In this document: positions 1 through 64,000 of the stretch, one piece after another | Position numbering within the stretch: the stretch's first letter is position 1 | Layout: the number at the start of each line of letters is the position of its first letter | NCBI RefSeq assembly: GCF_000003815.2 | Contig: NC_049980.1 | Location: 26,572,508-26,636,507 of the forward strand | Origin: Branchiostoma floridae | Taxonomy: Eukaryota > Chordata > Leptocardii > Amphioxiformes > Branchiostomatidae | DNA: 64,000 bases | Direction of reading: 5' to 3' | Made by a program: the position numbers and the translations under genes | Notes under the pieces: generated by a model | Databases searched by the model: none | The model's input: only the letters and a program-made list of their open reading frames with translations | Told to the model about the DNA's origin: nothing

Positions 1-15
1 AATTGTCAATCTTAC

Positions 16-81
16 CTCATCATCTGATATGTCAGAGTCATCGCTGTCTGACACATAAGCCTTGGACTTGTGCTTAGGCAT
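16..81 (-). CDS. First coding exon of a probable SUB1/PC4-like transcriptional coactivator (partial)
   Basis: Read on the minus strand, an ATG at 81-79 opens 22 codons (MPKHKSKAYVSDSDDSDISD, then DE) that end exactly at a GTAAG donor (complement of 15-11). The short MPK start followed by lysines and a serine/aspartate-rich acidic tract resembles the N-terminus of the SUB1/PC4 (p15) coactivator, a single-stranded-DNA-binding cofactor of RNA polymerase II. Only this low-complexity exon lies in the window; the diagnostic PC4 domain would lie beyond the left edge. The exon, start and donor are therefore seen directly, while the gene name is inference. It is divergent from SERF, with about 710 bp between the two start codons. 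Any other nuclear protein with an acidic serine-rich start could look like this. Confidence 0.5.
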
Positions 82-792
82 GTTGAGTGGTGAATCTGAG
101 GCTGTCTGGTCCTAGGTGCAAGAAGATGATAGATGGATAAAACAGTAATCTCCAAGCAGATGTTCGGTGGAAGTTATGATCATATAGGAGCAGTATATCA
201 AAACCATGAACATGATTATTTACACGCATGCACAGCGGCATATGCACGTAAACTTGTTCCTAAGCTACACATGGGTTGGAGCCTACGTATACTATTAAAT
301 AGCACATGTAGCATTCCACCCCCCTCCCCGTGTGGACACAAAAATGGCCTTTGTTGTCAAACCCATATTTTGCTGAAGCTGCATTGGTGACACCGTGTGT
401 AATGGGACAGTACATACACCAGTTCGCTATCCTGCCTCTTGACTACGATGCGCTAGACCGCATTAACGTCCAAGGTGGCAACAAATCGATCAAATTTGAC
501 AAAACAACACTGTACCTGTCTTTTCCGTTTTCGGTCTTGCTGCTTTTTAGGTTCTTTTCAGGAGAATCCGACAGTCGGCGCTTTTTTTTCGACTCACCGT
601 CACTCCGTTCTGATTGGACCAAAGCAGTCACATGACACAATCTCTCCGATTTGATTGGTTAATTGATCACGTGACAAAGTTCCAGTTGCAGTGCCTGATG
701 TCATTTTTGTAGGCGACCCACAGACAGGGAACGGACCACACGACTGACTTCCGGAAAGTTTTTCTCCTGTTTTTGGAGCTCAAAGACCGAAA
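82..792. promoter_or_regulatory. Putative bidirectional promoter between the SUB1-like gene and SERF
   Basis: The two start codons face away from each other across this interval. The half nearest SERF carries two inverted CCAAT boxes (ATTGG at 613-617 and 654-658), a CACATG E-box (629-634) and a perfect palindromic CACGTG inside TCACGTGAC (668-673), of the USF/MITF/TFE type. No TATA box stands out near the SERF start. Transcription start sites were not determined. The overlapping open frames at 133-640 have no coding features and are treated as chance. Confidence 0.5.
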
Positions 793-2768
793 ATGACACG
801 TAAGTGTACTGAATAGTGATATTATAAACATAGAGATTATCGAGATATGGGCGAAAGGTCAAGGTTTGGACGAATTTGACAGGAATGGGGCGTCTGGAAA
901 TCGCCTGGTCGTGGCTCTGCCCCTGGCCACATCAGCAAACTGAAACACCAAGCAGATGTTGGAGTTATCATGGAAGCTCATCTGTGATGGTAACGTTAGG
1001 TGAGACCGTGAGGAGTAGTAAATAATCATGGACTACCAACACAGATAAGCATCCATGATAACTCCGAATGTATATACAAATCTAAAACTATGAAGCATGC
1101 AAGAAGAATTTATGTAACAAAACAGTAAACACAGGTAATAAAATTTACTTGTTACCAACACAAGACAGTTCACACAAGATTGGCAACATTTATCACTGAG
1201 CACACACTCTGCTGTCTGGAGCTGTAACTGGCCCCTATCTGCGGAGGCCAGCAATGTTGGGCGGGCTGTATAGAAGCTAGCCTGACAAAAATCGCGCCCC
1301 TAGCGGCCGGCCCTACGATTGTCGCCACCCTAGGGGAGGGGGTCATTAAGCCCAGCCGGCGAGAGCTTGTGTAAACACAGGCTATATAGAAGCTTGCTCA
1401 AATCAGACTAAGCTTTAGTATACATTCATGTAAACCATGTAATTTCAGGTGGAAACCAGCGAGAACTGGCCCGTGCGAAGAACATGAAGAAGCAGCAGGA
1501 ACAGGCCAAGAAGAAGGCTGCTGCAGACAAGGGTTCCAACAAGGGGCAAGGTCTGGAGGCCAGGAAACAAAGGTAACCAGCATGTCATTTTGTTGTCAGG
1601 TTGTGATAAAACTTAAAACTGTGCAACTGTATCTAGATGTATCTTTGTCTAGGTCTTATTTTTTTCCAGTGGTACTTGTTGATGGTTTAGCAACACAGAA
1701 TGTAACTCACAAAGCTTTGGATGTACAATATAAAAGGACATGTTTTTTTTTGTAGCATTTGTAGGACCCAGGGGTGTTAGAAGCAGTGTTTCTGGTTTAG
1801 ATTTTTTTATGTATACAAATTATGTACAAATAAGTACTAGTATTTCAAGCCATGTTTTGAAAATCAGGTTATTTATTTAGCTAACGTTAAATTCAAATCA
1901 AAAGATTGTAATTTCATTACTTGGTGAAGGCATGGGATCCAGGAACTCTACTTCAATCCATTTTCTGTCCATGCTTTTGCATCACTATAGTTAAGTTTCG
2001 AAGCGATGCTGCTGAAATTTAATTGCTTCTTGTTTATGTTATGTGGTTGCTTTGACATGTTGTTGATACAAAAGGTGTCAAAGTAAACTGATTGTGTACT
2101 GTTGAGAGAAGACCAGCTGAAACCTTACATTGATCCCATGTACAGAGATGCAGACATAATGAGGGAGAAACAGGCTAAAAAAGCAGCCGCAAAGGCTGAG
2201 ACTGAAGCTAAAGGTGCAACCGGAGGCAAATAGCTGAGAAGCAAGCCACCGGGACAGAATTGGAACGTTTCATGTACATATGATTAAAGAAATACATAGG
2301 ACTAGTATATATACATAATTGGATTTGCGCACGAAAGATTGTGTTTTGTATGTGAAAGAATGTGAGAGTTTCTAGTTAAATTGCAGGTTGACCCAGATTT
2401 GGGTTTAGACAGGAGGAACCCAGTGGTATGACTATGAACACAAATGGCTAAAGCAGGATATACCCCAATACTATAGCCTATTATATTTACTCTAGATCAA
2501 AGCCTGAAGTATGAAGTTGGTGTCAATGGTTGATGTAAACTCTCCAATACTAGTGTATGCATCCCCCCTTAACCGTCAAAGGGGTGAGGGCAGGTCTGAC
2601 CAAGAGAGCTGAAACACTCAAAGGCAAAATATCCCATTAACGTACGCACCCCCCTAAAGTTCTCTTTCCTGGTCCCTCCATGTCTACAGGGATGCGGACG
2701 TGATGCGACAAAAACAGCTGAAAGCAGAAGCCAAGAAGTCAGAGCAGGGAGCAGCTGGAGGGAAGTAA
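793..2768 (+). CDS. SERF2: SERF, small EDRK-rich factor (4F5 family), with two alternative last exons
   Basis: SERF proteins are small, highly basic, mostly disordered proteins of about 60 residues that bind amyloid-prone proteins and RNA. Exon 1 (793-799) encodes M-T and the first base of Arg before a GTAAGT donor. Exon 2 (1449-1572) completes the hallmark MTRGNQRELARAKNMKKQQE start and continues through a Lys/Ala/Gln-rich stretch to ARKQR, ending at GTAACC. Two exons can then supply the C-terminus in the same phase: 2146-2233 (RDADIMREKQAKK..., stop TAG) and 2690-2768 (RDADVMRQKQLKA..., stop TAA). Both match the family C-terminus (human ...ARKQRDSEIMQQKQKK). The two products are about 72 and 69 residues. 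The choice of SERF2 rather than SERF1 as symbol is arbitrary, since an invertebrate gene predates that split. The first form may use ATTAAA at 2283-2288 and the second AATAAA at 3296-3301. Confidence 0.93.
1269..1394. mobile_element. 106-bp MITE with 10-bp target site duplication, in SERF intron 1
   Basis: The direct repeat TATAGAAGCT occurs at 1269-1278 and 1385-1394. Between them lies a GC-rich 106-bp element starting AGCCTG and ending CAGGCT(A), a short terminal inverted repeat. A relative in the opposite orientation lies at 13407-13499 in SMN intron 3. Ten-base target duplications would fit a Mutator-like or similar DNA transposon source; the superfamily is not proven. Confidence 0.8.
2690..2768 (+). 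CDS. SERF2: SERF alternative terminal exon (second copy)
   Basis: A TCTACAG acceptor (2683-2689) precedes codons for (R)DADVMRQKQLKAEAKK and a GAAGGK-type ending, then TAA at 2766-2768. Start phase, ending (AAGGK against GATGGK) and overall pattern match the exon at 2146-2233, 540 bp upstream. The two are therefore an exon duplication within one gene. Because the upstream copy has its own stop and a plausible poly(A) signal, the pair should act as alternative last exons rather than being included together. Confidence 0.85.
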
Positions 2769-5069
2769 TCCTTGTGGAATGGCAGGAGACATGTTGAACA
2801 ATGAACTTGGACTCTGATTAATTGATAGAAACCTTCAATTGCTAAGTATACTAGGTTAGTTGTTGGAATTTCATAACTGTTCGGTTTATAGCTTCAAGAA
2901 GACTTACCAGTGCTTGTTGTCAGCAGGTTTTCATTGGAACTGTTGATTTTTATTTTGAATAGCAGTAATCTCAGGTGACATGCAACTTTTCACAAGAAAA
3001 CAATCTCTTAAGTTTTGAAGAAAACTGGCATTTGTAAATTTAAAACCTCTCTGTATTTGGCTAGCTGATGTGGGCCTTTAACTTTTAAGAACACTAAAAT
3101 GAAAAACTGACAATGAGTTCCATGGTAAGGGCTACAACTTACAGTTAAACATTTGTACATCGCTAGTGTACATTGTACTTTGATCAAACTTTGAAACCAT
3201 TTGTATATTAATATATATCAAAGCTTTTATTACATATGAAGCCACCACATTGTACACCTTCGCATTGATGGCTATCAACCTGACAGTATTGATGTAATAA
3301 AGGAAAGGTAGCACAGGTGTCATCACAGATACATGTACTGTATGTGCATGCTTGTCGCATTTCTGGACACCAAACGTAACATACTACAAATGTGTACTCT
3401 CAGCAAAATGTGCAACACATATTGTACTGTATTTGTAGATACAATCGGATACAGTGTATAGAAATAATGCAGTAAAACACCGTCAGTTTCCATTGTTATC
3501 GACACCCTTATTTGAAACATTAAACTTTGTTATGGTATTAATGAAGTATTATGAGTTGGACATACTAAACTTTTATGCACAGTGTACCTGACGCAATAAG
3601 AGGCCTATACATAACTGGCGTAAGCAAATCATAGATTATAGTGTAGTCATTTTAAGTGATAAAAACATTACCAATAGCTGTAGTTTAGATAATACCTCTA
3701 TTGAAATGTAAAGCAGTTACTTTGTGCCCAAACTGCTATCAGGTTACCAGCTTCAAATATGTATTTGTTGAGCTTTCTTTTTCCATCAGTTGCAGTATGC
3801 ATCTCGTATGAGTTCGTGTATACTAAACACAAAGTTGCAATACCAATGGTACTTCTATTAATGAACTGCTGGTTTCCCACCTGGCACACAAACACCGGTG
3901 AATCTACAAAAGATCCTCTATTTTCTGAATAAAACTTTTTTTTCAAATGTGCAGTCCTTGAACAATACTGTGTACTGGTCTGAAGTTGTGTTTGAACTTT
4001 AAAGAGATCTTGACTCTTAAACTGACTTGCACATTTTGGTAAATACATTTAACATTCCTGCTCTTCTCCAATAGTACTTAACTGGTGCAAGTAGAGTAGT
4101 GCCATCAAATAAAAGAGCTGGGGGTGTCACACTTCATTATCAAGTCCATAAGAGTCCACTGGTTGACATTTTTCTTTGGTACAGTTGTATTTTCGGTTTG
4201 ATAACTGGGCTGCAAAATGGTGAGCTAAAGTGAAAGAAAAAACAACTTCCCCACAAACTTTGAAAGCCCCCCAAAAGTTGATCCTGAACTCGAATTGACT
4301 TGATATAGAACTATGCGTCTGTTAAACCCTCCTGCAGTGGGGCTCGGCAGTGGTGGCCAAACCGATGCCCATTGGCTCCTGGCTGCCACACCCAGCACAA
4401 GGCCCTGCTTCCATCCTTCCCTGCCACATCCTGAACATCTGCTACACTGATTATGCTGGGGAAGCTCGCATTGCATAAGCCTCGTAGACTCCTTAAGTGG
4501 TAGTGTTTATTTTCAGGGGCTATTTTATTCTTAGGCCATGTTGAAAATCGGGAATCAGTGCCCTCCCCCGGAAAAAAAACAACACCTCCACAAGTCTGCG
4601 AAGAAGGCGAGCCCTGCTTCAGAAAGGATTAGCAATGACTGCTAACCTTAAGAAAGTATTTCTGTACTTGTATTCTACCTTTCGTATGCTCTCTCAGATC
4701 TTTCTTCCCACCTGGTAGTTTGTATTATCCTGATGATCTTTGATGTTACAGTCAGGTTTCCACTGCATTGATGTACCCAGTATATCGTACTCACGTTATT
4801 CGACATCCAACTTTTTTCCAAGGATAAGTCATATTGTTTGTGGATTTTCCTGGATTGTTGTAGATAAAAGAAATGACTTGGACTATAATGAGTTGGTCAT
4901 CATCTACCCGACCTGAATACAGAATAGTTTTAACTTAACTGTACAAATACAACATGGTGTAGACGAAAATAAGTCTGCCAAAAAGGCTCTGCACTTCTAC
5001 TCTTGTCTGCTAGGAGGCATGACTAGTCCTATGATCACAGCTCTACCAGTATTTTAGCCTGTCAGTAGA
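2769..5069. other. Convergent 3' region between SERF and SMN
   Basis: This stretch holds the 3' untranslated parts of SERF (plus) and SMN (minus). AATAAA at 3296-3301 on the plus strand and TTTATT at 4506-4511 (AATAAA on the minus strand) are candidate poly(A) signals for the two genes. A more GC-rich patch at about 4320-4480 encodes an 83-residue minus-strand frame with no recognisable domain; it lies in the likely SMN 3' untranslated region. No other gene was seen. Confidence 0.5.
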
Positions 5070-5180
5070 CTATTTCCACCCCCATCTGTCTGCATTGTTG
5101 GAATGTCTAGAGCCTGCAGAACCTGGGGATTGGCCGCCTAATCTACTTGGTCTTCCTCCTGTCTTGGCATCCTTCAAACC
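5070..5180 (-). CDS. SMN1: SMN last coding exon with a lineage-specific tail
   Basis: A TTTGACAG acceptor (5181-5188 on the plus strand) joins in phase to the YG-box exon. The exon reads GLKDAKTGGRPSRLGG and continues with Gly, Ser, Arg and Asn to WGWK and a TAG stop, 36 residues in all. The first residues align with the human exon 7 start (GFRQNQKEG). The remainder is longer than in human and has no recognisable motif. Confidence 0.8.
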   Translation of the reverse strand, partial: GLKDAKTGGRPSRLGGQSPGSAGSRHSNNADRWGWK

Positions 5181-8100
5181 CTGTCAAACAGATGAAAACA
5201 ACCACATTTGTGAATTTATTTATGTGTCCTACATGTATTACCCACAAATACAGTCCTCCGTTTCAATATATCAGCGATAAGAAGCTATAATATCAGCATA
5301 TAGAATTCATGGCAAATCCAAAATGGATGCAAAACATGTCAACTTAATAAATACACACTGTACCTATTTGTATCAGTCTACAATGACATGGAACACAAAG
5401 CACTGACACTGTATTGTGTTTACTAACCTGGTAGTACCCAGTATGGTAGCCACTCATGTACCAGGCCATTAACATACAGGCTAGCGAGTCCTCATCTTCC
5501 AGACCATCTGTAACAGCAGGAGGTGGTGGCAGCGGTGGCATCTTCAGAAACAAAGGCAAGATTGAATACATTGAATGATGATGGCATGCAAACACGCACA
5601 CTCCAAAACTTTCAATTCTCTTACATATCATCAAAATTACTAGCACATGTCCTAATTAACTGTCAGGTTTGAAGTCAACATATTGTCCTTTGTGTTGGTT
5701 ACAATGACAGAAAGAGCACTTGTAAAACACACTAAATGGCAAGTTACCAATTAAGATTCCTCAAGTTTTCCAGATGACGGAGGATCAAACCCTGCACGCC
5801 ATTAGGCATAGTGTGTGGGGCTGCATGATCTTTGTCCTCTCAGACAGGCATCAGACTTCAGCCTTGGGAAGCTGCACACATTAGCATCGGGGCTCAAATT
5901 TCTGCATGTGAAATTACCTAACAGACTTAGCCAGAAGAGTGGGGGTGATCCAGTGTACTTTGATGGAATAGTGAACCATGGCAAAGCTGAGTTGCACTTC
6001 CGCTACAGCTACTTAAGAAAAGTGTCACCTCTGTTGGAGTTGGCTGCTTTAACTTAACTTAAGTTTTGCAAGACACAAAAATATTGCTTACACATCTCAC
6101 ATTTAGGAGTGGGCATGCAATGAGCTCATGAAAGAAAGCTGGACTAAAAATTGTAATGGAAAGGCAGAAAGAATGTGATGGAAAATCAAGTACGAGTTGA
6201 AAGTACCAAGGGCACAGGTATTGTGACTCTACCTCCTTGCTCTGTCCCATTTTTACATACTATGTACATGTACTAGAAAGAAAAACTTCTAAATAGCTCT
6301 GATGTTTCATTCATCACTGAACTTTTCACAATAGCAATTTCAGAATGACATGAGAAGACTACGGCCAGAGGAAAAGATGAATACAGGATTTAATTCCCTT
6401 TGCTTGAGAAGGCAGAGGCCAACACTATAGCCTGTTTATTAAGTTCCTGTGTCCTAAGGACAAAATAAGATGGAAAGATGCTATCAGAGCAGTCAGTGGA
6501 AGCTATATGAAATGGCATAAATCTAACTTCATTGCAGTGTATTTCAAATGGGTTTGTCGATAGTTTGGACCTTGGCAGGCTGGAAAGTTTATTACACAGG
6601 AAAAAATTAACTTGTTCCTCCTAGAAATAGATGAGATAAAGGTTCATATCCAATGTAAACTTCAGGAAGTTGATACAAAAGATTGTCTAAAGTTTGAATT
6701 GCATTTATACATGTGCCAAGTAAGGCTGAGCTGAGGTAATACTACCAGTTGAAGTAGTTTGTGGTTTAGGATATATGACAATTGATGTGACCAAACCATA
6801 ACTTCCCAATTGGGCTCAATGTTGAAGTCTGTGCGTCAAATATCATCAAAAATCAGAGCCAATAATCAAGCCAAAATATACCGGAAACAAAGGAAAGTTG
6901 TGCAAGTGGGGGGTGGCTAAATACAGAAGCCATTTGTTCTGTTGCAGTACCAAAGAAACTGCTAGGCTTTGTTTGTTAACACCTCATAATGCACAATCCA
7001 ATTTCATAACAATCCAGGAATAGCTTCTTGAATTACTCTTTTAAACCAAAGATACAACCAAAAACAAACAAACTATGATAATAACCGAAAACATATTCCT
7101 CAATGGGCAATCAGGTGCGCAGGTCTTGTATTACACTGCTTTATTTGTTAAAACGATATTAAACCAACAATTGTTAATTTTGTTACAGCCACAATGTACA
7201 ATGCTGAATTGTACGTCTTGATAAGATTCAAAAGTATAAGACTTAGTATAGATAGCATTGCTGGGAAAATCCAGCAAAGAAAGCTCCAGGTTCTTTTGTA
7301 AGGCATGAACACCTTCTTTGTGATGTATAACCAAGGTAGAACAGACCTGCAGGGTCAAATGCATGTCGGTGGCAGCTGGGGACAACTGGTATTCCTTACA
7401 CACACAGACACAGGATTAAGCTATGATAAATAGGACCATCCATGCAGACCATCACTTCTGTACATCGGTGGGCGAGACAACTGATTGGGTCTAATTGTAC
7501 TGTCTCCTGGCATACAGATCACATGATCCCTACTGCTGACCTGTGCACAGGCCTGCCAGAAGGTCCGAGGAGCTGTGCTGGTCCCTGCATTAATCATCAC
7601 TAAAACTGACATGATCCTGATTGCCAGGCTGATGTGCAATGATGAAGTGGTACCCAAACTTCAAATACAGCACACGGACTTGTCACTCACCTATTTGTAT
7701 GTGCAGTAACTGTTATAGACCTCAGAAACATCTGCACAACTCCTAGTTTTACTTATACCACTAAACCTACATATGCAGGCTGTATTTCAAGCCCTGGTGT
7801 ACAAACAAGTGTGCCCAAAGTACAGGTTAAGCATGCATGGTTGTTATAACCAAAGTTACTGACCTGTACTGGCGGAGGTGGTAGTGGTTTCTCCTGTCTG
7901 CCTGGCCTTGGTGGCCACATCGGGAACCCTGGCATGTTCCCTGCCCAGGGAAATGGTGGGGGTGGGGGGACCTGCAAGGGAAGAGAAAATATGGAACAGA
8001 TATAAGAAACTGGGCCATGTTCAAATTTTCAACTTTGTAACCATAGTATTGTCAATCAAAACACAGCACATGTTTGTTGGGGGGATGACTTTGCCCTATA

Positions 8101-11100
8101 AAACCATAGACATATAAACCACAAATATTTCATGAATTACAGTATACCTCATGCAATAATCTTTAACCATGCACAGTATACACACTGTAGCTTAGAGTTA
8201 AAATTTTTTATAGAGATTGGTTCTAATTATCAATAGACACAAAAATCAGCATAACAACTTGTCTGTACAGTAACTCTTGATCACATTGAATCATACAGTA
8301 TATTTTCAATTATGTCCAATCATTTATTCTAGTATATGTCAGATATGCCTTGAAAGTTTTTTCCTGTGTTTGAGAATCTGATGACATTCCTACATGGAGG
8401 GGACCTGCTGACAGAACATAATTTGATTAGTCTCACAGGAGATGCAGCCAGACAACTGCCGATAGATCCCATCTATAATCTTCAGTCCCAGTCAGCACCG
8501 ATCTATCACGACGTGGACATTATGGGACTCGAAGGGGCTTTGTTGGACTTGGTGGCGCAGTCGGGAAGTCTGGGACAGGTTTAATGTAGTTCCCTACAGT
8601 CACACCACTCTGAATTATGCAGTCACATTGATTTAGTACAAAAAGTTTGATGGTAATCTATAGGCAGTCCCTGCCTGCGGCTGAAAACAACCTTGAACTG
8701 AAAAAGTTTGGAAGAACTTGAGAGGAGCAGGTCAGTCATGTATTTCTGTAAGAGAACAATGTTAGGTAACAATATTGAATCATCTACACCATTAATACAG
8801 TTTCCTTGTCAGCAGGGAGGCAGTTCAGTCATATATATATATTAGGTACATGTATGCAGTATATTAAGATTAGGAAGGATTGTGAATTATACCCAATTCC
8901 TCATGCCAACTTTCTGCTTTGCGAGCATTCCTCTTAAAAAGGCAAATTGGTCTGTGCATGGAAGCTGGGTCAGACACAATCAATCCAGTGAAATTCACAG
9001 TCATAAACTATCAGGGACTTGTGTGTGGAAAGTGCTGCAAACACTGTACAATGTACATGCATAGGGCATGTATGTTTATCTATTCATCTAAGTTTGTGGC
9101 ATTTAAATTTAGTGGTACAATCAAAATGAAGAATTTGAACAAGTGTTACAGTAGTAATACAAAGCAAGACAGAACAATATTATGGTGAGAATTAACTGCA
9201 CGAATCACAGACTTTTAAACACCACAGTGAAAGGTTCCAGATTTACAGATTTTCTGTATGACATTATCAACATACCATTCAAATTTTACTGATTTGATGT
9301 TGGATATTGCTATACTTACAGTCGCTTCCACTGTGGAAATTAGGCGTACACTGGATGCGAGGAACACCTCCCACAACCCCAGGAATGCAGGGTCATGTAC
9401 ATGACCAAGGTTCAGACATGTATAACTATAAGACTCACAGTCTTGGTGTGTGGAGTGAGATAAAGCGCATGATTTAGCACCGTTGCCTATTGATTCTGTA
9501 CTTCTACCTGCCCATCCCTTTTACAGCTAACAACCACAGTGCTATTTTCCAAAGCAATTATTTAACAATACAACCCCTCCTGGCAGGAAGTAGTGATTCC
9601 AAGCGTATCCCCCACCCGCTGCTTGGTTTCCAACCTCACTTAACTTCTCATCAATAACGACTGCAACTTCACTCCAAGTGGCTATTCTTTCAAAGCAGGT
9701 TTTAAATTGCAGTATCATCACACTATCTATTTCCTGGGAGAGTCCTGATAATGAAGAGTGGCTAAAACAAATTTCCAAGGAAATGGTTATACATAATTCT
9801 TCTGTCAGTGCTCAAAACACTTTGAATTCTATATTCTGCAAGATTGTAAGGCAATGGTATTTTTTCATAACTTTCAAAGATTTTCTGCAAGTTAAAAAAG
9901 GGGGATCTTTTGAAGCCTGCAAGTTTTCTAAGAAGACTGATCTTGAAAAGGGTCACATTCAAATCAAGACAAGATGAAATTCATGAATGTATACAAACAG
10001 GTTAAGATACCTTGAAGTTCTGAGTATACCAGATAATAATGTTAATGTATGAAATTCATGTTCAGCTATCTACCCTCAATAAATCTTCTATTAATAACAA
10101 TAATCTTCACCTGAAATCAGATCAATCTTAAGTTTACATGTGATTATAAAATCAAATCTAAGTCTTGTCAGAATCTCGTTAATAAGGCCAAAAGCTGCAC
10201 AATGATCATTTATCACCCATCCAGCATCAGAGAAGGGGCACTATTCAGTCACCAAAGAAAGACACATTATTCTTAATTATGACTCTGGCTGCAATACTTG
10301 TACCAAAGTCTTACTGATCCCCCACATTTAAGAGACTGTTAAAATAACATTAGTGTCATTCTATAGTTATGTGTGAACGGTAGCAGTGTATGCGTGCTGT
10401 GGCTAACAAACATTTAGCTCATTTACTCAATAAAGCAGGATGACCGATCACACAATGATACAAGCAGTGCCATAATAGCCTCAATGCCAATATTGATTTG
10501 GTACAGTCTCCCGTGTTGTCCTCCATCATCATTAGATTTCTTGATTGAGATTCGACTGCTCACTAGATACATCCTTCAGAGGTATAAAAAATTATAGTTA
10601 ATCGAAAGGTTAGATTGTGAGTTATGGTTAGTTGTTTGAGACAACTTTTGCCTTTGTCTGTAGGTTTTGTATTGATTGCTGTGTGGAAAGGCTAGTGGAC
10701 ACAGTATCAAGAGGTCATAGTTTCGATTCCTGTCTGAATGAAGTGTCCTTGAGAAAGGCTCTTTACATGGCACGACTTTCCTTTCTTTATTGCACCTATA
10801 GGTGTAGAAGGGTACCTGACTTTGGTTGGAGAGGGGAAAGGCAATGGATTACTGTAAATGCAGATACTTTTGTGGTGATTTTATGTTGGTGTTTTTTCCA
10901 GTGGCTGCTTCACCATTTTCTTCTGTCTTCTGCTTGCACCGCCTACGTGTACATTGTCAAATTATAGGCAATATTTCTAACATGCATATTTGATTGCAAA
11001 TATAACAGAAGAGAACAGCTTGATAAAGTTTTTCTGAACTACAGACTGAGACAAATAAATGTTTGATAGATGAAAAAGTCATCTTTACAATAAAGTATTA

Positions 11101-14100
11101 GCAATCTGGCAAGTTGTCTTGGCCTCAATCTAAAAGTGTCTGTGACACCATGCATCAAAAGTAGAAAACCTTGCTACTCAAATCAGTCTGGACAATGTCA
11201 TGTTTCATGAAAACCTGGCCTTTCTCCAGGAAATGACGTCAGACCAGATCTGCCTGTCTGAAATCGGCTGATCATTTTTCATACTACTTCATTTTTCATC
11301 TGTGGGGTCTATCTGTGCTATCAACTATGTACAGTACATGATAGATATACAGAAAAGACATCTTTGATACATGCGTTCTATGTGCAACTAGCTTTCTTTC
11401 ATGCTTTGCAGACTATGCGATTTGAAGACTATATTTAAAGTCACTAAAAGATCTGCCTAAATTAATTGAACTGATGAAAACCTGCTATAAATTGTAGACT
11501 GATGTAAAATAATCATTATACAATGAACAATTAATAACTGCAAGTTTTATTGACACAACAAATTAAAAAGTACAGTGACTTTTGTGTTTAAACTACAAAA
11601 TAGGGATAAGAAGTAAATCTCAAAATTTTACTGACTTAAAAATATAGGATAACAACTATCTTTATACAAAGAGGTGGGGGTAAACATTAGTGCCATTACC
11701 TTTTTCTAACTACAAAGCAATATTTCATGTACTTACCTGTAAGCATTATGAGTGCAGTCAGATCTAAAGATATAGTCTTAAAATCTACTTCTGGTATCAA
11801 GTATCTTGAAGTATCAAGTATCTTGTAGCAATTAGACATAGGAACTTGTATTGTACTGCTGGCGCATATTGTTAAAGATTGACTGATAGGCTAATAGTAC
11901 TGACCTGTGAGCCGTGCCCCTGTCCTGAGGGGGGTGGGGGGAGGTGCCTGGTATGTACTGACCTGTGAGCCGTGCCCCTGTCCTGAGGGGGGTGGGGGGA
12001 GGTGAGGCTGTGATGGAGGTGCCTGGTATGTACTGACCTGTGAGCCATGCCCCTGTCCTGAGGGGGGTGGGGGGAGGTGCCTGGTATGTACTGACCTGTG
12101 AGCCGTGCCCCTGTCCTGAGGGGGGTGGGGGGAGGTGAGGCTGTGATGGAGGTGCCTGGTGCGCGCCGTACTGCTTGTAATAATCCCTCCACCAGGACTC
12201 GTACCGGGATGGGCCGCCACCTGCGTCCGAGTTGTTATACTGACTCCATTTCTTAGACCCTGAACTACCCTAGAAGATGAATACGATTCAACAGTTTTAC
12301 AATTTACAGGAAAATGTTGTAGACAATCTAGTGTCTTAGACATCTATCTGTTAGCCATGCTAAAACTCATACATACTAGTAACTGTAACATATTAGTAGC
12401 TATTTGGTACTCCAGGATAAAAAGTAATTTTCTATAATTTCTAGGTAACATCATACATGTAAATGATTAAATTACTTCCTTCTGCATGCAAGCACATGTA
12501 ACATATAAAAAAAATGTTGGATTTCCTTTCTGAATGTTCATAATCTTTCATAATGTACACATTTACAAACTTTGCTGCACAAAACTGCATGTACCTCCCT
12601 GTTGAAAGAACTTACCTCAACAGCTGCATTTCCACTATAAGCATGTACAAATTCTCCCTCCTGGTCAACTGAGGACAGGTCCTTCAGGTTCTGTTCCTCC
12701 TCATTACCATAGTAGCTATATCTGAGAGACGACATCACAATCATCATTTCAAACAATGGGGCCTGAGCACTTTTTAGCCATATGCAGAGGATGATGGTAC
12801 TAGTACAGGTTTGGTAATTAATCAAGAGACTACTACATGCATAGCGTTGACCTGGGATGAATACTTTACCATCATTATAGGTATACCACAGGTATGGATA
12901 ATGACTTTTCTCCTCCTCCTTCTTTTTGTCTCCTATCATACTTCATAGTATCAAATCTTCAGATCAATTAATTGGTCGTTTTTTTTAGCCAAATGACCAT
13001 AGAATTTGATACAAATTTAGAGTGGGCCTGCAAATATTAAAATTTTTGGGGCATTCAAAATTGATTTTTTTTTTCATGTAATTTTTCTATATATTCTATC
13101 TGATTCTTTCTACAAAGGCTTGACAGGTGCATCCTACACAATCATATTGTAAAGAAGTTGCAAACCTCACAAGGCAAGTCTTCTCTGCGGTTGATGGAGA
13201 GGATCTCAGCTGGGTACCACAGCTGGTCTTCAGAGTACATGGCAATGCACTGGTCACCTGGCATCCACTACAACATACATAGTATTACAATTTACATATA
13301 CACAATCTTGTGAAATTTTACACTATCTTATCTCCTCGCAAAGAATTACATGAGATGTACAAAATGCAAGTGGCAGTTTACACTTGACGTATAACACACA
13401 GGTGATAGCCTGTGTTAACAAAATCTCTCACTGGCTGGGGTTAATGACCCCCTCCTAGGTGGCGGCAACTGTAGGGCCAAGCGTGATTTTAATCAGACTA
13501 AAATTCTCTCCACCTTCTAACTTTCATTTGTCTACTCTAAGTACATGTATGTAATATGATTATGTATACCACTGCAAAGGTCAGAAATGTGGCAGTAAGA
13601 GCAAGAAGTATCAGACACACAGGTCATAGGGTCAATGGGAGAGGCTACTAAATTAACAGAGAGATGTTTTTTTGTGGTCTGTCTGACAGATGTTTCTATG
13701 TGTTTTACATTTATATTGTTTTTCACAAATAAAACATTCACAGTTAAGGCATTACTGAGTGACAGGAAGTGATCAAAACCTTATTTGCATAATCAATAAA
13801 CTACAAAATATACAATATGACAAACTCTAAATATTTCACAGAGGTGTGAGATCTTTGAACTCTACTTGTTGTTCCACCATCCATGTGTCCTCCCCATACT
13901 GGAGATCTATAGCCAGGATGCTGCTGTTTCAGTATACTATTACTTTTCCTCACGGCAACTACACAACTCATCTGTATTATTTCATCCCTCCTATAGGACA
14001 GGATCAAGCAGGCAAAACCTTGATAAATAGAATTGGTCTTGTGCATAAACCTCTCCACCACACTGGAGGCCATTCCCTCATACTGCTAATATGACTGCAT

Positions 14101-17100
14101 ATATTACATGATGTAGCTTACATGGTTGATTTTTTTTAAACTGACAAAAATTGATGTGTGCATGGAAATCATCCAGATAAATAATCAATAAAATCAACAT
14201 GGCCTATAATGAGATGATTATTTGGAAAATGTATGAGGTTTTGGAGCTCTAGTTCTGACATGCATATTTCAGTGCCCCAAAATAAAACTTTTCCTTGTTC
14301 ATTCTTTAATTTTATTGAAGAGACAATATATACATGTACAAGGCAATCCATCTCTGTACATAAACCTGTCACCAACTTATCTCCACAACTACAATTTCTC
14401 TCTGCACAGCTGCAGCTAATTACTGTTCCTCTAACACTAAAAGCATGGCCAAGGACAATACTGCCCAATTATAGGAAAAGGCTGTTCGCTTTCGATTACT
14501 GTCATCTTTGACGGAACCTTTTGGGAGAAATGAGCAACTTTATGGCTTGAAATAATGGTAGAAAGCATTGAATGAAATTTCCCACAGGCATAACAAAATG
14601 TGTGTCTTTGTAGTACTTTGCCTGATGTAATTCTTTTAACCATGCATGGTCTTTTACAGATCACAGTTGAGGGCAGCAAATTTTTCAAATGTAATCATGT
14701 CACATTACATTGGAAAGTACAGTTGCGCTGGAGTTATAATAATAATCATCTCGAGTATTTTGCCAGCCAGTAGGTACCCAATATGTTGAGTAATGAGGCT
14801 GTTTAACATGGTCGAGGCACCTCTTCAAGCACAGGACCCCCGTTTTACGTCCCTCCCGGAAGACGATTTCGTGGAATGCTTTGTGAGGCTACAGCAATCC
14901 GGTCGTATTTGGGTGGTCCCCCATCCAAGAACTGTACAAACCGTGCGCTGCTTAACTTCCGAGATCGAGGGATCGGGTGTACCAATGCACAACGTGGCCA
15001 TAGAATTTTATCATTGGTTATGCTTCTTATGCAAAACTAAGCCTTAATTTGCATCTGATTATGTGCATCTTTACTCTTATTAAGCTGAACGACATGAGCT
15101 AACATGACATTTACCAAAAACAATATCTACATACACTAAGCTTAAACACACCCAGTAGTAGAAGTCGTTTGGCAGTTAACAGCTTTATGTAATAAAAGCT
15201 GTAAATCATACACAAATTCTTGTATTAAGTGTAATACATACCTTATGAATTCCTCTGGACTTTCCCTTCTTTTTTGTCTTTTTCCTCACCATGGATGAAC
15301 TTGAGACTTCAGCTTCTACTGCAGGTTTATTATCAGTTTTGTTATTTGTCACAGTGTTTTTGTCGTTGCTTCCCTCTGTTTTGCTGTCTATGTCTTCTGA
15401 CTTGTCGTCAGTTTCTTCCGTCTTGATGTCTGTTTCATTTGTGATGCTGTCGCTTTCTTTGTCCTTTGGGTCATCTATCTCTTCATCATTTTCCAGAGCT
15501 ATCTGTAGAAATATGAAATATCAATTTTCTCAACTACTGGCACATTTTGCATCGAAACATGTGTTTTCTCAGGTGTGTATGACATAAATAAAATACAACA
15601 CGGTGTATTCCGCATCACCCTTGGTCCCAGCCCTCCCGCAGTCGGACCTTCCTTCGGCCTTCAAGTGATCTGACCCGCAGTCGGGCTGGTACCTCGGGTG
15701 ATACGGAACACACAGTGGTGTATTATATATATACACTTTTGTGCACACCAAATCTTGTGTGGGAGCACCTATAATGGCAATGTGTAGGGTGATACATAAG
15801 GATGCAATTGCAGTATTGCACAATATCATTCTTGACATTAAGCGTAAAAAAATGTTTGTTACATTACTTGTAACGTGAAACTTTTGAAGTTAGCTATAGC
15901 ATTTCATACACAAACTATTAGAGCCCAACATGCAATATCCATAGAAACATGCAATATCCATTCAAACGTTAAATGTCTGAGACACTGATGCAGCTCTGTC
16001 CTTGGTGCTGATTTAATAATCCCATTCCTGTCCTTGGTGCTGAATGGGCAATACCATTTCTTCCTAATCAAAACTGCACTACTTAGTAAATTATCCAGTG
16101 AAACTAAAGCCATATTGATTTGAATACAATACAGATCAGTGTGTGCATCAATTTTCGGCTGTTTTCAGAAGGACAAAAAGTTCTAAATCATATGTAAATC
16201 ATACAAAACAGCTGCAAAATGAGTACTAGTAGGTCACCAAAAATATCGGAAAACGTATACTTATGTCATAGAATGCCAAAGTAAATTACAAAGTTATAAG
16301 ATTGGTTTATTACTTCAGCCAGTGAACAATAAAATACATCGCAGCTACTTAGAAGATGCTGAATTGCACATTTTATAAATTGTACTTCATGCATGTGTAA
16401 AATCTATGAAAATATACAGTTACAAGAAGTCTTATTATAGGAATAAAGCAAAAAGAAACGGGGCAGCTTGTTATACAACGTAGAGAAGAAGACGTTGACG
16501 GTGGATTTAGAGAAATGGGAGATCTTTTCAGGTACAAGTTGAGAATGAAGAGGAGAAAAAAGAACAAAACTTAGAGAAATCTAATGTGTGGTTTACCACA
16601 CTCTATAAATGTGTTCCGTCATGTGTTGAATTTGTTAAACCTTTCTGACCACCTAGATGTCAGGAAGGCCACTTTCGTAGCCAAACTTTTTTATTTGCAT
16701 GCACATTTGCCAGACCAATAAGGAGCTTCCACCGAAGACTTTTCTGTGGAGAAGCAATTAGCGGGAGCGACTGGAACATTATAGAAAGGAAACCAGGCTA
16801 CATGTATATAAGCCCTTTCACAGAGGTTAGAACACAGGTGCAGCGACAGGAATTCTAGGTAATATGTCAAAGGGTAAGGCCTCCAAATTGAAAACAAATC
16901 ATGTCTGGACTTATGCAAATCTAAACAATGGCCGAGACAAGGACTATTTACAATTTGGGGGCCTTACCCTTTGAAATATTACCTAGAATTCTTGTCGCCA
17001 CATATGCTTCTGACCTCTGTGAAAGGGCTTAAATCAATGTTAATCTCAAAGCGACCAGACAGCTAACCTTCATAGCGTGTACAGCCTTGTCGTATGCCTG

Positions 17101-17590
17101 TATCAAGGCACTGTCGTCCCAAATGTCAGAGTCATTTTCATCCTGAAAAAAAGTAAAGAATTTTTCAATAATTTAATATTTTCAAATAATTTCTGATATT
17201 TTATTTTCAGTCCATAGAACTGAAATTTCATACCAAGCTGAAACTCAAGGGTTTGCAGTTGACCCAACTGTAGTAATGCAACAGAAAACAGCACTTGCTT
17301 GCAATGTGATGAATTTGTAGTGTAAAAATGAAAGTTTCGATCTGCGTTGATACGTCGAAACCACGTGCAGCAGGCCGGTGGCTGTGAACGCCCCCCTCCC
17401 CACCCTATACCTTTCCGCAGCCTTTTATACTGTGTTCCAGTACAGTGCGTGAACTTAATACATCAGCGGCATAATTCTGAACCCACATCACATTGATATA
17501 AAGTGATTATGGCTTTCTCGGCCGTAAGAAAAGCGCTCAAACACAAGATACCTGCTCTCGACTGAACACAACATCACTTTCGGACGCCAT
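5070..17590 (-). CDS. SMN1: SMN, survival motor neuron protein (spliced, nine coding exons)
   Basis: SMN is the core of the complex that loads Sm proteins onto snRNAs. Minus-strand exons: 17590-17552 (MASESDVVFSREQ); 17142-17068 (DENDSDIWDDSALIQAYDKA..., the Gemin2-binding helix); 15502-15242 (87-residue acidic then Lys-rich linker, human exon 2b region); 13267 to about 13166/13171 and 12721-12616 (Tudor domain, from WMPGDQCIAMYSEDQLWYPA to YSYYGNEEEQNLKDL); 12269-12096 (ending LPPPPSGQGHGSQ); 7971-7864 (VPPPPPFPWAGNMPGF..., proline-rich); 5541-5428 (YG box, MLMAWYMSGYHTGYYQ); 5180-5070 (36-residue tail, stop TAG). Nearly all junctions are GT-AG and phase 0. The product is about 360 residues, against 294 in human, mainly because of the linker and tail. 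The one junction inside the Tudor domain does not close in frame by eye. The first ATG sits in CAAAGATGGCGTCC, similar to a TISU/YY1 element, which suggests a very short 5' leader. Confidence 0.95.
5815..6057 (+). other. Exon-like open frame of unknown identity inside an SMN intron
   Basis: After a CCTCTCAG that could be an acceptor (5836-5843), one plus-strand frame runs QASDFSLGKLHTLASGLKFL and on through about 70 residues to a TAA stop. It is antisense to SMN. Composition is protein-like (balanced hydrophobic and charged residues, GC content above the flanks), but I recognise no domain and see no upstream exon. It may be a decayed gene fragment, a nested-gene exon or a repeat relic. Confidence 0.25.
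7421..7680. other. Intron sequence with no supported gene
   Basis: The SMN intron between the proline-rich exon (7864-7971) and the YG-box exon (5428-5541) contains several short open frames, including those here, that lack splice context or recognisable residues. I see no RNA gene or clear repeat in 6060-7860. Confidence 0.4.
8370..8584 (+). other. Exon-like open frame of unknown identity inside SMN intron 6
   Basis: A pyrimidine-rich stretch ending TGTTTGAG leads into a frame reading FENLMTFLHGGDLLTEHNLI, then SLTGDAARQLPIDPIYNLQS and on to a TAA stop at 8582-8584, about 72 residues. It is antisense to SMN. It looks like a genuine C-terminal coding exon, but no family is recognised and no partner exon was found nearby. 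Alternatives are a retrocopied fragment or a transposon remnant. Confidence 0.3.
8585..10670. other. SMN intron 6, left part, no gene seen
   Basis: AT-rich intron sequence with a short TA run near 8836 and overlapping open frames on both strands at 9540-9980 that read as random, low-complexity peptide. No splice sites support them. Confidence 0.4.
10680..10865 (+). mobile_element. tRNA-derived SINE, degenerate copy
   Basis: A B-box-like segment (GGTCATAGTTTCGATTCC at 10713-10730) is followed by a body containing ACCTGACTTTGGTTGGAGAGG (from about 10815). The same body motif, joined to a much better tRNA head, occurs in reverse at 37866-38078, so the two are copies of one SINE family. Just downstream, TACTGTAAATGCA at about 10853 resembles the terminal repeat of the MITE at 38145. 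Confidence 0.6.
10866..11890. other. SMN intron 6, right part, no gene seen
   Basis: AT-rich sequence without supported coding frames, RNA genes or clear repeat boundaries, apart from a tiny duplicated AAGTATCTTGAAGTATC-like stretch near 11800-11825. Confidence 0.4.
11898..12163 (-). repeat. Compound tandem repeat (58 + 75 bp, twice) carrying four splice donors at the end of SMN exon 6
   Basis: The plus-strand string TACTGACCTGTGAGCC recurs at 11898, 11956, 12031 and 12089, giving steps of 58, 75 and 58 bp, that is a 133-bp unit repeated. On the minus strand each copy reads ...GGACAGGGGCACGGCTCACAG|GTCAGTA, the exon 6 end plus its donor. The most upstream copy in SMN orientation (boundary 12096/12095) gives the in-frame phase-0 exon. 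The other donors would add 58, 133 or 191 coding bases and shift the frame. Confidence 0.9.
12096..12269 (-). CDS. SMN1: SMN exon 6, Arg/Tyr/Trp-rich then proline-rich
   Basis: The acceptor TTCTTCTAG (plus strand from 12270) opens 58 in-frame codons: GSSGSKKWSQYNN, a Gly-rich stretch, SRYESWWRDYYKQYG, then QPHLPPPPSGQGHGSQ. It joins in phase 0 to VPPPPPF of the next exon. This corresponds to the region between the Tudor domain and the profilin-binding polyprolines of vertebrate SMN. The aromatic-rich segment has no clear human counterpart. Confidence 0.85.
12616..13267 (-). CDS. SMN1: SMN Tudor domain, split over two exons
   Basis: The first part (13267 downwards) encodes WMPGDQCIAMYSEDQLWYPA then EILSINRRED, the barrel strands that align with human [20 protein letters not shown]. 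The second part (12721-12616) encodes YSYYGNEEEQNLKDLSSVDQ and ends at GTAAG. The aromatic residues and Asn of the dimethylarginine-binding cage (W/Y, Y, Y, N) appear to be present. Human carries the whole domain in one exon, so an intron splits it here. Donor candidates are GTGAGG (exon end 13171) or GTTTGC (exon end 13166); neither meets the CTCTCAG acceptor at 12722 in the required phase. Confidence 0.85.
13407..13499. mobile_element. MITE, related to the copy at 1279, opposite orientation
   Basis: It begins AGCCTGTGTTAACA and ends AATCAGACT, and shares GGTTAATGACCCCCTCCTAGG and GGCGGCAACTGTAGGGCC-type blocks with the reverse complement of the 1279-1384 element. No target duplication is visible. 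Confidence 0.7.
13500..15241. other. SMN intron between acidic linker and Tudor exons
   Basis: Mostly AT-rich with no gene. A distinctly GC-richer block at about 14805-15005 encodes a plus-strand frame (MVEAPLQAQDPRFTSLPEDD onward, about 85 residues). It looks like an old repeat or gene fragment inserted in the intron; the family is not recognised. Confidence 0.4.
15598..15722. mobile_element. Palindromic MITE (about 125 bp)
   Basis: The left arm (GTGTATTCCGCATCACCC...GGTCCCAGCCC...CCCGCAGTCGG) is an imperfect inverted copy of the right arm (CCCGCAGTCGGGCTGGTACC...GGGTGATACGGAACACAC). The element can fold into one long hairpin. It lies in SMN intron 2 and is much more GC-rich than its flanks. 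Confidence 0.75.
16811..17029. mobile_element. Palindromic MITE with TA target duplication, copy 1
   Basis: The 219-bp element starts AGCCCTTTCACAGAGGT and ends ACCTCTGTGAAAGGGCT, flanked by TA at 16809-16810 and 17030-17031. The arms extend inwards (GCGACAGGAATTCTAGGTAA against TTACCTAGAATTCTTGTCGC; AAAGGGTAAGGCC against GGCCTTACCCTTT). TA duplications and long inverted arms suggest a Tc1/mariner-derived MITE. It lies in SMN intron 2, less than 0.6 kb from exon 1. Confidence 0.85.
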
Positions 17591-17850
17591 CTTTGTTTTC
17601 GTACAGTCGTACTTTTTCTATCGCCGATCTTCATTGGTCAGGTTCTGGCAACTTTGACCAATTGTAGTCGCGTTAACAAAAGTATATCAATAACTATGAT
17701 CGAACTAACTAATCGATATTTTACAATCGCATATGAATAATTGAAGAAAAAGAATTGTACACTGTGTTTATTATTCATCCGGCTAAGGGCTTGCTTTTGT
17801 CGGTTTAAAAATCGACCCAGCAAAGTTTTACCCACAGGTCAGCTGACGAG
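17591..17850. promoter_or_regulatory. Putative bidirectional promoter of SMN and SUGP1
   Basis: This interval separates the SMN start codon (minus) from the putative SUGP1 5' exon (plus). It contains an ATTGG at 17633-17637 and a CCAAT at 17658-17662, two CCAAT boxes facing opposite ways 20 bp apart, with no clear TATA box. ATGGCG-containing YY1-like motifs mark both ends (17590 on the minus strand; ATCATGGCGGTC at about 17852-17863 on the plus strand). Confidence 0.55.
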
Positions 17851-17981
17851 GCATCATGGCGGTCGAGTGATCGTGTTCTTCGCGTCTTGTGCGGAATTTT
17901 TGCCGAAGTTGATCGATTTTGGACTCAACGACGGTGTTGCTTGTCACAGGATCGTCATAACAACACAGGGCACCAGTGCAG
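17851..17981 (+). other. SUGP1: Putative 5' untranslated exon of SUGP1
   Basis: A GC-richer stretch ends in CACCAGTGCAG|GTACGT, a good donor at 17982. The next plus-strand exon with matching context is the SUGP1 exon at 33035. The joined frame stays open upstream, but its only ATG (17741) lies far up in the promoter, so the exon is probably untranslated. A four-codon upstream frame starts at ATGGCGGTCGAG (about 17854). The exon start is a guess. The link to SUGP1 rests on strand and order and needs a transcript. Confidence 0.4.
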
Positions 17982-18401
17982 GTACGTCTTTTTGTCGATC
18001 TTGCGCTAGTTATTCACTACGACACGCGATTTGTTACGAATATGACCGGAATGATTTGTTTTTGTGCTACTGCTCATCGTTGGCTACTGTGCTGTGTAGT
18101 ATAAATATACTGGTTTCCCACTAACTTGCATGGGCTCTGCGCTCAGGTTCTCGTTAAGAATTTATAGTAAACTTATGTAAGATAATTTGCCCACGAATTG
18201 GAATTTTCTTTTCAGTAATATAATGATGTTTGCTGTTCTTGTGGGGGAGGGGGGCAGGAAGTGGGCCAGACCTGTCCTGAGTTGTTCATCTGTTGCATTC
18301 CCATCTGTGTTATTTTTATTACACCAAGGATAGATCCTCCTTGGTTACATGCACATGTAACATGTAACAGAAGAAATGATCAGTGTTGGTAGCTGCATAT
18401 C

Positions 18402-18620
18402 AGCCCTTTCACAGAGATCAGAACGCATGTGCGGCGACCAGAATCCCAGGTAATAATGTCAAAGGTAAAGGCCTCGAAAAAGTCAGTCCTTGGCTCGACC
18501 ATTGGTTCGATTTGCATAACAACATCCAGACGGGTTTTGTTTCCTTTTCGTGGGTCTTCACCTGTGATTTACCTAGAATTCCTGTCGCCATCCATGCGTC
18601 CTGATCTCTGTGAAAGACCT
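18402..18620. mobile_element. Palindromic MITE, copy 2
   Basis: It begins AGCCCTTTCACAGAGATCAG and ends CTGATCTCTGTGAAAGACCT, with the same internal blocks as copy 1 (GTGCGGCGACCAGAATCCCA, TACCTAGAATTCCTGTCGCC). Its length equals that of copy 1. The open frames across it on both strands are products of the palindrome, not genes. Confidence 0.85.
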
Positions 18621-18625
18621 TACAA

Positions 18626-18855
18626 CTCATTCACACTCTGTACACATGTGCGATAACAGGAATTGTGGGTAATATTATCATGTCAAAGGTGAAGGCCCCT
18701 GACTTGTAAACAGTTCTTGTGTTGGACCAATGTCTCAATTTGCATAACAATGTCTAGATGTGCGTTGTTTATGTCTCAGGAGCCTTTACTATGGACATAT
18801 TACCCAGTAATACTAATAGTCCTGTCGCCTTGAAGCGTAATCGGAAATGTGAGCG
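18626..18855. mobile_element. Palindromic MITE, copy 3, diverged and adjacent to copy 2
   Basis: Starting a few bases after copy 2 it repeats the family order in weaker form: CATTCACACTCTGTACACATGTGCGATAACAGGAATTGTGGGTAATAT, then ATGTCAAAGGTGAAGGCC. A central TTGCATAACAATGTCTAGA and a right arm with ATTACCCAGTAATACTAATAGTCCTGTCGCC follow. Confidence 0.65.
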
Positions 18856-21450
18856 AGCATATTCAATTTGTTGGTATAAAATAATATGGATGCAGGGTCT
18901 GAATGGCTTAATATTGTTGTACCATGATTTTTGCCCTTTACAAGTACTAAGTGATTGACTCTGTTATAGACATAAATGAAGGCTAGTTGACTCAATGAGT
19001 TGAATAACTTGAGTTTTCAGCCCAAGAGGGAAATTCACAGCAAAGACGAAAGAACTTAAGAAGTAGAGGAAAAATTGGTTTGGGCTCAAAAAGACCCTGG
19101 CAATACCGCTTACTTTGCCAGCATGGGGATTGGTAAATATCTCAAAGCAGATGTAAGGTCTAGAACCATGTGTTTTTCTGGCTTGGTTGCCATACCCCAG
19201 ATATTCTAAGGTAGGGGTGAGGGCTGTTGTACTTGTAGAATTTCATGGACCTTGGTAGTATGCTGGCCCTAGAGCCGAGGATTTACTAGTAGCCTGTGTA
19301 ACCGTTGCATTCAAGCCAACGTTTTTTGCATGATTACGCATTTAGCACTGAGCTGGATCCTACAAGTACAACATCTATTAGAAATTGGAGCAAGGTGGTA
19401 ATTACCGAAAACCGGTGACACTGCAAACCATTATCTCTCACGGGATTAATAATTAAAAGATCGATATACTAGTACATGTAGATAATTGATGAACGCATAT
19501 TGATGACTTGCAAGGAAATGTGAGGGGAAACAAAATATGACCTATAGAAATGCACATAAATGTCGGGTAACAAACTTTACACAAATGTGTTCTTCCTGGA
19601 TAACTTTTGTCAGTCATCTTATTCAGTTATTGTCCCTTCAATAATAGTAAAATTTCAGGTCAGAAACGAACAGCTACAACAAATGTAGGTCAATATGACA
19701 GTTTTGAAATCCTGCATTGAATTGAGTATTGATTTTTATCATATGCAAGCACAGTACTCATAGCTATACAGTCATAGCCGTATTCCATTTGTAGTTGAAA
19801 GTACATTTATTGTCATTTTGTATTTAACTTTTGTTGAATTTACAATTTATATTATTTACATGTAGATGTTCTGATTCCATTGCAATTCAATTTGTGTACT
19901 TTTACATGTACCATGCCACATGATGCCAGCGTAATCACACAAGAGCCAGAGGAAAGTAAAAATCTTTAATATGAAAAAATAAAAGCATGAGGAATTGACA
20001 GAGAATTGTCAATAAAAAATTTGTTAATAATACACATATAGTTGAAATATTATGTCCATAACACAGCCTTGTTTCTAGGTTGACTGTATCAAGGAATGTT
20101 TTTTTTTATTATCAGCCCACTGCACTCTTTGCACTTAATAGTGTTGCATGAGTATCCTTTAATCAAAGTTTATGGCGCAATACCACGGGTAGCGGACATT
20201 TATGGACCATCATTGTTGTAGGAAGACATCCACTTCATCAAATTACTGACTTGTTTCTAGACTGTTCTAGAAATTACATTGTAAAACTTTGCTTTCATGT
20301 ATATTATATGAATATATCATCATTATGTTCCTCCTGTAATATGTGCGGTCTGCTGTTTTTGTTTATATCCAGGATTTCAGATTATCCTTTGATTTCAGCA
20401 GATTAGATCACTAGTTGATATTTTAGTTAGCAGATCAAATTATAAATTAATATGTAAATTTATGTTTTGTCTTCCACCTGCTTTCTGCCTGCCAGTGTGT
20501 CGCCGTTACATCATTGCAATTGTTCGTAAAACCAGTCAATCTTCTACATGCATTGATAGATTGCGTCAGTAGACTTGTGTGGTATTTGCATCCTTTGGAT
20601 ATTTTGCATTTACCAATCTCAGAAGCATTGATCACACATGTGTGCATATCAAATATGATACACTGACTAACTGTATCATTTATACCTTTACGACTTTTCA
20701 AGCTGTCTGTTTCATCCTTTTTCTTCACTACGCCGCAATATATATGTAGAGACTACAGTACTTTTCCTTGAATGTGAAAGCGATGATGATTTATAGTGTA
20801 CACAGCTTTATCAACACCAACTGCTGTTGTTGGAAGTCCAGTGATATGTATACCATGCATATAAGGTGCAACACATTGAACTCCGGGCTGAATACAAACA
20901 ACCCATTTAACCCCTGGTGGTTCAATATATATGGTCGTAAAGTGTGCACCAAAAGGCCCAGTATTTATACCGCCATGCCCATGACTTATTGTATTGGGGG
21001 CCCACTACTCTACGTGAAGCGTAGGGCTGACTGAGCAAGAGCAGTTTCAATTGATGGGGCTGAAGTGGAAGGGTCAGCGGTGGCTCCTGTTGGGTGGTAA
21101 CTCAGCTGACCCCGCAGTATGACCTCGGGTACGGCTATCTACTGTAAGGTCCTTTATTCAGCATTAGGAGGGGAAAATAAGGTTTTTGCAGCATTCTTAA
21201 AGTTTGTGGATGAAACGAGTCTGTAACTTACGAAAAGCAACACGGTGCAATACGATGGAATCAAACTTCAAAGGCATATTCATGGTGTTTTAATTTTGCG
21301 ATGGAGAAGTCACTAGCTTATATATAAAACCTACACTACGTCTGCCTCATACTCTCAAAATATATGTGAATAAGTAAAAAAATAAATAAAATAAAAACCT
21401 ACACTACATCTACAATCACACACAGATTAGTAACTTTAACTTGTTTACCT
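18856..21450. other. SUGP1 intron 1, no gene seen
   Basis: AT-rich intron DNA. Open frames at 20447-20728 and 20768-21034 are short and lack splice context or motifs. A GC-richer patch at 21030-21130 (GGGTGGTAACTCAGCTGACC) may be an old repeat that I could not assign. Confidence 0.4.
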
Positions 21451-21992
21451 TTAATATACTGTTGGATACCTAATGTGAATATTGATTACCTTTTCAAAGT
21501 TGGAAATAATCATTTCATCAGATTGTGTAAGAAATGTGTCCCACTGGTCAACCTTTACCCTGCTGATGTACCTTATGGATCTTCTTCGTCGTGTCATCAC
21601 TACACTTTTCTGATCCAGTACTCCACACACTCCCTTCCTCTGGGGGTCAAAGCTGCCAGATCTTCCCTGGTGCATGGTTTGGACAGGCGGGGGCAGACAA
21701 GAAGATGTTTCATAGTCTGCTCCTGTCCGCAGTCACAGGCAGTCTGTCCATCTAGGCTGAGACCCCACTTTGCTATAAGGGTATTGCATCTTCCTGTGCC
21801 TGTTCTAAGGTGGTTGAGACATGACCTGGTTGGCCATGCCTCCTCTGCTCCTGGAGGAAGGGATTCCTTCGGGGCGATGTTAAGACTATGTGGTGCAGTC
21901 TGGAGGTGGTGTGCCGTATGGATGCAAGTTTGTGGATCCTGACCTTGAGTTTCTATGGTCAACTTAGGTACGTTGGGAGGAGTTGTCATCAC
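21451..21992 (-). mobile_element. 3' end of a non-LTR retrotransposon (5'-truncated, decayed)
   Basis: A minus-strand frame (21992-21600) ends with the typical C-terminus of a LINE polyprotein: LNHLRTGTGRCNTLIAKWGL, then CDCGQEQTMKHLLVCP, a CCHC-like zinc knuckle (C-x-C-x8-H-x4-C), and stops at RKV. The stop is followed directly by TGATGACACGACGAAGAAGA, a very short 3' untranslated tail rich in GAA. The same tail occurs at 41898-41935. The N-terminal reverse transcriptase is missing. The right boundary near 22.0 kb is approximate. Confidence 0.8.
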
Positions 21993-22149
21993 TTATTTAG
22001 TTGGTGATGTAAAACTGGTAGCCTGCGTATGAGGGAACTTTAGGTGCTTGCCACAGACATTAAACCTTAGAATTTAAATGTGTAAAGTAATTAGGGAAGA
22101 GAGAAGAAAAGGCAGCTGTAGTTAGGCTGCATTGTACATCACACTTGTA

Positions 22150-22500
22150 GTTTTTCTATTGTACTACAACAATAGGCTTTGTCCTCAGACTGAGGTCAGT
22201 TATCTTACTCTGATGATGGCTGTTTCTTCGTATCCGAAGATCAATGGTAGGCAGACAGGTTGATTAGACGACCAATTTGCCTGGCCTGCACGTGACTTTT
22301 TAAGGTGAAGGAGTGGTGTGCACTTCCTTCTCCACCCTCTCGTCTACTGGCGCACTAAGTCCTACAGGGACAGAACTGTTTTGCCACGTAAGACGGCCCC
22401 AGCAGATGCAGGTTTATTATTTGGAGTTTCCATCTCCTAGGAGGACTTCCGACCAAGGATGCAAGGGGTTCCTCCTACCTAAATATCTTACTCTAATTTA
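22150..22500. repeat. Probable old dispersed repeat, GC-rich
   Basis: The block contains TCTGATGATGGCTGTTTCTTCGTATCCGAAGATC, which includes a GATCTTCGGATACGAAG-type hairpin, and a following segment with a 62-residue open frame (CHVRRPQQMQVYYLEFPSPR). Base composition differs from the flanking intron, and it sits just upstream (in minus orientation) of the retrotransposon fragment. Membership in the same element is possible but unproven. Confidence 0.35.
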
Positions 22501-22636
22501 ATTTAATTAACGGAATCATGAACTAGAAACCCTCACAAGGAACACTTGTACAAGCAGTTACGGTTTGAATTAACATGCAGCTGCTACAGATAGATTCACG
22601 CACTCATTCACATGTAACGTTAATTCACCCTTATCC

Positions 22637-22915
22637 GGTGCAATGGCCTAGTGGTTAGAGTGTTCGCCTTGCATTCGGTAGGTCGTGAGTTCGATCCCCG
22701 GCCGAGTCATACCAAAGACTTTAAAAATGGTACATGCTTCTTTCTCTGCTTAGCACTCAGCATTCGGGAAAGAGTATGGAAGTTGAACACACACCACTAC
22801 CAGTGGACTAGCCCCCTGCTGTAGTAATTGCGTTGTGTGGCCCAAGGGCTACTGAATCGGAGATGGGCGCCGCCCTATGCGCCATTAGGCGCGGGAAGGA
22901 CTTTAACTTTTTAAT
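22637..22915 (+). mobile_element. tRNA-derived SINE with intact A and B boxes
   Basis: The head reads GGTGCAATGGCCTAGTGGTTAGAGTGTTCGCCTTGCATTCGGTAGGTCGTGAGTTCGATCCCCGGC. It has an A box (TGGCCTAGTGG, 22645-22655) and a B box (GAGTTCGATCC, about 22687-22697), as in a tRNA gene with internal Pol III promoter. It does not close a clean acceptor stem and is followed by about 200 bp of unrelated body ending GCGCCATTAGGCGCGGGAAGGACTTTAACTTTTT, so it is a SINE and not a tRNA gene. Confidence 0.8.
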
Positions 22916-25814
22916 CCGTTGGGTAACCTATATCCGTCGTTTTCAAGAGCAGGGTATTTAGGGCTAACATGCCAACAAAATGTCAGTTCAAACTGCTATA
23001 TTTTGAAAATATTACAATTTGAAACAGCCGTCCGTCGACTTGATGTCCCTAAATGTGCTGTTTTGAAAAACAACGAATATAGGTTACCCCTCGAATAGAG
23101 GTGAACTAACGATAGATTGAAAAAGTAAAATGTCTGAATTTTTTTCTACCTGTAAAATTGTCCATCACTCATAAAAGTCATATCTATCCCTGAAATCTTG
23201 AATCTTTTGTGAAAATTGCAGGTTGCAGGGGACTGCGTTTCCAGCCCATCAGGCCGTAGTAAAAAGCAATTGACTGTAGAGTTGGCACATCACACACTTT
23301 GATTTACAGTGCAAAGTACTGTTTTTGTGGGATTTCCCATTAGGTAGACATTTAAAGGATGGCCACAACAGTCCGAGCCACTGAGCCATGACAGCTGCCC
23401 TTTTGCGACTGCCCTGTTTATTGTACACACAACATTTATGCTGCACATGTGACATTATAAAGGCAGTGTCTTGACATGTTTGATGATGCTTCAAGGCAGT
23501 AAAATGTTTAGATGTCATCTGAGATGATTAAGTGTTCCCCAAGTTTCAATATAAAAGTTAACTTGGAAAGGTACTGATTAATCTAGAGGGACTTTTTGCA
23601 GAATGTTTGGAACTACTGTCACACTTGCAGACAAAGCAATTACCCAGTTCTTTATCATATTACTAAGTTTCTACAGTCAAACTTGGTCCAAGTTAACAGG
23701 GGCATGTTGTTGCTTATGTGTATCCAGGAACGAAGAGGATAAGTAAGTAAGTAAGTAAGTACAAGTCGGATACTCCATATGATTTAAGACTATCAGATAT
23801 TTCTTTGTAGCAAAATGGATTCATTGTTTTAATTAATTGCCCATTCACAAGTTTTCACAGATAACAGGTCTGGACCTGATCTTCATGACCTGAAATGTAA
23901 CAGTAAGTTACTGTACCTGAATCATGTTCTGTTTCGGTACCCACCCCTCATGTTAATGTAACTGTATCCATTCAGCTATGTGTTTGCAAAAAAAGATTTG
24001 TACTTGTAGCTTTTACATAAGCATGTAGCCTTAACGGCAATGCAATTTGACAAACTGTTAAAGTAATGACTTTCCCTGCTCCTTTCTTGTGTGACACTGA
24101 ACCCGTGATAGGCACAAGAACTTTTGTTAGCGTGCTATGGTTTGTAATGAGTCCTTACAAATAGACAGCCGAGGGCTCCCGACTTTGAAAACCCAGTCCC
24201 GCATTAGCCCATATCTCGAGTCATTCTGTAGTAATTTGTGCAGAATGATCAGCTTGGACAGTGAGTAATGATTGTGCTGGTGCGACCATTGATGGAGATA
24301 AGACAGGGATGGACCTCTTCCTGTCCTTTGGCCTGGTAAGGAGCGGAACGTTTGGATACAGCAGCTGGCAGTGATTGAGCAGGGATGTTCTTGGCTCTGC
24401 TGGCTATCCCACATACAGAACACTAGTTCGATTTGTCTTTGCCAGCTGAAAAGATGATAAGGAATATTTGAGGATGATTTATGGCTCGAATTCCTAAAAA
24501 AAGAGACAAATTTTGCCTGCACCACTCTATTGTCTCTTTTTGATGAATTTTTAATCGTTGTAGATTGATTTTTAATTCAGTGGCCATGGCAACTCTGCGG
24601 TTTTCACTTACACTATCTGGTGTCGAAATTGAGACTGACATTCTGGATGCAGCCATTTTTATTGGCTTTAATAATACAGCCATGGGCAAATGGATTAAAA
24701 GTCAACTTCATTAAGAAAAAAATAAGATACATGATTACAACCACATCATTTTTGAAGTCATTTCCAGTTATAAGTGATGTACAATATGTAATTTCATCTT
24801 CAATAGTGCAAGCTTATGAATAAAGCTTACATATGTATGTATCTGGATTTATAAAACTGACATGTGACGCACTTGCATTGAAATTCCAGGATATGTTTGG
24901 CGTACACATCTAATGGCAGTTGAAACTTCACATTTGGACTGTAGTCCATCAAGGACAATCTACAATCACATTCAGACCACTAGAAAATACTCCCTTCAGT
25001 TAGCACACTCATTGAATTTCCAATACTGTGTAAGTTTTACACATTGTAAATGTGCCTGACTGTCTGGCAACATTTCACCACATGGGAGAAATTTGGTAGT
25101 TTTATTGATTGTTTTATGCACGCATCCAATAAGTCAAGCTGAAAATATGGGATAGGGCTATAACTTTACTTTAGTTTTATGTAACATTTTTAAAGGATCA
25201 ATGAGTGAGTGTGACAGGAGAACATGCTTTTAGATAGGAATTCAATGTAAGTCTAATATAAAGGGATGTACACATGTAAATGATGAAACGTAAAGTCATT
25301 ACTTGTAGATACATGTACACACACATTTACATTTGCAAAGCTTGTACATGTATGAGATTAAAGTACGACTGGTACATTTTATGACTAACAAAAATATTGA
25401 TCATAATATTCAACATTTCATGTACACATTTGCACAAAGTATATTTTTGCAACAATGATTTTTTTTGGGAGGGGTCAACAATTTAGGGACAAACAAAGAT
25501 AATACTGAGAGTAATGACAATTTTCACATTGCCAGTTTGAAATAGGGTTGGTTCATCTGATTGACCCTATGACGTAATATGAGTTACATGAAAAACAAAA
25601 ACTTATTGCAGATAGTGTTTTACACCTACATGTAACTTAGCTTTGAACAACTACCATGTCACCCCCAGAATATCACTGTCTACACCTGTAGCCTCCACTG
25701 TTTGACATTCTGCCACCCCTTTGCAAGCTTTTCCAAGGTTGCAAGATCTAGAGATTACTCGATGAAAGTGCTTGTATCAAGTGAATGCAGATTGGACAAT
25801 TCTAAGTGGTATGT
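22916..25814. other. SUGP1 intron 1, no gene seen
   Basis: AT-rich intron sequence. A short (AAGT)n microsatellite sits at about 23741-23762. Open frames at 24127-24689 on the minus strand read as unstructured peptides without conserved motifs. Confidence 0.4.
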
Positions 25815-26060
25815 AACTTGCAAGTGTCACATATATAATAGCCTGTATATGTACATGAGAGAAATGCTTATATAGACAAAGATTCTTTTTCCATGTGCAA
25901 TACCTATTGTGCCTAAGAAATGTACTCTTACTTATGCAATAGTGGACACTAGTACTTCGAATTACTCCCTGTACAGTAGCTTAGATACACTGTTTTTGAC
26001 AAATGTACTATTTGTTTTACGAATAAAGCTTTGAAAAAAAAAAAAACTTGCAAGTGTCAC
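25815..26060 (+). mobile_element. Retroposed poly(A)-tailed sequence with 16-bp target duplications
   Basis: AACTTGCAAGTGTCAC occurs at 25815-25830 and again at 26045-26060. The 214 bp between ends with AATAAA (26022-26027) and a run of about 12 A. These are the hallmarks of target-primed reverse transcription of a polyadenylated RNA in the plus orientation. The body has no open frame or tRNA head, so it is either a piece of some mRNA 3' untranslated region or a 5'-truncated element. The near-perfect duplications suggest a fairly recent insertion. Confidence 0.85.
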
Positions 26061-29000
26061 TTTCAAAGTCATCCATTCAAGAGCAGATCAAACAAGCTCA
26101 GCAAATCTGAAAGTCGTATTCACAGTTTACTTCGGGTGAGGCAGAGGATAACGACCCCTAGGCACACCCTTGATGGACCTGAGGGCAGGGTGGTAATTTA
26201 CTTTAGTGCCTTTGTGTGAAGTAGATTTGCATGCTTCAGCAGATGCTAAGCACAATTATTGTACACCCAGGACTCCGTCAGCAGTCTAAACCTGACTTCA
26301 ATCTCATCTGCTGAGTTAGTCATCCTCTAAGACTTCAGACAATTTCTACTAAACTTGGCTCAAAAAGTTTTGAAACTGGGTTTCGGCTGATCATAACGCT
26401 GTGCATTGCATTGTATTATATATCATTGGAAAGATTGTTTAGTGCTTTTCACAATGATATGTCATTTTGTTTATGATTGTACACATTAATGGGTTTTGCA
26501 AAAAGGCTACTAACATGTATGTGAGCAGGCTGCAAAAAGTACTTAAATTTTCCTTTATCTTGCATCTGTTGTTATTCAATGATTAACATAATCATTGCAA
26601 ATCTTGTATATGATACATCATTTGTTATGATCATGCTTTTGTGAAAGAAGAATCATTGATGAACTTAATGGTTTGCCTCAAAAAGTTCCAAGATCCCCTG
26701 CCGATGTCAGACACTGTGTTGTCAGGAGACTTATTACCTTGGCACACTTGTCTTGTGCTCATTCACATACATGTAGTCATCTATTGTGTTCAACTTGTGA
26801 ATGTAGGATCATGACAAATTTGGCATCATTGTGAAGGGTAATAAACAGGTTTCCAATCATGCATTATATTAAGCTCTATACAGTTGACAAAGTATAACTA
26901 GAGGAATGATTCATCAAATTTCAGTTTCCAAACTTTTTTGTGCCATCAGCTCAATAGTGCTTGTCGACAAAAGTTTCGCATGTGTCATCCTTCTGCAGAT
27001 AACTGGAAAGGTTCACGAAAGTTTGAACTGTGGAACGTGACCCATTTACCTTGCCACGACTGGCTTCACTTGCGCTCAGTTAGTAACCCACAGAGCTCAC
27101 ATCCTGTCTGTATCTATCTGTATAGTAGGACCACATAGAGACCAACTCAGCACTACTTAATGTCACATACAGACACAGCAAGCTTTTGTAGTAAATGTAT
27201 GCAACAAATTTGCAGACAGTCAGGTGCCATACTCCAAAGCCAGCACTTAAACTAAAGGCTGTTTTCCAGACCTGATTGCCGGAGCCATTTTAGCAATCTG
27301 ATAGAACTGCCAACATGGTAGAATAATTTACAATCTGCCCTTATCAGAGTCACAAAATGCATTATGCAGCATGGCTGCTGTACAGTTGTTATTAGACATG
27401 ATATGTACATATTAATGTCATCAAAGACTTTGGTAAAGCAGCATTGTAAATAGCGGCAGGTAAATGTAGCATTATTGATTGAACATAATACGTTTGTCAA
27501 AGACTTGATTCTTGATACCATACATAAAATGCATAAAAGGGTTTTAAATGTACAAGTAAAAATTTCCAATCATGCGAGGAATTTTCAATTATCACACATC
27601 TAAACTTTAGCTTGGTCAGATAAAAGTCATTCATGTAATGGCTCTGCTGCGAATAACATTCTGGCCTCTGAGAGCAGGCAAATTCAGGGTCGTACGAATA
27701 GTGCAATTAATGGAGGGTTGCTGCTGGTTTGTACCCTGTAATATGCATCAAAGTCCTACTTGATTCTTGAAGAAGCATCATATTTTGACACCTCTAGAGG
27801 ATGGCTGCTTTACGCTTACATTCACTGGTGAAATCAGTATTGCTGCTACTTCAGTAGTATTATGCAACTGCTAAGATAAGCAGAATGGGGAATTTCATGA
27901 AGAAGTGCAACTCTGAAATCAGTCGGGATAGTCAGATGACCATTGCTATTGTCAGATGAATTTTAAACTAAGTCTTTCTGCTTTATTAGACTAGTCTGTT
28001 TTTATTTCTGTTGCTTATCCCTCGTACATTTAATTGTGGCCCTTAGTCAGGTTGTCGTGCCCTTGACCACCCCCCTGTCCAATGTCAGGTTAGCCCCCTG
28101 CGGTCAGCTGTCAGCAGGTCAGTCCGTCTGGCATGACCCTAGGGATGTGTCCAGTCTAGCATGGGTTGCTTCTAGAGGCCAGAATGTTCCAGAGGGTGAG
28201 CTTATCAGAGTGGCCGCATATTTGTAGTGAGAGAGACAACCATGGTTGACAGGATTATACAGAAGATAGATGGTTTGTTGGTCGTGTGGCACAGAGTGAC
28301 CTTGAAGTTGGAAACAAAGTCCTGGTGCCACCAAGGAGATCCAGGATTCTAGTTTCTACACATGTATGTGTACAGTCAGGCAGTTGCAGTTGTTAAATGG
28401 AGTTGACGACTCTTTCCACAACTATTGTATGCAGAGATGATTTTTTTCTATGAAGTTACATTTATTATGTACACTGCATGAGCCTTTGTGCTGTTTTACT
28501 GACAGGTGAACAGGAAACCATTTTAGATATAATATTTGAGAAAAAGATATACATTATGTTACAGTGTGGATAAACTTGCAGCTCAATCTTGCTCTAAACC
28601 TCTAGGGAAAGCCCTGTCTATTTTTTTTTTTTTTTTTTTAATTAGAGCTCAGTACAGTAGCTATATACAAGCTTCCACTGTACATCTTAGATTCTCATAT
28701 GGGCATAATCCCCGATGGGCATAATTTTATCAAGTCAGTCTGGTTTTACAGTCCAATGCATCTTAAAGGGAGAAATTGGCTGATAAGATATGGAAAGGCC
28801 AAAGATTTATTGCTTGTCCTCATCTTTATTTCACCAGCTTGTCAGGGTATGATTTGATTTTACTGTAGCCTGCAGAAAGTAATCAGTCAACAGACACCTC
28901 CGGCTCAACACCGATGAAAGGATATAATTGTGCTCAATTTTCAAAATGGAACAATTCTGAGTTCACTGAGAAATGATTTGTTTGGCATGTGAGACTGAGA

Positions 29001-32000
29001 CACTCGGAATGGAATAAATAGATCTGAAAGGTACAAGTGCTGTAATCTGATTTTTGTTGTGGACTAGATCTTCTCTTTGCAACTAAGTTTTTCTATCTAT
29101 ATGATCTATTCAAATGGATTCTACGAAATATAGGATTCCAAAACAAAGAGAAGCAACCGTCAAATAGTTTAAGCTTTGGTATGTAGGGTCATGTCCATCT
29201 CATGAGAGTCCAAGTCCAAGTCTGTCTCTGTTTCCAAAGCCACACAGTTGAGTCTGGACTACAGCCGATTGGCTGTAGTGAAGTGACGGCCTCCCAAAGA
29301 CAAAGTGAATGATCTCAGCCCATCTGGCTGTTGCACCACTACATGTCATGTGATCATGATGAAGTCAGGAACACAAGCTAAGTTGTCAGTGATGACTATT
29401 GTGGCCTTTTTGTTAGTAAATAAACTTTGTGTGGTTTCTGTTTTCTTGTCCTTATCCAGGGAAGAAAAGCATAGATGCTGGTATAATCTCCACCTTTGCC
29501 CCTCAGCAATGGTTGCATACATCATACAATATAGAAGTTAGTTCTTCAGCAACTTACCAAGATATCTTTAACTTAAATCACAGCACTTGTGATAAATGAG
29601 AGAAGGTTTCATGAGGAATCTGGTCCGTTTTGCATCCCTTATCTCGTGCGCACCTCTGCTGCGGTTACATGCCCCCGGGGACCAGTGTGCGTTGCACCAT
29701 GTTTCAATAATAACATCAGCATTTGTCAACAGTATAAATCATGCCTTCGGCAATGAGAAGATTTTATGAAAGATGCCATATACAATCCCAAAGATCAAAG
29801 ATTCGAGCTGCTTTGTCTGGATATTGTATTATCTGTGTCCTTGCAGGAAGCGTGATATTGGCTTTTGTAACCTGCTGTGATGGGCTGATAAGCGGTAGTT
29901 GATAGGGGCAGGTTCAAAGTAGAATACTCTCCGGTATTACACTAAATTCTTTATACAATATCACCACATTGATATATTGTGGGGCAATGAAGCAAGACGA
30001 TCTTTTCCTTACGGCTGAACTCTAATGTAACCTTTAGACAAAGCCTCTCAAGAAGGAAATATCCAGTGTTTTAGTGGGTTGTAAAGTATATTGTATATTG
30101 AATATAAAGATAAACCCATGTGCTGATTATGCATGTCAGAGGATCGCCGGGTGCAGGGTGTGTCTGTTGTTATGAATACAGATTTCATACTTGTGGGGCC
30201 TGTCCCTGGTGCTGAATACAACATGAAGAAGATGGCCTACTTGTGCATGTTGTGTGTTTTCTCTGGCTGATTTCTTCTTTGTATCTGTCCTTGGTACTGA
30301 ACAGCCAATACTAAGAAAAAGAAGCTACATGTATGTACATTAATTTGACTGAACAAAATTTGTGCCTCTTTCAGTACAAATTGGCATGTTACTTGTGAAA
30401 CATTTTGATTTCCAGAGGAACCTGAAGCTGTTATTGATCTAGCATCACTGTTCTGATTTGACATGATGTGATAAAAAAAGTGGTCATTCTGAATTGAATA
30501 ACTCCAAATATCCATTTGAAGCAGAATATTGCCCTGATGCTGAATTTTATTATTGAAAGCTCCAGTATATAAAGTATTAGCCGGGGTCCAGATGACTATG
30601 AACCACGTCCCTTCCATAGCTGAACGTGAAGTTTATTGGATCAATAATCCTGTCTGCTTTGGTGCTCTTTGGTTGGAATAAAGCTTAAGTTATTGTGGTA
30701 GCAGTCTCTGTCCTTCATGGTGATTTTGATGCCATTTTATTGGCTGACCGTATGTCTTTGAACTTGTGAAACATTCTTGTTAGTAAAAATTCTGCTCTAT
30801 CTGCTCTCAGGAGGGATCTTTAATTCAGTTTGTTATTGGCTACGTATGCTTTTTAGTTCTGCTCTCGTACAAATGCTCATCATCGTAAATCTGGAGCAGC
30901 TGGTCAAAAGTGAACATATGAAATCTATCAGTAATTTCTGTTTTCTCTTTGCAAAATATTACCAGCAATTGCGCTCTCCTTGGTCGCAAGTTGGTGTTGA
31001 AGGTAGTGTAGCTGGGGTTCCAATTACCAGCTAATGAACTGTGAACTTATATCCACTCCTCACTCCTTTTTACTTGTTGTTTCTCTAGATAGAAAAACAT
31101 TATCAGTAATTGCCCTGTCCTTGGTGCTGAAAGTAGTGTAATGGGATTCCATTACTAGCTATGCACATAATACTGCATTCCCAACAAATCTGCCTTTTTG
31201 CATATCATTTCTATATTTACAATGTACCACCTCACTAAGTGTGACATTCGATCCATACCAATATGATTTCGGATTAGTTTTTGGATTTGCTGCTTCGTTT
31301 TCAAACACAAGAAAAGGAGATCATGTACACTGTAATTAATAACAGTGTAAATTGAAAAGTGTTTATAGGTATCAACCAGACTGGTTGACTAGATATGTTT
31401 TCCCTTGTAGCATTTTGGGTGTAGCACAGGATTTCATTTGTGGGCTGCATTGTTTTCCAAGAAGCAGTGGCATTGCAATGGTGCATCTGATGTAGATGAT
31501 TCCACCTCAAATTTACCTGACAGTTTTGATTTCAAAGCAATGTCTAACCATATAAAATGCTTGATTAAGTTTTGACATTCCCATCTTGACAGGTTTATTA
31601 TTTGTGTGCCAGCGTTGATATGCTTTAGTTCAGGTTGTCTGACAGGTGATCTGATCAAATCTTAAGAAGTGAAGTTATTTCTGTTTCCCTTTAAGCAAAC
31701 GGCCATAGCATAGAATATCCTTGAAAAGGTTGTGTTGGGAGTGAATGAAATTACAAGCTCATTAAATCCCACATTCCCAGTTATGTTTATATGAACAGTT
31801 CCTATGTACCATACCTATTGTGCCCAAGGTTTTGTCAGTGTCTATCTATGTGTCTTTCCCTCATGCATGGACCCAATAGGGGCTGTAATAACCTCCATGG
31901 TTATTTTCAGCTGACCTAGCTGACCCACATGGCGGGGCACCAGCCATGTGATTGGGCTATCAGACAGAGGGCAATTAACAACTCCTTCAAAGCACAGTTT

Positions 32001-33034
32001 GATCAGTCAACAATTGCATGTTAATAGCCTTTGTATGTTCCAACTGGAGGCAGATATTTGGTGGTCAATGTCTTGTTGGGCAGTTAGGACTTTCCCATTG
32101 CCATTCATTAGAAGATGTGTTTGCAGGTTGCACTAGGTGCAAAGTGTCACAGGGCTATGTCAAAGCTTCCTAAAAACGTTTAAAGACAATTCTATCTCTA
32201 CAACCAGATAAGATTCACAGTTTTACTTTCAGACATTATTAGAGACATCTATCACTCTTGTTTAGTGTAATCAGAATGAACTGCAAAAACAGTTAACCAT
32301 GATGAGGATTCTAACTCATATTTAATGAGTTTTACAAATAACAGTCCCCATTAGTGACAGCCAGATGTTTTGTCTGTATCCAACTTATTCCTGTCAATTA
32401 TTGACAGGAATATCCTGCCAATAACCTAGGCTTCTTAGATTCCATTTTATGGCGTGAGCCATGTGTTAGCCTACCTAGCCCTCATAAGGTGGAGGTTAAA
32501 GAATGAAATTTGTCCCAGGTCTGTACAGGAGACATCCACAGAGATCCTCTGTAGAAGTTATTACTATAACCCTTTCTCTATGGACCTTTCAGAGTGGCAG
32601 TTGTGTTTTCAGACAGTTAAACTAGCATAATAATAGAAATTTTCATGTAGAAATAATCTTAGTAAAACAACTAGTACTGAACAGAGTCCACAGGACAAAG
32701 AACAATTGTCAGTTGCACATTCATTTAAAAATAGATAAATGGGACATGCAATCTTGAGTAGGCTTCACGGTAAGGCAAATGGTTGTACAAAAACCTCAAC
32801 TACTGTAAATTACATTTTAGTCATGTAAACCTTGTTGTAATACTGACTAAGGGCATCAAGGAGAACATTACCATGTGCATACATGTGCCATATATAAGCA
32901 GATTGTGCATAATGGTATTCCCCTGTTGATAGTGATCATCCCCAGTATTAGTCTCCTATTGGCTGCCTTCCAGGCCTATCACAGACGGAGGCAGGCTTAT
33001 ACATATGGGTGAGTTGATGATATTTCTCTCTCAG
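26061..33034. other. SUGP1 intron 1, right part
   Basis: No supported gene. Contents noted: a 19-base T run at about 28621-28639; several copies of a TGTCCTTGGTGCTGAA-type motif between 30197 and 31160, two of them (30957-31030 and 31097-31160) forming a diverged duplication; and scattered short frames without splice support. The copies near 16000-16045 in SMN intron 2 belong to the same motif family. Confidence 0.4.
30957..31165. repeat. Diverged direct repeat of a TGTCCTTGGTGCTGAA-type unit
   Basis: ATTACCAGCAATTGCGCTCTCCTTGGTCG...GGTGTTGAAGGTAGTGTAGCTGGGGTTCCAATTACCAGC is repeated about 145 bp later as ATTATCAGTAATTGCCCTGTCCTTGGTGCTGAAAGTAGTGTAATGGGATTCCATTACTAGC. Single units of the motif also occur at 30197, 30281 and in SMN intron 2 (15998 and 16031). 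Confidence 0.6.
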
Positions 33035-33063
33035 ATCACACAGTGGGCAGCGTCAGGAGAAGC

Positions 33064-36000
33064 ATGGCTCACCGAGGCTCTTACGGAGGAGGGGGACAGG
33101 GCCAGTACACGCCGGGGCAGCCGGGGTACAGTGGAGGGTACCAACAAGCCACGCAGGACCGCATGAGCAGGGCACAGAGCCTGTCTCAACAGGAGAGGCT
33201 CATCGAGCTGAAGAAGAAGGAGATTGAGAAGAGGATGGCAGAACAGAAGAAGAAGGCGGAAGAAGAGAGGCTGAAGAAACTGGCCAAACTAAAGGGAAAA
33301 GCAACGTGAGTAGTGGAACAGTTATTTTATCTGATTTATAAGTGTTTTCTATAGCTTACAAAGCAAAAAACAAAGATGTTGCATGGTTGGATAGAATCTG
33401 AAAAATGATCCTGATTACCACCAAATGATCTTTTAATGGACTTTGGACTCTCAACTGTGACAGCTATCATTGATATATAAGCAAGGGGAAAGTCAGTGGT
33501 AATAGACTTCTTCTTGACAGCCTTTCGAGTCTGATAATCCACTTACTGACACTCATTGCTCTGTATGTGTTATGTTTCTTAAATAGGATAGCTCAAGAAA
33601 TTATGTAATTACATATAATGTACATCTTTTTCATCCGTACAGCTGACATGTAGTAACTACAGGAGAAGTGAATACACTTGAAACAGATAAATGTGGATCC
33701 AGGAATTTTATCAAAATTATAGTCTTTGCTATTGTATCAATGGATGGAAATCAATATATGAAACTTTGTGTAACATATATGATGTATTCCTGCATGTGTA
33801 GGGATTTCCCCAGAAATGTTAAGTACGGAGGTACTTATTAATTTAATGTAAGGGCATATGATACTCCGGCAGTGGCGGTCTTCCTCCTAGGGGTGGAAGC
33901 ACTTCCTAGCTTTATGCCTTAAAAAAACAAACAGTGGAGGCCATTTTCAGGAAATTAAATTTTACATCCTATTTAGCATTGCATTTATAAGCAGACCAGA
34001 GGAGAGATGCTGCTTTTGAAATTTGAAAATCAGTGCTGGGATTACATTATGGCAGGGTGCCATTGTTCCATCTTTGGGGAAATATGATCTTGAAAAGGGG
34101 AAGTTTGTCAAGTTCCAAATTGTCACTGAATGCAAATTCATTTTACAACACTCCATGTTGCAAGTTTATCAGTGTTGGTAGTAATTATTCTGAACCAAAT
34201 CTGAAGTTCTGAACTGTGATTTTCAATGCAAACCCTTAGCAGTGTTGGGGGTAACTTCCAGCAACTTTTGATCCACTGCTCATCCAACCATGTGCTCTAT
34301 CTGCATGGCATAACTACAGAAGCAATGGGTTGCTCATTTCTTGACGAAGACTTGAGTTTGAAATCATAGTTGAACTTTGCTTCAGAACAGTGTTATGCCA
34401 AAGTTGCAGTACGAGTTCTCACCAGGATCTTTGACAGCAATTGAAGTACATACATGTAAGGCAGGCATGATGCAAATCTGTGCGTGTGCCAAGCACACAA
34501 GCTGTGTGTGTGTGTATGGGTAGTTGGGGGTTTTGTCTGACATCATTCTTTCATCCTAGAAAGTTTCTTCCCTGTTAGTGTTACTCTAAAGCTACATTAT
34601 ACAGTTTTTCTTTAGAATTTTTTGAGGTTCACAGGGTTCTCCTCAGAAACTTCCCTACCCAGCATCATTTTTTCTGATTAGACTCGTGTTGGAGGGCGGC
34701 TATCCTTGAATGCCTTGGCGAGAGCACTCCATTTTATGGTAAAAATCACCAGTTTGCTTGGAGGGTTGCACATGCTTGAATTGCAGCAGACTCATTTGGC
34801 TTCGAGCATGAGTAGACATTGTTTGTAAAAACTGACGTCTAATTACTTCTCCTCCGTTTGAGGAAAATGATTCATGTATTTTATGGTGGATGGGATGTTC
34901 ACTGTGGACTAGAGTTGGCACTTCCATTTTCTTCACGCATTCATCATTCAGTTAATAGTAACAGCTGTTTCAGCTGTGGACTTAAAGCACAACAAAACCA
35001 CCTGTCTTCTCCACCTGCTAAAATAATCCCCACAAAGATGAATGAATCTACAGTTTTAATAACATTTGCTGTACTTATATTATATTATCTGAAGAAATGG
35101 TAGAGGACTGTAGATTATGCATTGTCATTTCTTTTGTGCTTTCTTTAAATCTATATTTGGCACAGACAAATCACTTTCTCAACAGGTACCGCTGGGGTAA
35201 TGGTGCTTGAGCAGCAATTCATTGCTTACAGCCGTGATACAAAACTAATTTGTGCTGTAATTGTCTCAGACATTTGCATAGATATAAGAATGATTCGCCA
35301 CGAAGGAGGATCCTATGTCATCATCATCATGCATGATGTACTATCAGTTTAAGATAAATAAGAGGATTATGCACAATTAAGATGAAATTCCTTACAGTTG
35401 TGAAGCAATAGAACTGAATGTGCTTTGGAAATCGTGATTGAGCAGTATCCCCTAATGGGAGAAAATTGAGACATACAGAAATATCGGTTGATATGAAATA
35501 GTGCAGCTCAGTATATTGCTTGATGGATTCCATCAGGTATTTGATTACAGGAGTTTGTTGGAAGTCAAGCTACTGCCACTGCTGGCAATTGAGGCTATCA
35601 AAACAACCACTGAAAGGTTTTTAGTTTTACTTACTTACAAGTGTTTGCATAATGAGACTAAGAGGACTGAGGGAAAAGACAAATACCCTTGAAATTGGAA
35701 CTAGAAAAAAATATGTGCCATAATGATAGGTTTGGATACCAGGCTACATGTAAGAATTTATGATAAGGAATATACGTGTACAACAATGGCAACCTTTTTT
35801 TAGACTACAGCAGATGAACATAAAATGAGACGCTCCCTTGAAGTATTGAATTGCAGTGTCCTCATAATATCGTGCTGGGTTTTTGTTTTCCCTTGAATCC
35901 AACCAAAGTTGGACAATAAACATCTTTTGAATGTACTTACTAATAGTTTGTGCCTATGAAGGAAAAGGAGATTTTTGGAAAATCACAGTTTCTCTCGTAC

Positions 36001-39000
36001 AAGGAAGTAGATTTTGAAAGTTAAAAGTGCCAGTCTCGACCAAATATTCTATGATTCTGCACATTTGACAGACTACGGATCTTCTGATAGTATAGTCTTC
36101 CACTTCCTCATGCAGTGGTGAGACAGTGGTGCAAGGTTAGGATGGCTTGGGAGTCAGAGATGTGATTTCAACTCAGCAGAATGTATTCAGGATTTCTAGA
36201 ATTGGATTTGATACAGTTGGGATGTTGTCTCTAATGTAATTTGTATTGGTGCATGGTACATGAAGAGGCCTACATAGCTACAACTTAGTTGTTCAGCAGG
36301 CAGTAAGTGGATTGTTTAGGCTCTGCTTTGCCAATCCTCCAGAATCAGTGCCAAGATGAGATGCACAGGCAAGATGACTCAGAATTATATTGAAAACTCA
36401 GAGATGTTGCAGATTTGACCTTCCCAATGCAGTGGGTTAGATTAGAGTTACCACCGGAGAGGCTAAATGGTCATCAAGCAGGTGATATAGGAGAGAAACG
36501 GATTTTGAATGCCTTTGATATTCTTAATGCATGTACATGTATGTGTTTTAGCCCTAAGTGGAGATGATGATAAGCAAAATGGATGATTGTGTTAAGTTGT
36601 TGTTGTACACATCAGGTATCATGTATACAATCATGTAGATGTTGTCACCTCCGTACTTTTTTTACACTCTTTTTATCCACCTATATCTTTTTTCCAGAGA
36701 TTTAGATACTATCCAACTTACATTATCTTAAAGTTAACTGAAGAAAGTGGGAGATGACAGACAATAACAAAATAAATACTGGCACATACCTATACATTTA
36801 TCTGTTGGAATATAAAGTATCATAGATAGATGCAGCGCTCTGATTCTTCCAATTATATATGCGATGGTCTGAGTGCATGTAGTGGAAAAATCCTCCCCAG
36901 TTTAATCCAATTTTTATCACCATACCTGTCTCAAGTGACTTGCCATGCATTGCTGATTAAGATGAAGGCTGGTATATGGGTTACAGCACAGCCATATTTT
37001 ACCCTGCTCATTCCCATTCAACATTGTCACATATAAAACAGATTTGCCAGCTGCTCTTCTTGCAATTTTCAAAATACGTCATTCTAAAAACCATTTGATA
37101 GACATTAAAAGACTGGCGTATCACCCAAATTTACACTGTCAGTGCTCGAACAGGGCTCAGAGCAAGTCCGTTCCTTCCACTGTAGCATCTGTGGCTGTCC
37201 ATGTGCATGTAGAATTGGTCTTCACTCCCACATGAGGACCCACCTCAGCAAGTGACTGACTGTTTGCCTACTCATCTGTTGACATCCATAGTGGAGAATC
37301 CATAGTGTTCAAAAGTTGAATATCTTTTAATCCAAGAGCTGTTGGTAAAGGGTTTTCTATCCTTTAAAAGCTTTTTGCTTCTTTCCGCGAGCTCCTCCTG
37401 GTATGCCACTACAGTAATTCACATGAAATTTTGCCTGGTGGCCCAGAGCTGTCACATGTCATCAAAAGTTTCCTGATATCGCTTGCAGTTTTGGTGGTTA
37501 TTCCTCTACCTTACTTGCTTAGAGTACCCCCCAAAATGGACTCATTTTGTACTTACCTGTCATGAACCTGGCAGGGTGGAGATTTTAATCAAACATTTTC
37601 TTTACCCGAGTCCGGTCATGGGTGTGTAGTTCGAATACGTTTGATTTTATTTATGGGCGTGTTCAATGATTTGGACAGTTTGTGAGCAAAATACCTTTAA
37701 TATGATGAAAACAGTTTGACTGGTTCAAATTCATCTATTAGATACGCTGTTACAATAAAAAGGCAGGGCTGTCTGTAGTTGTGTAGATAACATACTGGAT
37801 AGATGGACAGAGGGCAGGATGGCTGGAAGGAAGGAAAGTTGCTTTCGGTAAAGGTATTGAGGCTGGTTCTAAATCATGTCTTGTGTGCAGTATCAGAAGA
37901 TGGAGCCCACTTTTACCTCTCCAACCAAAGTCAGGTGCCCATGCATTTACAAACTGATGGAGTGATGAAAGCCGTGTAAACTGAGACATGTCTAGCCAGG
38001 AATGCCTGAGGAACTGAACCCATGACCTCTCAATCCCAGTCTGCAAGCCTTTAACTACTCGGCCATCAGTTCCAATGAAGTGCTAATGCACCTGCATGAA
38101 TACACAACAGTTATGGGATGTACACCTACATGTATGGTCCAGCTTACTGTAAATGCATTTAAGTTTGCGGGGATTTAATTTTGCGTTAGCGCAAAAAAAG
38201 GACTTTTTGTGGTGGTTTTAAGTTCGCGGTAGCACCATGCACACCAGTCTCTTACTGCCATGGAAAAAAAGTTGGCAGAAGTTTCTGCATTTACGGTGTC
38301 AGCATGTGATCAGGTTTTTGTTGCATTAAGACTGCTTTTTTTTGCCTTCTTTGCCAGTTCTACTATTGATAATCATATCAAGCAACATGACTTCACAGCA
38401 TGAATGCAGGAGTACAGAAATACTATCTTGGATATTCTAGACACTTTGCAAGTGTTCAATACTAATTTTTGCAAAATGTGTTACAGCAGGACATACATGT
38501 AAGAAATAGCACATTCAAGTACATTATGATCAGTACCATTAGTAAATCAGTAAATCAGTACCATCAGTAAATCAGTACCATTTAGTACATCATCCAAATA
38601 TCAATGTAAAGTTAAAAGACTGGTTGCCATCATAGGCAATGTACATGTGGTCTGGTACCAATTCATTGATTCATTTCAATAAGCTCAAACAATATCCCGT
38701 TACCCCCCTGCTTGTACCCCATTTTAAATGCTCCCCACTTAACTCTGCTTTCATTTGTCCGTTGGAAATAAAGCAGTGCAGGCATGCCATGAAACAGCCA
38801 GCAGTCCATTTCCAACCAACCCAATCAATGCCAATGTCAACCTCCACTTGAGCACCGCATACTTACACGAGATCACCCTTTCTATCTGTAACAACATCAA
38901 TGGATAGTGCAGGACAACAGATGTGTAACCTAAGGAATAAGTGTGCGTGCAGTGATTGCAGTGTTTGTCAAAGTCATCCCATGAACTTGAACCTAGATGT

Positions 39001-42000
39001 CAAAGTCAGTCTTGAATCCTATATCAGTTTTCTGTCTGCATTGAGTATGGTGGCCCTTGGCAGGATCAATTTGTTTGAATTTCACCTGTCAATACAGTAA
39101 ACTTCATGTTGTGGTGGTCTCGTTGACTGATGGTTCTGAAAAACAAGGCGGCACAGCAACTCTTGTTCCGCTCAGTCTTACTTTAGCCCGATCAATACTG
39201 TCATCTACCAGCTAGCAACATGCTTCACCGTCCAGATCACAGAAGTACCTACATGTGATAGTATCCGTCTGCTCTTATCTCACACTGAAGGACATTCTGC
39301 CCCTGAGAAATGACAAAGACAGCTGCAACAAAGTCATATTTTCAGTACCAGCTAGGCTTAAAAGAGTCTCCAATCAATGTCACAGGAGGAGTCTCAGTCT
39401 GAAACTGGCATGGTCCCAAGCTGTGAATTGGACTATACTTTTTCTCAAGTCATGCATAAGAAAAGTTGCAAGCAGCCAAGGCTTTCCAGATGGACACCCA
39501 AGTTGGAGTGTGTTGGAGGTGGTTCTATCTCCAGAAAATCAGGAATCGATGGCAAACCAGCATGATAGCCAGGCAACACACCTTCACATAGAGTTTGGAA
39601 TAATGCCACTTAATCATGTTTTTAGTTTGAATAGTTATTGTATGATAGTAGACCTGGAGCACTTCAAATGTAAATACTATTGATTTTGATATTTTTCAAA
39701 ATGTTATTGAACAGGAGAATGTTATGTAGAAAAACGACAGTAATTGGCTGAAAAATTTGAAGTACATCAGAGATACAACTTCTAAGCCGATGCAATGCCT
39801 TAAAAAAATGGACTAGACCAGTACATCAATATCCCGGCTTATGTATGACGTACACGTAAAATGTAGGTACAAAGGTTTAGATACAGGTACATGACGCATA
39901 TACTTATGCCAAATGTGTTAATGAAGTGAAGACATGATTGAAGATTTCTTCAGAATCTGTTTGAAACCCCAACCCCTGCCGGCCCCTCCTCGTGAGGACT
40001 CCTGATTACAGAGTTCTCCTGCAGGGCTCTTTAAAACTGATTAATCTCCACATCATTTCCTACAGAGCCATTCATCTCCACCAGTCCTGACTCAAACCTA
40101 CAGTAAGAGATGTACAGTACAGCAGTAATCAACATACACCAGTACTGTAACAACTTAAAAGCTCTTCTTTATTTCAATATGCATATACCAGAGTACATGA
40201 TTGTCATAATTATAGTTTTGGTGTGTGTGTGATTTCCATAGAAGAAGGAATTGATTTGTACTTTCATGTGATATTGTATTATGGCATTGCTTATGAAGCA
40301 AGTGTGTGTGATACCGTGCCCTTAGACATAGTGGGTAACAACCCACTGTACCCACATTTTATGGTGTCAGAGAGGCTATGGGACTATCTTTTTATGGTGG
40401 AGCATAGTACTTACTCTGCCTCCAGCCTTTAGCAGTCCTAATTATAACTGTACAGAAGCCTGTGGAGTAAGACCACAAGACCAGCAATTGTTATTTGTGC
40501 TAGTCCAGATCCAGAAATTTGTTTTAAAGAATTATAGATATCCAATGCATGCATTTACATGTAATATGATATTAGTTGTCCTGTTAACAAAATACCAGTC
40601 CATGTATCAAGTTGAACGAAGTGAAATAGGTATGATAGTACAGACTACATGATGTTTCAAACCTGTACTTGACAGATATCTGTACTCTTGAATATTTTAG
40701 AAATGTTTCAAAAAGTACTATTTGTTGACGTATCGGTTTTTTACTTTGAGTGCCCAAATTTTGTTTGTTCGAATACACCCACGGTCATGAATTTATTCAT
40801 GAAGTTTTGTTTACTTCTAAATGGCAAAAGTTGAACATCATTGGCCATCATTATGTATTCTATAATAGAATACAGTACTACAATTTTTGTCAAATATTCA
40901 TACTGCACGGTGATGAGAGTAAGGTAACAAAAATATTTGCAATGGTGTAGATCCAGACACGTTTCTATATAATATATGCACATGAACAGCCTTCATGGGG
41001 CAGCAAATCTGTGTCCCAACATCAATTAGATGGATACAACGGCATAACGTGCCAGTTCAGACTCTGTTGTGTGTCACCCAGGTCGCATCTCACACATCAA
41101 TTTCCCCTTTGCATGTCAGTTAATCACATATCATCATCCATCATCCCAACAATGTGGCTACAAATCCACTTAAATCCGACAGAAAGGATCAATGGTAACA
41201 CCGTTAGGAGACAGCTTGTGACCTGCTCATGCGGATACAAGACGTCTTTATTGATTATGGGAGACCGACATAACAACCATTGATCGTATGTAAAGGCAGA
41301 GAAAAGTGCTGGGTCAAAGATACGCTTTATCTATGGGAGTCAATATGACATCGTGCCAGCTTACATAAGGTGGGAAAAATTGGACTCCCGCATGTTCACA
41401 ATACATGCTTGCAGAGTAGTTTCCCGTATATTGTTGTCTATGAAAGATGTACTCATTCATGACATGAGACAGTCTTCATTGATTTTGTGAGGAATGGCAG
41501 GAATTACAACAGTCCAGACAAATTTACCTTTCTACGTGCTCCCAATACAGCCCACCATGTACAAGGCCTGAAAGAACATCCAGCCATGAATAATTACATT
41601 CCAGGAGGCTGAATATTACCATTAGGGAAATGTATCTCAATGGTCTTTTTTAAGGAAACTCAAATTTTGAGGTATAGAGATTTTGAAGATAGATAAGTTT
41701 GAAGACAGATAAGTTTAAAAACTTTAGTTGAAGGCAATATTACTCATTGTCGTGTTGTTGATGTAGTCCATGGACCAGAGGACAATACCATTCGAAGGGG
41801 CAAATTCTCCTTGTGATTTTTTAATACTAGTAGAAGGTCTGTGTTATATATTTTGATTCGATAGCCAGTCTGGTATAATAGCTTTATACCGGCTATCTTC
41901 TTCTTCATCGTGTCATCACTACACTTTCCTGCTCCATACCGGCTATCAGCAGCTGTCAAACCTATCACCCTCTGAAAGATTAAGCAATTTCGTGTCTTGA

Positions 42001-45000
42001 ACAAGGGGGAGGAAAAAAAAATACATCTATATTTTTCAATGTTGCTTGTTTGTGTTTGTTACAGGTCCAGCCAGAGTGCCCCACCTCCTGTGCGGGTTTC
42101 CCCCAGCCCCTCCAGTGTGGTCAACAAGTTTGTCAACGACGGAAGCTTCATGGAACAGTTCATGAAGATGCAGAAAAAGAAAACAGTCAAAAGAGAAGAA
42201 GACAAGAGCCAGGGAGGTAAGAAAAAGAAGTCAGTCAAGAAAATCTTATCAGGATCTTTGTCAGCAAAGGGAAGGGACTTATGCCACATAAATTCTTTAG
42301 TACACCACTCAGTCTTACAATATGTTTTTATGAGTCCCTTTACAAGGCTTAAAAACACTTTTGGTTAAAGTAGGTTCTCAATCTCATATTTTCCTTCCTT
42401 CTTTTACAGGGGATCCTGAAAATGGCACATCTTCCACAGATATATCAGCTTCACAGACAGCAGCCGCAGCTGCTGCTGCCAAGCTTGCATTCATGGGCAA
42501 GAAGGCAACACCATCAATAACAAACTTTGTGTCTCATATGAAAAGAACTGATAAACCTGCCACATCCATATCACGCCCTGACGTGTTTGAAACCCCAGAA
42601 CGTGAACCAGAACAACCCAGGAAGACGATATCAGGTAAATTGCTTGTCTGCGCTCTCCTTCCTGACTTAAGATAATACATGTGTGTGCATAGTTTAAAAA
42701 AATAGTGTACAGAAGGTTCTTTTGATAGTTTGTTTGTTCGTTAACTCGCACTCACTAATCTGTCTGGAGTCCTAATATAATTACACAACTTGTAACTGTG
42801 ATGAAACATAAACACAATAAATACAAATGATAAAAATTTTTCAAATTAACTAAAATGATGCATCATACATACTACATTCAAGAAAATATTAGTACTGTCT
42901 TAAAAGTACATGTACACGTAACACTAAAAATTAAGAGAAATAGTTGAGAGAGAGAAATAAGGTATTGGTGAAAAAATCTGACAGCCTAGAGCTGAGTAAT
43001 GTTTTGAGCAATAGGTAATAGCCATTATTTGTTTGTTTACTCATTAAGAATTCTCCATATTAATGCAATATTCACTTATCTGTCTGGAGTTCTAATACTA
43101 AATGTAACTATGATGAAGCATAAACACGATAAATATCAATTTGTTTTTAGAATTTGCTAAAACATTATGCAACATACATATAACAAGTTACAGTATAATG
43201 AATTAGAGTGTTCAAATAACTCTAGAAATTAGGAGAAATATAAAGAAGTTTGAATTTTGGAAAATTAGATAAAGCCATATTTTGAAAAATTAAATAGTAC
43301 ATTCAAAGTTGATAAATTGAAATTTAATTCTTTGAAACATTTTATCAGACTGAGTGTATAACAATGTTGGGGCACTAGCCACAGACATTATCAACTTACG
43401 AAGTCAAAATCTTAAGTCCTTTTCTCTATATATGGCGCTCTTCTTCTGTAATAAGCCCTTGGGCCACACAGCTGTGCTAGCAATTATAGCAAGCCCCAAA
43501 ATCTTAGCAGTAAAAGTGAGATTTCATGGGATATTAATCAGGCCCATAAGGTAGCCAAATGCCCAATGTACCCACATGTAAGTTATTATAATGCTTAATG
43601 TGGACATCACATACTCTGAAACTCAAAGGGTGTTGCAAATATTCTTAGGACTGTTTTTAGTCTAATACAAAAAGCTATGTAAAATAAATGTGCACACTCT
43701 TCGTGTACATCCAGATCATGCACCAGCAGGGTAATATTTCTATGTAATAAAAGGTTGCTAGGGGCCCAAGTACACCGGAGACTGTTAATGGGAGGTGCTG
43801 AACTTTTTTGTCCCACAAGGCTAGCAGAAATAAAGTAAAGTTCTAAATCATTATTGGAATGGGACATACTGCTTTAAGAAGTAGTAGGCGGTTGAACAAT
43901 GGTTTTCTTTAATTATTGAGCAGGTTTCCTTGTGCAGTAATGGCAAAACAACTACTAGTAGGAGATAACAACATTTTGAAGTTGGCTTGATGTTTTCTTG
44001 GAAAGATTATCACTATCAGATCCTCATTTTCTCTATATAATTTTGAGTAACTGTTACAGTTAGTGAATGCCGATGAGCCATCACAATGTATTTTTTTACT
44101 TGTCTACAGCCCCACAGCAAGGATTATGTTGTACAAATGTAAAAAAAATAAAAACTTGGATCAGTTCCAGATCTGTATCTCCTTCAACAGGAAAGCTTTT
44201 TGCAACTTTTTAAGTGGTAACCCCCTGACCCTCCATGTAGTCATCAAAGCAATTCTGCAGGCGATTTTTCCTATTAAGGTGAAGCTATGTCACTGTTAAT
44301 GGCAGTGACTGGAGTAGCTCAGCGGCACTGAGGGACCACAGCCTGCCCAGGTTAGGCATTTGATGGAATAAATTGGCCAAATTACCTCTCAAGTGAAAGG
44401 GGAAAGTAGAAAGTGTAGGTGAATAAATTGCACTTTTGTTTCTTACTGTGCCCCTGGAGACACCATTAAATTCCAGGAAAGGCAAACTCGAGCCAATCTT
44501 GCAAAAGTAATTATGAAACAGTTTCTTTTTTGCAGAGAAGGCTGAAAGTTTACGACTGTGGTTTTAATGGTTACAGGCTGTAAAGTCACTCTTTATGTTG
44601 CCATTGTGAGCTGCATGTTAGTGTATGTGTAAATCTTTTAGAATAAGCCTATTCGCAATTACCGGCGCGAAATGCATGACGGGTAAAATCCGCCATTTTG
44701 GGAGATAACTTGCCAACCCAGTGTTGCGTCACGCGTGTGTAGTGTCAGCGTTTGTTTAAGGAGATGGCGCTCCGCGTCGCGCCGTGCGGCGCCGCAGGTG
44801 TTCCCACCCGACAGGTACGAACGTACACCTGTTCTAAAGAAGATTCTAGAACTGTCAGTTAAGAATAAAGATGATAAATTTTTGAAGTCTGGTGTAAGAC
44901 GTGTGTTTGTGTTTTACTGACACTAGTAGTGACAGTATAAGTGGAGTTTTTTTTTTCATTTTCGTTCCGGCCGTAATGGATGAGGAGGCGGAAGTTTATA

Positions 45001-48000
45001 CACATGAATAGCTAAGACACTGGACGGTTCTTCATAGTTATACTGCTAATTTGCTCATGCAGTTCTAAAATTGATTGGTTCATGGCAGTTATAAGCACTG
45101 ATTGGTTCCTGACAGTAGAAAAAGACATGAAAAGAAGACACCAGCAAGAGCAATTTTCATCCTATCGGGAAAACATAATTATTGTGAGCTCCTACTGCTA
45201 GTTTGTTAGCTTGTCTGTTCGATAAATCACTTCCCATTACACTAGCCACTTCATGAACAAAGGCAAAAGTAAGATCCCGTTGATTTTATTCAAAAAAATA
45301 TGTTCCTACATCACCACCAGTATGGCAGCATAAATGTACAGAACTCACAACTTAATGTATGAAAAATGTTTGAGAATACATTTGAGGACATGTTACAGAA
45401 AGGATCCACTTTTATCTATTACATATTCATTACATTGTCATTATTATCATCGGTCACAGTTTCCTGCTATCACAACATAATCAGTAAAGGATCATTAAAA
45501 AAGTCACTGGCACTCAACTGCCAGCAATTCAATACAGTTTATCTCTGCCAACTTGAATGGCTTGTATGCCGACTGTTTATTTGACCAAGTCTGGCTGCAG
45601 GTTCCGAACCAATGCAGCACAGACCTTGATAATGTCATCTACTGCTGACATGAGTGTTATGGGAAATGTACCCTCCAGGATTTTGAAGTCCTTCAGCCGA
45701 TTGTTAGCACGCTCTACGCGGATCCTCAAGTTTGCAACAGTTTTTGTTTTCTTTACTTTGTCTCTTGTCATGTGTCGCCTCCCCTATGCTGCTGGTGGTA
45801 TTTATAGTGTTGCATTCAGCAGCATCAGGTCCTCCTGGATTGGAAATCCCCTATCTGCCATTATTTTTATAACGTCATTTGGATCAACCAAATCTAAAAA
45901 GCCACAGTCCCAGGTAAGGAACACATCAGAGGCTCTTCTGCCATAGGTCTTTGAAAGAAAGGAGATGTGCCCATTTGGTGTGATCCCTACAAACGGCTTT
46001 AAAGTATGTGTTTTTATAGTCATACCATGTGGAGGCTTGTAAGTCTAAAGATCTAGGTCTCTCAATAAATATTTCTGTACAATCAATTATGCATCTTATT
46101 CTACTACATTGTTTCTTGAACTGTGGTGGCAAGGTCTTGGAAATTGCAGCTCTACTTGGCCATACTATCAGTGGTTGTAGTGTAACTGACAGGAAGCAAA
46201 CCCAAGTGTTGGCAATCTGTGAGCAAGAACAGTTTTGTCCGACCATGGGTCTTTCTTGTCAGTGGGAAATGCATAGCTTGAAAGGATGGGGACAGTTGCA
46301 TCATCAAAATCCTTTTTTGTTCCATGTTTTTATTTGGACATGTCCCTGACTTCCATTTTTTAAAGTTGATACAAGGAGGTTGAAACCGCCTTGGTTGATA
46401 TGTTCCATTACCGCAGCCGACCACTGCACACAGCCTCATGTTGAACTCCGGCAGCTTAAAAAAAAGGAAGAAACATTAAAGCAAATATCAACACTTAAAC
46501 AAAAAATACAGCTTTAAAGCACAATACACTTCAATGCACATTCTACATGCACCCCTCCCCACCGCCACGTTTGCATAACTTGCAGCGACCTTGCTTGCAC
46601 ATTTATTAGTACAATTTTTCAACCTAAAGCGCCGTTAATACTAATACGGACATCCAAGCCATTTACTGCGATTATTAATGTACTCGCTGTTGGTTCTTTT
46701 TTTATCTTTCTAATCGAAGTGTTGGTCACAGTACGAAAGCTCCTCAGTCAGTGCACAATACACTTCAATGCACATTCTACATGCACCCCTCCCCACCGCC
46801 ACGTTTGCATAACTTGCAGCGACCTTGCTTGCACATTTATTAGTACAATTTTTCAACCTAAAGCGCCGTTAATACTAATACGGACATCCAAGCCATTTAC
46901 TGCGATTATTAATGTACTCGCTGTTGGTTCTTTTTTTTATCTTTCTAATCGAAGTGTTGGTCACAGTACGAAAGCTCCTCAGTCAGTGCAAGCGGGGTCA
47001 TGTCCGGACACGAGAGATCACGAGACAATGACCATATCGGCTTTCATTATTGTGAAGACACAAGGTCGTGCATTTTAGCTAACATTTTTACGGTTTATAA
47101 CATACGTAGGTTAAAATTCCCTAACTATGTCACACTGGTAACCTTTACAGACAAAAACCTGGTTGTAGTGAGAAGGGACAGAAATTCTAGAAGTAAGCGG
47201 CAAAGATAGATGGCATCGTGCATGGGGGAGGGTTGCATGCGTTATCACTAACTATGGTAACACTTGCTTGGATACCGTCAAAAAACGTACCGTTAATTCC
47301 TCTGAAGCGAAACTGAACACGGTGTTTCAGGTACACAAGGTTCAGGACATTGTTGGAACATCAGATCCAGGCGGGTAGCTGCCGTTAACGCCGTGTAGAC
47401 GCTAAAAATCTCGACACTTGAACATTGAACCTGGACACACGCTGCCCTGTCGAACGCGACTTGTTTATCTCACTTTTTTCGTTGCTAAGGAAATTCCGCG
47501 CATGCGTACTGGTAAATGCAAATAGGCTTATCACGATGGTCCAAAAGGGCATGAAAAATCCCCACTTGTGGGACATGAATATTGATGATAATTAGATGTC
47601 AATCACTGTTTTCTCCATTGGAAACTGTCCGTGATTGGTTGAAAATTAAAAAGGCGGGCCGTAGTAATGTTTATGTTACGATATCTCCCCTGTGCCAACG
47701 TCGCTATTCATATGCGTTACCTGCCGCTGGTTTCAATTGAATTACATTAGCACGTTTTAACAATACCAATTTGTTGCCTGACTCAAAACCAACAGGATTT
47801 TCAGTATAGCTTTGTCCATCTTGTGGTCAAAATACCCAAAGATTTTCCATCATCAAAAAAGAAAAATATCAGTCAGCTCCCCGCTGGTGAAGTTGGACGA
47901 TTTACTAGTGCTGGGTTTCGACGGCAAAAGATTCAATATGGCGCTAGTAGTAGTAAAATATTCCAAACTGAACGTATTTGTGATATAAACAGCTTTACCG

Positions 48001-51000
48001 AGCCACTTTTCAGCGACAAATTATTGACAGGATACGGTTTGAAAGTTCCTTCCGATAAAATAGAACAAGATAGCGCAACAGTTGGAACGGATTGCAAGCG
48101 CCATTGTGCTCAAATATAAGACACCATTTATTAAACTGTTCATGGCCAGTCCCAGTTTGTATGTTTTTCTCTCCAATCATTGCCCAGGTTGTAGACCAAC
48201 CTTAAAGTTTATTTGTAATCCTGAACTGGCATTTTAGACCTTTTCAAAAAGGTGCTTTGTAAATTGTTACGAATTACCGATGCCGTCAGTTCTTGACAAC
48301 AATCATCCTGCTTGGGTAACATCATTTGAAGCAGCATGGGTGAGTTGTACATTAAAAAACACAGGCACCATTTATTTTGAGACCAATTATCCACTTGAGT
48401 CACATATTCTTTGAAATGTGTTCTGGTCATTTTGAAAAAAAGGTCCTGAAATGAATTAACTAACGTTCTGTTTAGTTTAATAAAGAAAACAATCCGAAAC
48501 CGCACGCAACATTTCCCACCACAATACAGTAGACTATCCCATTGACCTGAGATGAACCGGCGGGCGCCATGTTTGATTTCCCAAGCGGTCACGAAAACTC
48601 GACCCAAAAACAGAATAAAGAAGGAAAAATAAACAAGCATACACAAAACACACACAACTTAGGAGGATGAAAATTTAAGTCTGATTCATGTAACCGATGT
48701 CCAGAATATAGTTGTGTTTAATACACAATCAAATCAAATTACGGAACGATAGTGAAAAAAAAAACGTGGTTCGTCCAAAACTAGCTTAAAACAAGCAGCT
48801 TTGATCAAAACTCCTTGCTTGTAACTTACAGGGCAAAAGTACTGAATAAACACACCAAGCGATTTCAGAGACTTTGATTTACAGTTGAAAACCCCGCTCC
48901 CAGCACAGGCACAAAGAGATTTGCATGAAAGTGCCCGCGAAGACAAAGGGGCGCTAATAAGGCTCTGTCATCTATGCCAACACCGCCTCATTATAGCTTC
49001 AAAACATCTCTTTTTCAGCGTGGAAACTCTGAATAAAGTGCATATTTCATATTTTGACCGATATCTTCCGATCCTACCGATAAAATGAAACAAAAACTAC
49101 TCCATTTGAAAGAGCAAAAGCCGCCCGCCATCTTGGTTTTCGTATTTGTTTTTCTATCGGTGCGTTCAGGAATTATGGGAGAAAAAAGTATCGGTAAATA
49201 GGAACAGGATTTTTAAATGTATCAGACATAAAAACTACACAGTAGAAATTGATTTGAGAAAGTTTGAGCTTAGATAAGGGTATAAATGTTTGATTCCAAC
49301 GTAAATAAGAAAAAAAAGTCGGTGGGGTTCAGAGTTCAGCGACTGAAAGTGACTTTTGCCACGTCCCGTGAAAGCGGGGATTTGAGCACTGTATTACACT
49401 GACATTTTTCAAGTTTTACCTCGTTTCAAGGCTGACATTTTCATTTATCATGTATATACTTTTGTTAATTTATATCATAAACTAATCGATCGTAATCTTG
49501 GAAAATTCTTCTGCTGCTTTCTGTATATATGCCGCGCGGCACTTCAGACCCGCCTGTGGGTGTGGCCTATTAGCATAGCAACGAGAAGAATAGCCTAGCA
49601 ACGGACCAGCGTGTATTGTTTTAGTGGTCTTGTGACTGCCAGGATGAGAATCTTAAGTGTACACTGTTCAGAATTAGTGGGAGTTACAGGCAAATTCTGA
49701 GTACACCTTCTCAGCTCTGGGAAGTACCAGGATTGCACACATTCCTGGAGAAACATACACAATAGGGGTACAGGCATTGCTGGGAATAGGGACAATACTG
49801 GGAGTATGGACACTACCGGGGATAGGGAGTAAATCTTTTAGACCACACCAATTTAATTTGAAATTCTCAAAATTGCCACTTCGTTTTTATCAGCTAAAAT
49901 GAGTCATTGTCTTTCCATTTCTAGTTGTTATGGTTTTATTATAGAATGTATCAATTTAGCAAAAGCTCCAAATTGACCGCTTGAAACATTATCCAGCCTG
50001 GTATGTTGACTTTGTGGCTCCGGTGGTTGCATTTGGATCCATGAGATGTTGTTAAATATTTCTTTTTCATTTTTATTTCGCACACCTGTTCTGTCGTTTT
50101 TCTGCAAAAATCCAGAGGACCAAGAAATTGCATTGCTGTGGCCTTTTTGTTGAATTCTAAGAATTCTAAGTTAAGTTGAATGTGAAGAACTATGTTTAAG
50201 GTAATCTATTCTGTAAAGTCAAGTGCAATTTGTCTACAAGGAACACCCACGGACCTAGTTACCCATGGTTCATTTGATAGACTATAACGGATACTGTTAG
50301 TGGCATAGAGCTCAGTTAGAGTCCTTGTTATGGGTTAGTTATCCTGATTTAGCATGGCAGGTGTTCCCAATATTTCTGTGTAGGTCCTAACAAGAGACAA
50401 CTTTTGCATGTACAAAATGTATGTTTTTTCTTCTTTATATATCAATCAAAATACACTATTATGCTTTAACAGCCACTCGTGTGTCTTTCTAAAGCAAGAA
50501 AAACTACACTGTGCTATTATATTTCTAGATCTGAGATTTTTGTAGATTTCAAAAGTCGGAAATGATGTTACAAATTTGTTGATTGTGATAACCTCCTCAC
50601 AGTCTTGCAGAATATTTCAAAGGGAGTGTGTCTCAATGGTACCAATTTATTACGTTGGAATGAAAATTCTTATACCTCCAGGCATGATATCACACACCAA
50701 GTTATCCACTAGGACAAATTTCTCCATGTCAATGTGAGGAAAAGGCTTATAGCTATGCCTAGAGCATTTGTAATTTATGACAACAAATTCTAGCTCATGG
50801 CTTGGGGCGCCCATTTTTCCATCATGGGACATGTCATTCCACAGAAATATAATGAGCGAACGGGGGCTGAGATAGCACATGGCATGCCTGCAACAGAACA
50901 GTGCATGGTGACAGGGAGACAGGGATTGATGATCCTGGACTCATCTCATGAGACCAAATGTTTTCTACCCTAATTAGCTTCTACTGAACTGTACAGAGAA

Positions 51001-51248
51001 CGTACTTCTTTTGTTGTACCAACTTACTCCCAAGGGTTGCAGACAGCTGGGACATACAGTACTCCTCAGTCTACACTTAAGGCAGTATACTTACAAACAA
51101 GAAAAAGAAAGTTTTTAGTTTGAGTTCAACTTGAAGGATTATAGCATTCTAAACATATCTTTCTTAATTATGCACTTCAGTGCAATTGGCTATGTACACT
51201 ATATTTTGATTTTTAAGTGTCATACATGTAGATATGACACACATGTGC

Positions 51249-51279
<31 letters not shown>

Positions 51280-54200
51280 ATAGGTTCATTTGTATGGAGC
51301 ATGATCTGGTACTTTAACCTCTTTCAACATCCATTTGAAGTACTTTTATATCTGGGGTTTGCTTCGTTCTGTTTGGAGTTCTAGGCACATGTACATGTAC
51401 ATGCATGTAATTGCACTAAAAGTGTCACCTGCTGTTACAGGGAGTAAGATTACCACCTGTGCAGAAGGAATGATTTAGTGCCATTGTAAGCTAATTGGCA
51501 CTTTGTAATTAATATATGAGGATTCTGTTTCGCTGTTGGGAAATTTCTGAAATAGTGCCCCCAGCAATATGGCAAACGAGGGAAATATCTTTCACCGTTA
51601 AAATTGAACTTCTTTTAACAATGAATCTAAAGATGATGTCGCACCAAAGTATACAAAGCTGTTCCAAGGGGACAAAATCTTGAGACTTGATTAAATTTTC
51701 AGGCATTGTTTCAGCATGAAGGTTATATTTACCAATTAAATAATTTCTTGCAACTTGAATTGTTTGTTTCCTTCAAAAATCTTACAACCAAGAAATTAAC
51801 CTTATTTGGCCTTAGCATGCAGGAAAATTTTCAGGCAGTATTTCCTGATATTTTGCAGCATCTCAGTCTGAGAGTCTAGTGCATTTTTACATAACTTGAA
51901 GTTACAGGCATGCAGATGTGTGATCTTCCCACTCATGTAACATACTATACCCTATGGTATGCCCAAGACACACATGACAGACAACACTCTCTTAGTTGTT
52001 AATGGCAGCAGGAATAGGAAAGGTGACCTGGTAATTACTTTCTCTACAAGAAAACTGACACCAGGCTTTTAACTCTAACTTAGCAGTCCTATCACTCAAT
52101 CTGGGCTGTGCACATAGATCTCTGGTGATGTTCAAATCTCTCCTTTACTGCTGCAAAACAGCCATTACCATCCTTCAATGCTGGGGCAGGTTGTGGAAGT
52201 TCGCAGGTTATGGATTTATTCACGCAAGTATCGGATTTTATGTTAGCTCCATTTTGGGATGGCAGACATTAGAATGGAGGTTGACACTGGCAAGACCTGC
52301 TTGCGTGGTAGTTTAGTGAGGAGTTTCATCGTACCGTCCCAAGCTACTAATCATGTATCTGACATACATGATGCACATGTATGCCTTATTCTCTCAATTT
52401 AAGTACGCATGCCCATGATTTGTGACAACTTGTGGACAGATTTCTTGGACTGAAATGTAAAATGAAAAAAAAAGAAGTCTGCACCCCTTTTCCACAGATC
52501 TTAAAAATTCACCGGGTTTTATCAATTTTCCCTGGTGATAACCAATGGCTTGTATGCAATGGCCTTTCTTAGATTTAAAAAGATGATCTAAGACTTGTTT
52601 TCCCCACTGACATTGTCTCTGCAAACTTGTGAATCCCTACTGCATGGTACAAAATTCCCTCAAGATTCATGGCCTAGCAGAGGGACATTGTTGTTTGTAG
52701 AAGAAAATTTGGCAACAATTTGCAACACCTTTTGTAATGTTAGAAAATTTAAACGTTCATACTTTTTAAAATTACATTTGTATTGAGAAAAAGAATTCAT
52801 ACTTAATAATTATTAATTAGTTGAGAAAATGCTGTACAAGTATTTGCCAACTACGTAACACAACGTTTTATTTTAGATGTCAGGATACTGCATCAGCCAT
52901 TTTTCTGCATTGATTGTTACTTCAGTTACACTCCAAACTTCTCATGACTCTGAATTACCGCCGCTCCTACCCATTTAGCTATATCTTCATTATACTGACA
53001 TTACGGATAAAGGAGACAATAAAATACTCCCCAACAATGACTTGGAAATATGATAATGTTTCCCATTGTTGGCTGTCATGCATTTCTTATGAGGAAGCTA
53101 TTCATGGGAACTGAGATATTATGGTGGGAAGTTTCAATCACAGGTCTATGTGCAGATTGGTAAAATCGATTGTAGAGAGCTAGCAGGCCATTTTACAGTT
53201 CAGGTCAGCTGTACGTAGATTGGTGAAAAGAATGAATAGAAGCGGGACACTGCCTTTCCGGACATCAACCTTAGTTATCATTATGAATTGATGTATTTTA
53301 GCAGAAGACCAGGTCCTGATTTTGAGAGTTTGACATAAACTTTGGGGTTTCCTTAAATTTGATACGTAAAAACAATTAAAAAAGGGGATTTAGTTTCTGT
53401 CTACTAGGTAATGCCTTTTAATTTTGCTCACATGTCTAGAGGGAATATAGGGCTCAAAAGTTTAGTAGATAGAATGATAAAAAAATCCCTTAGTATTATT
53501 AGAACTGAGCACAAATTGAAATGTAGCTGTATTATTATTGTTTTAATTTCAATTCTACAATAACATGCTAAACTGCGTAACCCGAACTTGGCAAAATCAA
53601 ACACACATTTTATACTTTTTAACATTGTGTCATGTGAACCAGAAGATAGTCCTTTCCTCTACAACGGGAACCAGACAAATTAGTTAGGACTTGTCAACTC
53701 GTCAAAATTGAATGTAATATGTTTGACACTTTTAACAATAGTGTCATGCAAAAGTGTTCACCAGAAAATGGTCCAAACCTCTAACTATATGCACTATAGT
53801 TGGGACTTGTCATTCTGATGGATAAATCATACTGATTTTACTGAATGGCCACAGTACAGGGTGCCAATCTCACAAAACAGAATTATGCTCACTGAAGAGG
53901 AACAGAACATTTATTTCATATTTCTGTATAAGGATGATCATTTCCAGTAGCAAAAGTAAAGTGCAAACAACCCTAGAATTGATAGACTAACATTAACTCT
54001 CATAATTCTACTAGATGCCATAATACTGTTAAGTGAAATGTAGATAGGCTTTGAAGTAATTGTCATGATGTTAAATTTGGCATGATTTTGTTTTATTGAT
54101 GTATGCACAATGCACAATAAAGCCAATTGTCTGAAGGATCGAGAGTTTGAAAACATTTCGCAAAACCATAAATCATTTTAATTGTCATAGAAACATTCCA

Positions 54201-54891
54201 TTGTTTAAAAAAAGCACAATTTTGGCTGAACTATCTGAGTTGATATTTGACTGTCACAGTTTGTGTAACATTCTTCAGGCAACTATGGTTTTATTTTTGG
54301 TGATAATTATAATAATTGGTGTATTGATGTCATAATTTCTGTAGTATTGAACTGTTAATGTACTTTCCTGTCTCTTTCTCACAAGCATTGAATGCAGACT
54401 TCTGTTCCCTTTTTTGTATATTTCCTTTGTTGACCAAGCATTAATCTCTTTTTGCTGTATTTTACAGTTACTAACCTCAAATCTATCTCCAATACGTCCC
54501 TGACTTATTCTACCTTCAAACATGTCCTACTAAACGTACTTGTTTTGCTGTGTACCAAACAAGAAGTTTTTGAATCTAAGAGTTTCGATCTTTCCCCTTT
54601 CCTTTTCAGTCACCCCTAAAACTGGCGCCAAATTTTCTCTCTGAAGGTTTAATCCCCTCCACTGAAACAAAGCATTCCTTATGATCTATCTCTGTCCGGT
54701 TTTTTGGCCCCTGTTTTCTCTCCCTAGCTTTGCGGTTAGTCGCGGTGTTCTGATAGCGTGCTTTAAGTCTCTCCACCAGAGGATCCGCAGACCCGGGAGG
54801 TGGTGGAGAAGCTGGCAGCCTTCGTGGCCGAGGGGGGGAAGCAGGTGGAGGAAGTGGCCATTAAGAAGAACAAGGACAACCCTGCCTTTTG
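33064..54891 (+). CDS. SUGP1: SUGP1 (SF4), SURP and G-patch domain splicing factor, N-terminal part
   Basis: SUGP1 is a spliceosome-associated protein that binds SF1 and U2 components and activates a DEAH helicase through its G-patch. Exons: 33035-33305 with ATG at 33064 ([20 protein letters not shown]..., then [20 protein letters not shown]); 42065-42216 ([20 protein letters not shown]..., the SF1-binding-region signature, human ISNKFANDGSFLQQFLKL); 42410-42634 (Ala-rich stretch, then [11 protein letters not shown], human RPSVFQSPDE); 54780-54891 ([20 protein letters not shown]...KDNPAF, first half of SURP domain 1). All junctions are GT-AG and the phases agree (2, 1, 1, then 2). The second half of SURP1, SURP2 and the G-patch were not found and should lie beyond 64000. 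The Gly-rich start differs from human. The acidic DEDEEEDYEQW segment is not present in these exons, so a further exon may hide in the 12-kb intron 42635-54779. Confidence 0.93.
37866..38078 (-). mobile_element. tRNA-derived SINE (Ser/Leu-like head)
   Basis: On the minus strand it reads GATGGCCGAGTAGTTAAAGGCTTGCAGACTGGGATTGAGAGG then TCATGGGTTCAGTTCCTC. The A box resembles TGGCCGAGTGGTTAAGG of Ser/Leu tRNAs, and the B box is GGTTCAGTTCC. The body includes CACCTGACTTTGGTTGGAGAGG, shared with the copy at 10680-10865. Confidence 0.75.
38145..38298. mobile_element. MITE with TACTGTAAATGCA terminal repeats
   Basis: The left end TACTGTAAATGCA and right end TGCATTTACGGT are inverted copies. Inside, GTTTGCGGGGATTTAATTTTGCG and GGTTTTAAGTTCGCGGTAGCACC form the repetitive body. 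I have a general impression that this repeat type is common in amphioxus and other marine invertebrates; that is recall, not a search. Confidence 0.7.
41886..41947 (-). mobile_element. 38-bp truncated retroposon insertion with 12-bp target duplications
   Basis: ATACCGGCTATC occurs at 41886-41897 and 41936-41947. The 38 bases between are, on the minus strand, GGAGCAGGAAAGTGTAGTGA followed by TGACACGATGAAGAAGAA. This is nearly identical to the stop-codon and tail region of the LINE fragment ending near 21575. It is thus an extremely 5'-truncated insertion of that family, in minus orientation. Confidence 0.85.
42635..44642. other. SUGP1 intron 4, left part
   Basis: AT-rich. A diverged tandem duplication sits at 42735-43270. 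The rest, including 43300-44640, shows no supported gene; the open frame at 43607-43867 on the minus strand has no recognisable motif. Confidence 0.4.
42735..43270. repeat. Diverged tandem duplication, about 310-bp period
   Basis: ATCTGTCTGGAGTCCTAATA...GTAACTGTGATGAAACATAAACACAATAAATA (from about 42759) recurs as ATCTGTCTGGAGTTCTAATACTAAATGTAACTATGATGAAGCATAAACACGATAAATA (from about 43078). Related sequence continues through ...AAAATGATGCATCATACATA... against AAACATTATGCAACATACATA. Confidence 0.75.
45577..46439 (-). pseudogene. Broken THAP-type DDE_Tnp_4 transposase
   Basis: Reading from high to low coordinates, four frames each carry part of one protein. 46439-46152 starts [11 protein letters not shown] and [11 protein letters not shown], a variant THAP/C2CH-type finger. 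46246-45926 has [20 protein letters not shown], with the first catalytic Asp in DCTE. 46023-45802 has [20 protein letters not shown] and [15 protein letters not shown], with the second Asp in ADRGF. 45771-45577 has [18 protein letters not shown] and ends PDLVK, with the catalytic Glu in VERANNR. All three acidic residues survive, but at least three frameshifts break the gene, so it cannot make a full transposase as it stands. Confidence 0.85.
46519..46987. repeat. Near-perfect 234-bp tandem duplication
   Basis: The segment starting GCACAATACACTTCAATGCA at 46519 is repeated from 46753. The two copies differ by about one base in a T run (seven against eight T) and end at CTCCTCAGTCAGT. Such high identity implies a recent event, or an assembly artefact, inside an otherwise decayed transposon. 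Confidence 0.9.
47532..49620. other. Promoter-like, GC-richer island in SUGP1 intron 4
   Basis: This stretch differs from the surrounding intron. It contains an uninterrupted 98-residue plus-strand frame (47823-48119), two minus-strand ATGGCG starts of YY1/TISU type (CAAGATGGCGGGCGG near 49135; AACATGGCGCCCGCC near 48570, whose eight-codon frame ends at CTCAG|GTCAAT) and a pair of GTTGCTAKGC motifs at about 49572-49602. It could be a second transposon of the neighbourhood or the promoter of a small nested gene. I could not complete a gene model. Confidence 0.3.
47823..48119 (+). CDS. Hypothetical 98-residue protein, unrecognised
   Basis: The frame starts [20 protein letters not shown] and ends CKRHCAQI before TAA. 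It is Lys/Ser-rich at the N-terminus, with [14 protein letters not shown] in the middle, and shows no signal peptide or transmembrane segment. Its composition is more protein-like than most intronic frames here and it lies in the promoter-like island. It may equally be a piece of a mobile element. No function is assigned. Confidence 0.25.
   Translation: MVKIPKDFPSSKKKNISQLPAGEVGRFTSAGFRRQKIQYGASSSKIFQTERICDINSFTEPLFSDKLLTGYGLKVPSDKIEQDSATVGTDCKRHCAQI
49621..54779. other. SUGP1 intron 4, right part
   Basis: AT-rich intron without supported genes. Contents noted: a TA dinucleotide run at about 51249-51272, and a diverged direct repeat at 53613-53817. A missing SUGP1 exon for the acidic linker, if it exists, would most likely lie in this or the preceding intron segment; I did not find one. 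Confidence 0.4.
53613..53817. repeat. Diverged direct repeat, about 114-bp period
   Basis: CTTTTTAACATTGTGTCATG...CCAGAAGATAGTCC...ACCTCTACAAC-like...AGTTAGGACTTGTCAACTC recurs as CTTTTAACAATAGTGTCATG...CCAGAAAATGGTCC...ACCTCTAAC...AGTTGGGACTTGTCATTCTG. The order of blocks is preserved, with scattered substitutions and indels. Confidence 0.6.
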
Positions 54892-56757
54892 GTGAGTCAG
54901 CCAATTGATTGTGGCTGGATTTATCTTTATTGTGTGTTAAACGTTCCATAGAGATGCTTTCAGTTGAATCGTGGTGATTCCATTGATATCAAAAGAAAAG
55001 CAATCAGTCTGAAGAATATCAATGTTCAAAAAAAGTAAAACTGGATGAAAAGTTCTGAAATTGTTATTCAGCAAAAGTTTCTCATCAGGATCTCAGTGCT
55101 CTTTCCGTTTATTGTATAGAGAGCTAAGGAAATGACAGAAAATTCCCTGCTTCATGTATGTTTTTTCCCTTTTAACTGCTACATTGTTTATTTCATGGGG
55201 TTATAGTGAAGGATCTATATAATGGTGTTGTCCATAGTGCTGAAACATTGATTGTTGTTAATATACTTTTGCAAGATTTTCTGCTGAGTGGAAACCATGA
55301 CTTTACAACACTGAGCATTCCTATTTCCATTTATGAGCACACCAGTTACAGCAATGGCATACTGTAGGATCTATTTAGCCTAGAAACATACATGATGTTC
55401 CCTTTTACTTAGTGTACCAGTCATGAACATATTGTAGAAATGTGCAGGCTTTGGATGCTTTATTAGTCCATTAGCTGACATACAAAAAAAAAACTTTCAG
55501 AAACAAGTTTTCCAACTAGCTCTGCAATTCAAATGCACTACCTTACCTACAGATATCTACTCAAGACCCAAGAGGTCAGAGTAACCCCTCCATTTCGAAA
55601 AGCGAGGATCGCCATGAGCATCAGCCTGCCTTCTGTGATAAGAGCCAATGAGGGAAAAACTCCCAATAAGCACTAAGACATTCCAAGATAAATGATTTAA
55701 CTCTCCTGCAGGCCTTGTTGATTGCATTCCCTGGCACCATGTTAGTCCGAGTTTCTGCCAATTTCTATGCTAATTCTCCAGAGATAAGATTCAAGCTGAC
55801 TTAAGGTTCCAGATATTGTTGATGACATTTCTTTTTCAGCTGAGACATTTGAGCTACAGGCATAGTGCATCCCATCTTTTTGTTGTCTGTAACTTTGATA
55901 TTTGAAGATTGACTCAGAATCTCTGACATTTAGTGCAGGTCTTAAGGATGAGAAAACTTCTCCATTTCCCCTCAACCTCATTTCTGTAGTGCTGGGTAAT
56001 TTATGGGTATCTGGTCCAATTCAATCTACTATCGCTTCAGTGGTCATACATAATGCATGGCTGCCTTCAGGCGGGACACTACCTGCATTATGATGGTGGA
56101 TAACTTCTTATATCTTTGTGATGAATGATCCTCAGAACACCGTATTGTCGATTTCGCGGCATAAAATGTACTCTGAGTCCGTCAAACTTTTGTATTTTTC
56201 ATCCACTGAAAATGGGTCTATTTCCCAGGACTGTCATCTGAAAAGGCCAGAGTATCGTCACCAGGTATAAATGCATATATCACCGAGAAGTCATACCAAC
56301 GTCTGAAACTGAATTACATTAACTATAGGGGTTTATACAATCTGGCCTGATACTGTATTTCCTTCTTTTTTTTCATAAGAATTATATTTCTTGTAGTTAC
56401 TTTTTTTAAGAGATACTTAATCTGAAACTGTGTCACTCATTGGTACCTACCAGTCTGATGTGAGAACCTAAGAGTAAGACTGAAATTTTTAAATCATTGT
56501 GATCACGTACTATTCTAAGATGGGGGTGTACCTCATTCATCACTGATGAAGTGTAAGCTTCTTAGGCTACATGCTAGAGTTTGGACACTTGTGTCCCTAA
56601 TTACATGTAACTTTATCGACCTACATGTGGAATCAAATCCATCCATTGATCAAAGTGAATTTTTAATCACATGCTCGGAACGCATTGATGAACTGCCTGG
56701 CTCTGCAGATTTGTTCCACTGGAATCCTGAGGATCGGCGTGACTAGTATCATATCCC

Positions 56758-56870
56758 TGTAACCACCCATATCAGCATGGTAACCAAAGATACATACGTG
56801 ACAACCCAAAATACAAGCATGACAGCCAAGGAGACTTGCGTGACAACTAACAAGACATGCGTGACAACTT
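56758..56870. repeat. Minisatellite with 24-bp period
   Basis: Units of the form GCATGACAACCAAAGATACA / TACGTGACAACCCAAAATAC / GCATGACAGCCAAGGAGACT / GCGTGACAACTAACAAGAC recur every 24 bases for about five diverged copies. Because 24 is a multiple of three, the minus-strand frame through it repeats a CHA-type motif. This is a consequence of the repeat, not evidence of a gene. Confidence 0.75.
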
Positions 56871-59800
56871 GATCTGTTCTGTTGGTCAACTCTTCTCCAA
56901 GATCTGGGCATGTTATACGGTAGATTTTGTAATGTTCGTGGTGTTTTTATTCTCTGGTATACGTGTCTCTGTTACCTTACTAATGTACTACAGAATTGTT
57001 TTAACCGCGATTGTAAAACATCACGGAAACGTCTTTTCCCCTCCTATCTTTAGTTGAAATCAAGTCCCTCCAAAAATAGACGAATGTACGGTACCAGGAA
57101 AGTGCCCCATATCCTCCTGACCCACGAAGTGAGGAAATGGTATTGGTGGTTAATGCTGTTGTTCCTGCCCAGTGTTAGACAGAGACTGATGTGGCGTCGC
57201 TGGCTTCATTAGCTGTCAGGGCAGCAAGGAAAAAAAGCGAATTTGACCTTTGTCTTTGACTCGCCAATGCTTAATGAAGCCAATGGCTGGTAATTTGATA
57301 GCAGGTTACCTGTGTTTGGAGGGGATAATAGGCAATTATAATATCCAACCAACGTTATTAATCAATAGCAACTTCTGACGGGGATTATTTTTTGTTGCAA
57401 TGTTGTTGCCATCTATCAAGGAGCTCTGATTCAGTAAAAGCTCCTTGCTTCTATTCATAATCATTTCAACAAAGCATGTCTCATGGCAGGTTTGCAATAA
57501 GAAGATTTGTTACTCTGGGATGACGATAAAAAGAGGTGCAGTACTTTGATTCTAATATCTCTACGTAGCAGGCTGTACCTACTTTTTTCATACATACAGC
57601 ATTTGAATGCTGATCACTTTGAACTCACAAAAGTCAGTATAAGGCATGGCAGCTCAGAAGTTTAATGAAATCTACTTGCATTAACTTGATGTATTTGGTC
57701 TGTTTCTTAGTTCTACCCATTTGACAGATGAAGTCAGGTGCATTGATCTTTTTATTTCAACCTCGAGGAATGATGAAACCTGTCAGAAGTGAAGAATCGC
57801 CTCGTCTTCATCATGTCTGAACTTTGGAGACAGCAAATTGGAAATTGTGTCGGGTTATTTCCCTGTTGCCTCTTATACTACATGGTCCTTGTTGTAGGTT
57901 GCCAACTTGCAAAGGTCTTAACAATTGATGACATTCATTGATTTTTCATGTTTGCCTGCAAGGTGAAAAGAGTTAATCCAATACTGATTGAGCAGCAGAT
58001 CCTTGTTTGTTTGTTTGTTTGTTTTTGCAGCACATCACCTAACTAAAGAGCTGCACTGTGTTGTATTACACAGTAATTTTATAGAGAGTTGCAAATGTAG
58101 ACTCACAATTCTACACAATTCACAGGACTGATTTTTTTTACACTTTGGGAAGTACCATTTCTCTGTAGTAGGATCTTAAACATGCCACAAACATGGCACC
58201 TCTGGCTTGATGTCCACTCCAAACGACTTCAACTCTTACCAGTACCATGCAAAGAAGTTACGGGTCAGTCGGTATAGAGCCTTGACCTTGGAATACCCCT
58301 CAGCAGGCCTCACATGATATGGGACACAAGGATACATGTAGTGTATTACCAAGCTTAGTTTATGACAGTCTCTTGTCCCTTCAAGCTTTTGTACCTTATA
58401 GTCTCACCACATCTGTCAGTAGAATTTCATCAAAACCTTTATGAGCAAACCATATGGCTTCTGGAAATGATCGTTCATCTCACAATCTTTCTCCAATTAT
58501 ACAAAAGAAGTTTGACAGAAGGATGATGAAGTTTCAATGACCCCTGTGAACCTCGTTGATCACGGCACCACCAAACGATCAGCAATATTACTACCGATTT
58601 ATGGATATTCTGACCTTTACCCCCAGTGACCACAGGTTCATATCGTAATAAAAAGTTTTGACCCCAGATAAAATGCACAGCGAGCCACTAATAGTATGTA
58701 AAGAAATGGCTATTAGAGAAGCCATCTGATTTGTGATTCTGTGTTTGTAGGTCACGAAAAAGGTACCCATATATCACTCAGTTGGTAGGTTCATATGATG
58801 ATGTCTATTGAACATTTTACATTTATGATTTTAATAGAGAAGACTTTGTGTTTTTGATATCCCTGACAATGACATAATATGTGCATGTACTTGTAATTAA
58901 ATGAAGACGAAATGCAGATGTGTATGTGTAAATATAAAATGCTAGGGCTAGACATCTTTTCATGAAGTCTGAATGCTATCATTATCCAACCTATGAATGA
59001 TACCCCATTAGGCAAAAGATGCAAAAGACCAAACTGTTAATTTTGGTCTGCTCACACCGGGAAGGAACCTTACTCATATCTTTAAGTCTGATGGTTTCTT
59101 TAACATGCTTGAGGTACACTTACTATCATAATGGTTCTTCTCAAAAATGGGACCTCTGGCTATCAGAAGTCATCCTCAAATCACCTGCATGTATGTACAT
59201 GGCTTAAGTGGAAATGTGCAAGTATGACACAGGTAACAGGAAATGTACTCTCACCATCACTGCTAATGGTGTGTAAAATTCACTCTTTATCAGCTATTAC
59301 GACACGATAATGGTAACTCATTCCAGGAGGGAAACAGGCCCCCATTAGGTCGGTGCTTCAAGTCGCCACATTTGGCTGGGTGTACCAAGATTGCAACATT
59401 AAGAATCTATCAAAGTACAGCATCAACCATGCCTATTTTATCACACGTCCCTCACAGTAGCAGATTGTGTTATGCAATCTCTCACAGTTGGGGGCTTACT
59501 GGGCCTTCTCTCAGATAAAGGGGAAGCTTAATGTAGTCTGGCCACTCACAGTAGGTACCAAATATAATTATATAAGTATGAAGTGGAAGTATTGAGGAAA
59601 ACCTGAGTGCTACATGGTAAAAGAACATACCAGATACATGTATGGTATCTAAAGGCACAAACGCATACATGTTGCAAATTCACAATGAAAGCACTTGTTC
59701 TGTTTTATTGGAATTTTATGGCACCTTCATAACAGTATGGACTAATCTAAGCATTTAATTGTACATGTACATTCAGTAGTCAGTGTGCAATGATTACCCA

Positions 59801-62800
59801 ACGTTCGTGGAGAATACGCCACTTGGAACACCCGGCATCCAAGCAATGGCCAAAAAATGTAAGTTAGAGTGACATTGCGCCATGTTCCTTTCTGATGACT
59901 TTAGGAATTTCAGATTTCATCAGACACAGTGAAACTGTAGATACAAGTACATGTATGGAGGATCTTTTCTCACTTTCCATGTGAATAAAGCAGGCAGGTG
60001 ATAACTGCCATGATGGTGTCATTAATATACAGTCCAATGGACTATGATATAGCTCAAGTCTACGCAGCATTTTTCAAAATTACTGAATACTGGTTTCAAT
60101 CTCGTCTTAAAGCTACACGTATACAGTACACATAATAGATGTTATCTGAGAGGGTCAAAATTCTCCATATTCTCCATATTCCATATTTAGTGTCCCTGTG
60201 ACATCCTGAGAAACTGCTATTATATAATACAAAGATATCCCTGGCTGCAATACAGTTTTCATGTACTACATACATGTACATACAATTGTATATGCCTGAA
60301 ATTAGTGCACACTAGAAGCAAGAGCTTACGTCATACTTCATGAATATTACCTACATGTGTGGAAGATAGTGCATCATTGTTGCATCGTCTGACGCAGTAT
60401 GTGTCATATGCGCTGGTAAGTGATAAAAGGGGACATTTGCAAGTTCAATAGGGCTGTTGACATTCCCATTAGCCGGAGCTTACAGGCAGAGCCCAGGCAT
60501 TCCCAACAGAACTGAGCAATTAAAGCACAGACATTTGCAACACAGCAGTACACCAGGTCCCTCAGTACCACTTCACATGATAGTGCTTTTAGGACTGACC
60601 TTGTTGGACTTGCTCAAGCATGAAAGTCATTTGGTTTGCAAATAGAAGTTAGTTTTCTGGTGAAGACAGCAGAGAAATCAGAACTTTACTTGTTGATGGT
60701 GATAATTGATCATCAGTCTCAGACTGATTAATTTAAATCATGCCTAGTGGCCCTCTGAAAGATCCATCAGGTTCTTAATGTACTGGATGGCAAATTTAAC
60801 TGAGTGCTTGGGGATCAATCTAATTACTGCAGGGTTGTAGCTTGGGGTTGCTATAACATGTTATATTCCATGGTTTATATTGAAAGTGTTCTGTTCTATT
60901 GTTGTAATGCATGACTTTCCAAAGCAAGTTTCCTCACTGGCCTCCTATGGGTAGATCACTTCTTTGAATCCAGTTCCTGCATGATTGAAGACTGGTCTAT
61001 GACCAAGGAAGACCACTCTTATACTTTATAGCCCCAAACAGTAGTTGTTTGTGTCATTTTGACTAGTGATAAATTTTGGTACCTTAGAAGAACTGATTCA
61101 GAAGCTCATCGTGCACAGCTGAGATTACCTATTTTCAATGTACTTTGCAGATACAGGAATTTACATGTACAACTTCGTCACAAGACATGATTACAAAAGA
61201 CCAGACATAATATACTGTCCCGTCTGCTGGTTGAAATAATTAATCATTATGTTCTTCTAAGACATAATGATATAATGTATGGATGGGATGTTTAACGTTA
61301 AAGGTGTGCGATAAGTTCCATTCAAGAACTGAGCTTTATAACGTAGTTATCTCCTGATTATACATTTTGCACAAGTAGAAAGTTGAGCTCCAGAGAATGC
61401 TGAGCTAAGCTTTCTATCTCATCTTCAGTTGCTCATACTGCAAGCTCAATAATGATATCTGGTAATGCCAGCTGCTGTATGGGGAGAGTGCTCAGAGTAG
61501 TGTAGCAGCTGGCTTATTCCCAACTGTTGAGCCCAGTTGTAATTTGTCGGTCAGATGGGACCTGGAATTAATGGGAAGAAATTTTGCAAATGTCAGCTCT
61601 TGGACAGAGGCCACTTCAGCTAGATGTTCATCATCATGTGGCAGCTTTGAACTTTGAACTTTATTTATTACTAACATTACATACTATACCAATGAAGCAG
61701 CCTGAATTGCATTGTAATTTACTTGTACTTGTACAGCCATTTGAGACATTTCAACATCATAGAGGAATGTTGATGTATTCCAACTGCGCAACGGAATATC
61801 TTATTTGCATAATGAGTGAGAAAATACTATAATACGGTGCTGGTAAATGATAGGAATGTCATACTTGCAACATCAGAAACTTGTATGCTATATCTTTTGA
61901 AGCTTCGATATTATCATTTAACTAATTTCTGAAGTTTGTTCACATTAGTTCTATGTAGTCAAGAAAGTTTTTGTCCCAAATTTCTACCATTTGTGAAGTT
62001 GTTGATACCATGATGGCACGTTTCTCAGCCTGCTAATTCTCCCAGGTAATCTCTGTGAAAGCTGAAGAAGTGCAGGAGGTAATCTGCAAACCCAATAGTC
62101 ATATGGAGATCTTCAGCACTTAATAAGCATGACATCCCCAGCTGGCTTTTGAAGGCTGTTATTTTCACTTTACATCAAGTGTCATAACTTCCGAGAGGGC
62201 AAAATTGAAAACAAAATGCACGATTCCATGTTCTATAATGTATGTCACTGCCACCCCTCAGAAACAGATGGCCTGTGGATGCATCCTATAGCACACATGG
62301 GGTATTGTTTATGACCTTGAAAATGTAGTTTTATTCCTTGGTAGCTGAAGCAAAGTTACCCAATGAAGGTTTATGCATAATAAACGTTCATGCACTGAAA
62401 GACCCGATCGCCTGAGCGTTACTGTCAGATTGGGAGCCAGCTGGTACAACTCTAGCACATGCAGCATCCCTATGACCCTAGAAAATGGGGTTACAGGACC
62501 AGTAAGCTGTACATAATATACATGTGCATGTAATATTGTGAAGGTGTCTCTGCAGACTGAATACTATTTTCAAGGAATCATTTTTTCTTCACTGCTACCA
62601 TACTTGCTAGCAATGTCACGGATCAAAATACCATTTGCATAATTGTGAAGGTTAATTAAACCTGTGCGGGTATTTTCTATGCCTAGATGTACCTGCACCC
62701 AGCCAACCTCTATCTGTTTGATCCCAAACTCACCTTACACAGCACACTTGATGTATAGCAGGCCTAAGATTTAAGGTGTAGCCAGTAACACCTTGAAATC

Positions 62801-62992
62801 ATCTTTTTGGCATATCTTATTACCTGGATGTCTAATCATTGTTTTCAACGGACCAAAAAGGACCATCAGTGGTGCAGATAAAGGTAACACATGAAAATAC
62901 CTGCACCTGTGTGGGCATGCAGGAAAGTCTCCTGAAGTATTCTTCTCACACTTAATCTGGGCCACTCTTTCTGGAGTTGGACGTTGCAGTCA

Positions 62993-63181
62993 ATATGTCA
63001 TGATTATCCGCCAACGTTCCAAGAACAGATTGCTGTTATGGGGGGCACATCTAAGCCCAGGGGGTATGACCCCACATTGGGGCGGGCACTGGAAGGCTTG
63101 GGAGGGAGGGAAATATGGAGAGCTGTCATAGTGATGGATGGAAGTGACCTGCATGGGGAGGTGAATGAGAAACCTTCCCCA
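62993..63181 (+). other. Exon-like patch of unknown identity
   Basis: After GGACGTTGCAG, an open frame runs SICHDYPPTFQEQIAVMGGT, SKPRGYDPTLGRALEGLGGR and EIWRAVIVMDGSDLHGEVNE to SPR, where AAG|GTATCT could be a donor. It is GC-rich compared with the intron. It does not match any part of SUGP1 that I know, so it may be an unrelated nested exon or a retroelement fragment. Confidence 0.25.
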
Positions 63182-64000
63182 AGGTATCTCCAATCAGAAC
63201 TTGCCTAGTACATAAGTCAGCAGTCTAGTTAAGACCAGGTTGATTTGATTGTATGGATGATATCCTTTGGGATTGCCAAAATTGATGTGAGCCCTCAAAA
63301 AGGGTCCCTAAAATTATCAAGACAAGACAAAGACAGAATACTTTATATTGGCAAACAAAAGTGTATGACTGATTAAGTAAGCTACCTGTGGTCATCAGCG
63401 GGGCACAGCAGTGACAGTGACACTTACTTGGGCAACCCTAGGTAAAAATGTATCAATCAGAGTTAAAGCTAGTGAACAACAACACCTAGTGAACAACAAC
63501 ACAGAACTGTGAGTTCAGTATTTAATACTGCATTAAGTAGGGCTGCAAACAATTTGCAGAAAATTTTCATCTTGTTTGGCAAAAAGAATACCGGGTTGGT
63601 ATTATGACTAAATCTTACAGCAAACAATGTATATCAAGTCCTACAAAGGCTGCTGAATTCTTACTCTCAGACCATGTCTCGATTTTAGTCATCAGCAGCT
63701 CACATTAAAACATCTTACTAACCGTTCCAAGAAATTGGTCTGCACACCCAAAACAGTTATAAGACCCTTTTGGCCAAATTAATGTATTCCTGAGCAATTA
63801 CCGGAAGGTAACAGAAAGCCAAATTGCTGTTTTACTGCTAAGGTGCACCCTAATGTAGGCTGTAAAATTGTTGGGAAGATCCGTTAAATGGCATGAGTCA
63901 TAGCCAGCTCACAATACAGCTTTACCTAAGGTATTGAAGTCATTAACTTCCTTGTCATTCGTCAAAGTAAATGCTGCCAGAAGAAGCAATGGTGCATCAC

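Follow-up and report, generated by a model that had tools for sequence, protein, structure and literature searches.

The end of a proline-rich exon in the amphioxus (Branchiostoma floridae) SMN gene is followed by an array in which the splice donor of this exon occurs four times in identical form. We consider it likely that a recent tandem duplication across the exon–intron boundary produced this array, i.e., a "mirage" minisatellite that is probably polymorphic and essentially silent in the mRNA. The window, the whole stretch of DNA analyzed, comprises 64,000 nucleotides at C2:26572508–26636507, and all positions are counted from its first letter.

Anatomy of the array

The four donors all read CACAG|GTCAGTAC on the minus strand, with the first bases of GT at 12095, 12037, 11962, and 11904, the positions proposed in an earlier note on this DNA. 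They are spaced 58, 75, and 58 bp apart, and their sequences are identical across 13 bases. Tandem Repeats Finder described minus-strand positions 12160–11897 as a 133-bp period with 2.0 copies and 99% matches. The earlier note had placed the repeat at 11898..12163; the array itself was recovered, but its 5′ edge lies at 12160, and positions 12161–12163 are not repeated. The array is 264 bp long and runs from A1, the 65-nt exon end, through B1 (58 bp) and A2 (75 bp) to B2 (58 bp) (Table 1). Units B1, A2, and B2 each start with GTCAGTAC and end with CACAG. Under a dinucleotide model, 0.28 occurrences of CAGGTCAGT were expected on the minus strand of the window, against five observed, four of which lie inside the array; the plus strand contained two, against 0.30 expected.

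Table 1. Positions of the array units, splice sites, and modelled SMN exons in the window
Feature	Position	Strand	Remark
SMN Tudor exon, first part	13166..13267	-	phmmer match with SMN Tudor structures (1mhn, E 1.4e-5)
SMN Tudor exon, second part	12616..12762	-	uncertain start: 12762 preserves the frame, whereas 12721 agrees with the domain but shifts the frame
SMN proline-rich exon E5 (modelled), 174 nt	12096..12269	-	ends at donor 1; frame GSSGSKKWSQ...GQGHGSQ
Unit A1, exonic, 65 nt	12096..12160	-	presumed template of the array; identical to the matching part of A2
Unit B1, 58 bp	12038..12095	-	donor 1 to the base preceding donor 2; holds the sole substitution
Candidate 20-nt micro-exon GACAGGGGCATGGCTCACAG	12038..12057	-	CTCAG to donor 2; from sequence only
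Unit A2, 75 bp	11963..12037	-	donor 2 to the base preceding donor 3; extra 17 bp with YTNAY (CTCAC)
Similar candidate 20-nt micro-exon copies	11963-11982 and 11905-11924	-	likewise from sequence only
Unit B2, 58 bp	11905..11962	-	donor 3 to the base preceding donor 4
Donor 4	11897..11904	-	GTCAGTAC as the final repeated bases, then unrepeated intron
Intronic donor ACAG|GTAAGT	11731..11740	-	GT at 11736; lies beyond the array, 168 bp deeper in the intron
Next SMN exon, proline-rich	7864..7971	-	donor likewise CAG|GTCAGT
SMN YG-box exon	5428..5541	-	PF20635 match
Last coding SMN exon found	5070..5180	-	TAG end

With the boundary taken from the gene model, the repeated unit consists of 65 nt of exon end joined to 8 nt of intron. 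The joint between units contains two bases (AT) absent from both the exon entry and the intron exit. Removal of 17 bp from A2 yields B2 exactly; this deletion can be placed at eight positions and has CACCTCC on both flanks, a pattern that slippage between direct repeats typically leaves. Within the repeated stretch, a single C–T difference separates the two 133-bp copies, indicating that the last duplication was recent or that the copies were homogenized. We propose that a segment made up of 65 nt of exon end and 8 nt of intron was first duplicated and that two filler bases connected the copies, which would give 75-bp units. One unit would then have lost the 17 bp between the two CACCTCC repeats, giving the 58-bp unit, and the resulting 133-bp pair would have been duplicated once more. 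The single C–T difference would have arisen last.

A dispersed repeat or mobile element was rejected as the origin of the array, as a 401-bp query found one place in the 513-Mb genome. Strict G-quadruplexes driving slippage were likewise rejected; the G3 pattern occurred on neither strand, and G2 patterns numbered four per strand.

Another explanation is an inflated copy number or the joining of haplotypes during assembly. Published amphioxus sequences disagree at mirages: two versions of PGBD5 show 2 or 7 and 3 or 6 copies (PMC3902484), and the draft seems to contain a misassembled haplotype of BflGb6 (PMC3087553). However, the SMN array is short, at 264 bp, and contains an internal variant, two unit types, and filler-base joints, and the PGBD5 repeat sequence was confirmed by reexamined Sanger and new Illumina data (PMC3902484). 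We therefore regard an assembly artefact as extremely improbable.

SMN gene and exon model

The gene is SMN, as the earlier note had recognized. The YG box matched PF20635 with 54.8 bits (cut-off 21.3; E 7.8e-15) on the ORF at 5344–5655. The joined modelled protein matched SMN Tudor and YG-box structures and scored 31.9 bits against PF06003 (cut-off 22.7; E 1.4e-7); the best PF06003 stretch, residues 1–27, corresponds to positions 3–29 of 58, i.e., the first half of the profile only. The second Tudor exon alone reached 14.7 bits, below the cut-off. A genome-wide search for the YG box found one place in the 513-Mb genome; SMN is apparently single copy, and a paralogue as the source of the array copies was rejected on the basis of this search.

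The SMN exons constitute a sequence-based model that runs from 15502 down to 5070, with the first exon of the gene outside the model. They encode, in order, an acidic/lysine-rich segment, the Tudor domain (two exons), proline-rich sequence (two exons), the YG box, and the last coding part. Exon E5, which the earlier note had called exon 6 and at the end of which the array lies, has the acceptor TTCTAG, the donor CAG|GTCAGT, and a length divisible by three. According to the modelled exon ends, it is flanked by introns of 346 nt upstream and 4124 nt downstream. The next exon starts at 7971, in agreement with the acceptor ending at 7972 that had been proposed earlier.

The Tudor domain is interrupted by an intron, the obvious acceptor of which at 12721 (minus strand) breaks the frame. 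The frame-keeping acceptor at 12762 (minus strand) inserts 14 odd residues into the domain, and the donor of this intron, GAG|GTTTGC at 13166 (minus strand), was weak when scored with a weight matrix. This split may represent a gene-model fault, an indel, or unusual splicing. Inside a modelled SMN intron, positions 14886–15005 (minus strand) are 5S rRNA-like, with a full-length RF00001 match of 44.2 bits (gathering 38); such a low score points to a repeat derived from 5S or to a 5S copy that has decayed.

Donor choice and its predicted consequences

We computed that donors 2, 3, and 4 would add 58, 133, and 191 nt, respectively, none of which is a multiple of three. In the gene model, use of donor 1 keeps the product in frame and retains the YG box, and donors 2–4 shift the frame ahead of the YG box, each leading to a stop within the YG-box exon. 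The earlier note had anticipated these additions and frame shifts. It had also held that each unit encodes more proline-rich sequence, which is correct in part, but each 58-bp unit shifts the frame and later units are read in other frames. Donors 2 and 3 lead to one common shifted downstream frame in the model and donor 4 to another; the last junction found is 64, 64, and 53 nt downstream of the respective stops. These distances are at the edge of the usual decay rule of approximately 50–55 nt. The splicing issue known for human SMN concerns a different exon.

With a human weight matrix, the array donors scored equal to one another and to the corresponding site of the next exon. On the same matrix, the intronic donor at 11736 outscored all other GT sites of the 4124-nt intron, which number 244 with it, and the four array copies came next. 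According to the gene model, use of the donor at 11736 would give a 533-nt exon containing a stop. It reads CTTACAG|GTAAGTACAT on the minus strand, a consensus donor directly after an acceptor-like CTTACAG, and resembles a recursive splice site. By eye, its context also looks like the array joint CTCACAG|GTCAGTACAT.

Mean unpaired probabilities were 0.41–0.43 for donor 1, 0.40 for donor 2, 0.25–0.26 for donor 3, and 0.40–0.41 for donor 4. In these predictions, RNA structure neither disfavours donor 1 nor singles it out. An RNA structure hiding donors 2–4 was rejected; donor 3 was somewhat more paired, and donors 2 and 4 were similar to donor 1. With no difference in sequence and a common exon context, choice among the donors must depend largely on position.

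U1 could bind all four identical donors. We infer recognition across the exon itself, given the length of the introns on either side; donor 1, the nearest to the upstream acceptor, would normally be used, and the three extra units would be removed as intron. Where donors are of near-equal strength and the flanking introns are long, the upstream 5′ site is reported to be favored, also in minigenes with identical donors (PMC9225289). This preference points to donor 1, which is the in-frame donor here. It is statistical, derives from human data, and applies to 60% of near-equal events (PMC9225289). When the equal-strength filter is dropped, the downstream donor is favored in approximately 60% of events, and in 86% it is the stronger donor that dominates; classical in vitro work cited in the same source favors the downstream donor as well (PMC9225289). 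The stronger donor at 11736 counts against a silent array, as does the application of human splicing rules to another chordate. If donors 2–4 or the 20-nt micro-exons were used occasionally, the frame would shift, and the products of donors 2–4 would lack the YG box.

Alternatively, donors 2–4 may be used appreciably, yielding frameshifted products or decay, and the number of repeats may tune the SMN dose. Loss of SMN would be costly, so selection should oppose heavy reliance on the later donors, which counts against such a working splice-site array. In its favor are the identity of the four donors over 13 bases, the open state of all three minus-strand frames through the array, and the location of the donor 2–4 stops in the YG-box exon at the distances given above. 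In addition, boundary repeats in human segmental duplications can change splicing (PMC2812944). However, mirages have been reported without splicing interference where examined (PMC3087553, PMC3902484), and the exon-definition preference favors donor 1 (PMC9225289). We consider appreciable use of the later donors improbable.

Possible introns within the array

Each unit contains features that the earlier note did not mention, i.e., an acceptor-like half and the symmetry of AG|GT, in addition to the 17-bp relation between the units and the donor at 11736. AGGT is duplicated at both ends of the segment, and every unit ends in AG|GT. Whole-unit introns of 58, 75, 133, or 191 nt are possible at these joints, and their removal would leave the mRNA unchanged; if it occurs occasionally, it would give the same mRNA as donor 1. 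In each unit, a pyrimidine tract ending in CTCAG is found 20 nt ahead of the next donor. CTCAC, a YTNAY sequence, stands shortly before the pyrimidine tract in the long unit type only, and another CTCAC is found at the end of every unit.

These signals raise the question of whether the AG|GT joints or CTCAG acceptors already form a new intron inside the array, which would make it an intermediate of intron gain by tandem duplication. Some spacings in the array (38 nt) are probably too short for an intron, which counts against this reading. The AG|GT end of all units, the range of possible intron lengths, and the long unit with CTCAC and a pyrimidine tract before CTCAG are consistent with it. 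The tandem-duplication model itself has been described (PMC3443670), the potato RdRp case crosses an intron–exon boundary (PMC4974935), and intron gain has been proposed for globin mirages (PMC3087553). The SMN array resembles these cases in having a tandem segment with AG|GT and a pyrimidine tract (PMC3443670, PMC4974935). However, it lies at the edge of an existing intron, and the copied AG|GT is the donor of that old intron; therefore, no new intron in the mRNA is expected, and whole-unit removal creates no new intron position. We consider intron gain very unlikely.

Relation to known amphioxus mirages

Tandem repeats spanning exon–intron boundaries are a described class in amphioxus, termed mirages (PMC3087553, PMC3902484). 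Published examples include Adh3 (10–72 bp), BflGb9 (157 bp), and TnC and PGBD5 (60 and 108 bp) (PMC3087553, PMC3902484). In BflGb6, units of 150–160 bp cover the last part of intron B12.2 together with the beginning of exon 2, with 6 and 3 units in two haplotypes (PMC3087553). Adh3 data and globin RT-PCR suggest that regular splicing is undisturbed by mirages (PMC3087553); Adh and TnC are cited to the same effect, and the claim for PGBD5 splicing rests on prediction (PMC3902484). It has also been stated that the AG/GT signals of mirages could serve as cryptic sites (PMC3087553).

The SMN array is similar to these mirages. According to the gene model, its unit spans an exon–intron boundary; its 58- and 75-bp units fall within the published range of 10–160 bp, and the copies are few. 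All four copies carry AG/GT signals, as do many, although not all, of the copies in the cases described in the sources cited above. It differs from the published mirages in its gene, SMN, and in the alternation of 58- and 75-bp units within a compound 133-bp repeat. Human internal tandem repeats, which are variable, can likewise lie at an exon–intron boundary; unlike those described in PMC2812944, which occur in segmental duplications and can alter splicing, the SMN array belongs to a gene whose YG box was found at one place. No earlier report of a mirage in SMN was found among the top-ranked papers of the literature searched, in which most subscription journals are absent.

If a 264-bp array fell at random within the 10.4-kb SMN stretch, it would lie over one of the six donors approximately 15% of the time. 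Therefore, one boundary-spanning array alone is not statistically striking, and it is the published recurrence that makes the class.

We also looked at other arrays in the same assembly. At a globin exon on contig C18 (L030), a 158-bp × 4.2 array with 91% matches occupies 954–1601, and the exon match occupies 1501–1713; the array begins before the exon match and terminates within it. We take it as probably identical with the published BflGb6 mirage, at a copy number other than the 6 and 3 units reported. By eye, it contains four pyrimidine-rich stretches each ending AG|GTTACTCCGTGACTACCC, of which an ungapped 80-nt scan found two, and an AG|GTTACT acceptor in each of four copies. A boundary array of this kind was present at one of nine globin loci (approximately 3.2 kb each). 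Three other globin loci had short arrays only, with a 20–25-bp period and outside the exon match, and the 157-bp duplicate of BflGb9 was not recognized among the nine loci. A GFP-family search, which reads exon by exon, gave 0 matches in this assembly, although 16 such genes are reported for amphioxus; its control likewise matched in 0 of 14 genomes.

A tandem-array survey of 264 kb, i.e., 20 stretches of 10 kb from contigs C1–C4 and the window (period 30–500, at least 1.8 copies, at least 85% matches), yielded nine arrays, too few for a statement on enrichment. A donor-like motif in more than one copy was found in two of the nine, the SMN array and L011:9186-10000. The latter, 194 bp × 4.2 with 99% matches, reaches the end of its stretch, and on the minus strand its copies carry CCCCCAG|GTGAGT; it is a possible further mirage, judging from its letters. 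Elsewhere in the window, 46519–46990 holds a 234-bp × 2 tandem duplication (99%) near DDE_Tnp_4 transposase fragments at 45802–46258.

Significance

With the boundary-spanning duplication in SMN, the few genes reported to bear mirage repeats now include one that serves to assemble the splicing machinery itself. The array also provides a natural test of the choice among identical donors that share their exon context, in which exon-definition proximity predicts the first donor and intron proximity predicts the last. Repeat-length alleles, if they exist, would permit a test of donor choice within one population. A further idea is that a single chordate SMN carries allele-variable identical 5′ splice sites, the number of which sets the share of mRNA without the YG box; we regard this as a long shot. 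If it were true, a dose-sensing loop would be possible because SMN itself serves spliceosome assembly: less SMN would give fewer snRNPs, which in turn would alter donor choice.
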